Source of the DNA: Russula earlei | Taxonomy: Eukaryota; Basidiomycota; Agaricomycetes; Russulales; Russulaceae | Assembly: GCA_025769875.1 (NCBI GenBank) | Contig: JAGFNK010000043.1 | Location: 124,001 to 188,000 of the forward strand | Reading direction: 5' to 3' | DNA: 64,000 nucleotides | Shown: positions 1 to 64,000 of the stretch, piece after piece | How the letters are laid out: every line of letters begins with the position of its first letter | Position numbering within the stretch: the stretch's first letter is position 1 | Program-made: the position numbers and the translations under genes | Notes under the pieces: model-generated | The model's input: only the letters and a program-made list of their open reading frames with translations | Told to the model about the DNA's origin: nothing | The model's database searches: none

Positions 1-847
1 TTCTTAGCGTCGTTCTTTGTGCTCGACACTTTCTTTGCAGATGGTTTCTTCGTAGCAGCAATCTTCTTAGTAACTGTTGGTGCCTTCTTCGGGATAGCAG
101 CAGGCTTCTTCGTAGTCTTATCCGATGATGTCTTGGTTTTGCTGGTTGTTACCCTCTTTGAAGGGGCAACCTTGCCCGCCTCGGTAGCTTTCTTCGTAGA
201 TGGGGCCCTCTTGGAGGGTGGCTTAGTATTCTGTAGCACGCTCAATAGGATAACATGAGAACATGCGAAGGCAACCAACCTCTTTGGCATCGGTGGGTGC
301 CTTGGCACGCTTAGAAGCAAGCTTAACTTTGCCCGAAGGTCCCTTGGGGAAAACGAAGGTCTCGTTCTCCGCCCCACGGGTAAGTGCCAAGTTCAGTTGA
401 TGAAGATTCGATGCAGACGACATGTCGAGCTTGTACTTCTCCTCGGCATACTGAAAGCTTACATCAGTAAGACGAATGCGTGCGACAACTAGCACTAGGA
501 GACTTGCCTTCTTGATCGCGCTGCGCGAGACACCAGAGCGAGCGTCTTCGGGATGCTGAGTAATAGCCTCCTGTGGCACAGTTAACCAAAGAGGGGTGAT
601 GGCCATCAGCACGCAGATGTACCTTGATAATGTCCTTCCAGGATGGATGATCGGTAGGCGACGGTTTGGAAGCCGACTTCTTCACTGCGGGCTTCTTTGT
701 GGTGGAAGATTTCTTAGCAGGAGTAGCCTTCTTGGTGGCACCCGACTTGACTGAACGGGACGCTTTAGAGCGGGCGGGTGACTTCTTCCCAACAGAGGTA
801 ACTTCAGGCACAGGAGAAGCGAGAGGGGATGGAGCAGGGGAAGACAT
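1..847 (-). CDS. Linker histone H1 (3' end beyond window)
   Basis: Binds linker DNA at the nucleosome dyad and compacts chromatin. Read from the ATG at 847, a Ser/Pro/Lys-rich N-tail leads into a winged-helix H15 domain (HPSWKDIIK, then HPEDARSGVSRSAIKK, then YAEEKYKLDM), and after that a Lys/Ala/Pro-rich tail runs off the left edge. Three introns restore the domain: 571-622 (GT-AG), 451-507 (GC-AG, donor GCAAGT) and 231-279 (GT-AG). The GC donor is needed because reading through it inserts 19 residues into the conserved helix. The C-tail is incomplete. Identification rests on the H15 motif and lysine-rich tails; confidence is high, with the exact 3' exon structure less sure. Confidence 0.92.
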
Positions 848-1283
848 TTCTTGAGTGATATAAGCGCTTATTCTGTGGGATGACGGTAGCTGGGATGGAG
901 AGAGTTGGAAGAGGCGTTGCGCGGACCTACGCCGCGCGACCTTTATATCCGTGGTCGGAACCGGGCGCGTCGCATCACGTGTGAGGGCATCATGTGTTGT
1001 TTGTTGATTGCAAACCTTATCTCCGCCTGCACTGCCACCGGTTTTCCACTACAAAAAGCTGCCTGTGACCCGTAGTGCGGAAATCATGCCCATCGCTCAC
1101 GCAGAGTCATACACGACCGGTAGCGTTCTATGTAGATAGTGATAGCTCAACTGCTCAGGAACGTCAAATTTAGGGCCGAATGATGACATTACAAGGAGGA
1201 TAGTAAACATGCTCCCACGAGCCTGTTGTCCCCGTTGTACACGCGTGAAAAAAATCATCTAATTTGTTCTACACACGGCAGCC
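848..1283. other. Intergenic region upstream of histone H1
   Basis: No credible coding frame. It lies upstream of the minus-strand H1 start and downstream of the minus-strand stop at 1284, so it should hold the H1 promoter and the terminator of the ligase-like gene. I recognise no specific element beyond a GC-rich stretch at about 905-975. Confidence 0.5.
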
Positions 1284-3279
1284 TCATGCCTCCAATTGGT
1301 CCCCAATAGGCTTGGCCGTGGTCCACGCCTTGAACGCACCATTGGTCTGCACACGGGCTCGATCCCCTGTTGATACCCACGATCCGTCAGTTTTTGATTC
1401 ATCCGCCTCTGGCCCGTCCGTGGCGACAAGCACGCGGCCAACAATTGGCCCGCGTACATAGAGCACACCCCCTGGGTCATCACCTCTCTCCACGGCTCCA
1501 TCGTCAACGCCAACGAGTTTGACCTCGATGTTGACCGTCGGTGCTCCAACAGAGGCGAGGTCTTGGTCTGACTTGACAGCGAATGTCTGCACGTCGTGTG
1601 GGTGCGACGCCAAAATTGGCGCCGAGGCGAGTGAGTGGGTGTGCGCAATAACCAGCGGAACAGATAGCGCGATGCGTGCCGGGGTAAGTATGCTTGCAGG
1701 AACGGACCCGTCGCTTACAACTACAGCCCTTATAGGTGGCGCTCCTTCTCCGAAAACGATGCTACGAGCATCGTCAAACACAAGCCTATCCCAAAGACTT
1801 TCTTTGGTGAGGTAGCCCTCAAGAATGCCTGCGAGCTTATGCCGCCAAGCAAGAGGGAACAGGAAGGACCTTTTCGCGTTTGATATAATGGCATCGACAA
1901 CAGCGTCCAAGTGATTGGGCTTGAGGAAGAAGACCGTCGCGGGGGGGAAGTGCGAGTTTCTGCGTTGACATGACATCATCAAGGGGAGACAAATTTACTG
2001 GGAAGGCCCAAAGTCGGTATTAGAAGGGGAAAAGCAATGGGGTCATAGTTCATACCGAGGTCCGCTTGGAAGAGTTTCGAGCTTTCCAAAGTGGCAAAGC
2101 TGGTTCCTTCGTACAAAGCTGTGTATGCGACCGTGCGTCCAAACGCGGTACTCAGCGAATGAGCAGAGATAACGGTGTCTAGAGCAGACAGATAAGAGGA
2201 CATCGGGAGGAGGGCGCGAATGGCGGTGACCCCGGCAGTGATATTTTGATGAGTGAGGTGTCCACATCGTACGTCATTGTTGGCGTCCCGATAAAACGAG
2301 ATGTTAAATACATCGTCCGGTCCTGAACCCAGGACGTATGAGCAAGATTAAACCCAGGAAAACGGAGTACGACCACCTGGAGCAGAGCCAGTGATGGGCG
2401 GTGCCGCCTTGCCTTGTGCCTCTATATCGTTCCATCGCACAAGCTTGGCGTGCGAGGACGCCTGGGAGAGTATCTTCTCATCTGTCTGGCCGACTACGAT
2501 GATCAAATGATGTCCAAATTCGTTCAGCTCGTAGATGAGCTCAAGGACATGCGGAACCAAGCTGCCCTCAACGACAATGGCTGACGGAGGGTGTGATTCA
2601 AGGACTGGTGAAAGGAGCGAAGAAGACGACAGGGTCGATGATGGGATAGAGTGCGAAGCAAGTGCAAGCTCGGTGATGAGGAACTCTGGAAGTAGCCCAT
2701 AAGGATGGGTGAGTGCACGGAATGGAAACTGATAAATGCGATTACTGCTTACCGAGACTGTCATTTAGAAGTAAGAGCACATTAGACTCGCGTGTCAGAC
2801 CAGCGAGGCGCAGGCCCGTGCCAAGGGCGTTTACGCGCTCCGCGAGGTGAGAGTTAGATATCTGAGGGCGAGGGTTCAGGATTCAATCACGACAAAATCG
2901 AGGAAGTGACGTGTTACCTTAGTAGACCAAAGTGAACGGGGTGCGTCCGACTCGGGCTTGATAAGATCTAGAACAGTCATAATCTCTCGAGAGGGTCGAA
3001 TTGTGAACTATACGACGTATGAGCAAGTGCTCAACGTGGACCAATATGATGATGATAATGATGGATACGTACTCTTCCCATGAGTCCAGTGGCGTAGTTC
3101 CTATGCACAGCACTCTCCCCCGGCATCCTGACCCTTGCAACATCGCTTTGTCTACCAAGGAGGATCGGGTGTACCAAAGGCTGAGGCTTATACAGGTTGT
3201 AGAGCAGGAAAATGGAGGCAGTGGTGAGACCAAGGAGAATGGTTAGGTCATCGGTCACAAGGTACTCCGACAAGCCCAT
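1284..3279 (-). CDS. Acyl-CoA ligase-like (AMP-binding fold) membrane-anchored protein
   Basis: Resembles fungal long-chain acyl-CoA synthetases. The N-terminus has one hydrophobic segment (LTILLGLTTASIFLLYNLY), suggesting membrane anchoring, followed by an AMP-binding-type body. Introns inferred from frame and homology: 3008-3072, 2862-2917, 2686-2752, 2323-2376 and 1960-2055. The usual phosphate-binding loop (Ser/Thr/Gly-rich, ending PKG) is not visible; the equivalent place reads NISFYRDANNDVRCG before HLTHQNITAG. The C-terminus also ends without the usual C-domain. The last two exons join in frame only if the 7-C run at 1941-1947 (seen as G) had one more base, so a sequencing error or real frameshift is likely there. 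Probably a non-catalytic relative; substrate unknown. Confidence 0.7.
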
Positions 3280-3761
3280 GTCAGCAACGGGGTAATAGAA
3301 ACCAATAAGCGAGCAATAGAAAGTACAGGTGTGCGAGTTGCAGTGAAGAGACGTGATGAGCTAAGAAAACGGGTCGCCGGTACGTGGCACTTTCGAGAAT
3401 TGAGAACCGACGAGCTCGGGCTGGACCGAGACCAACTGGTGGCAAATATCACGTATCATAAGCGTCCAGTCAGTGGCATGAAAACCGAATGAATATTGTA
3501 ACTGAACGTGTAAAATCGTCTGTCGCTGTCCCCCTCCATCCAGTCTGTCTTACCGCTTGAACCGTATCTATAACCCGCATTAATCGGTGGTACCAATCCC
3601 ATTTTGTAGAAACCCCGTCGTATTCGCTTCCGCGTTCGCGTTAATCAGGGCAGGGCAGCTTGCTTGGTGGCCGGATACCCACGATCGGGGGTTAGGGTTG
3701 ATTAGCGCTCCCCAAGTCAGTCCGTCGTCCGAACTTTGTTCTGGTGGTACGCTTCCTCGGC
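3280..3761. promoter_or_regulatory. Divergent promoter region, ligase-like gene / TEL2
   Basis: Lies between the minus-strand start at 3279 and the plus-strand ATG at 3762, so both promoters must be here. Contains pyrimidine-rich stretches near 3520-3555; no clear TATA box. Confidence 0.5.
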
Positions 3762-6700
3762 ATGGTGGCAGAAAATCACAATGATGCAGGAAGTCAAGTT
3801 AGAGACGTGATTAACAAGCTACAATCCCCCATACCTGATCTACCCGCACTCCTTGTGCTCGTCTCCAGCCTTCTAGACTGTGTTGGCCTTCTCCCACCAC
3901 AATATAAGCAGTACAATACCGCCCCTCTTCACCCAGAGGCCTTCAATGCCCTCCGACACCTTCCTCCTATTCAGAGGGCACTGTTGGAACATGTCATTCC
4001 TACTTGGGAACCTGACTTATCTCGAGAAAAGCTGATACCCCTGGTGGATCAATGGTTCATTCCTGATGCTTTCTCGTATGCAAGTCCTGCAGCCGGCGAA
4101 GTGACGGCGCATGCTTACGGTTCTATTTTGTCTCTTTCCCTCACGCCATACTCTACCAATCTGCTGGCTCGCTTAACGAAAGCGTACCCCCTGGATCGCT
4201 TACATGCAAGTGTTTTTTCTCATCTGAATAGAGATTCGTCCCCTGGACAGACCACCCTTGCGTGGGAGGATGTAGTGAAGAGCATTCTGTCAGTGCCCGC
4301 AAGGGTGGCCAACGCTTTCGAAGGAAGAGGAGAAATTCCCAAGGAACTGGAACAGGGGCCATACTTTGCTAATCTATGCGTCAGGTGTGAAGCCTTGCTC
4401 TGGAAACTCTCACAGGAAAGTCCTAAAGGTGGGTCAAACTTTTGGCGCAACGTCTCATTCCTAATAAATTTCAGAAAGTATGTCATCTCTTACCTACTTG
4501 TTCACGAAACTCGCAAATGTCGGTGCGTTTCCTGCATCGAAGCCGACCTCACCGTCGCAACCTTCGTTCTTTCTGTCTACCCTGCCTGTCATAAGGAGAC
4601 GCCTGTCACAAGGGGATACGACCACAGAATCGTATTCCTCTCTCTGGGTCACCCTTCTCGAGTCTCTACCATCCTCGTTCGCGCTCCAGAACATCCTGGC
4701 CTCACTATTCGCGCACATCACAGTTCCAGACACCCCCCTTGATACTTCATCGCTCTCGCGTGGACTCGTGAAACGAGAAGCTGGCCTGCTCCTGGGAGTA
4801 GCAGGGAGATTTGGGGAGGACAAGAAGTATCTACTGGAATGCGCCTCAGCCGTTGTTCTTACTCGGGACTGGAGTGAAGGACATGCCCGGGTGTACTGCT
4901 GTTGGGCCGCAGGCGCCACAACCGGAGTAGTAGACGTCAGAGGCGAGCATCTCGTCGTTGTGATGTGTATGTAAACTCAAGCTTGAATTTCAGCCGTCTC
5001 CTCCTTTTCAACACCAACGCTGGACACGTGGACGTCCTCCGATCATATAAAACATTCTTTACTAGGGCGACATCACTGTAAGATACACCTTTTCACCATA
5101 CCTTTGTTATATGCTGATAATGTTAGATCTGACACTGCTGCTCTTGATCACCATCTCGTACTTACCAGCCTCCTCCTCGACGCTGCGGGAATTAGCGCTT
5201 TCTGTTCCATTCATTCGTAGCATATCAACTTATATCGGACATTTGGACCCCTCAGTACGACGTTGCGGTATGCTGGTAGCGGAAGAAGTCGCGCGCCGCA
5301 CAGGTAAAGAACTCGATTTCAAAGACTGGGATGGTGACGATGGAGGGAAGCCGTGGACTAGAAGCGTCCGCAATCTCCTGTGCGAGAAGGATGCCGATGC
5401 CGAAATCCTCGGTGACGACGAGGGGCACGAGATTGCCATCGAAGAGATCATGGAGGAGGATGCTTTCGAATCCGCAAGCGAACCCGTACAAAGTTCTCCA
5501 CCGTTTCGTGCTCGCCCTGATGGCCACGACTCGGATGACTCGCTGACGGGGTACGCATCGCTGGCATCATCTCGGTCTCCTAGTCCCACGCCCTCGGAGC
5601 TTGCGGAGATCGAGAGAGACCCGACACTACGCGTGGGCCGTACTAAGATCTCAAGACCTGTGTATCTTGCGCAGTTGGGGGAAATGATACGAGGCACCAG
5701 TGGTCTGAAGACTGACCAGGAAAACCAAGAAGCAGATAAGTTAGAGGTCGCGCTAGATGTGTCAGAGGAACTTATCCGGAGAAAACGAGGCTACGGGACA
5801 GAGCTAGGTATGCCACAGGTCGACACCATGACATCATCATACTCATTGACGTCCGAAAGAGGAGAATGCAGTGAATCTCGTCTACGGTCTGGTTGGCCTA
5901 CATGATAACTATGAATTGGATGGTTTCGACATTAAGCGTCAAGCAGCGCTGAATGCCCTTGTTGCGTGCTGTCCTCGGAAAGCGGCTCCGTGAGCTTCCG
6001 ACTATTGCCGTGGCATCGCTACTGACCAAACATGGCAGGGCCATCGTCGAGGAATTCTTCAAGAATCAGTACTCGACCGACCAGCGCTATGTTATGCTGA
6101 ACGGTCTGTCGCTTGGTGCTCTCGAATTAGCTGGGCTCCCGCTACCAGCTAAGGCTGCTGTCCACCCCCTCGCAGGGGATCGTGTGTCCTTTCCCAGCAA
6201 GCGACTACCAGGAACACAGCACGAACGCTATCTTTTAGAGTCGTCCACGACGCAAGTACAAGGGCTACTACAGGACGTTGCCCGCTTGGCAATTGAAAAC
6301 ACCCGCGAGGCGAATGCAGACCGAACGCCCGACCTTGTCCGCGAACGCCGGCTGTGTATCCGACAGCCAGCAAAAGTTACTGAGATCAGTCAACCAAGCA
6401 CCGCGCAACTCCTCGAACAAATACGCATGTCACGGACGCAGTCTGCGATGACCAAGTTTACGGATGTCGCAGTCGAGTCCTTCCTCTACCCGCTGATCAA
6501 TAGGTTTTGGCTATTCCTGCGGGATGAACAAGCGCGCGAAGAGCGCACCGCTCACCGCGACATCTTGCATCAGTACCGCGGGGCCGGGACGGGCCTCATC
6601 CTCAACGCGCTCGTTCTGTCCCACCTACTCGCGACGCTTGGCGTCCTCGTGCACGCGTCTCGAAACGCCCCGGCGTGGCTGGCCGTCGTAGCCCCAGATG

Positions 6701-7083
6701 CGCTTGAGCTTGCTGTCACGCTGGGAACGCGGCCCATCTCACGAGGCGCCGAGGAAGAGGGGGAATCCGGCGGGGAATCGGGGAGCGGCGACGACAAGGA
6801 TGCGCGGGTACTCACGACGGCGCTGGAGCTCGCACTCATTGTTCTCGATGCGTGCGTGGAGCTCGATGGCGGGCGGTCTCTGAGCTTGGAGCATACGGGA
6901 TTATTGCTTGCGGCGGGTGAATGGGCGCAAGGACTCTTTGCGCGCCTAGAAAAAGGAATCCTAGTCAAAGGCGGAGGTGGGGCTAGTGAGGTTCGTCTGA
7001 GAAAGGCGGCCGCCGGGGTAGTGATCAAGGTGGACGAGGTTTCAGAGAGATGGAAAAGGTCGATGATTGATTTCACAATATGA
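3762..7083 (+). CDS. TEL2: Telomere length regulation protein TEL2/TELO2
   Basis: TEL2 is the scaffold of the TTT complex (Tel2-Tti1-Tti2) that stabilises PIKK kinases with Hsp90. The product is an alpha-solenoid of roughly 1000 residues with family signatures: HLDPSVRRCGMLVAEEVA, then QRYVMLNGLSLGALELAGL, and the C-terminal RLRKAAAGVVIKVDEVSERW. Introns: 4429-4474, 5078-5126, 5818-5871 and 5990-6038, each joining conserved blocks in frame. One intron ending at 4993 is unresolved: the obvious donor at 4967 gives only 27 nt, while a GC donor at 4943 would give 51 nt. An acidic, Ser/Pro-rich linker (about 5400-5600) is the phosphorylation-loop position in this family. The ATG at 3762 is preferred over an in-frame GTG at 3744. 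Confidence 0.9.
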
Positions 7084-7172
7084 GAATGATTGGCTCGGCA
7101 AACCCCGGTCGGTCGAATGGTCTGAATGGTCGGGGGGAGGGACTCGACAACCAGCATCGGACATCGTTCGTC

Positions 7173-8224
7173 ATGCTCGCAGCTATTAAGCTGGCAAGAC
7201 CGTTCCCTGCACCCCGTGTAGCTAGACAAGTGCGCTGGCTTTCCTCCTCTTTGTCTCGGCGCTCAGATGCCCTCTTTGTGGTTCGTTCCCGGCACTGTCC
7301 TCGAGTGTCTTGTTGCTTACCCCGTTGTCAATGTTGTAGCACAGGGACACGCCACACAATAATCCTGGGGTATCATCGTATATCATGTCACTTCTTTCTC
7401 GTTGTCTCACCCGTTCTTCAAGATTTCGTTCGAGTTCACCCCCGAGAACCTTAAACGCGCCAACGAAATTATATCTCATTACCCGCCCCAATACAAGAAG
7501 GCCGCTGTCATTCCCCTCCTCGACCTCGGCCAGCGGCAAAATAAAGGATGGACGAGCATCAGCGTTATGAATTACGTGGCGAGGTTGCTCGAGATGCCGC
7601 CAATGCGAGTGTACGAAGTCGCGACGTTCTACACCATGTTCAACCGGTACGTGATCCACACATTCTCGCATTCCTCGCGCTGACGTGCGAGAGGGACGTT
7701 TAGTGAGCCCATTGGCGAGAACTTTGTGCAGGTGTGCACCACGACGCCATGCATGCTCCGCGGATCCACCGAAATTTTGGAGACGGTGTGCAGTCACCTA
7801 GGCGGACTCAAGCCCGGACAAACGACGAAGGATGACAAGTTCACGGTGATTGAAGTCGAGTGCCAAGGCGCCTGCAGCAACGCGCCGATGATGGTCGTAA
7901 ACGACGACTTCTACGTGAGGCCTTCCTTCCCTTCGGCGTGACGCGGTGTTTGCTTGTAGCCAGTGAATGCTGAGTTATCACACGCAGGAGGATCTTACGC
8001 CAACGACAACGAAGGCCATTTTAGATGCATTCTCGAAAGGCACGAAGCCAAAACCTGGTCCTCAGTCCGGACGACACACGTCTGAGAACTCGGCCGGATT
8101 GACGGCACTGACATCAAAGGCAAGTCTGTTCTACTTTTCCCCGTTTTTCTCCTGGAATAACATCAACATCGGTGCTGTGCAGCCATATGGCCCTGGAGAG
8201 CATTGTCTGCCGGAATTTCAATAG
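7173..8224 (+). CDS. NDUFV2: NADH:ubiquinone oxidoreductase 24 kDa subunit
   Basis: Thioredoxin-like subunit of the complex I N-module carrying the [2Fe-2S] cluster N1a, in the mitochondrial matrix. The first 30 or so residues are Arg/Ser-rich with no acids, as in a mitochondrial presequence. Conserved blocks: [32 protein letters not shown] and [12 protein letters not shown]. The four cluster cysteines are visible in CTTTPC and the later CQGAC. It ends with [13 protein letters not shown]. Introns: 7281-7340, 7371-7422, 7647-7703, 7915-7987 and 8120-8182; the last is GC-AG (donor GCAAGT) and must be removed to reach the conserved C-terminus. The gene starts 90 bp after the TEL2 stop, so the two are tightly packed on one strand. 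Confidence 0.95.
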
Positions 8225-8347
8225 TGCAATAGTGCGTCGCATAGAGTAGAAATGGCGAGTACGCTACGAGTCTCACCGGCCACGCGATGCCACCTTGCCG
8301 CGATTAAAAAGATAACGTGTTGTGACAACGCTCGCGCGCATACAACT

Positions 8348-9560
8348 ATGTCCCTTTCGCAGTTCAAAGTATTGCTATTTGATGTCTATGGCACCCTCGT
8401 AGTTGGTTTCCTTCAGAGACTTTGACCACCAATACCAATTCATAGAATTGTGCGAATAGGACTGGGAAACCGGTATTTACGATGCACTCCAAGACCCCCG
8501 TGCAGACTTGCACTTGGACCAACAGTGGACCAAGTCAGACGTGCTCCTCGCCTACTTGTCCGTAGAGTCAGAACTGCAAGCAAAGAAACCAACCGCGCTC
8601 TACTCCGATATCCTCGCAGGGGCGTATGATGAGCTATTCCGGCGTATCCGCGGCGAACCATGTTTACCCGAAGCCAGCGGAAACACCCTCTCGCCCGCCG
8701 TAGCCTCTACGGCAGGAGAAGGGGATGCCAATCCAGAGGGGACGGCGGCCAGTGCGTCGGGGATGATCTCCCCCGTGGGCGCATCGCCGTCAGAGTCAGG
8801 ATCAGGGTCATCGCACGCGCAACCCTCCTCCTCCGCCGCGGCCGCCTTTGCGGCGTCGCTCGTCGACTGGCCCGTCTTTCCGGACACCGTCTCCGCGCTC
8901 GCCAAGCTGTCCTCCTCCCATCTCGGCCTCAAGCTCGCCGTGCTCTCCAACGTCGACCGCGCCTCGTTCGCCTACACGTGCGCCGCCCTCGAGCGCGGTT
9001 TCACGTTCGCGGCCGCGTACACCGCGGAGGAGATCGGGTCGTACAAGTACGTCTTCCGTTTTCCGTCTTCCGTTCTCCGTCGTGTCGTGTAGACGTCGCG
9101 GCCTAGCGCACACGTCGTGGTTCTGCGCCCCCCCCCCCCCCTTTTTTTTTTTTTTTTTCTTTCTGTGGCGCCTTTCGTCTAGAGTTCCCTCAGTCATGTT
9201 ATTCATCGCGTGTCGCGTGTTCGAGTTGTTCTCCTTCTATTCAGGGACGCTGACGTTGCGGCAAACAGGCCAGACCCGCGCAACTTTGAGTATGCGGTAA
9301 CGCGACTGCAGGCAGACGACCCATCCCTAGAGCGAGATCAGATCCTTGTTGTGGCACAATCGCTCCCACACGACCACGTTCCGGCGCGCGCGCTTGGGTT
9401 GTCCTCAGTGTGGATCGATCGTCCAGACTCATTGACTTGTCATGATGGCGTAGGTGTGCCAAAGACCCGCACGGCGAAGGAAACATTCGCGAAGTGGAGG
9501 TATAGGAGCCTAGGAGAATTCGCAAGCGCAATTGAAGGGGCTCGGATAAAATCAGTTTGA
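8348..9560 (+). CDS. HAD-superfamily hydrolase, haloacid dehalogenase type II-like
   Basis: HAD fold hydrolase acting on phosphate or halide substrates; substrate unknown. Motif I is FDVYGTLVDWETG (the first Asp is the nucleophile), motif II is LAVLSNVDR, and the motif III Lys with its surroundings is GSYKPDPRNFEY, formed across the second intron. Introns: 8402-8459 (donor GTTGGT) and 9047-9268. The second is long (222 nt) and carries a 10-C plus 18-T homopolymer near 9128-9159. The cap region holds an unusual Ser/Gly/Ala-rich low-complexity insert of about 50 residues (about 8690-8860). ORFs on other frames here are shadows of this GC-rich exon. Confidence 0.85.
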
Positions 9561-9632
9561 TCCACGTTTCTTACAATGTGGGTATTATAGGGCATAGGAA
9601 AGATGTTGACATAGAACAGCCATTCCAGAAAT

Positions 9633-11704
9633 TTAGTCGTCTCCTTCACCATCATCCCAGCCGTAACTGCCTACACCGCCTTCAGGGAGGTTGCTGATGA
9701 TATAACTTTGATGGGTCAGGAAAATGCTTCTACTGAAAAGATAAAGTTATCCTTACTCGATCTCTTCCTTCAAATCCGAGCAATAACGATCTGTGAACCA
9801 AATACTGAATGAGCAAAGTTATCACCAGCAAGGTGCGCAGACCCACCCAACGGGAGATCACATTCGTCAAGGCCTATACAAGTCAACAAAATGAATTCAG
9901 CGAAGTTGCGCCAGGAGACACGACACATTTACCGAACGGCATCTCGATTTGTTCGGCGATTCCTTCGATGCCCATAAACGTGAATGCGACGACTGTGACG
10001 ATGGGTACTGTTGCCCAGCCTAAATCTCTGACCATAGTGAAAGGGAGGGAGAAGAGGTATAGCGTCACGCATTGCTTGAGATGAATTCGGTCTAGGATCA
10101 GACCGTCCTGGGTCAAAAGCGGATTATAAATTTCAGGAGATGAGCGTACAAGATTTGGGTATGGGAGTGTTGGCGATCCGTTCAAGGCTGGTTAATTGAT
10201 CGACTAGACCCGAAATGCTAACAGGGCCGACTTGAGTATATGGATAGACTATGGTGGTATAGTGTCTTACGTGGCGTTCAGGGTATTCATACCTATCGTA
10301 GAAACACAGATCAGTTTAGAACGAGTAGAAGGTAAGCTCAGCAGCGACGTACCGGCCGGGCCAACGGTCTCCAATAATCCATCTCGCCGAAAAGTAAATA
10401 TCATTCTCGTAAGCTCATGCGCAATACTGGTAGGGTTTTTGTCGCATCAGAATCCGGCGTGCTTCAGAAGAGGCGATGACTCAACGCACACAAGGGGGAA
10501 AGGAATGGACACATCGGTATACGGCTTGAAATCTATAGTTCTGTGCTCCCCAGCGATGAGTGGTGTTTTGGCAGTCGGGATCTTGTCAGAGCTTCTTTTC
10601 ACCCTCACGCGCTTTGTTGCGGCTGGCGTTGAAGAACCGTCCGTGCTATTACCCCTTGAGGGGCTGACCTGATCTCGAATTACCCGGGCTCGAACCATGG
10701 TCGGACGTGGCGTGGTAGCCCGTCGAAATCGAATTCCGAGACGAATGGAGACGAGAGTGCGACCGCAGAAAAGATTCAGGAATGACGCTCACGTAATCCT
10801 CGTAATCCAACCCATCTTCTTCGCGCAAGTAGTGCTTGACGGCATACACGAAAGAGATAATCAACTTCAGTGCATCTCTTTTGCGGCGATGTAGCTGCAG
10901 AGGCGTAATGTCTGTCGATGGAGTCTTGCCGGTGGTATCATCCGTGGGTGGCAAGGCAACTTGAACCCAGATTAGGCGCGCGAGATTGCGGGCCTACGCG
11001 AAGAAATCGAAACAATTCGGCGTGTTAGTAAGCTAGTAGACACACCTGTGCTGTTAGGGAACCAAATAACTTGCGGCCTTCATAAAATCGATCGTAAGAA
11101 GTCCTTGGCGCCGACTATTAAGATAGAAGAAACCGACGGTGGACGCGCGCCTCACCCATTCCTGGACATTGGTGCCGTCAAAGGGCGTCAATTAGATGCA
11201 TGCCATAACATACCTGAACACTAGGATAAGTCCAACCTAACGTCATCACATACCATGAGGATCGCAAAGTACGTCTTTGATGAGCGGGAAGCTTACAACA
11301 ACGGCGAGCAGCGGCGTCACAGAGTTCGTCAATGTAACTGGTTTCCCGTTGTCGTATGCATACGCAACGACCGCGGAGAATGCGGTGACGGTTAACACAG
11401 GGCCAAGAATGCGAGCCACGATCTAGGATTGCCAACTGAGTTTGCACTCTCAGAAGTTGACTAGGGTCAGCGTACGCTATTCTTCAGGCGCAATACATCC
11501 GGAAGCCAGGAGTACTGGTCATGTAGTGTGTTGTATCAGTGGAGGACAACCAACTGTTTCTATGTCAATCCAATACCTTGCGTAGCTGTTGCCTTGTGAG
11601 TAGCTTGCGGTGCTGAAGCTGAAGAGTCATGCAATGGTGTCAAGAGAGGTGGGCAGAAAATGAGATACCTGCGTTAGAGCGGTGGAAAGACCCGCCGCGG
11701 ACAT
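9633..11704 (-). CDS. Bestrophin-like (RFP-TM family) anion channel
   Basis: Fungal bestrophin/UPF0187-type membrane protein; family members are plasma- or endomembrane anion channels. Read on the minus strand from the ATG at 11704: short N-terminal exons, VARILGPVLTVTAFSAVVAY (helix), a 23-nt exon encoding VGLILVF, SYDRFYEGRKLFGSLTAQ, NLARLIW, AVKHYLREEDGLDYEDY, HLKQCVTLYLFSLPFTMV, and FTFMGIEGIAEQIEMPFG before a short acidic tail (stop at 9635-9633). At least eight introns of about 50-90 nt are needed; several were placed by conserved blocks, but the middle part (about 10200-10650) is uncertain. The order of blocks matches the family. Confidence 0.82.
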
Positions 11705-12055
11705 TGCAGACCACTGATGAAGCGAGGCGTGTTCAACAAGGCTGAGGGGGGCGTAACTACGCGGTAGCCTCTCGAGGCAACGCCTGCGCTGTTGTGTTTT
11801 TTGAGTGGCTTTCTTGGTGGAGCCCCACGTGTTCGTTATGTAATAAAAGATAAAATCTGGAGACCACGGTCGGTCGCACCATTCTACATTTGGTTACAAA
11901 CCGAGATTACAGTACAATGTTCGCTACACGAAACACGAGAGATATGCGAACACAACGTTTGCATTTCTAGCTAAGAATCACAGTTTGCGACCTAATAACT
12001 CAATGAGACTGGGTTGTGTTGGGTTGTGGGGGTATCGCCATGACGCAAGGAGTTT
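11705..12055. other. Intergenic region
   Basis: Between the bestrophin-like start (11704, minus) and the TEA-factor stop (12056, minus). Only short chance ORFs; should contain the bestrophin promoter and TEA-factor terminator. Confidence 0.5.
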
Positions 12056-13882
12056 TCACTGAGAAATGGCACCATCGTCGACAGACGCACTCAATAATTC
12101 ATTGAGAGGAATATGAGGCGAACCACCCGGAGCGGGACATTGAAAGTCTGCCGGGAAGAAAGGCCTGATCACAGCAGGAGACGCAAGCTCTAGGTTGCCA
12201 AGTGTGCTAGCTATGTCGCCTTCCTCAGAGACGCATGAGTAAACCGCAGAAGGCATTCGAAGAGACAGTCCAGAGTCAAGCAAATGGGAGTTACAAGGAT
12301 AAGACAGGCGACGAGGCAGATGAACCAGGTGGGTGACATCTTGTGTCTGAGTCACATCTTGGCAGTCTTCAGGTCCGAGTGCTACTAAACAGGAGGAGGC
12401 ACCGTAGATGCTAGGGTGGAACGTCGAGAATGGCGAAGACGGAAAAGAGTAGTTCTGAGCCCGAGACGTCTGAAAAGGGCTAGATTTACTAGAACTGTGC
12501 TCTGCGGCTGCGAACAAGTGAGAGCAAGGATGGGAATCGCACGGACTCAATGAAGGAGGGCAGGTCATCGGCTGAGGAAAGACGTCATCTCTTTGGGCGT
12601 ATGGCGACTGGGACGTTGAACGCTTGTCGCATCGAAAAACTTCGGGCGGAAATTCTGGGGTGTGAATAATCTGATCAACGGGAGTAATAGGATTGGCAGG
12701 ATGGCCATGGCAGTGAAGATAAGGGAACTGGTTTCCGGCAAAAGAAAGTAATCCTGTTCCATCAGACATAGTCGTTGCATCAAGGTCATAGCTCGAATAC
12801 GGAAACTGTGGTCCAGGAGGAAGGTCGAGCTGAAAACGCAAACCAGAAGTGTCGGATGTCATCCGCCTCCGAGATAAAGATGAAACAGATCGATCTGGGA
12901 GACGAGATCCTGGAGCAGGCCACATGTTTTCTTGTCCACTGTTTGGAACTGAAACGCCGATCCCAGCATTTTCGGAGTAAGAGGCATGCAACTCCGCGGG
13001 TTCAAAAAGCCTGAGCGTCAGCTGATTTGATCGAATAGACGAGCTTGAAGCGCTAGAATGGTAAGACTCTCCAAGCGGAATAGTAGATGGGCTCGAGCTT
13101 GCACTAGACTCTACAGAGCCTATATTTGTAATGAGTCATTACCCTGTGGGTGTATAGGACTTTATCAAACCTAACAAGGGAGGTGTCGCCGGGATCAGGG
13201 CCGGAATTATGTTTGCAACCTCACTGCTGTCGTTAAGATTGACCAACATTTCAGGTGCTATCGGCCGGTAAACATCTGGCAGAACGCGCAAAACGTCTGC
13301 CACTGAGAATGTGATCAACTCAGTGACGAGCAAGTTCGTTGTCAGACGTACTCGCGGGGTCATCTTGATGCATTCGCCTCAGTCTTTGAATGCGGCTTGA
13401 GATTTGCTTTCGTGTACGATTCTTTCCTGTTCGTTGCATCAGGTACTGTTGGATGAGTTGACATCGACCCAAGCTTGTGCGGCCTTCGTCACCGTTATGC
13501 ATCGGACGTATGCGTTGTCTACCCATCGGTGGATAAATACTGAGAGCTAAAAGTCATTAATCAGTATTAGCACTTTTTGTGTACTTGGCGGCCAAAACAA
13601 CATACCTTCTATGAGGGCGGTGTGCAGTTCGTCATCCCATATGGCTTCGTTTCCGCCTGGAATGCAACGAATGGATCGATTGCCCTTGCTTTTTGCTCGT
13701 GCCTTTGGGGGTGTCGCCGCGGGTAATGAGCGTGGCATTTTATCGGAATTCTTTGTCGCTATTGCTTTTGACGACCCCAAAATGAGTGGGAAGTTGCTGT
13801 TAACAGAGTGTTCGAATTTGAGTGACGCGGTGAAATATGCGTGACGAGGAGACATGTGACGTGATACGTCACTATTGGACAT
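12056..13882 (-). CDS. TEA/ATTS-domain transcription factor
   Basis: DNA-binding factor of the TEAD/AbaA/Tec1 family. The ATG at 13882 is followed by a short Ser/Lys-rich lead, then a TEA domain starting IWDDELHTALIEALSIYPPM and closing with TGKNRTRKQISSRIQRL, the recognition-helix signature. Introns: 13547-13605 (inside the TEA domain), 13303-13351 and 13120-13170; each gives an in-frame join. The remaining 400 or so residues are Ser/Pro-rich and probably disordered, with no activator or YAP-binding fold that I recognise. Known fungal members control conidiation or filamentation; the role here is unknown. The shared 257-bp upstream gap makes it divergent with the next gene. Confidence 0.85.
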
Positions 13883-14139
13883 GCCACGCACGCTGTTGCA
13901 ACGCTTCAGACTCCTGCTAAAATGGTTCGTTTATCTATTCCACCATGGTGAAACCCCAAGTGTTGTGTGTATTCCTATTCTGCAGCAGAGGCAAGACATG
14001 ACGATGAAGACACTGGATCATTCAAGTTAACCAAAATGGGAGATAAGCAACACGTGATCGTGTCATTTCAAAGCGTAAGATCTCCACAAAAGTCCACTGC
14101 ATCGTTCATCACCACAACCTGATATATGCGCTCAAATTG

Positions 14140-17100
14140 ATGTCGAGCAACACACAGTCTGTGAGAAATGCCGCATCAGCTCTCAAAAAGGCCGCAGATC
14201 CATGGAACAAGGAGGACCGGGAAACCGCAGACCGCATCATCTCTGCTGCCATCTTAGTGGTGATTATTGGATTAGCGACCTTTCGAAAGAATAAGGGATG
14301 TTTGATGCTTTCGTGTGCAGATAGACACACCCTCTCTCGATCAAGGCATACTTGATATGCTGTCCAGATTACTGCGCCGTCCGTTCGCCGAGCTATACCT
14401 GACTCACCCGGGAACGGCCGTCCGACTTTCAGCGGCCATTTTCACTACAATCCACGATAGAATTGCTCAATCCTGGAGGGCTAGGGATTCTCGGAGCCGA
14501 AGCAACTGGGAACAAGTAGCAGTGGTTTTGCTTGCGGGTGTGCAGGTGGCGTTCGATATTTTATCCAAGTCTAGCAATACTCATGGCACCCTCCAGGATC
14601 ACGTGGAATCTCACAGTACCGGTTGGTATACTTCGTACATATCACAGGTCATAGCTCATCGCCGCCAGACAGAGTAAAAGTAATCGTTGCGCAAGCGTAC
14701 TATGCAGTTATCTGCAACGCCTTCTTTCCCGTATCACCTTCCATTCCGTTATCAGCATATTCGGTATCACTTCGAACATCCGTGAGTATGCAGCGTGGCA
14801 CGACTAAGAAAGCTGACATAGCATCACCCCGTTATGGTCTAATTTAAGGTATACTCGCTACTTTCAATGACAGCTGATGATTGCATTGAGAACAAGAACA
14901 AACTGAGGGATAGCAAACTTTTAGGAGGGTGAGTCCATCGTCATATCGCCCGATGAACTGAGGTTAGTTATCAGTGACTTTAGAGCAAAGCTGGGGCGTG
15001 CAATTATTTCAACAAAAGGTACGTGATTTGTTTGCAATGATAGATATGTGAATATCGTCCGCTTGCAGATTACTTGGCTTTGGAGCAACTTCTCATATTA
15101 CTGGCCTACTTGCTGCCTTCAGTAGGAGGCAGCGCAACTGGCCGTGCAGAACGCCTCGAATTCCTTCGTGATTGTTTTGTAGATAATACCCAACGTGGAA
15201 ACGATTTAGTCGAACTCTTGAAGTATGTTGCCTCGCCCGATTGGGAAATAACCTCAGACAAAATCGTTGACATTCTGGCTCGAGATCTATCTGTGTACGT
15301 GTCGACAGAAACACATTGGGAGAGTATGTCGTACTTACCAGATACAGCGCCCAGCCATTTGTGACAAAGAGTTTCTCATTGGGGTCGTCAAGCCCCGGTT
15401 TAATCCCTGCAGAGAGGTTCTATCTCGATAGGACTTCCATTCTCTTTAATTGTGAAGACGAGGCAAGATTTCCCTCTCTCCCGCCGACATTATCACTGAT
15501 GACGTCTGATCCGTAGGATGGCAAGATCGAAGGAATGCACGTTCCTTACGACAGCATCCACCATGTTGATTTGTCGGGCTCTGGCACTGTCGTAGCACAT
15601 CTTTTGTCCGCTCCCCAGTGCCATGAGCCTGTTCAAGTGGCCTTCGACGACGGCGTCATCAGGATGTCAATTATGATTTCCCCGACGGACATAGAACGCT
15701 TTGTTAGAACATTGAGAATCAGAGGAATGGTAAGGTACCATGCCTTGTAGTCTATGACTTTCTAACTCGGCTCGGCTCAGATGAGCCGGATTAAATTGAA
15801 TGGAATGTCACTTAAACAAGCGATCGAACGAACTTCGGTCAGCATATCGCCAACTCGACTGGAATTCGAGAGTAGCGCTCACGGCATCGCTTCTTATGAG
15901 GTCCGTCGGGCTACTTCTGCTCTTGACCGGCTTATGTGATTCAAACCATGTCTTCAATAGAGCAAAGTTAAGATGATTGAAGATGGCGGTAGGTTCGGCT
16001 AACTCCCTCCTCTTACCGTGACTTGACGTCGCGTTCCGCTATCTTTTGCGCATTCCTCTCATTTTCTCCCTAAGTCCTCCAAGCGAGCGATCCCGGAGAT
16101 GACTTTCCTCCAAATCTTGAACTTCACGTCAACAAGTTACAAAATCAGCCAACTTTGCTGGTCAAAGAGCGTCGCTCCACAGACTTTCCATCTGCACCCG
16201 CCCCCGTCACCACTCAGGAGGCAAAGGTCGATTATAATGGAGGGGGTAATGACTTTTCTTCGGCTCCCTGTCATCAGCTACAAAGCGTGTATGAAAGTTC
16301 CCAAAAGCGTCCGACCACCGCGCCTCTTGCTTCTGGTCCTCCTACTTCTCCTCGTCGCACTGACCCTCCTCCTCTGCATTCTCCTCGTGCTTCTTGTCCT
16401 CCTCACAGTCGTTACAACGGGGATCATGTTTCTTCTGCTTATTCTTCTCCCTCCGGGCACTCTGGCCACGGTCGTCCTCCCAATAAGGATCTTCGTGAGG
16501 AAATATTTGGCGCAAGCGACGAGGAGCTATCTTCCCTCTCCCATACAGACTCTATTTTCAGCACTGTTCAGTCTTCAGCGGAGTTTGTTCAATCGCGACG
16601 AATCACTCGTAGCTCAGAAAAAGGCCCAAAATATTGTTCCCGTACCCTGCGTCGCTCCCGCTTCAAGCGTCACTGTCACACCCACGTGTCTCTTGGACCT
16701 ACCACCCCCGCCCTTGACCCCAACCAATCACAAAACCCTACGCCGGAGCAAAAGTTGGTTCCGATGGTGAAAGGATTGCGCGTTATGGATTCACAAGATA
16801 CCGCGCTTGATAAGACCCGAGGGGCTGCAACAACTGCTAAGAGAAAGATTGTGCCTGAGTTGGAAGACGAGATTGAAGACGGATATTGCGTTCCTTCTGG
16901 CTTGAAGGGGTCATCTCCTACACCTACAACGAATTTAATGAACATTTCGCAAAGCAAGAGGCACAGTAAAGTTACGACGGTGCAGGACCGTGGAGCTGTT
17001 CCTGGACGAGACTTTGTGTCGACAAGCTCAACAACAGAAGCTGCTGTCGAGCAGAAACCTCCATCGTCCGCAGTTGTGGGTCAATCTGATTCCTACATCA

Positions 17101-19583
17101 AATTGGAGAGGGTGCCAATAAGTGGGTTTTCATTCGATTCTCATCGAGATCGTCCTAAAATTGTGCTCTTAGATAGGTCTCGGAAGAGAATACCGGTTCA
17201 GAGTGTCGTGAAACAGCAAGGAACATTTCGAACGGCCGAGCTGATGTCGAAGCGCACAATTACGGAGGGAGATGTGCTGGTCACTCCTTCTGATCAAGGT
17301 CCGCCACGCAAACGAGTGCGTGTGGAGCCTGGGAACATTTCATCACAGCGCAACAAGCCTCATCGAGCTAAACAGGGAATCTCTGTAAGAAAGCCTCGTA
17401 AAGCTGCCCCATCGCGGGTTCGGAAGACCTACCGCAACCGTCAGAAAGTAGAGCGGTCTTCGGGAGTTTGGGATGTAGACTACGACGAGATTCCCCCCTC
17501 AACTGCTGCCTCGAAGTCAACCGCTGCCAAAGAATGCACCTTGCCCCTAGCAACGACCAGCGACAGTATGCCAGTGTCAAGGGAGGTGCAGGTGAAAGGT
17601 ACCAATGGGAGAACTGTTTTTCCCAGCTCGACCGCATTGAAACCCACGGACGTGACACCCAACGATAAGAAGATTGAGAAGCTTAATCATACCGACGTTT
17701 GTTCCATTCAAATTCCAACCACGCACGTCCTTGACGACGACGATCCCATTCGGTCCTTCTCATCCTCGCCGAGCGAGTCATTATCCTTAACGATTGATGC
17801 GGTGAGGATTTTCAACAGGTTTCCTTCAGCATAGGGTTTCATGTTCACCTTTTACTATCATAGTCCGGACCCAATGTCTCAGTCGCCTGCGAAGCTCGTG
17901 TCCATTCAGACCGTTTATCGGAATCTGATGCTCCGACAAAGCCCTTTGACATAGCATCTATCACTGCGCCCATGCGAGTGAGAGCCTTTGACAATAATAC
18001 CTGTATTCCCTACACTTATTACTGTTTCTAGATGTGCAGCACGCCGAAAGCGATACCAGAAACGAAGTCCGATATCGCAGCGTCGCTGACCGCGTGTGAC
18101 ACCACGTTGCCAACCTTAATTGACGAAGAGGTTAACGCCAGTGCTGAGTGCCGCCCTAACCTCGTTCCTGTCCCCACGAAGGACAAGGTCCAGGGAAGCT
18201 CAAATACCTTGGTTGATCTTGACTACCTTGATGGGCCCACGATCATTGCCGATGTGCGTCAATCCCTTCATCCGTACGTCAACTTCCTCACCAAACTGTA
18301 GCAACCTTTCGAGTCAAATAAGACAGAGAATGCTTGTGAAACAACCAGAGTAAGTGAATACCAACTATCACACAGCACTCGTGTATTCTAATGACATATA
18401 CAGCCCGTGATAGAGACCATAGATCTGACAGGCGATACCCCATCTCCTATACGTTCACCAATATTCAAGCGTGCAGAGGAGGAGATTGCTACCCTACACG
18501 ACGTCCCCGCTAGCTCCTGTGCATCGTCAACGGGCAGAACTGGCGAAGACGTCACAGATTCAAGCACTCTCGATCCCATGTATACAACGCATCAAGACTT
18601 TGATGTATCGTTGGACTCCTCTCTCCGTCTTCCGTTTACGGGAACTTTTAGTTCAAGACGCCCACCGACGCCGCCGCCGCTTCGTATGAAGCATAAAAAT
18701 GTCACGTTCGCGGCACCCCTTGAGGAAGTTGTGGAGGAGCAACTAGGGACCTCAGAGGCACCTACAGAGATCGTAGCTGCCACAAATGCACCCGAATCGG
18801 ATGAGCTCAAACGCCTAGAATTAGTGCACGAACTTGCGCGAGGAAACGGACTAGTTGATATTCCCCATTGTCCAGATGAACGTCCTACCGTCGGAGCTCG
18901 GCCTGCCCCAAATCACGCCTCCTTGCTGGACGTGACCGATCAACGTCTATCATTGCTCTCCTCCCCCCTCGAGCTACGCCCAAGTTCCTCGTACCCCAGA
19001 GAATCATCCCCGTCTACGGCTGCTCGTTCCAGGAAGAAGCACCGCGCATGCGACATATCGCCCTCACCCTCACTTAAGGCCGCATCAACCGGGCGCGAAA
19101 ATTATCTTATTCCTATTATGACGGTGAGTCCATTGCATGTAACTGCTTTTATGTGACTACAACGCCTTGTCCTAGGCGCTAGATCAGATTCACGGTGTTA
19201 TGAAAAGCAACATTCAGATTCGTTTCGAGAGAATCGACCGCCGCGCAGTCGAACTACGCAGACGAATACTCGCTCAAACGCAGACTGACCTGACGTCACT
19301 GTTGGATGAATAGTGAGTCCGTCCCCTTCCCCCATAATGGCATTCGAGTCTGATCTGATGTAGTGTCGTTGCTTTCAACAAACTTGTGAATCTGGAAGCG
19401 AAGTACGGCACGTTCTCTAGGCGACGCATTGCGGCTTTAATCCAAGTCCGTGATGCTGATGCCCATAGTTTGGTCTCTTTGCACACACAGAACCAGATAC
19501 ATGACCGCGTGATGCAGGCGCATGCGCGGCACACTTTCACTATAGGACCGTTACCTGGGGCAGTTCGACGCTGGCTCCGATAA
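14140..19583 (+). CDS. Large protein with meiotic axis core (Red1/SYCP2-like) layout
   Basis: Multi-exon gene; boundaries partly inferred. Order of parts: an all-helical N-region (about 14140-15290; blocks LDQGILDMLSRLLRRPF, DCIENKNKLRDSKLLGG and LALEQLLILLAYLLPS), a PH/Spt16M-like beta domain (ERFYLDRTSILFN, then VPYDSIHHVDLSGSGT), a long disordered basic Ser/Pro region (about 16100-18300), a SUMO-interaction-like motif (IETIDLTGD at about 18415), and a C-terminal helical, probably coiled-coil end (IRFERIDRRAVELRRRILA to RRRIAALIQVRD), last intron 19314-19363, stop 19581-19583. Helical repeat, PH-like, disordered and coiled-coil parts in this order are the hallmark of SYCP2/Red1/Rec10-type axis proteins, but residue identity is low. 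It could be two genes; a single gene is favoured by continuous splicing frames. Confidence 0.5.
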
Positions 19584-20345
19584 CCATCTGGCGTCTTTCC
19601 ACATATCTCATTTTTGTCTATTTGTTGTTATTCTTCCGTGCTATCGGCGCTGGTTGCCCTCTCCTCGGAAGATACGGTTTCGTGATTTCTGGTGCTCTGC
19701 TGTCTTGATCCAACCACTGTGCTGAGTCCGACTCTTTTGCAACCGGGCTCATACCAATCATCCTCGCATTATTTTCCTGTTCTGTCTAGCAAACTGCTCT
19801 GCTCTATTCTCCGCGCTTCGGACGCTGCTCGACTACTCTATTTCATAAATTTTGAAGCCGAATGTATCATGTTACGTTGCGATGGTCAATGACCTAAACT
19901 TGACACCGTGTGATCGAGAGGGATGAATAAGAGATCGGCGGTACTCTTGTGGGAGAATACTTAAGTAATTGGATATCGGTTTCAATGGACCACGTGTGCG
20001 GGGCAGAAGCGCAGGACAGGTGGCCGTCGGCAGCTCCCAGGCGTGACCACAACAGAGCAGAAAGGCTCTGGAGTTACTAGAACGAGGAAGTGGGCCGATA
20101 AAGGGGATTGGTGAGATACGGATCGAGGGCGATTACGAAAAGACAAGGAGAAAAAGGCGGGACTATGGAGCCGATGGACAGATGCGGGAGGGGGCTGAAT
20201 CGAGGCGCCAAAAGAACGGCAGAGGTGAGACGAACAAACTGTACAGAGCCATATACGAGGATGGCTTGCTGTCCGTCGTTGTGTTCGCGGGCGTCGTCGA
20301 GTGAAGAGGAGAAAGTGGCAGGTTTGAAGAGGTGGTGCCATGCAA
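19160..20345 (+). repeat. Segmental duplication, intact copy
   Basis: The last two exons of the axis-like gene and about 760 bp beyond its stop recur, diverged and with deletions, at 21890-22945 in the same orientation. Shared blocks include the coiled-coil exon, the phrase 'gctatcggcgctggt' and the block 'gagttactagaacgagga'. This copy keeps the reading frame. The part past 19583 has no gene of its own that I can support. Confidence 0.85.
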
Positions 20346-20662
20346 ACGTGAACGTATAGAGTTTTAGAAGATCTAGACATAGCAACTCTTGCACATCTTC
20401 TGTGAATGAGAAGGGTAGGTCATTTCTGTCCTAGTCTATGCAGATGTCAGTTAATAGATATCTTTGTCGGACGCAGACTTGACGCGGCAGACTGGGCACA
20501 TCCCGGCGGCCGTCACCGTTTTTATAGTCATGGACAGGTCAATAGTAAGTCACTGCCTTCCTCACTTGTATGTTTTCCTTCGCGGCATCTTGTGATTTCT
20601 TCCTTGTCCTTCTGACCACCTTTATGTGTGTCAGGCTCTCGGTTTTCTGACACTCCAGCGTC

Positions 20663-21604
20663 ATGGCTCGGGAACTTTTCCACAGCTGCCACAGAATGGA
20701 TAACGAAGATTGTGCAGTTTTCCGTTACGACGAGTCCGTACCCAAGCGACATGAGGCACTTTGTCTTCCAGATGCAGAAGTACCTGAACCAGGGACATAC
20801 ACCATATTCCTTCGCCCGGGTACGTGCAAGTTGATTCACTCTGAGGCGTCATCTTCAATCGCAGATGGTGTCCCTTTCTCTTGGGGTTGGAGCACCCTTT
20901 CAGCTCGTGTCCGCCATCCAACTATCTCCAGTACTCCTTCAAGGTAAGCCGCGCACCTCCGAGACATAGTACGTGTCCGTGCCCGCGACCCTTGTTATCT
21001 CAGGCCTCCCGGTCGTTATCAGAGATGATTTGGTCGATTCAAAGCGGCGCACATTTCCCATGTGCGCATGGTGTTCAGGTGCGTCGTCACGGTCACTCTT
21101 ACCTTCCGGCGGCGCTAACATTGCAAATCTAGTGGACTGACAGGGGTATTACCGATCCTGCCCCTTTTGAAGAGGTTGGAGGACCAACAAAAATCAACTC
21201 GATTCAGAATGCGCTGTTGCTGCGAAGCAATTTGGATGATGCATGGGACAAGCACAAATTATTTATTCATCATGTCTGTTCTCACAGTGAGTCACAACAG
21301 CGTGGCCTTGTTGTCGTCCCCTTCGTTCTTGGCTATGATGACATCGCAGGCAAGGTCCCCAAGCCGGGACACGTCAGGAATCGGGATTTGTGTCTCCTCG
21401 ATGACCTCCTCTCGCTTGGCCACTTTCTCCAAGGCGTTCTCAAGAATATGAAAGGTACCTAGGGACATGAGGATACGCTCGGGGGGTAGGATAATGGATC
21501 TGTCGAGGTGGGTCATTCGGGGCGGTACCACAAGTCGACACTTGGAGTACGGGCTAACTCACAGATTGCACAATGTCCTTGTTGCACAGGAATCTGCGGT
21601 TTGA
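20663..21604 (+). CDS. HNH-type endonuclease domain protein, exon structure partly unresolved
   Basis: Matches a fungal HNH family by its second half: TKINSIQNALLLRSNLDDAW, then VVPFVLGYDDIAGKVPKPGH, HFLQGVLKNMKG, MDLSRWVIRGG and a closing LTHRLHNVLVAQESAV with stop at 21602-21604. In known members the first of these blocks contains the HNH His/Asn residues (here NALLL...DDAWDKHKLFIHH). The N-terminal exons (20663-21130) are ambiguous because two frames stay open; introns at about 20833-20861, 20944-21002 and 21081-21150 are plausible. Function unknown; the family is often multi-copy in agaricomycetes. It sits exactly between the two copies of the segmental duplication. It may be a pseudogene if the 5' exons do not join. 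Confidence 0.55.
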
Positions 21605-21889
21605 TGATTCATGATTTGAATGATCTCAGGTTGGTACCCATGCTCCGCTACCAAATGATAGAACTGAATGACATCCCAGATGTCCTTTATTTCAATCTTG
21701 GAGCAGAATACGGTATGATCATTCATCCTGCCCCTTATTAATCGCCACGCTAGCCGGCGAAATGAAGACGGAAAATGCAGCTTCAGTTCATCGATTAATT
21801 GAATGGCCAAAACTTCTATGTGAGGTAAATTCCATTGATCAGAACGGGTGTTGTCTTATTATTAGGGTGATACCTTTACAAGTTGGAGA

Positions 21890-22945
21890 TGATGCCTCGT
21901 CCCATGCGCTGGATGAGATTCACGGTCATTAAAAGCAATATTCAGACGAATATTCGTTCAAACGCAGGCTGACCTGAAGTCTCGGCTGGACGGATAGTGA
22001 ATCCGTTGCCCAGAATAGTATTCGAGTCTGACCGGATACAGTACCGCTGTTTTCAATAAACTCGAAATGTGGCCTTAACCCAAGTCCATGATGCTGATGC
22101 CCAGAGTCTGGCCTCTTTGACCGCGTGATGCAGGCGCATATGCAGCACATTTTCACTGTAAGTCGTTACCTGGGGCGGTTCGGCTCTGGCTCCGACAACA
22201 ACTGGCGTCCCTCGTTTGTTGCTGTTCTTCCGCGCTATCGGCGCTGGTCGCCGTCTCCTCGGAAGATACAGTTGCGTGATTTCTCGTGCTCCGCTGACTT
22301 GATCCGTCCACTGCGCGTCGTTCCGCTCCGTCGCAAACCGGGCTCATGCCAATCAGACCTCGCATTTGCTACTTTCTTCTGTCTAGCATGCGGGACAGTT
22401 CAGCTCTGTGCTCTATTCTCCGGGCTTCGGACTAGTCTATTTCATAATGATGTATCGTTCTACGTTGCGATGGCTATTGGAATACCTAAGCTCCAAGACG
22501 GTGTGATCGAGAGGAATGCTTAAGAGATCCGCGGTACTCAACCATAAAGGGTACTTGAATAATCTGTTGCAAAGGACCACGTGTAGCGAAGAAGAAGCGC
22601 AACACAGGCGGCCGTCGGAGCGGCAGCTCCTAGGCGGGACGAGAACAGACGAGAACAAAACAGAAAGGTTCTCGAGTTACTAGAACGAGGATGACGAGAT
22701 GCGGATCGAGTGAGATTACGAAAAGAGAAGGAGAAAAGGCGGGAGGATGGACAGATGGGGGAGTGGACTGAATGGGGCCGAGAGAACGGCAGAGGGGAAA
22801 TGGTGACAGACGGACGGAATTGTACAGAGCCGGATATGGTGAGATCTACGGGCATGGCTAGTTGTCGGTCGTCCTTGCGTTTGTGGTCGTCGTTGTAACA
22901 TCCAGTGGAGGGGAGAAAGTGGCAAGTTTGGAGAAGAGGTGCTGA
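21890..22945 (+). pseudogene. Decayed duplicate of axis-like gene C-terminus and its downstream region
   Basis: Homologous to 19160-20345. The coiled-coil exon has lost about 40 nt between 'attcag' and 'acgaat' and is broken by further indels (for example, the stretch equivalent to LVNLEAKYGTFSRRR is missing), so no protein can be made. Downstream homology continues through the non-coding part to about 22945, about 160 bp before the ABD1 start. Confidence 0.82.
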
Positions 22946-23107
22946 GCTGCAGCGGCAGCTCGAGGAGGAAAGGAGCGCTGAGCCCGAAAATGGAGTTTGT
23001 CGGGCCCAGCGCGATATTGGCTTGTGTTGCCACTCGTCGTCGTCTTGACCGACTCGATCGCTGCCAACGTCGACGACGAGCTCGAATTGCTCCAGCAGTC
23101 GACCCAA

Positions 23108-25152
23108 ATGCCCGGCTTCGACCCCGTGAGGGATGCCGTCCTCAATTCCCCCGTCACACGTTCTCCCACCCTCCCTCGCCATCACCCACCGCCCTCGACC
23201 CCCGCAGGGACAATCCCACATAATACCACCGCACCCACCGCCCAAGCTCCTCGTCGCGCTACCGTCGCGGCGCTCCTCAATGACATCTCTCCACTCTCTC
23301 CCTCTTCTTCCTTCCATCCACCACACCCACCCGTCCGGTCCTCTTCCTTAGCACACATCCTCCACCCTAATCCACCGGACGAACCCCCTCGCTTCCCCTC
23401 TCCTGAGGAGAAGCTTTCCCGCGTATCATCTCTAGTTCGTCTTCCCAGTGAAACATTCCATCCAGACCCCTTTAGACCCTCTTCACTGCCTTCAGGTGTC
23501 ATCCATCCAGCTGCTGGCCCCTTGTCGCCACCACAGCCAGATTCTCTCTTCACCCCGACCACAGAGCGCGCGGGTGGCCTCTTTACCCCTACCATCGACC
23601 AGCGGGGACCTATCTTCCCTAACATCACCCCTGTCTCACCTACCAGTGTTCGTTCCAATCTATCTCGCCCTTCCACTTCATCATCAACTTCACACCGGCC
23701 CCCTCCCTCACCTCTCATGCCTCGCCAGCCCGTGACCCGTGTGCGCTCGCCAACTCCTCAACGTCCATTATCACCCCCACCCCCACCCAAACCCAAACCC
23801 CTACCGTACAATCCCCGCCGGAAGACCCCCGCCGGCTCTGTCTTGGAGCCTCTTACCCAAGATGAGATGTATTTCTTTCGTACTCAGCCTGGGACGGGCA
23901 CCCGGCGCCTTTCCAAACGTAAGCGTAGCCCGTCGTACGAACTGCCCGACAATCAGCCCGCCGCAAAAAAAACCCGCGATGCTGGGCTTGTCATGAATCA
24001 TTGTACGTCGCCGTCTTTCTTGTTTCGTATTATCGCCTCAATTCTGCACTTTGGTCAGACAATGCGCGACCTGAGATAGGCATCGATCAGAGGCGCGTAT
24101 CGCGGATCATCGGATTGCGCAACTTCAACAACTGGATAAAATCTGTCCTGATCACACGGTTTGCGCATCCTGCCCTCGAACTCAGCACCGTCGTGGATGG
24201 CCACGGCGGCCGGGCGGGCACAGGAGGTTTACGCGGCAAGGTACTCGACTTGGGCTGTGGCAAGGGAGGTGACTTGAACAAGTGGAGCAAAGCCCGGATA
24301 AAGGAATACGTTGCCCTTGGTCAACCTTGTTCCCCCTCCCTGGCTCCATCCGTTCGCTTACCGTGCTTTGTTGCCAGATGTCGCTGCGGTCTCAATCGAT
24401 CAAGCACGGACACGCTGGGAGTCACTTTCCCGTGGGACTCGCTTCGATGCCACGTTCGCGGTACTTGACTGCTACTCAGAGCCCCTGGCGCGTGGCATCC
24501 CACGCGCAAAGTTGGCTCAACCGTTCGATGTGGTATCTATGCAGTTTTGCATGCATTACGCATTCGAAAGTGAGGCGAAAGTTCGCTGCATGCTCGAAAA
24601 TGTGTCAACCTATCTCCGCCGGGGCGGCATATTTGTGGGGACGATTCCCAACGCAGAGCAGCTGCTTTTGCGGTTGGATCAGATCCCAGCAATCGCGCCC
24701 GAGCTCTCGTTTGGGAACTCGGTCTACTCCATCAAGTTCGAGTCACGTGAACCCCGTCCTCTCTACGGCCACAGGTATTCCTTCTTCCTTCAAGACGCAG
24801 TGGAGGATGTACCGGAGTATATCGTTCGCTGGAGTCATTTTATCCAGTGCGTTCATATGTATACTTGACGACGCTTTAACTATACACTCACACAATTACA
24901 GGATAGCAGCGGAATTTGGTTTGCATCCCCTCTACAGGAAAGAGTTCCATGAAGTATTTGAGGAATTTCAGGAACACCATGAATTCAAGCCCCTGCTGCA
25001 AAGGATGAATGTCGTCGACGCGAACGGTGAAACGGAGATGGACGACGACCAGTGGGAAGCCGCTAGTATGTGACCCAACCCCGCTTTTTTTTTTTTTTTT
25101 GCTGACTAGCACGCTAGACATATACGTCGCATTCGCGATGGAGAAACGCTGA
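23108..25152 (+). CDS. ABD1: mRNA cap guanine-N7 methyltransferase
   Basis: Nuclear SAM-dependent enzyme that methylates the GpppN cap. The N-terminal 300 residues are Pro/Ser-rich and disordered, with an RKRSPS-like basic stretch (about 23910-23985). The catalytic domain has the cap-binding start HYNARPEIG and FNNWIKS, the SAM motif [16 protein letters not shown], a [19 protein letters not shown] block, and the C-terminal [12 protein letters not shown]. Introns: 24003-24058, 24320-24377 (donor GTCAAC), 24847-24901 and 25066-25117; the last contains an 18-T run and leads to the true end [10 protein letters not shown]. The start at 23108 is the first in-frame ATG. Confidence 0.93.
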
Positions 25153-28090
25153 CTCATCGGACAGGGCCTGGAACTGACGAACGTATATGCTATTGTACAT
25201 TCGCAGATTGATATTTAATCTCATTGTACCGGATAACAGACCTTGCCATCTGCTCTATAACCTTGACTACAGCTTCCGTCTAGCTTACTCGTGTGTACGT
25301 TACTATTACAAGTATGCTATTCCTTTTGACCTTGATAGTCCCCCCCCCCGTCATTGCTCGTGGAAAGGAAAGGCAGCGGTCATATTCTTGCAAGCCATTA
25401 TCTATGATCCTCATCGTGACTGACGAACGTAAGCCGTGATCGCACCAGCTCTGCATAGCCCCACCAATAATTCATTGCAAGGCTTCCAGGGCGCACTAGT
25501 GGAGAGGGAACAAAGCATTTCCGGGGATGTATTAGACCGAGGTGCTACATAGGGAAAGCTACCTGAGGTGCACATCAACAACAATTTAAAAAAGAACCCG
25601 GTTAGAGGAGTTGAGAGGGGGAGTTGCAGTCACGTTCAATCTTATTTCGCTCTTCTCGGCTTCGGGCTAGCGGCTTAGGGCTGGTAGTACCACACTCGCC
25701 GTATCGTGTGATGTCACGGTGACCACTTATCGCACACGTAATTTGGCTTAAATCAACATTTTCACTCTCCCCTCCCCACACCCACTAGTCTAGGTTTCTA
25801 TTCGACCCGGTGCTTACAGTAATGACGATTCTCCCATGAAAGGAGGGTCATGGCGCTAGGAACATACATCTACGGGGCACCCAGAAAACCCTCGCGTCAT
25901 TTTCACATCGAGCGGCCTCCCAATCAATCTCTCCTGGTATGCGAACTCAAGGAATGGCCGCACAAAGAATCGAGCTCGATAAATGGAGCATTGAACATCC
26001 GGTCGAACTGTGGCGCTCTGTTCTCGCCCGCCACACCACCTAGTTCGTCGCGTCCGAATATTCGACCGCGTCTGGCCCATCAGAAGTGGCTATTTCTCAA
26101 ATTATCCTCGTGACGGATTGAAATCCGCGGCATTGAGCTGGTCGCGTATGGCGGGGTCCTTCATCAGTTCCTATGCTCCATCAGAGCTCAGCCGCCGTGA
26201 CAAGTCGAAAGGAGCCCCTGTTCGGTGTTTGGCATGGAAAGGTTAGACCGTACGACGTCCATTAGAAGCACTCATCTATATAAGCCCCGAATGAAGCATA
26301 ATCTCGTATACGATTCTCATTACATATGGCACATATTGAGGGCTATCCACTCCACTAGAACGTCGTTTCCTGTTTGAATACGAGAGTAGTCCCTGTAAGC
26401 AGGGACCATTCTAATACTGGCTCACTGGGCTCGTGTGATTCCATCAGCGCGGACCGTGATGAAAACATGTACAAGTCGGGGGAGCCACAGCTTGACATCG
26501 TCATCAGACGAAATGGGCTGAGTGCATGGAAAGTAAGGGAACAAAAAACAGCTGTTGGGCACTATGAAAAAAAAAAAAGGTGTCCAACGTCTGTTTTTAG
26601 TTCTGTTACACTCCGGGAATCAAGCCTTCCGATCAAAGAAATATCGGAGTGTTCTGCGTTCGGTACTCGAAGCCCTCTGAGAGTTCTATGGTAGGCCAAT
26701 CACTTAAGAGCTCCACAAGTTGAACATACCTGATCAATAGCGAGTTTGATTGCTTGCCAGTTGTTGGAACGAGGAGGGCATAAGCTATACAAATTCCACT
26801 TGCAAGTAGCTGACGCTGGCAGGTCCATGCGCTGTGGTAGACTGGAGGAGGTCGAATGGAGGTATCTTGGTAGATTTCGCCAGGCCTGACAAATGTTGGA
26901 TTTGCCAAGGGAGTCTGTCACGCTCATCAACAACTTCCTAAATGTCTGGGAACCTCCCAGTGTGTTGTCTGTATTCACCCGCATGGCATAGAGGAATGGT
27001 TTCATCCAAGGCCTTTCCATCCCAGGACGGCAAGGATGAAGTTGAACCGCTTTAACCCCTGGCTTTCAAAGACGTCAAAGATCCGTGCAGCTTGGTATCA
27101 CCTATACGTCTGAACGCAAAGAGTCAGGGGGGGGGGGGGTCGCTCAACTGGATAATAGTGGGACGTGCCAGGAAATTATTTGGGTGAGAGCGTCGCAAAA
27201 ACCAGTCGGCAATACGGATGGCCCTTGTGATATTTTCGATATCAATAATATGATCCATAGAATTGAGCTCGATCAGCCGACCTCACTGAAAGGCCCCGGA
27301 TTAGACATGCAGCCAGATTTAAAAATGGGAGAAGGTCAACGACCTCTGGATCACTGGACACGCCTCTAGCAAGCAGTTGGTGACGCCAAATGCTTCGAAG
27401 CGTCTCCTCCCAAGTTCTGCGTCGAGACGATCCAGATCTTCCAGCGAGGTGATGCTGAGAAGAAGGCAGTATCGGAAGATCGTCATGAAACGCTATCTCC
27501 AAACACTCCAAGTTCCGGAGGCAGTTGGGCCGTCACTCGAAGAGATCGCAGCTACCCATTGAGCTTTTCTCACGTACTGAACGTGAAGTGATGGCTTTAT
27601 CCAAGGTGGTCATGCAGAACTCTAGGGCAAGGAACGAAGGGAAATCAGAAATGTGCGAGTTCATAGATCCAGTAGGCGCGCAATTTCCATGACTTTGTGA
27701 GGGTAGATTCCAAGGCAGCAGTGAGGCATTGACTCGAAGAACATTGGGTCATCGGAGATGAGTTGTGTCATTTTATTGACAAAGCCGATGACCAATTGCC
27801 CGGTTGCCACGTTCCCCCCGGCAATACCCGTGCATCTTTGACCATCAAGCCTGCGTGGAGTTGACCGACCGTATGATGGCTCCCATCGTCCGTCTTCACT
27901 TGGTAATATGACATGATACTACATCCTTTTTTGCGCCCCGTTCGACGCCATCATCTGGCTTTCTGAAAGATCTGTATCATACTCTGTGGCTTCAGGGTCT
28001 CTATAAAGGCAGCAGATACTAGTCGCTTAAATCGCTGTTCAATCTAATTCCACCGTGCTGGTACATTCTCCTCCAGATCTTTCTACCGGA
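25153..28090. other. Intergenic stretch without a supportable gene
   Basis: About 2.9 kb with only short ORFs in all frames. Minus-strand pieces between 26600 and 27560 have the Leu-spaced look of F-box/LRR-type proteins but no motif I can defend. Homopolymers: 12 A near 26567 and 13 G at 27127-27139. It may hold a decayed gene. Confidence 0.4.
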
Positions 28091-29908
28091 TGGCAAACCA
28101 CAATGATCCCGCTGTGATCGCACAAGATTTTTGTACGTACCCTGCGCTGTCTCTAGGGCTTGGAACACGGAAAACCTGACGATCTTTTGACAGGGACAGT
28201 CGCGAAGCTCTCCCTCGCTGTAGCTGGACTTTACATGTACGTCTGCACTACCAGTCGTGTCCCTGGCCAGGCCCCTGGGCCCAGGGGCTTCGTCCAACTT
28301 GACCATTCATTTTCCAGCTGGGAATTCTTCACGACCCTCGACTACGAGTGGAGTGTCATACAACAGCGTCGCCCTTACCGGTGGACGATATGGGTCTGAC
28401 GCTTCTGCATTCGTCGCCGCCGACTAATTTTTCGTCCGTTATAGCTGTACTCTCTTACGCGCGTGGCCACTCTTATGGCCATGGTCGTGACTCTGATCAT
28501 CTTGGACGTTACCACCCCCATTAACTGTCAAGTGCGTATCTGACCCATCTTCGCACTTCGCATACCACGCTGAACGACCGATCCCAAGCTCACCATCACC
28601 TTTGGACTTGTGAGCGTCTCTTTCGATGTGCTCAAAAGAGAGAACATCAGCTCCTGTGTTTCGAATTTCTAGATCTTTTCCTACATCGCCATTGCCGCCG
28701 CTTCGATGTTAATTGTTCTTCGAGTGTACGCGCGATAATTCTCTCGAAGGAAGACGCTCATAGAGATTGCCAGAATCGCTATTTGGAATAGAAATAAGAT
28801 CGTTTCTGCGATCGCAATAAGCACATGGACGGCCAACGTTGCGACCCTTATTCGTAGTAAGTGCCTCCTGCAGATGATCTGGAATTGCTTATGAATGCTG
28901 TTTGATATCAGGTGCTGTGCTAGTGAATTATCAATTTTTAAATATTCTGGAGCCTGTTGGCTTACCATGGCCTACCCTTAGCTCCGCGGTGAATCGTCGC
29001 CTGTGACCACCATTGGCACCTGCAATATACCGAACACAACTGCCAACAAGCTCAGCCTCATAATGTCGCTCTGTACCGACATAGTTTTGCTTCTCATCAT
29101 GCTCGTTGGCCTGCTCCGCTGGCGCAATGAAGTACGTGGCGAGGCTCCTTTGGCTCGCTTCCTTTGGACACAGGTAGGGTTGTCCCATTCCTCACCTCAA
29201 TGCGCTTGATTACACACGGTAATCTACATTCATCAGGGTCTTATTTGGTTCTTGATTGCCACCGTCTCCTACTTTCTGCCGGTGGTAAGTCTGATTATGT
29301 TTTTGTGTCCCTTCTTTTCGCTCATCCCTATCTCGTGTCACAGGCATTCATTTCGTTGAACATTAATGGTAGTTTTATTGTTCTCCAGTCCAAAGGTAGA
29401 TGCTGATCGACCCCGATTCGGATCAACCTACCAGCTGCGTTCAATGTTGTACGCCTGTCTTTGCTACGAGTGCGGGTAGTGGTTGAATCTTTCACGCCTC
29501 TTTGCAGATGTTCCAGAATCCTTCTCTCATTACTCTGTCGATTGCTGCAACAAGGATGTATCGCACCCTCACGGACTTCGGTTCTCGAGACATGTAGGAC
29601 CAACCCCTCCTTCGCTCCTCCAGCTGACTGTGGTCGATAGGCTTGTCTCAATGCCAAAAATAAGTGGTTTCACTTCACCAAGGACCAATCAGATCCGTTT
29701 TTCGCCCATGTCGTCCGACCGACCGGAGGTGGTCGTGCATATTGACTGCGAACGATATGTTGCGTCACAGACAGGCCATTGTAACTCGTATGTCATCACA
29801 GACGACCAACAGCATGACAAACCGCATGGACGGAACGTTGAAGACGATGTAGAGAGCAGTATTGAGAAATGGGGACCGCAGTGGAAACCGCGCCATGTCG
29901 AGTGCTAG
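28091..29908 (+). CDS. Seven-helix membrane protein, uncharacterised agaricomycete family
   Basis: The start ATG at 28091 gives MANHNDPAVIAQDF, then spliced blocks: TVAKLSLAVAGLY, IWEFFTTLDYEWSVIQQRRP YRW, YSLTRVATLMAMVVTLIIL, VTTPINCQ, IFSYIAIAAASMLIVLRV, IWNRNKIVSAIAISTWTANV, LCTDIVLLLIMLVGLLRWRN, WFLIATVSYFLPV and MFQNPSLITLSIAATRMYR. At least nine short introns are needed. Seven hydrophobic helices and a hydrophilic C-tail rich in Asp/Glu suggest a plasma-membrane receptor-like or transporter-like protein. The family is abundant and uncharacterised. The join between the last helix (about 29590) and the tail ending at 29908 is not resolved, so the stop could instead be at about 29599. Confidence 0.72.
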
Positions 29909-30323
29909 TTCTTGCCCTTTCAAGTTCACGATACATGTAACTATTTCAACCCCGACGGCCCATCGGCAAAACTACATCCAACCAACTAGAATTCACTAGT
30001 TGGGTATGAGAGGGTTCAATCAGGGTGGACAGTGAGAGGATACTGTCACTGACCCACCAACCATGCAGCTTACTTAAGGTACCTAGCACTTGGTCAGTCA
30101 CACATAGTCACCAGACACATAATGAAAACCTTGAAGCACCATTTGAACCTTACATTGTTGATGAGATGGGTAAAAACACTGCAATTGGAGGTTTGGGGGG
30201 GGGGGGGGGGAAGGAAAAAAGACAATGTAATACTGTGCATACAGGAATTAACTAAACACTCTCAATCTGATTCCACCTGCCTTGAAGGAAGAGCCCAGCA
30301 AATCAAGGCTGATCACAAAGGCC
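29909..30323 (-). pseudogene. Right-hand remnant of the interrupted pogo-like element
   Basis: On the minus strand, bases 30323 to about 30250 read on from the pogo transposase fragment at 50815: after the shared AGGCC the frame gives CDQP, one stop (TGA), then FAGLFLQGR, the typical end of such transposases. Bases 29909-30250 hold no gene; a 16-G homopolymer is at 30195-30210. The terminal inverted repeat of the pogo element should be in this stretch but I could not pair it because the other end is outside the window. Confidence 0.6.
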
Positions 30324-30859
30324 TGTTGGATGTGCAGCCGCTAAGTGCCATGTGAACGGACAGTCCGGACCATACGTGTAAATAATTAGAATAATTTAGT
30401 TATTGCATTTGTTTCCTCAGTCTTTTACACACAAGACTGAGGTCAGTACTACACATTCCTTTACACTCCTCTAAAGCTAATACTGTACATAGCTATCATC
30501 CCTACATCAGGAAAAAATGAAAATGCTATGTAGCGCTATATAGCTACCATAGCATCTGTAGCAACTTTACAACCATCGAGGTTTCATGCCTACATAGCAA
30601 CCACCAAACTCTATATAGCCGCCACCAGGGTTATATAGAGCACCATTGACTACATTTCTTCTACCAATGCTACATAAATCATACGATGTTATATCAACAA
30701 CATAAATATACATTTCTTCCCATCATCAACCATACCTATGTAGCCAACCACATGCTTATGTTCTACTGATTGCAACATTGTTATGATAAACAACTCAGGC
30801 ACTTAAATTCACACAAATGTCAGGAAACAATATATATTTCACATATCAATGCTAACTAA

Positions 30860-31412
30860 GGCCCCTTTTACCAACTGAGAATTCTTGAATCTTGAACTTG
30901 AACTTGGATTTCGGGATTTTCTGGGAGTGACAGGAATGACAGGTGTGATGTAAGTGACATAATAAACTAATATGAGTCCATTTCAAATATGAGTTATTTT
31001 CTGGTGTGATTTGCTGGGTTTACATGTGATATGTAAAATATTTTTTCTAACCCTTCCTTCCACTCCTTCCAAGTGGGGTATTGCAAGCATGTCATAAGGC
31101 AGAATATGTGTCACCAATGTGTGGGTGCACATCTTTGTGCAAATATTGTATGTGCAGCTCTGGTGAAAATGGGGCTGCAAGCACCCAGATGTTGAGCTCG
31201 AGTTGGACTGCTTGACTCCAAGTTTGATGCTGACACATCATGTGTAACCCCAAATATGTGAGTATGCGAATGACAACAAAAAAAAATGCATATTAATTTA
31301 TTATATACATCATATCACTTAGATCACTCCTGTCACTCCTGTCACTCCCGGAAAATCCCAAAATCCAAGTTCAAGTTCAAGATTCAAGAATTCTCGGTTG
31401 GTAAAAGGGGCC
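30860..31412. mobile_element. PIF/Harbinger-type MITE
   Basis: 553 bp with about 100-bp terminal inverted repeats starting GGCCCCTTTTACCAAC, flanked by the 3-bp duplication TAA (30857-30859 and 31413-31415). TWA target duplications with GG-starting inverted repeats are diagnostic of Tourist/Harbinger MITEs. No coding capacity. Confidence 0.82.
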
Positions 31413-33560
31413 TAATATTTTTGAACTACAGTCAGATACTTGCCTCTGTGGCACTGTTCCGGCTCTCGCGCGTGGCACTTCTTGGGACTGCGCCTGTAGC
31501 CGTTGTCGTCATTTGCGTATGCATTCTAAGCAGCATCTTGTTGTCGCTCCATATGTCCACTTCTCCCCCCGAGCACTTGACAAAAGGCCAGAGAGTATGA
31601 GAGAGTGCACAAAAACGAAAAGGAATAATGCACCTGTTCACTGTTCATCGGCCTGTGCCCAGGAGCGAGGGCCACCTTCTCTCGTTTCTTGGACTTGGAC
31701 AGTGGTGTTGGTGGCTTTGTCGCGGTAAGAGGAGGCATCAAGGATGATGCAGAAGATGGCACCAGGGTACAGGTGAGTCGAGATGTGAATGTGTGTTCAA
31801 TGTTTTGAAGCCACGTGAAGCCTGTGCAAAGGAAAGCAGAGGGGAGTGACAAAAAAATGAAAAGCGAAAAAAGGGGGGGAAAGGGTAACACACAGAATGC
31901 GTAAGACACTCATTGAAGACGCTGAGCATGGTTGTACTTGTCACTGTGACAGTGAGATTGCACAAGTAAAAGGAAACCCGAAACGCACATTGGCGAGACC
32001 TAGGAAGAGGGTCACACTTTCGTTTTCTGTGATGTGCCCATCCCCTGAAATACCATTTCCTGCATGCGGGAGCTCACTTTTTGGTTCAAGCATACTTTAC
32101 CTTCAAGCAACGCATGTTTTCCCCCGTGTGCAATTTTAGTTAAGTTGTTTGTGTGCATTTTTTTTTCTTTCACTTAAATACAAGTCCTCTCATATGTCAT
32201 TGTCGTCCCCATCATCACCACTGCAGTGACACAGAAGAAGGGAGTGAGAAGGCAGCTTGAAGGCCAACAAGAGGCTGTTTAGTAGGAAGGAGAAGGGAGA
32301 TGATGAGAGAGTGCGTGAAAACAAAACAAAAAATGCACCTGCGGAAACAACATGGTGTGGGAAAACTTGAAAACTCGAATGACTTGGGTAATAGCCAGTG
32401 AAAACTTGATGAAACTGGCAGCTTGGGAGTCTTGAACTGGGACCATGGGGAAGGAAGAGTGGGGAGGAGAGGGGAAAGAGGGGAAGAATGATGGCAAAAG
32501 AAAATGAATGTGATTAGTAAAAACGAAGAGGCCGTCATCAAAAAAGGTTTGAAGTCGATGAGTTGCACATGGTTGGCCTTTTTTACCTTGTGCCTTGCCA
32601 TCACATATGTCAACATCCCATTGCATACTCACATAGACAAGCAAGCAGCATTTTTGACCTACTCTCACTTGCATGTTCCCCATGTGCTCTCTCCCCTCTC
32701 CTCTCCTTTGCACTGTAAGGTGAGTTGTGGGCTTGGACGTGGATCACGGCGGACTGGCCAACACTGACCAAGCGTCACCCACACCCACCGTGAGAGACAA
32801 GTCAACAAGTCAACAGCCGAATGCCCGACATGCGTGCCTCACAACTCCCTCTCTCCACCACGTCACACATGCAAGCACACCACGCCCTCTGCCTCTTGCC
32901 TCCGATGCACACACTCACTCCTCTGCCTCTGATGTCACTACCACCCATGCACACCCATACACATACCCCCACACTCACCCCCACGCGCACGCATGCTCAC
33001 CCGCATGCCCGCCACTGCCTCATCAGGCAGAAGTCCCCAATGCCTGAGACCTGGCCGACCACCCCTTCATGGCATCTTGGCCATGCTGACTAGTGCCCAC
33101 TCGTTGCTACAGCCCCCTTTACTATACCCTTCCAAAGCCTAGCTTCGTTACACCTGTCGCCTCAACACCGCGATCACATGCGTCCATACCCATTTATCTC
33201 AGAATACATTTACCTCTCTTTAGCTACTCTCATTCTAGGATACCATTTAGTCTAGCTCCAGTCCCAATGTACATAAAAACCAGCCTTCATCTCTAGGATG
33301 AAGGCAAGAAAGGAAGGAAATAGAAAGAAAGCAAGCAAGCAAGAAACCCTTTTACCCCCACTTCGACCGACTTGCGCGCGCGGCCTGCCTCCCATCAGGA
33401 GAGGAGAGGTGAGAAAAAAAAAACGGTGTCATCAGGGGAGAAGGAGAGGGGAAGGATGGGAAAGGGGAGAGTGGGTTGGGGAGGAGAGGAGAGGACAATA
33501 TGCAGTGTAGCATGGCCACCATCAGTAAGGCTTGATAGTGCAATATAATTATAATAACCA

Positions 33561-33663
33561 ATAGTCTCCATAGAGCAATGTAATGAACAATTGTCTCCAT
33601 AGTGCAATGTAATAAACTGATTGTCTCCATAGTGCAATGTAGTAAACTGATCATCTCCATAGA
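33561..33663. repeat. Tandem repeat, about 30-bp unit, 3.4 copies
   Basis: Unit approximately 'ttgtctccatagtgcaatgt' plus ten more bases, repeated head to tail near the right end of the TA transposon. No variable spacers, so not CRISPR. Confidence 0.75.
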
Positions 33664-34016
33664 CAACCATAATTTCAGTCATCCTACATAGTGATATGTA
33701 GACTTGGTTTCATCTACTGTGCCTACATAAATATAGTCATAAACTACTGGAACTACATTGAGCAATATAGACTTACTATGATGCTATAGAGCACTACATA
33801 GTATGTTGTGCTATGGTGTCTATGGTGTCTACAGAATTAAGCTGGTGTCTACGGACTGGACCGGTTTTTTCTGATGTATAGGTTAGATAACTAACCAATA
33901 CAGTCTTTTACACACAAGACTGAGCTATCATCCCTATAGCTCCAACAGATTATGAGACCTGATTGTCCCTGACATCATGAACTCCCACCAGCTTCCAAAT
34001 TGTGTAACAAAACACC

Positions 34017-35315
34017 ATGAGCACCCCCACAGTAACCACAAACATTGCGCCCTCAAGAGGCAGCAACGTTCCCACTGTAGGAGCCATGGGAAAAAATTAC
34101 ATGGGCAGCCAATGTTGTTACGACAGACCACTCTTTGAAGGTGGTACAGTTGCATACACACAATGGAAAGCAAATATAGAGGCAGTATTCAAAGCAAACG
34201 ATTTAATGAAAATCATAAAAGGGACATACTCAAAACTGGACCCCAGCAATGACCTGAGCGGCTTTGCCGACTGGGAGCAGAGAGATTGCAATGCACATGC
34301 CCACATTCTACTCACATTAAATGGGCACACTCTCAACACTGCCCTAGGCATTGCTGGAGCCAAAAACACTTGGGACACACTCGAAAAGCACTTTGCCGGG
34401 AAGGGTGAGCAACATGTCGCACACCTACTGATGGACCTATACTGGGCTACATTCACCAAAATGGAACCCATGGCTCCCCAGATATTATGACAGCTACACG
34501 CTGCCCGAACCCTTGAGAAATTTGGTTACCCAATAGATGAGAAAGTCCTCATCTGGATGCTAATTCTCGTGCTACTGGAAAAGCTGGCCAAACTCAAGGC
34601 CACCCTCCACTCGACGCCGCCCAGCCATCTAACAGCCGAGCATGTCACAGACTGGATCCTCCACGAGGAGCATTGGATCCAATTGACCAATGACATGGCC
34701 ACACCTCACCATGCAAAGGCGGCCCAAATGGGAATGGACTGGGAGGCGCAGAACGAGAAATGCACACTGAAGTGCACTCACTGCAGATGCAGGGGGCATA
34801 ATACACACAAATGCTGGAAAATTCATGGAAAACCAGAGGACAAAGCAGCAGCAGCTAGGACTGGCACGATCACACACAACACAGTGATGCCCACACCCGC
34901 TGCAACTGGCATGAGCATGCACAACACAGTGACACCCATGCCCTCTATGACTGGCATGAGCGTGCACTATGCAGTGACGCCCACGCCTGCTAGGACTGGC
35001 ACAAGCGCGCCTGACATACCAGCAACGCATGCAGACCAGCCACCAGCCAGCACCGCCATCGCATACGTCCCAACTCCCCATGACAGCACCTTATTATATC
35101 AGGCAGTTGTAGATGAGCCAATCTGCGCGGCCATGACTCAGGAGCAGCTCCGAGCCGCTGATCTCAGAGACAGCTGGCTCCTTGACTCTAGAACCTTGCA
35201 CATCATGACATCCCATCGTGATTGGTTCATACACCTCACCCCACTCGCATCACCCATTCTAGTTGCCTTAGGCAACAATAGTGCCATAACTGCCACCAGA
35301 ACCAGGCAAATATGA
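34017..35315 (+). pseudogene. copia 1 gag with zinc knuckle and protease start
   Basis: Frame 34017-34490 is a copia-type gag N-half (PLFEGGTVAYTQWKANIEAV to NTWDTLEKHFAG); it is broken by a stop at 34488-34490. The next frame, 34557-35315, carries the CCHC knuckle CTHCRCRGHNTHKC, a repeated Thr/Met/Pro-rich linker, and the protease start SWLLDSRTLHIMTSH. The catalytic triplet reads DSR, not DSG, so the protease is inactive. Stop at 35313-35315. Confidence 0.8.
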
Positions 35316-35321
35316 GTCCGG

Positions 35322-36489
35322 ATGCACGCAAATGGTGTGCGGAGTATCGCATTACTCTGCAATGTCCTGTACATCCTGGACCTCAAAGGGAACCTCTTAT
35401 TGGTCTCCCATTTCGTCCAACATGGGGTGGCAGTGCAATTCCAGGGAGAGACATGTGGAATATACAACAAGAACCAATTGATATATGAGGGAACATTACA
35501 TGAAAGCTTGTACATCATGGCCATGCAAACAGCCAAACCCGAGTCAGTGCACACAGTGATGCTAGACCAATGCCTCATGGAATGTGGCCACAAAACTGAA
35601 GCTGCACTTACTGCATGCACGACAATCTTCTGGGCCTCCTCAGACACATGCTCCGAACAGGTTGCGACCCGGACAGACGATAAACTGTGGGAACACGCCG
35701 GTGGGCTGAAGCACAAATTGGAAGCACCCCAGCACCTCCAACTGCACACCGTGTGTGTTGAGCCCAAAGCCAGCCAACGCTGGAAGACCTCCCACATGAA
35801 TGGAGGGGGCAATCACACCGGGCAAGAAGCACAAACATCCCTAGCTGAAAGGGGATGCATGCATCAAATTAACACCCTGGGTATGCCACAACACATCAAA
35901 GTCGCAGAATGTGTGACCCAGACACCTCTTAATAGGGTCCGGGCGACACGTACAGATGCAAAACTGTCCACGCACACCTTGGACAACTTGATGCTTGAAG
36001 AGGCACAGAGTGGGGACAACCCTGACCCCTCTCGGCCACACGTCCTTGGAACATGTGCGTCCATGCACACCCTGGAGAAGAGACTCACCAAGCTGACCTG
36101 AAGGTTGCTGGTGCACATGTTCCCAGGCCACACACATAACCATCAGGCATACAAGCCTGCACATCACACCACCCCCCACATCCCTGAACCCTGCAACATC
36201 ATATTCAATGAAGGGGGCCCCACATTGCGCATTGAGCACATGATCCTTGAATTTGATGATGCAGCCGAAAGCGCCAGGGATGGGGAAAGGAGAGCAGGAT
36301 TGAGGGGGTGGAGAAGGCAAAACTGGTGGACAGTGTGGAAGTGCCACTGCACGCAAAGCCGCAAGGCATCGGAGCAAGCAGGGTTCTGCCCATCCAGCCT
36401 GAAACAGGTGGACAATGTGGAGCAGGCACTGCACGCTGAACTGCAAAGCGTCGGAGCAGGCGATGCCCTGCCCATTAAGCCTGCAGCAC
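35322..36489 (+). pseudogene. copia 1 protease/pre-integrase remnant
   Basis: Frame 35322-36101 continues the protease-to-integrase linker (LLCNVLYILDLKGNLLLVSH, a copia hallmark), then degenerates. From about 35600 to 36489 there is no integrase core that I can recognise; only scattered short frames remain. Confidence 0.6.
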
Positions 36490-37448
36490 TGTCATGAACC
36501 ATTCTCCGGAGAGGGCCCTTGAAGGACCCTTTCTTATAGGAGGAAACCCAGCCTCTATGGTGTCACCCTGTTCACACGAGCAAAAGGGGTGAGTAGAGGT
36601 GTCCACAATATCGCGCGCGCATTGTGCGAGCGATTCTTGGCACAATTGACATACAGCAAGCCCCACTTAAAGACAACCCTTCTAGCAACAAAAGACAGTA
36701 TTAGGGCCTTCCTAAGGACCCTTTAGAACGACCCTAGGAACTCTACAATAGGCACTAACCTAGTATTGAAGGCCCTACAACGCGTTATTAGACCAACTCT
36801 AATAACTATAGAACAAACTATAAGGCAATACTAAGGACCTTAATAGAAGTATTAGGGTCAACTCTAAGGACCCTAATAGAACTATATAAGGGCCTTATAA
36901 GATAACACTATTCCCTAACCAAACTACAAGTCCTCAAATGACCGGCCCTAAACTAACTAACAGGAAATGAATCAGGTGCTCGCACATGCACTAAAGTAGT
37001 GAGCACGTGGACAATGGAAGCTCTTACTCATCAAGAGAAGCCTTCTTACTCAGCAGCTTATGGAGCATGACGGAGCATGCTCAGTAAGCGTCCTCTGACT
37101 TCTTACTCATCACCCTACTGTGCTTGATAACAAGGTTATGACTTGTTCCCTATTTAGCAGTTCTCTTGTAGTATATAAGTGCTCAATAAAGTAGCGGACA
37201 GTCCTCAGACTGTCCATTTGTTTACAGCACTCTCCATCCCTGGGATACTCCTTTAAGGGCCGTCCCCTTGTGACTACCCTGGCCTCTCCTCTGCATGACT
37301 GCTCGACTCTCACAGTAACAGTACCTCTCTGGTATCTGTTACTACTCTGGACTCTACTCCTTGCTCACGCCGTCTTGGACGTTTATCGACTTGTCTTTGA
37401 GCTTATCCCTCACTCTTGAACTGGATAGTTCAACAGTGAGTCTTGACA
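36490..37448 (+). repeat. Solo LTR, family B, copy 1
   Basis: 959 bp, TGTCATGAAC to TCTTGACA, flanked by AGCAC on both sides (36485-36489 and 37449-37453). Contains TATATAAG at 37172-37179, then AGACTGTCCA at 37207-37216, and near its end the word CAACAGTGAGTCTTGACA. The reverse-oriented copy 2 is at 55524-57005. Internal sequence has been lost by LTR-LTR recombination. Confidence 0.9.
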
Positions 37449-38410
37449 AGCACCATATAGTCAGCCTACAAGTTACAAGGCAGAAAACGTACCTTTGCAA
37501 TCCACCACCGGACAACCAAAGCACACTACACGTGTGCTCACACCTGACCATGGTGATGAAGTGGAGGAGCTGGACCATGTGGAAGTGAAGTGGAACAGGC
37601 ATTGCATGCTGAACCGCAAACCACCAACACGGACGAGGCTCTGCCCATCCAGCCTGAAACTATGTCAGCACAACCCACAGTTCACAAAGTGGGGAACTCA
37701 CCTGCACAGTCCACTGCCAGACAACCAGAATGCGCCATGTGCACACCCGTCCATGACAAGGACGCTCGCCATTCTGCCATCCTGCATGAGCAATGAATGA
37801 AACATACTGAGCAGGGAAAAGTGGCACATAAAGATGTGACCATCAACCCCAAGCCCTATGCTGAGGTGACAGCCCATGCAGATTCTGCAGAGTGGGCAAA
37901 GGCACACAATGAGGAGAAATGCGTGTCTGAAAACACTAGCGTACTCAAAAGCGTGCTGCATCCAAAGAACAGACATGCAGCAGGCCCACATTATCACACT
38001 GGGACTGACCTAAGTCAAGAGCAACAAGCCTGATGAAGTCATGCCGTCAAAAGACTGGCACTCCCTTGCACCCTGGCCCTCACCGCAGAACAAAGTTTGG
38101 AAGCCCATCATATGGACATCAAGTCCACCTACCTAAACGGAGGACTGATGGATGAGACTTTCTTGAGAGCATGCCCAGGGAATAACCATCAATGCACACG
38201 CAAACACGTGACCCAGTATGCTCAAGGTACGAGCAATCATCACCCAACCCTCCAGTGCAACTCCGGCACCCAGCTGATCCTGGTCGGATATGTCGACCCC
38301 GACTGGACCAGAAAAGCCCACTTTGGACTTCATCCTCATGTTGACAAGTGGGGCCATAAACTGGAGCCACTGGTTGCACCCTTGAGCACTGAGGCAGAGC
38401 ACACCACAGG
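37449..38410 (+). pseudogene. copia 1 reverse transcriptase / RNase H fragment
   Basis: Contains HHMDIKSTYLNGGLMDETFL (about 38105-38165), the copia RT motif normally reading MDVKTAFLNG, and LVAPLSTEAEHTTG (about 38370), the RNase H motif normally STEAEY. It is interrupted at 38411 by copia 2. Its continuation after 50230 includes FHDCTKHTEAQHHFLQQ, the RNase H end. Strongly shortened between these motifs. Confidence 0.72.
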
Positions 38411-39425
38411 TGTTGAAAATAGACGCAGTATGTGTGATTAGATAGCAGCAGATGATAAGATCGCAGGCAGATCTATCAGACAATAGTTCAGTTTGGTTGA
38501 CACAAAACTGATATAAATAATGTACCTATCAGACAATAGCTACAACGCGTTGTTAGTACTGTGAGATAAGATGTCATAGTGTAAATACTCACTTCAGTTT
38601 GGTTGACACAAAACTGAAGTGATCTACGTACTTTGTGGCGTTCTTAAGTACCTGAGACCGCCACTAGATGCAGTACAGTTAACTACCATCACGGATCACT
38701 AAGTAAGTCCGAGGATCAGTTGTAAGTAGCTACCGATTGTTCTAAATCACTCTATCAATGTAACTAATGCGTGCTGCAGCGTATGAGCTGAGCCGGTTGT
38801 TGAGATTATCATTGATTTGGGTGATTTGGTATGTTACCACTACCCTGGGACGTTGTGATGTAATCACAGCTCAGACGCGTTGACGCGTTGGTTACACGGA
38901 CCGGGCATCACCAGCTTAGCTCAGGCGCATGACGCGTCGGATCACACGGTCCGGCTCAGCTCATATGCTGAGATCTGCGTTACTTACAATGATAAGTTAA
39001 TTGATGACAATCGGTAGCTACTAACGACTGATCCTTGTATGATCTTTGTTTCTTATTGATGGTAGCTACCTGCAGTGTACTTAGAGACGCTCTGGAGTAC
39101 TTAAGAGCGTCGTATTTCGATAGATCACTTCAGTCTTGTCTTACACAATACTGAAGTGAGTACTTACTGTTTCCTATCTTATCTCTCGCATCTAATCACG
39201 CGTTGTAGATATCTTGTGATAGGTATTACTGAATTATAGTCTTGTCTTACACAATACTGAAATATCTTGTGATAGATCTTAAGGATCTTATCGCTCTTAT
39301 CATAACCTGCGCCCATCTGCTTCAACACCGGTGATGCCCGGTCCGGGTGATCCGACGCGTCAGCGCATCCGAGTTGTGATCACATCACAACACACCTGAG
39401 ACTCTGGGCAGTGCAGATCTCAACA
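38411..39425 (-). repeat. 3' LTR of copia 2 with nested insertion
   Basis: Matches 49750-50230 on both sides of a 530-bp insertion at 38798-39327. Without it and its 5-bp duplication the LTR is 480 bp. Confidence 0.92.
38798..39327 (-). repeat. Sibling solo LTR inserted in inverted orientation
   Basis: Starts TGTTGAGATT and ends TTCAACA, flanked by CCGGT (38793-38797 and 39328-39332). Read on the opposite strand to its host LTR's left-to-right direction it shows the same layout, including 'tgtgtaagacaagactgaag', 'gtagctaccat' and 'gagctgagccgg', so it is a diverged relative of the LTR it landed in. Confidence 0.85.
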
Positions 39426-39462
39426 TCCCCCTGTGATTAAGGCAGTCGGTAGATTAGATCAA

Positions 39463-40698
39463 TTAAGACCCAACCCATTGACGAAGGTCCGGAGCAGCGC
39501 GTGAGTATGCGGCTTGGTGAGACCATCTGCAAGCATCTCTAGTACGGATAAGTATGATCAGTCCGTCCTCAATGTATTGGCGGATGGTGTGATGCTTGAT
39601 AGGGATATGCTTCGACCGTCTTCCGGTGACTGGGTTGAGCGCAAGGTCAACGGCACCTTTGTTATCACCATGAAGCGGAATCGGATCGGAGATCTGATAG
39701 CCAATCTCGGAGAAGAAGCTCCAATACCACGCGGCTTGATTAGCTGCGTTGGCTAAGGCCATATATTCGGCTTGAGTGGTACTTTGGGCAACAGTCTTCT
39801 GTTTGCGTGAGGTCCAGGAGATCGCAGCGCTGGAAAGTAGGAAGACATGGCCCGAGGTGGAACAGCAGTCATCTGCATTGTCTCCGAGGCTAGAGTCGGA
39901 GTACCCGTGTAATCCGGTATCGTGTGCGCCATCATAACGCAGCTTTAGATCTGAAGTGCTGTTAAGATAAGATAGTACGTATTTGGCAAGGCATAGATGA
40001 TGCGATGAGGGATTGGATGAGTATTGGGCAAGTCGAGAGACTGCAAATGATATATCTGGTCGTGTCCCAATCTGCACATAGAGAAGGCTGCCAATGATGC
40101 ATTGAAAATGCTTTATTTCATCAGGCGTTGCCTCCCCGGAGTGCTTGACCAAGTGGACATCTGCCCTGGAGGGCAGCGGAGTGCAGACCGGATTGGAATC
40201 CACCATTCCGAAGCGATTGACGATCTCCGAGATGTACCTAGATTGATCAATGTCTAGCCGCTTAGCCAAGTGATCACACGTGACACGAATCCCAAGATAG
40301 GAGTCGATCTCGCCTAGATCAGTCATTTCATAGCACGTGGACAATGAATTCTTAATGTCTGCAATCAGTGGGAGTGAATCGCCTAAGATGGTGACATCAT
40401 CGACATAGAGGATAATGATTATGGTTCCCCCCGCGTCTTGGCGATGATAAACCCCAGCATCTGAGTGCGTGCGCATGAAGCCGAGCCCAGTGAGAACTCC
40501 ATGAAACTGTAAGTTCCATGCGCGCGAGGCTTGTTTGAGGCCGTAGAGAGCCTTCTTTAACCGACAGACTTTGTCTTTTTGTTCTGGAGTGATGAAACCT
40601 TGTGGTTGCTCCATGTAGATCTCTTCCTCCAGTGTGCCATTAAGGAACGCCGACTTGACGTCCATTTGATGGATCTCCCAATCCTCTAGCGCGGCCAA
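39463..40698 (-). CDS. copia 2 reverse transcriptase / RNase H, C-terminal part
   Basis: 411 codons. RT motifs: HQMDVKSAFLNGTLEEEIY, LKKALYGLKQASRAWN, YVDDVTIL (catalytic YVDD). RNase H: GYSDSSLGDN, STTQAEYMAL, LHGDNKGAVDL and KHIPIKHHTIR. A one-base frameshift near 39550 changes the last 25 residues. Its 5' part lies at 46889-47156, separated by the gypsy copy A insertion with target duplication GCAGT. Otherwise well preserved. Confidence 0.88.
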   Translation of the reverse strand: MAALEDWEIHQMDVKSAFLNGTLEEEIYMEQPQGFITPEQKDKVCRLKKALYGLKQASRAWNLQFHGVLTGLGFMRTHSDAGVYHRQDAGGTIIIILYVDDVTILGDSLPLIADIKNSLSTCYEMTDLGEIDSYLGIRVTCDHLAKRLDIDQSRYISEIVNRFGMVDSNPVCTPLPSRADVHLVKHSGEATPDEIKHFQCIIGSLLYVQIGTRPDISFAVSRLAQYSSNPSSHHLCLAKYVLSYLNSTSDLKLRYDGAHDTGLHGYSDSSLGDNADDCCSTSGHVFLLSSAAISWTSRKQKTVAQSTTQAEYMALANAANQAAWYWSFFSEIGYQISDPIPLHGDNKGAVDLALNPVTGRRSKHIPIKHHTIRQYIEDGLIILIRTRDACRWSHQAAYSRAAPDLRQWVGS

Positions 40699-40711
40699 CG
40701 CTAGGAGCAGT

Positions 40712-41544
40712 TGTCAAGACACATACTGCTGATCCGTGTGGACTCAGGAGCAGGTGGGCAAGGGTCGGAACAGATGGTACGCGGCGTAGGCGGCGTTGAA
40801 CAGGAGGACGAGCCAAATGACTAAGATATACCAGATGGGGACTGGTACGTGTAACTGGAGGCAGAGGCGAAGGTTAGAAGCCAGTGCAGCGAGGGGGCTT
40901 TAAACAAGGCGGTCGTAGAAGAGTACCTTGGGGACGAGAGGAGTCTTTAAACTGAGCGGTCGCAGGGGAGTACCCAGGAAGAGGAGAGTATCACAAATGG
41001 ACAGTCTGACGACTGCCATGCTTCATTGGGGCTTATATACAGTATACAGGGTCGATTACAAAGCACTGGGACTATTCTAGACTCTTTGGTACCATCCAAT
41101 AGGGACTACAGAGGCATAAACTTGCTTGTGTCAACTTTCAGGCTTACTGAGCGCATTACTGATCATTGTGGAGCGATGACATCATTATGATGTCACTGTG
41201 GAGCGCTTAGTGAGCCTATGAGGTCACTGTGGAGTCGCTCAGTCAGCCATGATGTCATTGGAGCCTTGATGACGTCAGATGATTTATGCAACAGTTTGCT
41301 AAGAGTTTGTGCCGCTGTTTCGGGTCCATGGTGGCTGAGTGGCCATGTGGCTTGCCACGCGATGATTACCCGATTAGGAAACTGGTGCCTGGTCGTGTTA
41401 TAGTGCCTTTGCAATAGCAATATCTTGTACCGCAGGGGGAATAGCCCAGAAAATGGAAGGGAGTTCGGCAATGCAAAGTGAGAGAGGTTCTTCTTGAGTA
41501 AAATAGGACAATCTTCGGCCAGGACTTGGCCTCGGTTCGTAACA
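40712..41544 (-). repeat. 3' LTR of gypsy copy A
   Basis: 833 bp, TG...CA ends, matches 46060-46888 and 57100-57927. The splice donor word near its end (minus strand) reads CAGCAGTATGT, against CAGCAGTACGT in the other copies. Confidence 0.92.
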
Positions 41545-41793
41545 TTCATCCCCTCTTTATAGACTTGTTGCTCCTGCAACAGTAGGGATTCGTTTCTTTG
41601 GAAGGTGGAGTAGTTTGCATATGAAAAGTCGAAGTCTGTTCGTTCGTGGGGAGTTCTCCCTTGTTCCTATGATTTGCTTTGGGGATGGCTGTGGTCGATT
41701 GGGTGCATGTGGTCTGCAGGAGTTCTCTGAAAAGTTCGTTGGTAACAAGGATAAAGGTAGTCATCGACAGAGGTCATGATGAGAGTTGTTGGT

Positions 41794-44142
41794 TTAGGGG
41801 TTACTCCTGGTGGGAATTGTTCTAAGCGCCTTCGGATATTTCCGATGGAAGTCTTTAACAAGTGATTGCGCTCTTGATAGGTTAGATGCTGGCTCCCAAG
41901 TATTTTCTGCAACCGTATACCCTTTCCATTTAACTAGGTATTGGATTCCTTTGCGGTTTGGGGAGAGCCGAGAGTTTAGGATCTGTTCTACTTCATATTG
42001 TTCTTCACCTTCGACTAATATTGGTGGCGGGTTTGAAAAGTTAGGACCATGGGCAATGGTTTCTTTGTAAGGTTTAATCAGGGAGTGGTGAAAAACTGGG
42101 TGTATCTTCCAAGACTTTGGTAGCTCGAGGCGAACGTTTACTGGATAGGCAGTGGTGACTTTGAATGGCCCATAGCGTCGAGGGGCTAGTTTTGCTTTTG
42201 GGTGAGTGGTTCGTAGATTCGTGGCTTCCAGCCATACTTGATCCCCTTCTTTAAAACGAAATGTGGAGGATTGAGGTCCTGATTGCTTCATGATTTCTGT
42301 TGCTCGGTTCAGGGAGGCAGCTACTTCTTCTCTGAGTTGGTTTAGTCTTGATAGTCTTTCTTGGATCGAAGGGAATTTTGATGTAAAGGCAAGGGGTGGA
42401 GCGAATGTTGGGTTAAAGCCATACCAGACTTCAAACGGGGGTTTGTTCGTAGCACTGTGTTGTCTGGCATTATGTGCGAACTCCATAAAGGGAACTAGTT
42501 CTGCCCAATTGTCTGCTTGATGATTGCAAAATATTCGTAGGTATTGTTCTAGTTCTTGGTTAACTCGTTCTGTTTCTCCATCTGTCTGTGGGTGATATGC
42601 TGTGCTTAATGATACTTTGACATTTAACTTCTTCCATAGTTCTTGAGTGACTTTTGCTGCGAATTGAGGGCCTCTGTCCGATATTATTTGTGTTGGGAGC
42701 CCTATTCTTCTCCAGACATTGTTCATGATTAGTGTCGCTGTTTCGTCTGCTGTGATTGTCTTGTGGCAAGGGGTAATGATTATTGCTTTACTGAATCGAT
42801 CTACCACGACTAGGAGGCTGTCAAAGCCTTGTGAAATTGGTAGGTCCGTGATAAAGTCCATGGTAATGCTTTTCCATACTTCTCCAGCTGGTGTAATCGG
42901 TACAAGGGGTGTTTCTGTCTTTGGACGGTTCTTTGTACTTTGGCAAATTGCGCAACCATCTACATAACTTTTGACATAGGTTAGCATTCCTGGCCACCAA
43001 TAGTTTCGGCTGATTAGTTCATAAGTCTTCCATTGGCCAGGATGCCCAGTGGCAAGGGAGTCGTGGTGTAGTTTTAGAATTTTCTTTCTTAGGGTGTCGT
43101 TGTTTGGGATATAGACTTTTCCTTTGAATAGTATTAGTCCATCTTCAAGGTTCCAGTCCTGTAAGCCTTTGGATAGTCGCCTTGGTCCATTCTTTATAAT
43201 GATTGCTAACGCGTTAGATACTTCTGGGTCGTAGTCTTTGCTAGATCGTAGTTGTTGTCGAAGTTCCTGGTCACCGATTGGTTCTGTAGCAGAGGTGCGT
43301 GTTGCTCTAATTTTAAAAAATTTGTCATCTAGGAGCACCTTTCCATCATTTTCGTTTTGTATCCCCTCTTTAAAGTCTGGCCGCCTGGACAGACCATCTG
43401 CTTTGTTCATAGTTCCTGGGTGATGGGTGATGGTGAAGTCAAAATTGCTGAGGAGGAGTGCCCATCGGGCTTGCCGTCTCGTGAGTTTCTGTTTTGTCAT
43501 GAAATATGTCAAGTTATTGTGGTCTGTCCATAGATCAATGGGGTGTGTAGCGCCTTCAAGGTAGTGTCGGAAGTGCCAGAGGGATAAAACAATAGCAAGG
43601 AGTTCTTTATCGTAGATCATGTAATTTCGTTGTGCGGGGTCCAAGGATTTCGAAAAATAGGCTACTGGGTGATATCTGTTAAATTCATCGGGTTGTTCCA
43701 AGATTGCACCGACTGCAAAGTCACTTATTTCCTTGGTGGGGTGCTTGTAAACTATAAAGTGTGTCAGTCGTTGATGCCAAGCTTGGGTACAATAATTCTT
43801 GAATTCAATTAACTCTCTCCTTGAACGCGTAGGTAAGTTCAATGCTAAGAAGGATTGTTCTGGTAGATAACAGTGTAAATCAGTATTCCTAAGATCGGCA
43901 CTATCAGAGGATTCAACAAGGGGTGATGCAAAGGGTTGGATAGGTATGACAGGGGTAGGAATACGATTGGTAAATAAGGGTACGTAGGCGTTAGGAGGGG
44001 TAGGAGGTAATGGTCTTTCGACAAGAAATCCTCTTGCGTTGGGAATTGTTTCTCTCTCAGGGGGTCGTTGGGATGACGCGCGTCTCCTGTGTCGAGGAGC
44101 CAGATTTATCGAATGGGGAGATGGTAATCGCCTGGCGTCCAC
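41794..44142 (-). CDS. gypsy copy A fused ORF: leader ORF3 + RNase H + integrase + chromodomain
   Basis: 782-codon frame created by deletion. Residues 1-145 or so equal leader ORF3 (no methionine); then it enters RNase H at DFAVGAILEQPDEFNRYHPV with DKELLAIVLSLWHFRHYLEG, a HHCC integrase zinc finger (HHDSLATGHPG with CAICQSTK), the integrase DDE core (TMDFITDLP, SDRGPQFAAK, YHPQTDGETERVNQ), and a C-terminal chromodomain (YLVKWKGYTVAENTWEP). No ATG occurs in the ORF3 part. The chromodomain, a histone-mark reader, places the element among chromoviruses. Confidence 0.85.
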   Translation of the reverse strand: MDARRLPSPHSINLAPRHRRRASSQRPPERETIPNARGFLVERPLPPTPPNAYVPLFTNRIPTPVIPIQPFASPLVESSDSADLRNTDLHCYLPEQSFLALNLPTRSRRELIEFKNYCTQAWHQRLTHFIVYKHPTKEISDFAVGAILEQPDEFNRYHPVAYFSKSLDPAQRNYMIYDKELLAIVLSLWHFRHYLEGATHPIDLWTDHNNLTYFMTKQKLTRRQARWALLLSNFDFTITHHPGTMNKADGLSRRPDFKEGIQNENDGKVLLDDKFFKIRATRTSATEPIGDQELRQQLRSSKDYDPEVSNALAIIIKNGPRRLSKGLQDWNLEDGLILFKGKVYIPNNDTLRKKILKLHHDSLATGHPGQWKTYELISRNYWWPGMLTYVKSYVDGCAICQSTKNRPKTETPLVPITPAGEVWKSITMDFITDLPISQGFDSLLVVVDRFSKAIIITPCHKTITADETATLIMNNVWRRIGLPTQIISDRGPQFAAKVTQELWKKLNVKVSLSTAYHPQTDGETERVNQELEQYLRIFCNHQADNWAELVPFMEFAHNARQHSATNKPPFEVWYGFNPTFAPPLAFTSKFPSIQERLSRLNQLREEVAASLNRATEIMKQSGPQSSTFRFKEGDQVWLEATNLRTTHPKAKLAPRRYGPFKVTTAYPVNVRLELPKSWKIHPVFHHSLIKPYKETIAHGPNFSNPPPILVEGEEQYEVEQILNSRLSPNRKGIQYLVKWKGYTVAENTWEPASNLSRAQSLVKDFHRKYPKALRTIPTRSNP

Positions 44143-45023
44143 AAGGTAATTCCGTCAGGAGTAGGGGGTGTGTCTGGTCGAAAGTTGCACGTGCAATACT
44201 CTGTTTTGCAGTTACACCTTGCCGTCCACGGATCTGACTCAGTATCTTCAGTGCTGGCAGACCAACGTTCTTGGCTAGTTGGGACAGTGGTCTGAATCGG
44301 TGTGAGGGGTCGAGGGGCGAGACTTGAGGCTTCTAGGATTGCTGGGACAGAATAGTATGCAGGGGGACCAGTATATGAGGCGTCTGGGCTGGTAATTGCC
44401 CAAGGTTGATTGTAGTCTGCGTCGTATAGCCAAGAGTTAGTTTCCCAGTCAAAGGTGTTGTGTATTCCTGGCACAACAGCAAGTTGGACGTAAGATTGAT
44501 TTTCCCTTTGTATTCTGTTGAGGCGTAGGTGGTAGAACTGGACGGTGAGACGGTAGTAGCTGATGTATGTCCAAGCCAGATAAAACAAGCGATACCCTGT
44601 CCTTAAAGAGTGGACAATGATGTGGTGGCGTGGTTGAATGATTCTGGTCCAAAGGTTTAATTCACTAGTGCGTAAGGACTGGTAGTCAACTGGCTGTCCT
44701 TGGATGTTCTTTGCTTGAGCAAGGTGCCAATATAGTAGTTGTTGTCGTGCTGGAGGTAGAAGTCGACTAAGGGTTTCAAGATATAGTGCGTGTTCGTCGT
44801 GGCTTAAGAGTTGTCCAAAAGGCAAGACTTCAAGGAACTCTTTAACAATAAGATGGGGGAAATCCTCGTGAGGTGGTTCAACTCCTGGTACGTCGTGTAA
44901 GTTGGTTAAAGTGGTGACAGGGAATGTGACGGAGGTCCAAGTTCGATAATGATTTAGGCTTAAGACGTGTCTGGTGATAGCGTCTTCTTCTTCGTCTTCT
45001 TCTAAGGCGTATTCTCGTGGCAC
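44106..45023 (-). CDS. gypsy copy A leader ORF2, AUG-less, unknown function
   Basis: Frame of 305 codons with no ATG anywhere; the first codon after the last stop region that looks like a start is a GTG. In frame with ORF1. Acidic start (PREYALEEDEEEDA), a helical middle rich in Leu/His/Tyr, and a C-terminal cysteine cluster (CNCKTEYCTC). I recognise no domain. A 64-nt GT-AG intron (45023-45086) ends exactly before the frame and would join A to TG, making an AUG. The same arrangement is in copy B (58967-59884), with mostly synonymous differences. Confidence 0.7.
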   Translation of the reverse strand: MPREYALEEDEEEDAITRHVLSLNHYRTWTSVTFPVTTLTNLHDVPGVEPPHEDFPHLIVKEFLEVLPFGQLLSHDEHALYLETLSRLLPPARQQLLYWHLAQAKNIQGQPVDYQSLRTSELNLWTRIIQPRHHIIVHSLRTGYRLFYLAWTYISYYRLTVQFYHLRLNRIQRENQSYVQLAVVPGIHNTFDWETNSWLYDADYNQPWAITSPDASYTGPPAYYSVPAILEASSLAPRPLTPIQTTVPTSQERWSASTEDTESDPWTARCNCKTEYCTCNFRPDTPPTPDGITLWTPGDYHLPIR

Positions 45024-45089
45024 TTTAGTTAAAACAAAAGGATCTTTATTCGATCTTTATTGAAGCGTTACAAGGGTGGTTCTTACTTT

Positions 45090-46013
45090 TTAAGAACCGT
45101 GCGCAAGATCTATGGTTTCGAGACGGTACCTCTCGATTATTTCGAGGGGGTTAGGGGGAATACGAGGCGTGAAGCAGAAGCGAAGTAGCTGGGGGTTGAA
45201 TCGTATGGTGTCGACTGTATAAGTCGAATAGTGACGTAGAGCTACGCGGTTACTGTTCTCCTCGAAATGTAAGTAACCGTAAGCAAAGGCGAGGCGTCCG
45301 TCCAAGAAGTCGTGTACAATGGATAAGCAAAATGAGCCCTCGTAAGCAGGGCGGTAAATAGCAGGCAAGGTAAGTAGTTTCCTAAACAAAGAAGTATTGA
45401 AGATGTATGCGATGCGTCCGAGGGGGAAGTCAGCGTCCGGGGCGTAGATCCCGACGTTGGAACAGATGCCGAAGGGGGTTAGATTGTACTGGGTGGCAAG
45501 GGCAGAGTTGGAGGGTTCGACCGCAAAAGTGTGGACGATGCGTGCACGAAAGGCAGTGGTGAAGGTGTCTGTGAAGGCGCGACGACTCAACTGATCTGAG
45601 GTAGGGATGCGCCCTAGATAATCTTGGTGGTTGAGGTCGTGGAGGGGACGCCACTGCTCACGGGATCGATTAGTAGTGGGAAGGACGAAGTACTGGTGAG
45701 GGTGGAATCGGAATGCTGTGCAAGGAGGGCGGTCGAGGAAGCCTTCAGGCAAGGGAGGACGGTCCGCTTGCTGTTGCTCGTTCTGCGCGGGGGGGGGAGT
45801 GCCAACAGGAACAAAGTCGCCTGGGATAGGCTGGGCAGTGGTAGGAGACGATGGGGGAGCCGTTGGGGAGTACAAGAGGCTGAGGGGTGAGGATGTGTCG
45901 ATCGGGTCGACGTCTTCAGTGAGGATGCGAAGGGCGGTGCGTGGAGTGGGCTGGAGAGGAGAAGGGAGACGCAGGGAGGTATTGACAAGAGTGGGGGAGT
46001 TGGGAGTAGACAC
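45090..46013 (-). CDS. gypsy copy A leader ORF1, AUG-less, unknown function
   Basis: 307 codons, no ATG in any position. Pro/Ser-rich first 90 residues, then a folded-looking region with aromatic residues (FRFHPHQYFVLPTT, NLTPFGICSNVGIYAPDADF, YGYLHFEENSN). No known domain recognised. A 62-nt intron (46013-46074, donor A|GTACGT in the 5' LTR, acceptor AAG|TG) would create AUG in the context AGCAUGU. Compared with copy B, one 100-codon stretch differs at about 25 synonymous and 4 amino-acid-changing codons, so the frame has been under protein selection. Confidence 0.72.
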   Translation of the reverse strand: MSTPNSPTLVNTSLRLPSPLQPTPRTALRILTEDVDPIDTSSPLSLLYSPTAPPSSPTTAQPIPGDFVPVGTPPPAQNEQQQADRPPLPEGFLDRPPCTAFRFHPHQYFVLPTTNRSREQWRPLHDLNHQDYLGRIPTSDQLSRRAFTDTFTTAFRARIVHTFAVEPSNSALATQYNLTPFGICSNVGIYAPDADFPLGRIAYIFNTSLFRKLLTLPAIYRPAYEGSFCLSIVHDFLDGRLAFAYGYLHFEENSNRVALRHYSTYTVDTIRFNPQLLRFCFTPRIPPNPLEIIERYRLETIDLAHGS

Positions 46014-46059
46014 TTGAGCGTTGGCTGGTCAATACAAGAATGATGAGAGACTGTCCAGA

Positions 46060-46888
46060 TGTCAAGACACGTACTGCTGATCCGTGTGGACTCAGGAGCA
46101 GGTGGGCAAGGGTCGGAACAGATGGTACGCGGCGTAGGCGGCGTTGAACAGGAGGACGAGCCAAATGACTAAGATATACCAGATGGGGACTGGTACGTGT
46201 AACTGGAGGCAGAGGCGAAGGTTAGAAGCCAGTGCAGCGAGGGGGCTTTAAACAAGGCGGTCGTAGAAGAGTACCTTGGGGACGAGAGGAGTCTTTAAAC
46301 TGAGCGGTCGCAGGGGAGTACCCAGGAAGAGGAGAGTATCACAAATGGACAGTCTGACGACTGCCATGCTTCATTGGGGCTTATATACAGTATACAGGGT
46401 CGATTACAAAGCACTGGGACTATTCTAGACTCTTTGGTACCATCCAATAGGGCTACAGGGGCATAAACTTGCTTGTGTCAACTTTCAGGCTTACTGAGCG
46501 CATTACTGATCATTGTGGAGCGATGACATCATTATGATGTCACTGTGGAGCGCTTAGTGAGCCTATGAGGTCACTGTGGAGTCGCTCAGTCAGCCATGAT
46601 GTCATTGGAGCCTTGATGACGTCAGATGATTTATGCAACAGTTTGTGAGAGTTTGTGCCGCTGTTTTGGGTCCATGGTGGCTGAGTGGCCATGTGGCTGC
46701 CACGCGATGATTACCCGATTAGGAAGCTGGTGCCTGGTCGTGTTATAGTGCCTTTGCAATAGCAATATCTTGTACCGCAGGGGGAATAGCCCAGAAAATG
46801 GAAGGGAGTTGGCAATGCAAAGTGAGAGAGGTTCTTCTTGAGTAAAATAGGACAATCTTCGGCCAGGACTTGGCCTCGGTTCGTAACA
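46060..46888 (-). repeat. 5' LTR of gypsy copy A
   Basis: 829 bp. On the minus strand it holds TATATAAG, then AGACTGTCCA (46355-46346) as likely RNA start, and the donor CAGCAGTACGT near its end. The primer site TGGACAGTCT (46057-46048) follows immediately. Confidence 0.92.
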
Positions 46889-47156
46889 GCAGTCTCAAAG
46901 ACTCAAATCTGGCAACTGGTGAGAAAGTTTCATCATAATCAATCCCCTCCACTTGGGTGAACCCCTTTGCAACTAAACGTGCGCGAAATCTACCATCAGA
47001 TTTGCATGCAAACACCCATTGAGATCGCACGGCCTTGCGGCCCGGTGGCAGATCTACAAGCTCCCAGGTACCATTCTTAGTGAGTGCATCAATTTCATAT
47101 TGACACGCGGTTCTCCATTGATCGGCGGAGTCTGAGGACATCGCTTCCCGAAACAT
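46889..47156 (-). pseudogene. copia 2 reverse transcriptase, N-terminal part
   Basis: Frame [20 protein letters not shown], then [40 protein letters not shown]: the copia RT start. It stops at the gypsy copy A insertion (46888/46889). The same reading resumes at 40711-40698 after the insertion. A one-base shift near 47155 separates it from the proline-rich linker upstream. Confidence 0.85.
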
Positions 47157-48276
47157 AGGCCAGAGTGATCACCTCTGCCGTCGCTAATAGTGCCATATGC
47201 GATAGGCGCCCCCCCGCATTTGCGTTAGAAGTGAGAAATCTAGGATTAGAACGCGGGTTAGGGCGAAGACGCCTAGGTGAGGGCGGACGCGGTGGACCAA
47301 AGGATGGTCCCGGCAATGCTGAGTGAGGCTGGCGCAAGCGGACTTGGCGCACAGGCTGAATGCGGCATGGCGGAGTATGTGGAAAGGGCTGAGTGGGAGG
47401 GGTAAGGTAAAGTGAATTAGGTGTAGTGGGATCTAGTGGGGTTTCCGGAGGTGCAGGACTAAGTCCGCAGCCATCCGGTTCGTGCGGAAGTGGGGCAGTG
47501 AAAGAAACCGGTCCCGTGAAGACCAAGGGTTGTGCAGGAGGAGGAATGTCAGTAAGTTCTCCCCTAGCAGGCAGTATGCGCTCATCGAAAGTGACATTGC
47601 GCGATAAGAACAGCTTTCAGGTGGATTGATTCCAGAGTTGGTAACCCTTAGATCCAGACTCGTACCCAACAAAAATCATCTCGACCGATCTTGGATCGAG
47701 CTTCTTTCGTTTGTTAGCAGGCGTGTGTACATACGCCTTACATCCAAAGACGCGGAAATAGGAAACGTCCAGAACTTGTCCATCTGTCCAGACTGAGTGA
47801 GGAGTGTTCCACCGGAGAACGCATGTAGGAGTGCGATTGTAGATATGGACTGCTGCGTCAGTAGCAAGCTCCCAGAAACCCAGAGTAAGACCGGTGCCGT
47901 GTAGCATAGCGCGCATCTTGTCTTCGAGGGTCCAGTTCCATCTCTCCGCTATGCCATTCTGCTGTGGTGACCCTGGCATTGTCAATCTATGCTCAATTCC
48001 CTTTTGATCTAAGACCGATCTGAGGGTACCGGACAAGTACTCCCCTCCGCGATCCGAGTGTAGTGCTTTGATCTTATCGTTGGTCTGGTTTTCTGACCAC
48101 GCAAGATATTTTTTGAACGCATCAGCACACTGATCTTTACTTTTGAGGAAGTACACTACCCCATAACGGGAGTAGTCGTCGATAAATGTTGCCCAATAAG
48201 TTGCACCTCGGATCGACCGGGTCTGCATTGGACCGGCTAGTCTTATGCAAACCGATCTGTAGAAGCCGATTCTCAT
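47157..48276 (-). pseudogene. copia 2 integrase and linker to RT
   Basis: Frame 48276-47617 is a retroviral-type integrase core: YWATFIDDYSRYGVVYFLKS, HSDRGGEY (second catalytic Asp), SPQQNGIAERWNWTL (catalytic Glu) and FRVFGCKAYVH. Frame 47526-47095 is the Pro/Arg-rich linker ending [13 protein letters not shown]. Frameshifts lie between 47617 and 47526 and near 47155. Confidence 0.85.
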
Positions 48277-48360
48277 CGCTTAGGCGAAAGCCAGGAAAGG
48301 AAGTCGTGTCTGTTTGCCGAGTTCAACACGGAGGCAAGGTGACTGATCGCATCCTCTGAA

Positions 48361-48602
48361 CTAAGCGAGATTCCCTTGACGGAAGAGCATATTTATTAGT
48401 GCGCGTGATGACATATGTCCCATTCGCTGACTGAGAAGTAGCGTGTGTTGGCTTCCGGAACATGCATGACATCGGTGAGGGTTAATGGAAACTTCCCATG
48501 CCTCCAGATGGTAGGACGGATACAGATCTGGTCCCAATCTGCTTGATGATAGCGTGACCACCAAGGGTAACTGATCCGGTGGCCGGAGCGTAAGTGATTA
48601 AG
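48361..48602 (-). pseudogene. copia 2 GAG-pre-integrase fragment
   Basis: Short frames with LLLSQRMGHMSSRALINML, the pre-integrase zinc-finger region whose first part is usually LWHRRMGH. Frameshifted on both sides relative to the gag-protease frame and the integrase. Confidence 0.6.
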
Positions 48603-49508
48603 TCAAGTCCGGAACGGACTGATGTGATGGGTGGCTCCTGAGTCAATCATCCAGCATGATCTAGTCGCTGAGTAAAGGGAAATGCGAATGTCATTTTCAT
48701 CATCCGAGATCTCCATAATTGTAGCAGTAGTCTCTACTATGTGCGCGTTGACCTTTCTGTTAGTGTCCACGCCAGACTGCCTCTTTTTCTGCGCCTTCTC
48801 CTCCTCATCCTTTTTCTTCTTCCGGCACTCAGGACTCTTGTGACCAGCTTTGTTGCAATAATAACATTTTATTTTGTTTTTATCACTCTGTTTCTTGACC
48901 GGAGCAATTTTGTTAAGGGAAGCGGAGGAGCCGGCCCGACGACTCTCTTCATTGAGAATGTGTTCCTGAATGGCTTTCGGGGAAAGCTTGTTTGGAAGAT
49001 TAGAGCTGAGGATAGCTTGCGTAAGACCAGAGTAAGAGCTGGGAAGTGACTGAATTAGAGTGAGACTGAATTGGAGATTGGTGACGGGCATGTCATTGTT
49101 CTGAAGGTTGATCCTAGTATCATTCAATTTCTGTAGTTGTGGGAACATCGGGCTGGTGTCATCTAGATCAAAACACGTGAAGGCGGTCCAAGAGTTATGT
49201 AGGGACATAGATCCAACGGCGATGCAAGTAGTCTTAAGTTGTTCCCACTTGAGTTTACAGGTGTCGAACTTGGTGTTATCGCTTATCTCTGCGTATATAT
49301 CTTTCTGGAGATGGAGCTGGAAGACGCCTAACAGTATGTCTTCTTCAACGTCCCAATTGCTATCTCCAGAGGGTTTTGTATCGATAAGATGACGCCGGAA
49401 ACCATTCATTCGGGTAATGGCCTCGAAGCAAAATGACCAAGTAGTCCAATTTGATGAATCTAAGATCTCCAGGGGCATTCCCGAGGGGATAGTGAATGTG
49501 GGTGCCAT
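48603..49508 (-). CDS. copia 2 gag and protease
   Basis: 301 codons from the ATG at 49508. Gag region LDSSNWTTWSFCFEAITRMN to ILNEESRR, the CCHC knuckle CYYCNKAGHKSPEC followed by a Lys/Glu-rich stretch, and the protease active site CWMIDSGATHHISPF (intact DSG). A stop at 48603 then cuts off the rest of protease. Confidence 0.87.
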   Translation of the reverse strand: MAPTFTIPSGMPLEILDSSNWTTWSFCFEAITRMNGFRRHLIDTKPSGDSNWDVEEDILLGVFQLHLQKDIYAEISDNTKFDTCKLKWEQLKTTCIAVGSMSLHNSWTAFTCFDLDDTSPMFPQLQKLNDTRINLQNNDMPVTNLQFSLTLIQSLPSSYSGLTQAILSSNLPNKLSPKAIQEHILNEESRRAGSSASLNKIAPVKKQSDKNKIKCYYCNKAGHKSPECRKKKKDEEEKAQKKRQSGVDTNRKVNAHIVETTATIMEISDDENDIRISLYSATRSCWMIDSGATHHISPFRT

Positions 49509-49749
49509 ATGATGTAATGAGGTGAATTGCCAATCCGGACCAGTGGAGCAATTGTAGCCAGATCAATTAGAGATCAAATCAGTATCTTTGACGCGTGATG
49601 TAACTGCGCGCGCGTCAATCCTTTGGTTCCAGGGGCCAAGGGAGTAAGATGTCGTCTGATAACAGAGGTTTGTGGGGAAGGGAGGTGTTATAGGAATAAA
49701 CGTGTGTGGTGATCTCTGTGGATTTTAGATACGGGCAGGGCCCATAACC

Positions 49750-50230
49750 TGTTGAAAATAGACGCAGTATGTGTGATTAGATAGCAGCAGATGATAAGAT
49801 CGCAGGCAGATCTATCAGACAATAGTTCAGTTTGGTTGACACAAAACTGATATAAATAATGTACCTATCAGACAATAGCTACAACGCGTTGTTAGTACTG
49901 TGAGATAAGATGTCATAGTGTAAATACTCACTTCAGTTTGGTTGACACAAAACTGAAGTGATCTACGTACTTTGTGGCGTTCTTAAGTACCTGAGACCGC
50001 CACTAGATGCAGTACAGTTAACTACCATCACGGATCACTAAGTAAGTCCGAGGATCAGTTGTAAGTAGCTACCGATTGTTCTAAATCACTCTATCAATGT
50101 AACTAACGCGTGCTGCAGCATATGAGCTGAGCCGGTGATGCCCGGTCCGGGTGATCCGACTGCGTCAGCGCATCCGAGTTGTGATCACATCACAACACAC
50201 CTGAGACTCTGGGCAGTGCAGATCTCAACA
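49750..50230 (-). repeat. 5' LTR of copia 2
   Basis: 481 bp, matching the interrupted 3' LTR at 38411-39425. TGTTGAAAATAG at one end, ATCTCAACA at the other. Confidence 0.92.
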
Positions 50231-50561
50231 ACGGGTGCACGCACCACCAAAGAAGCCGCAAGGCTGAGGCAACTACTCACCAGATTGGGTCAAGATACCT
50301 ATCTCCTCACAACCCTCACATCGAAAACCAGTCAACCATCGCCATCTGGCAGGAACCCCAAGTTCCATGACTGCACCAAACATACTGAGGCACAACACCA
50401 CTTCTTGCAGCAGTCAACTTGCAGGGGACCAATCTTGCCTACACCCCATCAGAAGAGGAAGAAACTGATGTATTGAAAAAGAGGTCCCAGCTGCAAGAAG
50501 CACAAAGGTTTTGCAATGGAGATGGGAGGAGTAAATGCGCACCACTTGGTCTGAGGGGGTG
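50231..50561 (+). pseudogene. copia 1 RNase H end and purine tract
   Basis: Continuation of copia 1 after the copia 2 insertion. The frame carries KFHDCTKHTEAQHHFLQQ, the C-terminal RNase H motif of copia pol. The purine tract GAGGGGGTG directly precedes the 3' LTR at 50562. Confidence 0.72.
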
Positions 50562-50814
50562 TGTTGGACGTGCAGCCACTAAGTGCCACGTGAACGGACA
50601 GTCCGGACCATATGTGTAAATAATAATTAGAATAATTTAGTTATTGTGTTCGTTTCCTCAGTCTTTTACACACAAGACTGAGGTCAGTACTACACATTCC
50701 TTTACACTCCTTTAAAGCTAATACTGTACATAGCTATCATCCCTATAGGTTAGATAACTAACCAATACAGTCTTTTACACACAAGACTGAGCTATCATCC
50801 CTATAGCTCCAACA
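50562..50814 (+). repeat. 3' LTR of copia 1
   Basis: 253 bp, TGTTGGACGTG to AGCTCCAACA, followed by AGGCC. Uninterrupted reference for the split 5' LTR. Confidence 0.92.
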
Positions 50815-52216
50815 AGGCCTGCATGCACTTTGAGGTGGGACTTGAGCTGGCAAACCAGCTCATTGATGGTGCCTGACATCTTGAGTCCAAGCACACCAGA
50901 GAGCACAATAAGGTCATCTTTGCATTTATATGAGGAAAGTGGTTCTGTAAAACATGAGTGCATCATTGTAAATAGACATTGAGACTCACCATTGAAAGCC
51001 TTAGACCATATGTCCTCTGAGATTTGTGCATCATAAGCTGCATCATTGGTTGTCTTTTGAGCTGCCTTCTCAGCAGCCTCTCTTGTGAGCCAGGCCCTCT
51101 CTTCCTGTTCAGCGAGCCACTGCACCTCAACTTCAGGATGGGCAACAAAATGTGCACTTGTCTTCACAGAATGGTGCATCTTGCGCTTCTGATTTTCCAA
51201 CTCTGTCCTGGCATCAGATGCAGCATGCTTCATGATGGTGCAGTGTGTGTTACTGGAGCTGGTCTCTGCCCTGGCTTGAAGGATCTCCCTTCCCATCAGC
51301 TCCAATGTGAACTCATCTCCTAGAATGTAGTGGGGATTGGTGCATGATGAAAACCAAATGCAATTAAGAGAGACATTGCAGGGGAAGAACTTGTCCTTTG
51401 AGAGTGAGTGAAGGGGGGATGAGCCAGAGAGGGTCTTGGCTGGTGGACATGGCACATGGACGCTCTGACACATTTTGTGTAATGGCTGAAGTGCATTCAT
51501 CCTCCATTGTAGGCAAGGAAGAGGACAGAGCTGAATTAAGCAAGACATGCAGATGTGAAGCAAGGGGAGCTGGTGAAGGGATGGGGGGGGGTTGCAGAAG
51601 ACATGACAGAAGGAGAACACAGATGTGGTGGTGGCAAGTCATTCATGTGGTCTGGCAGTGGCGCAAAGTCCAAGTCATCAGACTCTGTGTCCCAGTCAAA
51701 TGCAACTGGGTCTTCATCTGTTACATCAAGACCATCTTGCGCACTTGTCATCTTGCATGCCCTCATTGGTGTCTGAGCCATCCTGGTCAGAGGACTCAGA
51801 GGGAAGGGGGGAGGATGAGGGAACATTGACAGGAAATGAGATTGGGATGTGCTGAGTGGTGGAGTAAGCTTTGGAAGGTGCAAAATCAGCCTCAACAAAG
51901 ATGGAGGGGTTGAAGGGGTGGATGCCAGTGGAGGAGAACACAGACATGAGGAGCTTGTGGGTCATTGTCTGAGTGTGCACCTTCATGTACTTGACAATGA
52001 TGTTGTAATGTGTGATGGGAATGTTTTCACAGATGTGGTGGTCACAATGAATGGACCAGTTCTGCTGTGTGTGGCAAAAAACTTTGATGTTGAGTGGTTG
52101 GAGCTTGTGTGTGCACTTGGAGGAGAAGGCAATGATGATGATGTTGTGTTGGTATGTGAGTGCCTGGAATCCATCAGTCTCATGAGTTGTGACCATCAAC
52201 AAAAAGGATGACAGGG
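50815..52216 (-). pseudogene. pogo/Tigger-like transposase, middle and C-terminal fragment
   Basis: On the minus strand: FVDGHNSH (second catalytic Asp of DDE_1), then after a one-base shift HETDGFQALTYQHN, CTHKLQPLNIKVF, a coiled-coil stretch (LENQKRKMHHSVK to EEERAWLTREAAEKAAQK), and a SAP-like end LIVLSGVLGLKMSGTINELV. It breaks at 50815 where copia 1 inserted, and continues at 30323. Its other side is broken by the Mutator-like element at 52217. Several frameshifts. Confidence 0.8.
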
Positions 52217-55200
52217 AGTTGACATCTTTTCGCAAAAAGTGTCATGCTCCAGAAATGGTAAGTGCCCCACCAATGTGGCTCCTCAAGGCAATTCCTGTAA
52301 ACCCTGCAATTGTTTTTGAACACAGAATAATAATTATACACACAATGTCAACTTTCATAATGGTGGTTTCAGGAGTTATGGACAACAAAATAAATAATAT
52401 TTAAACTAATCTAAGGGCTCAATTGTGATGCTGAGAAGGCCAGCGCTGCCACACTTGGGGTGAGTGGCGTGAAGGTGCCTGTGGGCAATGATGAGGGGAG
52501 GGCATACACCATGGCTGGGCCGAGGGAGGGAGTGGTTGCAGGGGGCACACATGCCTGAGAACATGCAGCTTGGGCCCACACATGGGCCATGATGGAGAGG
52601 GCATTGGATTTGGTGCACTTACCTGAGCATTCCCCCCCAGCATATGGGTCGCTGTGAATGTGACGGCGCTTGCCCTTGGCAGTGCCAATACTCTTCTCTG
52701 TCAACCCGCACTCATCGGGGAGGCACTTCTGCTTTGGGGCCCATTTGATTCCCATATGGTTGGCAGTCTCCGTCCAAGTGTTTTGATTGGGTGCGATCAC
52801 AGCCTTTTTGGGTAAAGCACTCTGACACTGAGTAGATGCGATTGCAGCGGTTAGGCTATACTTTACCGACCGGTAGGCTTTGACAATGGCTGGGGTTGCC
52901 ATTGCTGGCTCGATCGGCCAATTGATAAGCGACTGTGATAGGCAACTGATATCTTTTGTGAGTGTTTGAATGGATTCCTCTGGTCTTGGAATGCCAGTGC
53001 ATGCATGGGTAATTGAGGACTGTGCTATGAGGCACTTAGGCTTATCATCTGGGAATGTGGTGGGGAAATGGTGTTGGATAGTGGCTATGTGCTTGCAAAA
53101 CTGTACCCTTGGGAAGTCAGGGCAATCGCATATTGATCGACCTAGATCAACAACAAAGAATTTACCCTGTTTAGAAGCCGACGCAACATGGAAGCAGTTG
53201 TCATCAAATTTCTTGATTGAATCTCAGGAAATGCTATTGGCTATTTCCAGGATTTCATGCTGCTGTTTCTCAGCCAGATCAGGGCCCACCAGCCTGACAG
53301 CTTGTTGCGTGCTCTCATTTTGGTAATGAGGCTCCATACCATTCACCAGTGTGTGAATAATATGGTTGATCCTCCAATTCCGCTTCCTGTCAAGCCAATG
53401 CGTTTTTAATACGTGATGATATCTAAATTAAATTAGTAATTAGATCTGGCCATGTCAAATCAATAACATACGCTTCAAGTAACATATTGGTGTCTCCCTC
53501 TGCAAAAATTGTCCTGCTTTTTCAGACAACTTTGGACCACATATGGCTATAAGGCAACCATTTTGAAGCCAGGTAATGCACAAAAGATTGAGGGTTGGAG
53601 GGATCATTTGCAATATCATCCCAAAGCTTGAAGAATGTGGCCATATCCTCTGTATTCACCCAAGCTTTGACCTTGTCCCACAGTGCTCGAAACTTGGTGG
53701 TAATGATGTGTGATCTCATTGTGTGGAGGATGTGCCATGTGCAGAGGTACACTTGGCTCTGTGGGTACACATCCCGAAGTGCTGCGATTTGTGCCTCATC
53801 GTGATCTGTCATTATTACTGAGGGGCAGACAGCAGGACTCGCTTCCTTTAACCAGTTTACAAAAAAGGAAATGATTTCCATGTTGCCATTTGAAGCGAGC
53901 ATCCAGGCAACAGGAACACCTATAGGGAGTATGAGTGCTCCACAACAAGATCCTGGATTCATTCTTACACACCATGCCCCCAATGGTCCCTAGCGATGAT
54001 CATAAATAGAAGCAGATCGACGTATTATGTGTCGCGTTGATACCAATAAATGAGTGGCCAAGGTGCTGGAACATATCCCATTGAAACTTGGTTTGGATGC
54101 AAAGGACAAAGCACCCTTTATGCAGCTTTGAAGTCTGGGGTGGTTCATCAAGCTTATCTTGATAAAAGACTGATATCTTTTCAGCTCTGAGTCTATCAAC
54201 CCACAGCCTCACAGAGACGGCATCTTCTTCATGCAAATGGATGCCCTCTTCATCTATCTGCTGGGCCAATTTCTTGATATCTGCGGGGTTAATGAATTTG
54301 TTGCGAGAATTGTCCGGTGCCACCTCTTGAATGCACCACACCTGTGAATACACTTTCAGATAACTGGCACGACAAAAACTAGATTGATTACATATGATTT
54401 CTCTAATGTCCACCTTAGCTGCTAACATGGATGCAATTTGATCCCACGCTCCGTGTGATAGCTGAGTATACTTGATATTGGCTAATCCGATTTCATGATT
54501 GTGCTCTGCGATATAGCAACCAAGGACCACTGGCATGTCCAGATACAATTTGATTGTGATCTGGCATCAGCATCCTGTTTTCTTAGATTCAATCTTGCAT
54601 TTCCGCTCAGGTTTTTTTTTTACATATTTTGATTCCCCTCCAGACATCCGGCACGAACAAACATAGATGCGCCACTCAGACCAGAGCGGCCCCTTGTTGG
54701 TTTGGGTCAAGGACACAACAAATTGAATGGCATGTGCTTCTTCCTCTTGCTGGTGCCACACATCAAACTCAGCTAGACTACCCCATTGATTGGGATAGTT
54801 GCCCTTTTCTTGGTCGTAAGTGAAGCCACCCTGCTTCCTAGAGGTGGCAGAAGTCTCCATGCCATCAGGAGGGACATTCTGGGTGTTCTGGGATAAAGTG
54901 GCACATGCCGTTTGGTTGAGATCCACATTGAGATCCATGCAAAACATAGTGGGTGGGGCAGTTGGCATGATGATCATCTCAGGCATGGCAGCGGGAACAT
55001 GTGATGTAGTGATTAGGATGACAGGAACTGGATAGCAGGAACTGGAAAGGTTACACTCCTCCCCTCTGTTTGTCCCATTCTCCCACAATTTTGACAACCA
55101 CAATTTTGTTATCAAGTAATTTATTCTTATCATTAAATAATTATTATATTAATTTTATGGATTGTAATAATGTTCAAACACCGATCTGCTGACAAAGTCT

Positions 55201-55246
55201 GATAGTCCGGATTTGGGTGTCACATTTTTGCAAAATTCCAAAGACT
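52217..55246 (-). mobile_element. Mutator-like (MULE) DNA transposon
   Basis: 3030 bp, flanked by the 9-bp duplication ATGACAGGG (52208-52216 and 55247-55255), the length expected of MULEs. Ends are imperfect inverted repeats (AGTTGACATCTTTTCGCAAA against AGTCTTTGGAATTTTGCAAA). Carries one transposase gene on the minus strand. It sits inside the pogo-like transposase gene, exactly between its ITDDPVI and ILFVDGH coding stretches. Confidence 0.85.
52411..55133 (-). pseudogene. MULE transposase pseudogene
   Basis: Order: N-region with WGSLAEFDVWHQQEEEAHAI and IYVCSC; YIAEHNHEIG; MULE DDE core (GINATHNT, VIMTDHDEAQIAALRDVYP, CTWHILHTMR); and a C-terminal SWIM zinc finger (CDCPDFPRVQFCKH). The first catalytic Asp of the core is Asn (GINATHNT). 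Three in-frame stops (at about 54567, 53522 and 53224), all TGA, break the frame, plus one intron-like GT-AG stretch around 53425-53472. Dead element, otherwise full length. Confidence 0.85.
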
Positions 55247-55523
55247 ATGACAGGGTCATCAGTGACCTTGTGGTCCAGAGTGAAGGGAATGAAGGCATGG
55301 CAGAACCATGACAAACCAATTTTGTTGTCTGTCCACCTGTTTTTGGATGTGGCAATCCCCCCAATTGGAGCATCCAGATTGGATCTGTGGTGGACCAGGA
55401 GAGGCCTGTTTGAAAGGACAAACACTGGGGGAACAGACAACCTGGAGGGCAAAATACACTCAATGATGGTGACAAGTTTGAGGGAATTGGAATGCACATG
55501 ATAAAATTTGCTTTTCTTGAGGG
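55247..55523 (-). pseudogene. pogo/Tigger-like transposase, core fragment
   Basis: Minus-strand frame SLKLVTIIECILPSRLSVPP, GGIATSKNRWTDNKIGLSWF, CHAFIPF, ending DDPVI at the MULE duplication: the DDE_1 core between the first and second catalytic Asp. The frame continues without shift from the piece at 57099-57006 across the solo LTR. Confidence 0.82.
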
Positions 55524-57005
55524 TGTCAAGACTCACTGTTGAACTATCCAGTTCAAGAGTGAGGGATAAGCTCAAAGATGAGTCGATAAACGTCCAAGAC
55601 GGCGTGGGCAAGAAGTAGAGTCCAGAGTAGTAACAGATACCAGAGAGGTATTGTTACTGTGAGAGTCGAGCAGTCACGCAGAGGAGAGGCCAGGATAGTC
55701 ACAAGGGGACGGTCCTTAAAGGAGTATCCCAGGGATGGAGAGTGCTGTAAACAAATGGACAGTCTGAGGACTGTCCGCTACTTTATTGAGCGCTTATATA
55801 CTACAAGAGAACTGCTAAATAGGGAACAAGTCATAACCTTGTTATCAAGCACAATAGAGTGATGAGTAAGAAGTCAGAGTGCGCTTACTGAGCATGCTCA
55901 GTCATGCTCAGTAAGCTGCTGAGTAAGAAGGCTTCTCTTGATGAGTAAGAGCTTTCATTGTCCACGTGTTCACTGTTTTAGTGCACATGCGAGCACCTGA
56001 TTCATTTTCTGTTAGTTAGTTTAGGGCCGGTGTTAAGATTCTCTTGATTCTCCAACTGTCATCTGTTTCTGCTGACTCATCTGTGATTACTCATGTGTCT
56101 GCTTATCAATCTGGCTTAGTGATTGCTTACTGAATGCTTACTGATTGCTTACTGATTCATGACAGATACTAGGAAAGAATGACTCACGCGTGAGTCATTT
56201 CTAACATTCTGAATTGCGCTTTCTGTATTTGGAAACTACTGGTTCTCAGCTATGTGCACCCCAAGTTTCGTACAAATCGGATCAGCAGTTATTGAGATAT
56301 TGTATAAATAGTCTGTGGTACCAAAAGTCGAGCCTTACGCTCGACTTACACTTTTAACAAGACAACCATCTTGTCAACTGATCTAAAACAAAATTATAGT
56401 GCAGACTCTACGTGAAAGAGGTCCTCTCTTTTCTACATTCAATCTTCGTGAGATAATATCAAAGGGTTCGAAGTCTAGTGCTTGAACTATATCAAGCAAC
56501 TCTTTCACTAAAAGAGTCGGTACTAAGATCCGTCAGATCTTAACAGCCGGTCATTTGAGGACTTGTAGTTTGGTTAGGGAATAGTGTTATCTTATAAGGC
56601 CCTTATATAGTTCTATTAGGGTCCTTAGAGTCGACCCTAATACTTCTATTAAGGTCCTTAGTATTGCCTTATAGGTCGTTCTATAGTTATTTGAGTTGAT
56701 CTAATAACACGTTGTAGGGCCTTTGATACTAGGTTAGTGCCTATTGTAGAGTTCCTAGAGTCATTCCAAAGGGTCCTTAGGAAGGCCCTAATACTGTCCT
56801 TTGTTGTTAGAAGGGTTGCCTTTAAGTGGGGCTTGCTGTATGTCGATTGTGCCGAGAATCGCTCGTGCAACAATGCATGCGCGATATTGTGGACACCTCT
56901 ACTCACCCCTTTTGCTCATGTGAACAGGGTGACACCATAGAGGCTGGGTTTCCTCTTATAAGGAAGGGTCCTTCAAGGGCCCTCTCCGGAGAATGGTTCA
57001 TGACA
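55524..57005 (-). repeat. Solo LTR, family B, copy 2, with nested solo LTR
   Basis: Reverse complement of the family B LTR at 36490-37448, flanked by GAGGG (55519-55523 and 57006-57010). Its length of 1482 bp includes a 515-bp nested LTR plus 5-bp duplication. Removing the LTR restores the pogo-like reading frame. Confidence 0.9.
56031..56545 (+). repeat. Nested solo LTR, family C
   Basis: 515 bp, TGTTAAGATT to AGATCTTAACA, flanked by GCCGG (56026-56030 and 56546-56550); the uninterrupted family B LTR has GCCGG once. Contains TATAAATAG near 56304. No internal genes; parent element not in the window. Confidence 0.88.
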
Positions 57006-57099
57006 GAGGGTGCATAGGTGAAAATATTTTTTGTACTGTTTGTGGCCTCCACCAAGTTGCAAACCCTTCTCATCCATATTCCAGATGTGCTCTGGTGGG
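57006..57099 (-). pseudogene. pogo/Tigger-like transposase, first-Asp fragment
   Basis: 94 bp between the solo LTR and gypsy copy B. On the minus strand it encodes PPEHIWNMDEKGLQLGGG: the N-M-D-E-K-G motif bears the first catalytic Asp of pogo-like transposases. It reads in frame into 55523. The N-terminal part (HTH domains) should lie beyond the gypsy insertion, outside the window. Confidence 0.82.
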
Positions 57100-57927
57100 T
57101 GTTACGAACCAAGGCCAAGTCCTGGCCGAAGATTGTCCTATTTTACTCAAGAAGAACCTCCCTCACTTTGCATTGCCGACTCCCTTCCATTTTCTGGGCT
57201 ATCCCCCCTGCGGTACAAGATATTGCTATTGCAAAGGCACTATAACACGACCAGGCACCAGTTTCCTAATCGGGTAATCATCGCGTGGCAGCCACATGGC
57301 CACTCAGCCACCATGGACCCGAAACAGCAGCACAAACTCTTAGAAACTGTTGCATAAATCATCTGACGTCATCAAGGCTCCAATGACATCATGGCTGACT
57401 GAGCGACTCCACAGTGACCTCATAGGCTCACTAAGCGCTCCACAGTGACATCATAATGATGTCATCGCTCCACAATGATCAGTAATGCGCTCAGTAAGCC
57501 TGAAAGTTGACACAAGCAAGTTTATGCCTCTGTAGTCCTATTGGATGGTACCAAAGAGTCTAGAATAGTCCCAGTGCTTTGTAATCGACCCTGTATACTG
57601 TATATAAGCCCCAATGAAGCATGGCAGTCGTCAGACTGTCCATTTGTGATACTCTCATCCTCCTGGGTACTCCCCTGCGACTGCTCAGTTTAAAGTCCAC
57701 TCTCGTCTTCAAGGTACTCTTCAACGACCGCCTTGTTTAAAGCCCCTTGCTACACTGGCCACTAGCCTTCGCCTTTGTCTCTTGCAACACCTACCAGTCC
57801 CTATCTGGTACCTCCTCGTCGTTTGGCTCGTCCTCTTGTTCAACGCCGCCTTCGCCGCGTACCATCTGTTCCAACCCTTGCCCACCTGCTCCTGAGTCCT
57901 TAGTGATCAGCAGTACGTGTCTTGACA
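57100..57927 (+). repeat. 5' LTR of gypsy copy B
   Basis: 828 bp, TGTTACGAACC to TGTCTTGACA. Holds the promoter (57601-57608) and a splice donor at 57912/57913. Confidence 0.93.
57601..57642 (+). promoter_or_regulatory. LTR promoter: TATA box and likely RNA start
   Basis: TATATAAG at 57601-57608. About 25-30 bp downstream is AGACTGTCCA (57633-57642), the complement of the primer site at 57930-57939, so transcription probably starts at about 57631-57633. ATGs at 57614 and 57621 fall just upstream of that start. Confidence 0.7.
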
Positions 57928-57974
57928 TCTGGACAGTCTCTCATCATTCTTGTATTGACCAGCCAACACTCAAG
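57913..57974 (+). other. Predicted leader intron 1 (creates AUG of ORF1, removes primer site)
   Basis: 62 nt, donor A|GTACGT, a branch-like TTGAC about 20 nt before the acceptor CTCAAG|TG. Joining 57912 (A) to 57975-57976 (TG) yields ATG with A at -3. It contains the LTR end and the primer site 57930-57939. The same intron with the same length is present in copy A (46013-46074). Confidence 0.6.
57930..57939 (+). other. Self-primer binding site
   Basis: TGGACAGTCT, two bases after the LTR, is a perfect 10-nt complement to AGACTGTCCA at the predicted RNA 5' end. This is the arrangement of Tf1-type retrotransposons, which prime from a fold-back of their own RNA instead of a tRNA. Conserved in copy A (46057-46048, minus). 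Confidence 0.65.
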
Positions 57975-58897
57975 TGTCTACTCCCAACTCCCCCACTCTT
58001 GTCAATACCTCCCTGCGTCTCCCTTCTCCTCTCCAGCCCACTCCATGCACCGCCCTTCGCATCCTCACTGAAGACGCCGACCCGGTCGACACATCCTCAC
58101 CCCTCAGCCTCTTGTACTCCCCAACGGCTCCCCCATCGTCTCCTACCACTGTCCAGCCTATCCCAGACAACTTTGTCCCTGTCGGCACTCCCCCTCCAGC
58201 GCAGAACGAGCAACAGCAAGCGGACCGTCCTCCCTTACCTGAAGGCTTCCTCGACCGTCCCCCCTGCACAGTATTTCGCTTCCATCCGCACCAGTACTTC
58301 GTCCTCCCTACCACCAATCGTCGCCAGGAGCAGTGGCGTCCCCTCCACGACTTGAATCATCAAGACTACCTTGGACGCATCCCTACCTCAGACCAGTTAG
58401 CTCGTCGCGCATTCACAGACACCTTAACTACCGCCTTTCGTGCACGCATCGTCCACACTTTTGCGGTAGAACCCTCCAACACTGCCCTTTCCACCCAGTA
58501 CAATCTCACCCCCTTCGGCATCTGCTCCAACATCGGGATATACGCCCCGGACGCTGACTTTCCCCTCGGACGCATCGCATACATTTTTAACACCTCGTTA
58601 TTTAGGAAACTACTTACCTTGCCTGCTATTTACCGCCCTGCTTACGAGGGCTCGTTTTGCTTATCTATCGTACACGACTTCTTGGACGGACGTCTCGCTT
58701 TTGCATACGGCTACTTACACTTCGAGGAAAACAGTAACCGTGTGTCCCTACGTCACTATTCGACTTATACAGTCGACACCATCCGCTTTAACCCCCAGCT
58801 ACTTCGCTTTTGCTTTATGCCTCGTATTCCCCTTAACCCTCTTGAAATAATTGAGAGGTACCAACTCGAAACCATAGATCTTGCGCACAGTTCTTAA
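57975..58897 (+). CDS. gypsy copy B leader ORF1, unknown function
   Basis: Open from 57974 for 307 codons; apparent first codon GTG, so no ATG unless spliced (intron 57913-57974). Only one Met codon (58817), which is ACG in copy A. Pro/Ser-rich N-part, then a conserved region with many aromatic residues and RPAYEGSFCLSIVHDFLDGR. No domain recognised. Pattern of change against copy A is mainly synonymous, indicating a real protein. Ends TAA at 58895-58897, three bases before the donor of intron 2. Confidence 0.72.
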
Positions 58898-58900
58898 AAA

Positions 58901-58967
58901 GTAAGAACCACCCTTGTAACGCTTCAATAAAGATCGAATAAAGATCCTTTTCTTGTTTTAACTAAAG
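58901..58967 (+). other. Predicted leader intron 2 (creates AUG of ORF2)
   Basis: 67 nt, donor A|GTAAGA directly after the ORF1 stop, branch-like TTTAAC, acceptor CTAAAG|TG. Joining 58900 (A) to 58968-58969 (TG) yields ATG with A at -3. Using the LTR donor at 57912 with this acceptor gives the same AUG and skips ORF1. Contains two AATAAA words. Conserved in copy A (45023-45086). Confidence 0.6.
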
Positions 58968-59884
58968 TGCCAAGAGAATACGCCTTGGAAGAAGACAAAG
59001 AAGAAGACGCTATCACTCGACACGTCTTAAACCTAAATCATTATCGAACTTGGACCTCCGTCGCATTCCCTGTCACCACTTTAACCAACTTACACGACGT
59101 ACCAGGAGTTGAACCACCTCACGAAGATTTTCCCCATCTTATTGTTAAAGAGTTCCTTGAAGTCTTGCCTTTTGGACAACTCTTAAGCCACGACGAACAC
59201 GCACTATACCTTGAAACCCTTAGTCGACTTCTACCACCAGCACGACAACAACTATTATATTGGCACCTTGCTCAAGCAAAGAACATCCAAGGACAGCCAG
59301 TTGACTACCAATCCTTACGCACTAGTGAATTAAACCTTTGGACCAGGGTCATTCAACCACATCACCACATCATTGTCCACTCTTTAAGGACAGGGTATCG
59401 CCTGTTTTATCTGGGTTGGACATACATCAGCTACTACCGTCTCACTGTTCAGTTCTACCATCTACGCCTCAACAGAATACAAAGGGAAAATCAATCTTAC
59501 GTCCAACTTGCTGTTGTACCTGGAATACACAACACCTTTGATTGGGAGACTAACTCTTGGCTATACGACGCAGACTACAATCAACCTTGGGCAATTACCA
59601 GCCCAGACGCCTCATATACTGGTCCTCCTGTGTATTATTCGGTCCCAGCAATCCTAGAAGCCTCAAGTCTTGCCCCTCGACCCCTCACACCGATTCAGAC
59701 CACTGTCCCAACTAGCCAAGAACGTTGGTCTGCTAGCACAGAGAATACTGAATCAAATCCGTGGACAGCAAGGTGTAACTGCAAAACAGAGTATTGCACG
59801 TGCAACTTTCGACCAGACACACCTCCTACTCCTGACGGAATTACCTTGTGGACGCCAGGTGATTACCACCTCCCCATTCGATAA
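58968..59884 (+). CDS. gypsy copy B leader ORF2, unknown function
   Basis: 305-codon frame, apparent first codon GTG, no ATG within. Same features as in copy A: acidic start, helical middle, C-terminal CNCKTEYCTC cluster. Nine or so residue differences from copy A. Function unknown; the cysteine cluster could bind metal. Confidence 0.7.
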
Positions 59885-60348
59885 ATCTGGCCCCTCGACA
59901 CAGAAGACGCGCATCGTCCCAACGACCCCCTGAGAGAGAAACAATCCCCAACGCAAGAGGATTCCTTGTCGAAAGACCATTACCTCCTACCCCTCCTGAC
60001 GCCTACGTACCCTTGTTTACCAACCGTATTCCTACCCCTGTTATACCTACCCAACCCTTTGCATCACCCCTTGTTGAATCCCCTGATAGTGCTGATCTTA
60101 GGAGTACTGATTTACACTGTTACCTACCGGAGCAATCCTTCCTAGCATTAAACCTACCTACGCGTTCAAGGAGAGAGTTAATTGAATTCAAGAACTATTG
60201 CACCCTAGCTTGGCATCAACGACTGACACACTTTATAGTTTACAAACACCCCACCAAGGAAATAAGTGACTTTGCCATCTCTCCAGCAGAATTCGAAGGA
60301 TATCTGTGGAAGACCCGAGTAGGTTCTAACACAAAGCAGCATTACTGA
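59867..60348 (+). CDS. gypsy copy B leader ORF3, unknown function
   Basis: Open in another frame than ORF2, overlapping its end; no ATG (a TTG is the first start-like codon). Contains RPLPPTPPDAYVPLFTNR and LHCYLPEQSFLALNLPTRSR. A 56-nt GT-AG interval (59848-59903) would join ORF2 to ORF3 in frame; a ribosomal frameshift is the alternative. In copy A this frame is fused to RNase H by a deletion. Confidence 0.5.
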
Positions 60349-60473
60349 AGAATACTCCCGAATCCAATTAAGAAAACATCAAGGAAGACCTGATACCATT
60401 CGACTAAAGCCAGCCTACACCATTGCATATCCTTGGAACAACGGCCATTGGACTATAACAGTCGTCTAGATCT

Positions 60474-61874
60474 ATGAGCACTAGGAGGGACATCACTGAC
60501 GAAGAAGAAAATCTAATCCCACTCCTATTTGAAAACCTCAGTTACGACACCCAAGATCACTGTTACCGAGGAAAATTTGCAGGCACACCTATTATCAACC
60601 ACGGAAATCTTTCTGACACTTGGTTATACGAAGACGATAACGACGAAGTTACCACCGAACAACTTAAAGCGGCAGCCCCAGGAGCAGAAAACGTTCAAGA
60701 CTTCAACCCCTATAACTACACAGGCCTCTTCCTAGACAGACCAGTCAAGTGGAGCCGTTCTAGAAGACATTGGGTTTACTATAACAATCGAGAAGTCGAT
60801 TTCTCAGCCAGAACACCTCAAGAAGTTACCGCTATCCTAGGAACTGCTCAGAGCACTCGAAGCACCACTCCAGGACCTTCTACTCGGCGTAATACCCAAC
60901 AACCTACTCCTCATACAACTAGCAACGTACCACAAGCAGTCCCTCGAACGCTCACTCCAACTAGAATCCAACTACAAGGTTCAGCCCCACCTATTGTTAC
61001 AGCTACAACAACTCAGAATCCCACCATGTCAAGCAATCCACGCCTTGTCGGAACAGCACCAGAACCCTTTGACGGAAAGGCTGATAACGCAGAAGCCTTT
61101 TGGGCAGCTTTGGCCAATTATTACTACATCAATGGCGACTCCTTTACAGATGAAAGCAAGAAAGTTGCCGCTGCACTGACCCACTTTAAAGTAGGAACAC
61201 CCGCCTGGAGCGTGGGCTAGAGAACAAACCACCAAGGCTATGGCTCGTACTGTAGCAGACTATGGGTCATGGGACGACTTCAAGAAAGCCTTTGCCGATC
61301 ATTTTATTCCTGCAGAAGCAGAGTTGGCCTCCGCTAATACCATGCACACCTATTATCAAGGGAAACTACCATTTAATGAATGGTATCCAGAAATGGTCGC
61401 ACCACGCATCACGAGCTACCACCGATGAAAGAACAAAGATGTACGCATTTAGGAAGAACATCAACCCGGCCTTACATCAGAAAATACTGGGAATCACACC
61501 AACACCAACTACAGCTTGCAGCCCTTGTCAAAGCAGCAAGAGAATTCGACAACCTTTTCCACCTATACAACTCCACTGCTTTTCGAGGAGGACGCTCTGT
61601 GCGTGCCCGAGGATTGAACACTCAAGGATCAGATAATCCATTGGAAATTAACTTGTACCAAGGAGAGCCCAATGAACGACCCTGGGAATCCAGAAGTGAA
61701 AGGAAACCCCTCACAGATGCAGAGAAAGAATTTCGACGCAAGAACAATCTCTGTTATTATTGTGGAAAGAAGAATCATATGGCAAATCAATGTAGAGCAA
61801 AGAAAGCAGCTCAAGGACGCCAACGACAAGGATTCTCGCCCCCAAACAGTCAGAGCTACAACCATCCAAGATGA
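60474..61874 (+). pseudogene. gypsy copy B gag with zinc knuckle
   Basis: The ATG at 60474 is the first ATG after the predicted RNA start shared by both copies' leaders. Gag N-part (60474-61220), capsid-like part with PEPFDGKADNAEAFWAALAN, then ADHFIPAEAELASANTMH, and the knuckle CYYCGKKNHMANQC (about 61753-61794). Three frame changes (near 61220, 61400 and 61500) show this copy is no longer intact. Confidence 0.85.
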
Positions 61875-61986
61875 AAACATCGAACCTGCGCAAGAAGAAC
61901 CCATTCCTGTTGCTTCACTAACGACTTGGAGAGAGACACTTGCAGACTCGATCCTCCGCCCAAGATCTGCTCCTATGGATTTTTAA

Positions 61987-62613
61987 TTGGACCCCCTTCT
62001 GCACCGAGGAGGGACAGCGGTCCAAATCAGTACGATACAAAGAGAAATCAATTACCCCAAAGTTTTTACCAAGAATATTCGCTCCCCTTCCATTGCCTTG
62101 AAAGTTACCTTAGTAGGGAAGACAAGCGGCAAAGAAATCGGTGCAAGAGCCCTGCTCGACAGTGGAGCAGAAGGAATGATAATCCATGAACGATTTGCAC
62201 AAAGACACCACCTGCACCTTCGAACTATGATCAAACCCTTGCCAGCACAAAATGTAGACGGAACACAAAATGCCAATGGACTAATACGCTTTAGCACCAT
62301 CCAAAGACTTCGCATTCAAGCGCACACAGGCGCCACTCATGACGAACAAGCAGAATTCCTTGTCACTAACATTGGAGATCACGACATTATCTTAGGAACC
62401 GATTGGCTACGACACCACAACCCAGATATTGATTGGGCAAATGATACAATCACACTGAGGAACTGCCCCCGAACTTGCCTTACCACACACCCAAGCATAA
62501 CCATTGCATCTGCATCTGGAACGCGGAATTACCAAATACAAGCGCTTACTTTCCCTGAAGAAGAAGAACCCGAGTTTACAGGACATTGCTGCACTAATCT
62601 TCCCAGATACTGA
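61987..62613 (+). CDS. gypsy copy B protease region
   Basis: Aspartic protease: GARALLDSGAEGMIIHERFA (catalytic DSG) and the second-half motif FLVTNIGDHDIILGTDWLR. Ends by a frameshift near 62560; the linker to RT continues in another frame (62504-62734). Confidence 0.85.
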   Translation: MDPLLHRGGTAVQISTIQREINYPKVFTKNIRSPSIALKVTLVGKTSGKEIGARALLDSGAEGMIIHERFAQRHHLHLRTMIKPLPAQNVDGTQNANGLIRFSTIQRLRIQAHTGATHDEQAEFLVTNIGDHDIILGTDWLRHHNPDIDWANDTITLRNCPRTCLTTHPSITIASASGTRNYQIQALTFPEEEEPEFTGHCCTNLPRY

Positions 62614-62766
62614 AGGACCATTGAACCCATGTGTTGACGAACAAATCCACGATGCGTTTAGCCCAATAACAATCAACATAAGAGCCAAATCAACCACAGC
62701 TACCAAGCTAGCCAATGCAGGAAACACCCCCTAAGACATTAGACGAACTTATCCCCTGCCCAATTC

Positions 62767-64000
62767 TTGAAATGGCGAAAGGTTTTCGATGAACAAGCTT
62801 CTCAACGCCTTCCTGCTCACCAACCATGGGACCATGCAATCAATCTAAAACCAGGGATCGCCCGACGCGATTCTGGCATTTATCGACTTACTCCCAAGGA
62901 ACTACAAGCCCTAAAAGAATACTTAGACGAACATTTGAAAAGAGGCACAATCCGACCATCAAAAGCAGCTATTGCCAGCCCATTCTTCTTTGTAGAAAAG
63001 AAAGGAGGAAATCTACGACCAGTGCAAGACTACAGAGCCCTGAATACAGCAACTGTCAAAGACGCGTATCCACTACCCTTGATTCCTGAATTAATTGACA
63101 AACTCCAAGGAGCCCAATACTTTACCAAGTTTGACGTACGATGGGGATACAACAATATTCGCCTCAGAGAGGGCGATGAACACCTCGCAGCATTCAAGAC
63201 ACCATTAGGACTCTTCGAACCATTGATAATGACATTTGGTCTCTGCAACGCCCCAGCCACTTTCCAACGCTTTATGAACACCATCCTAGCAAAATACATT
63301 GCCACTGAACGAGTGGTTGTTTATCTAGATGATATACTAATCATGGCGCAAACCTTGAACGAACTAGACGACTGGACACATAAGGTCCTAAAAACACTCC
63401 AAGACCACGACTTATACTTGAAACCAGAGAAATGTGCTTTCCGACAAACCTCTATTAGTTACCTAGGCATCAATATCTCCCAAGGACGAATATCCATGGA
63501 CCAAGACAAGTTAATAGGCATTACAAAGTGGCCTACTCCGACCAATGTTACGGAAGTACAAGCATTTCTAGGATTCTGCAACTTCTATCGACGATTTATC
63601 CACCAATACTCTCGAATAGCACGGCCCTTGTTAACTTAACAAAGAAAGAAAACCCCTTCAAGTGGGAAGACGATGAAGAACAAGCATTTCAGAAACTAAT
63701 CCAAGCATTCACAACGGCCCCAATCCTCATGTTACCTAACCACACGAAACCCTTTCGACTCATCTGCGATGCAAGTGACTTTGCAGTCGGTGCAATCTTG
63801 GAACAACCCGATGAATTTAACAGATATCACCCAGTAGCCTATTTCTCGAAATCCTTGGACCCCGCACAACGAAATTACATGATCTACGATAAAGAACTCC
63901 TTGCTATCGTCTTATCCCTCTGGCACTTCCGACACTACCTTGAAGGCGCTACACACCCCATTGATCTATGGACAGACCACAATAACTTGACATACTTCAT
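62767..64000 (+). pseudogene. gypsy copy B reverse transcriptase and RNase H (partial)
   Basis: RT: YRLTPKELQALKEYLDEHLK, ASPFFFVEKKGGNLRPVQDY, FDVRWGYNNIRL (usually FDLRNGYNNIRI), FGLCNAPATFQRFMN, catalytic YLDDILIM. A one-base shift at 63637 breaks the frame before the tether; RNase H follows (LICDASDFAVGAILEQ, YDKELLAIVLSLWHFRHYLE) to the window edge. Integrase is outside. Confidence 0.88.

Follow-up and report, generated by a model that had tools for sequence, protein, structure and literature searches.

The window, a stretch of 64,000 nucleotides of the Russula earlei genome, carries two copies of a high-copy Ty3/gypsy chromodomain retrotransposon with a primer site of the self-priming type. 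One copy begins at 57100 and the other, copy A, lies on the reverse strand. Their features are as follows (slashes within motifs mark splice boundaries).

57100..57927, +: 5' LTR (TG...CA), 828 nt, delimited from the LTR pair of copy A
57601, +: TATA box in the 5' LTR
57633..57642, +: AGACTGTCCA, putative RNA 5' end and self-primer, about 30 nt past the TATA box
57634..60473, +: AUG-purged leader, 2.84 kb before gag
57913..57974, +: predicted intron 1, 62 nt; donor A57912/GTACGT within the LTR, acceptor AAG/TG
57930..57939, +: primer-binding site (PBS) TGGACAGTCT, within intron 1
57975..58897, +: ORF1, 307 aa including the split Met, stop TAA; no genomic ATG start
58890..58908, +: hairpin GTTCTTA-AAAAG-TAAGAAC, spanning the ORF1 stop and donor 2
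58901..58967, +: intron 2, 67 nt, missing from five genomic copies
58968..59884, +: ORF2, 305 aa including the split Met; all forward frames ATG-free
59863..60468, +: ORF3, Met-free; extra G at 60322 in the window copy
60474..61220, +: start of gag, where copies with an AUG-free leader have the first AUG of their unspliced RNA
40708-41544 and 46056-46888: LTR pair of copy A
46013..46074, -: predicted intron 1 of copy A, 62 nt
45090..46012, -: ORF1 of copy A
45023..45086, -: intron 2 of copy A, 64 nt
44106..45022, -: ORF2 of copy A

The PBS at 57930-57939 is perfectly complementary over 10 nt to 57633-57642, AGACTGTCCA being its 10-nt reverse complement, and an identical arrangement was found in a second family of the element (family 2). 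The RNA probably starts at 57633..57642. The gag-pol frames of the copy at 57100 onward are broken, and a Pfam match to RVT_1 (1.9e-35) was obtained in it; copy A matched RT_RNaseH (4.9e-30), rve (1e-14), SH3_Tf2-1 (1.3e-15) and Chromo (5.2e-17), so that RT, RNase H, integrase and a C-terminal chromodomain are all present. By PBS complementarity and domain content, the element fits a Tf1/sushi-like self-priming chromovirus. Complementarity of the PBS to the RNA 5' end is likewise described for fungal Ty3/gypsy elements of the Tf1/Tj1 type (PMC4600332). The coding sequences indicated in that source for Tj1 are Gag, PR, RT and IN (PMC4600332), whereas the window element has a 2.84-kb AUG-purged leader with three ORFs, a PBS in a predicted intron and start codons apparently split by introns. 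Locus L085, considered as a possible further family, proved to be a decayed family-1 copy, and a search of viral contigs for relatives gave three pattern matches, none of which was confirmed.

The leader of the window copy contains two ATG (58045 and 58817) as compared with 24.5 ± 3.9 expected from dinucleotide shuffles, and that of copy A none as compared with 20.3. Among copies with leaders of at least 2,750 nt, 15 of 26 have no ATG; 1-7 ATGs are present in the other 11, where they are read as decay (for L033, a spliced copy, the ATG formed at its own junction is counted too). Out-of-frame ATG are absent from ORF2 (7.9 expected under synonymous permutation), and the window ORF1 alone has one as compared with 2.1 expected, which is not significantly low. 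Base composition or codon bias of no functional meaning might account for this scarcity, given that the leader is C-rich and G-poor and that other words also depart from the shuffle expectation (TAG 18 versus 30, TTG 63 versus 37). However, 500 dinucleotide-preserving shuffles never gave fewer than 14 ATG for the window copy or 11 for copy A, no depletion is seen in the element's own gag-pol (49 ATG versus 50 expected), CTG, GTG, TTG and ACG are undepleted in the leader, and the ORF2 count lies below the level set by permutation of synonymous codons. An origin in composition is therefore considered very improbable.

The omega values of ~0.27 for ORF1, 0.11-0.28 for ORF2 and 0.11-0.26 for ORF3 show purifying selection on all three reading frames. 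Among aligned copies, 30 of 41 have an intact ORF1 and 11 of 31 an intact ORF2, and ORF3 is open in 11 of 26. Since ORF1 and ORF2 are under purifying selection and have no usable ATG, a start must be supplied to them. The R. earlei gene model P0001 reads in frame through the intron-1 acceptor and gave no help in locating the ORF1 start. The predicted structure of ORF1 was uninformative (mean pLDDT 31). That of ORF2 has a solid core, with 169 of 304 residues at pLDDT ≥90, and its comparison with solved folds gave no match, which does not by itself establish a new fold. A comparison of ORF1 with ORF2 as mutual relatives gave no signal. A regulatory or accessory role of the two proteins, e.g. in the export of unspliced RNA, is a guess and a rather doubtful one.

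The initial annotation proposed that splicing assembles the start codons of ORF1 and ORF2. Its sites were confirmed at A57912/GTACGT, CTCAAG57974/TG, A58900/GTAAGA and CTAAAG58967/TG, with intron lengths of 62 and 67 nt by position, and both introns were located in copy A as claimed (62 nt at 46013-46074 and 64 nt at 45023-45086). An AUG with A at -3 is made by each of the three junctions named, 57912/57975, 58900/58968 and 57912/58968. The last of these, an alternative joining of the LTR donor to the ORF2 acceptor, holds on paper, but no genomic copy carrying it was found. The further claim, that splicing switches on otherwise silent ORFs in the manner of retroviral accessory genes, is supported, for intron 2 by the five copies that lack it and for intron 1 by conservation in two families. 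That annotation did not include the AUG-purged leader, the second family, the hairpin over donor 2, the location of the PBS in intron 1 or the copies derived from spliced cDNA.

The leader contains just three A/GT[AG]NG and six AG/TG sites. Two of the three donors pair, at 62-67 nt, with the AG/TG sites at 57974 and 58967, the only ones in the leader to be followed by an open frame longer than 75 codons. The AG/TG at 60090, kept in 24 of 30 copies, opens 17 codons and was rejected as a further acceptor. Site conservation was counted in 43 other copies, those having no data at a site being excluded from that site. At donor 2, GT is kept in 38/38 copies and the preceding A in 39/40; at acceptor 2, AG is kept in 36/36 and TG in 38/38. 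Among 18 diverged copies (84-88% identical), two of the 14 splice and AUG positions are altered, one time each. The split-start sites are thus kept, with few exceptions, across ~60 copies and in the second family (37-40% protein identity), and chance splice-like motifs are ruled out by this conservation together with the spliced copies.

ORF1 and ORF2 of the second family share 39.6% and 36.9% protein identity, respectively, with those of family 1. This family keeps A/GTGAGT...PBS...AAG/TG and A/GTAAGA...CAG/TG; its intron 2 is 53 nt long and differs in the 3' part. Fifteen further short loci were found, two of them from family 1; 14 have AG/TG followed by an ORF2 open to the fragment end, and 12 retain the donor and the hairpin.

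Intron 2 is really spliced, as judged from five genomic copies in two families that lack it (C95, C465, C839 and C1152 in family 1 and C337 in family 2), which provide evidence for splicing within the genome itself. They read ...TAAAAATG or TAAAATG, i.e. TAA-AA-ATG or TAA-A-ATG, with the start 1-2 nt downstream of the ORF1 stop. The junction can be placed in one way only, its boundaries not being slidable. The family-2 locus L084, once spliced, would read TGA-A-ATG. The assembled ORF2 AUG is thus placed within a few nt of the ORF1 stop, as stop-start coupling demands. The unspliced acceptor pattern of family 1 has 236 genome matches, as compared with four intron-2-less copies, and in the ORF1 tree the latter are scattered over at least three positions among copies that retain the intron. 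Five of the ten matches in the search for such copies (C1, C110, C298, C523 and C1309) were unrelated once their sequences were read. Ordinary deletions, instead of spliced cDNA, could be suspected from short AAAG repeats on both sides of the intron 2 interval and from C839 and C1152, which are one A shorter than the exon end in the window copy, a variant that five unspliced copies also show at their donor. However, the event recurs in several parts of the tree as well as in family 2. A microhomology (slipped-repeat) deletion would retain one AAAG to give ...AAAGTGCC, whereas the G is missing from the five copies, which have AAAAATGCC or AAAATGCC, and it was rejected on this ground. Deletion is hence hardly credible, and the five copies are assigned to spliced cDNA.

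In both families the PBS falls inside intron 1. An intron-1-less family-1 junction was searched for across the genome and none was found; no such copy is expected because removal of intron 1 takes out the PBS, and RNA spliced at this intron should not retrotranspose. This search result, and the fact that all direct evidence relates to intron 2, would also agree with intron 2 alone being real, intron 1 being a chance likeness and ORF1 starting in another way. Against this, every copy with data (42/42) has the donor-1 GT, the acceptor-1 AG and TG and the split AUG. Of the diverged copies, 18/18 retain acceptor 1 and 17/18 donor 1, and both sites recur in the second family, where the donor is GTGAGT; moreover, ORF1 has no other AUG start and its omega is ~0.27. 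Restriction of splicing to intron 2 is thus unlikely, and conservation across two families argues for the splicing of intron 1.

Taken together, small introns that split start codons very likely constitute an expression switch, in which unspliced RNA would be both the genome, as it retains the PBS, and the Gag mRNA, and splicing would assemble the AUGs of ORF1 and ORF2. In unspliced RNA, a ribosome scanning the (almost) AUG-free leader would first meet the gag AUG, whose context is weak (U at -3); Gag initiation would require scanning through 2.8 kb. Removal of intron 1 would join ...CAGCA to UG... to form the ORF1 AUG and simultaneously drop the primer site, leaving an RNA that is mRNA only. 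Removal of intron 2 would join ...UAAAAA to UG... to form the ORF2 AUG 1-2 nt past the ORF1 stop. With intron 1 retained, this would be the first AUG, and with both introns spliced, ORF2 would be reached after ORF1 via stop-restart. Translation from the assembled AUGs is predicted from sequence. ORF3, although conserved, is left unexplained by this switch, since it has neither an AUG nor a matching AG/TG acceptor.

The hairpin at 58890..58908 is the only one in the leader that combines a perfect stem of 7 bp with a loop of 3-6 nt; its pattern has 353 genome matches, and in diverged copies it occupies the least variable 20-nt window within 57930-58960. Lying across donor 2, it may plausibly hold intron 2 splicing low. 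Alternatively, ORF1 and ORF2 could be translated from unspliced RNA at a GUG or near-cognate codon, the splice sites being incidental: the genomic codon at both starts is GTG (acceptor G plus TG), and a non-AUG start is reported for the pararetrovirus RTBV (PMC5902531). This leaves unexplained the conserved donors 62-67 nt upstream, the intron-2-less copies and the donor-2 hairpin, and is improbable as a replacement for the splicing switch, although initiation at the genomic GUG may provide an extra route.

That one RNA serves as genome and messenger is an old question for retroelements, and a single splice event that makes a start codon and deletes the primer site would be a clean, testable molecular switch. 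As proposed here, retroviral subgenomic mRNAs and Drosophila gypsy env are described as giving an accessory product from spliced RNA, with gag and pol from unspliced RNA (PMC4276936); in the window element, in contrast, the putative accessory ORFs precede gag, the introns are of just 49-67 nt and the AUG itself would be built at the junction. In RTBV and badnaviruses, as in ORF2 and the leaders of the window copies (0-2 ATG), long upstream ORFs have no internal AUGs, which lets ribosomes reach the downstream ORF (PMC5902531). Those ORFs are described as having their own weak start codons in genomic RNA, splicing being used for a distal ORF (P4 in RTBV) (PMC5902531), whereas the upstream ORFs of the window element would be AUG-less until splicing assembles one. 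A short alternative intron likewise gives a distinct mRNA isoform of BARE1, in an account that also mentions copia, Ogre, CRR and Bagy2 (PMC3735527), but the 104-nt BARE1 intron creates a stop codon that restricts output to Gag (PMC3735527), whereas start codons would be created here. Cer1 CERV, likened by description, is a lineage-specific protein that is made from a spliced LTR-retrotransposon mRNA and is required for export of unspliced RNA; unlike the leader ORFs, it shares gag exons (PMC10309623).

The element probably represents a widespread fungal retrotransposon lineage with a start-codon switch operated by splicing. In such a lineage, the leader, including ~2 kb of coding sequence, would be purged of AUG in every frame and its proteins would therefore be almost methionine-free; ORF1 and ORF2 would be turned on only after removal of small introns, the first of which would also take the PBS with it, committing the RNA to translation over replication. 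Gene callers may write M whatever the start codon, and N-terminal residues of ORF2 relatives from non-JGI sources were left out of the start-codon evidence. Relatives of ORF2 at ~30% identity, which appear to come from metagenomes, are almost devoid of methionine as well: not counting the first residue, 10 Met occur in 14,843 residues, and 42 of 52 proteins have none. This property of the ORF2 family offers a simple handle for locating elements of this type in metagenomes and in the genomes of fungi.

The splice sites in question belong to the 5′ region of an LTR retrotransposon. Pfam matches were obtained for reverse transcriptase in the window copy, and for RNase H, integrase and chromodomain in copy A, a second copy in the window. 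The features discussed are as follows.

57100–57927, plus strand, LTR
57913–57974, plus strand, intron 1 (donor 1 to acceptor 1)
57975–58897, plus strand, ORF1
58890–58908, plus strand, hairpin GTTCTTA-AAAAG-TAAGAAC, covering donor 2 and the ORF1 stop
58901–58967, plus strand, intron 2 (donor 2 to acceptor 2)
58968–59884, plus strand, ORF2
59863–60468, plus strand, ORF3
60474, plus strand, gag AUG
40708–46888, minus strand, copy A

The initial annotation proposed that joining A|GT donors to AG|TG acceptors assembles the AUG codons of ORF1 and ORF2, and re-reading of the sequence showed its donor and acceptor coordinates to be correct in both copies. The leader includes three A|GT[AG]NG and six AG|TG sites. 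Frames of more than 75 codons are opened only by the AG|TG sites at 57975 (306 codons) and 58968 (304 codons), each with one donor 62–67 nt upstream.

The genome searched comprises 66.6 Mb in 1,374 contigs. At least 40 leader copies were scored from 481 candidates in a DNA search, and at least 129 matches from 874 candidates in an ORF1 protein search. In an alignment of 43 further copies to the window (91–98% identical, copy A included; copies with no data left out at each site), the A and GT of donor 1 and the AG and TG of acceptor 1 were present in 42/42. For intron 2, the donor GT was found in 38/38 and its A in 39/40, and the acceptor AG in 36/36 and TG in 38/38; the intron itself was absent from three copies. 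Among 18 diverged copies picked for low ORF1 identity (84–88% in DNA), acceptor 1 was intact in all 18, donor 1 in 17 (lost in L068), donor 2 in 17 (lost in L067) and acceptor 2 in all 17 with data. For comparison, 21% of positions differ in most of intron 2 (58922–58965) and 26.5% of ORF1 third codon positions differ in the same set.

Splicing at intron 2 has direct support from five genomic copies that lack it, in two families. C95:129036 and C465:40094 were retrieved by a junction-pattern search, C839 was read directly, C1152 was aligned, and C337:29015, a copy of a diverged relative (family 2), was found and read. The junction sequence is TTCTTAAAAATGCC in C95, C465 and C337, and TTCTTAAAATGCC, one A shorter, in C839 and C1152; five unspliced copies also have the shorter variant at their donor. 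At the window junction, no one-base sliding is possible. Loss of the intron by deletion between the flanking AAAG repeats was rejected, since such a deletion would leave a G. The tree of ORF1 puts C465, C1152 and the C95/C839 pair in separate places among unspliced copies. C95 and C839 differ by 1.0% and each is closer to the unspliced locus L007 (0.4–0.5%); hence, they may represent one or two events. The C95 copy lies on a 136-kb contig, from which 745 bases upstream of its LTR were fetched. Copies without intron 2 are few, five versus 236 matches of the unspliced acceptor pattern of the window copy's family (family 1) and 353 genome matches of the donor-hairpin pattern.

The putative primer-binding site, TGGACAGTCT at 57930, is a 10-nt complement of AGACTGTCCA at 57633, located ~30 nt after a TATA box, which indicates a self-priming element. 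Such priming is described as demonstrated for Tf1 and proposed for Tj1 (PMC4600332). As intron 1 spans the primer-binding site, its removal would leave an RNA unable to undergo reverse transcription by the usual route. In the proposed model, unspliced RNA would serve as genome and Gag mRNA, removal of intron 1 would give an ORF1 mRNA unable to replicate, and removal of intron 2 would place the ORF2 start 1–2 nt past the ORF1 stop. RNA lacking intron 2 alone would keep the primer-binding site, which would explain the rare intron-2-less copies; these gain an AUG upstream of gag and may stay scarce for that reason. Neither an intron-1-less family-1 junction nor an LTR-to-ORF2 junction was found in the genome at ≤3 mismatches, which fits this scheme and is equally expected if such events never occur. 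As the search does not tell the two apart, splicing of intron 1 rests on conservation of its sites and the need of ORF1 for a start.

The hairpin is the leader's only perfect 7-bp stem with a 3–6 nt loop. Across 57930–58960, no other 20-nt window varies so little in the diverged copies (0.6% mismatch versus 21% in most of intron 2). Family 2 retains the hairpin in a form that includes a G-T pair and has a longer outer stem. Since donor 2 lies at its loop, the hairpin could limit splicing. Intron 2 of the window copy also includes two AATAAA hexamers (58926–58942), absent from the family-2 locus L084, that possibly form an intronic poly(A) site ending the ORF1 mRNA.

L084 (contig C19) retains the whole splice and primer arrangement, with ORF1 and ORF2 relatives of 39.6% and 36.9% amino-acid identity. 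It has the self-primer complement, a donor A|GTGAGT near the LTR end, a 59-nt intron 1 with the primer-binding site inside and the ORF1 acceptor AAG|TGTCT, followed by an ORF1 stop TGA, AA|GTAAGA, a 53-nt intron 2 and the ORF2 acceptor CAG|TGCC. The first ~20 nt of intron 2 are like those of family 1 and the remainder is different. Read frame by frame with no mending, ORF1 of L084 is interrupted by stops, and the locus has many ATGs, as expected of a decayed copy. Fifteen more short loci were taken from the ORF2 search, two of which (L099 and L100) belong to family 1. AG|TG is kept and ORF2 open to the fragment end in 14 of them, and donor and hairpin are kept in 12; the donor is missing from L090 and L098, and L091 has nothing recognisable.

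From the inferred RNA start at 57634 to the gag AUG, the window leader has 2 ATGs in 2,840 nt, as compared with 24.5 ± 3.9 (minimum 14) in 500 dinucleotide-preserving shuffles, and the 2,555 nt tested of copy A are free of ATG (20.3 ± 3.8 expected, minimum 11). In gag-pol of the same element ATG is not depleted (49 versus 50 expected), nor are CTG, GTG, TTG and ACG in the leader, where further departures are low TAG (18 versus 30) and high TTG (63 versus 37). Permutation holding amino acids and codon usage gave 7.9 expected out-of-frame ATGs in ORF2 versus none observed (0/5,000 permutations as low). Depletion was marginal in ORF3 (0 versus 2.3, 4%) and copy A ORF1 (0 versus 2.8, 3%), and the count was not low in window ORF1 (1 versus 2.1). 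In 26 copies the aligned leader reaches ≥2,750 nt; 15 of these are ATG-free and 11 have 1–7, a count that in spliced copies takes in the ATG formed at the junction. The context of the gag ATG occurs at 190 genome places (≤3 mismatches); among the matches listed, the ATG is kept in all and the context is exact except in the last. The gag AUG has a weak context; the first ATG after it, at 61026, is in the same frame and has a good context, and a second, shorter Gag via leaky scanning is possible.

In crude counts against the window copy, which are not phylogenetic estimates, omega is 0.27 for ORF1, 0.11 per difference or 0.28 per unique change for ORF2, and 0.11 or 0.26 for ORF3; by this measure the three ORFs are under purifying selection. 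A search with ORF1 gave two protein hits at E ≤ 0.01, which are gene models of Russula earlei (83% and 63% identity in the aligned part). An alignment search with ORF2 gave 56 proteins of 23–34% identity, mainly jgi- or ena-labelled records, presumably metagenomic, along with some gene models of Russula and Lactarius. After four models of >345 aa were dropped, the remaining 52 (14,843 residues) contained 10 methionines beyond the first residue, with none in 42. Nineteen of the 20 jgi-labelled relatives start with V, 17 of them with VS, and one of the group, P0020, begins at a more internal position of the protein. From the protein records alone, the initial V is taken as a GTG start, as AG|TG would give. 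ORF2 has a conserved C-terminal motif, CxCxxExCxC...RPDTPPTP, and a predicted fold at residues 20–200 (pLDDT above 90 over most of the stretch) with no clear match in PDB or BFVD.

In known systems, AUG-free upstream ORFs of RTBV and badnaviruses serve leaky scanning (PMC5902531), a short intron of BARE1 yields a Gag-only RNA (PMC3735527), and spliced RNAs encode a nuclear regulator of Cer1 (PMC10309623) and gypsy env (PMC4276936); passages of PMC7264820 and PMC2864245 gave no parallel. A full-text literature search, seen as titles and abstract starts and with most subscription literature outside its coverage, returned no description of retrotransposon start codons assembled by splicing, which does not prove novelty.

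ORF3 is conserved, Met-free and coding by the same measures as ORF1 and ORF2, though only 11 of 26 copies keep it open. A leader scan found for it no AUG and no fitting in-frame AG|TG acceptor. Its overlap with the end of ORF2 is in the −1 frame, and it possibly starts by frameshift, restart or an unseen intron. In copy A, ORF3 is fused to RNase H by a large internal deletion; this copy is flanked on both sides by the 5-bp sequence GCAGT and, as judged by eye, sits within a Ty1/copia-like ORF.
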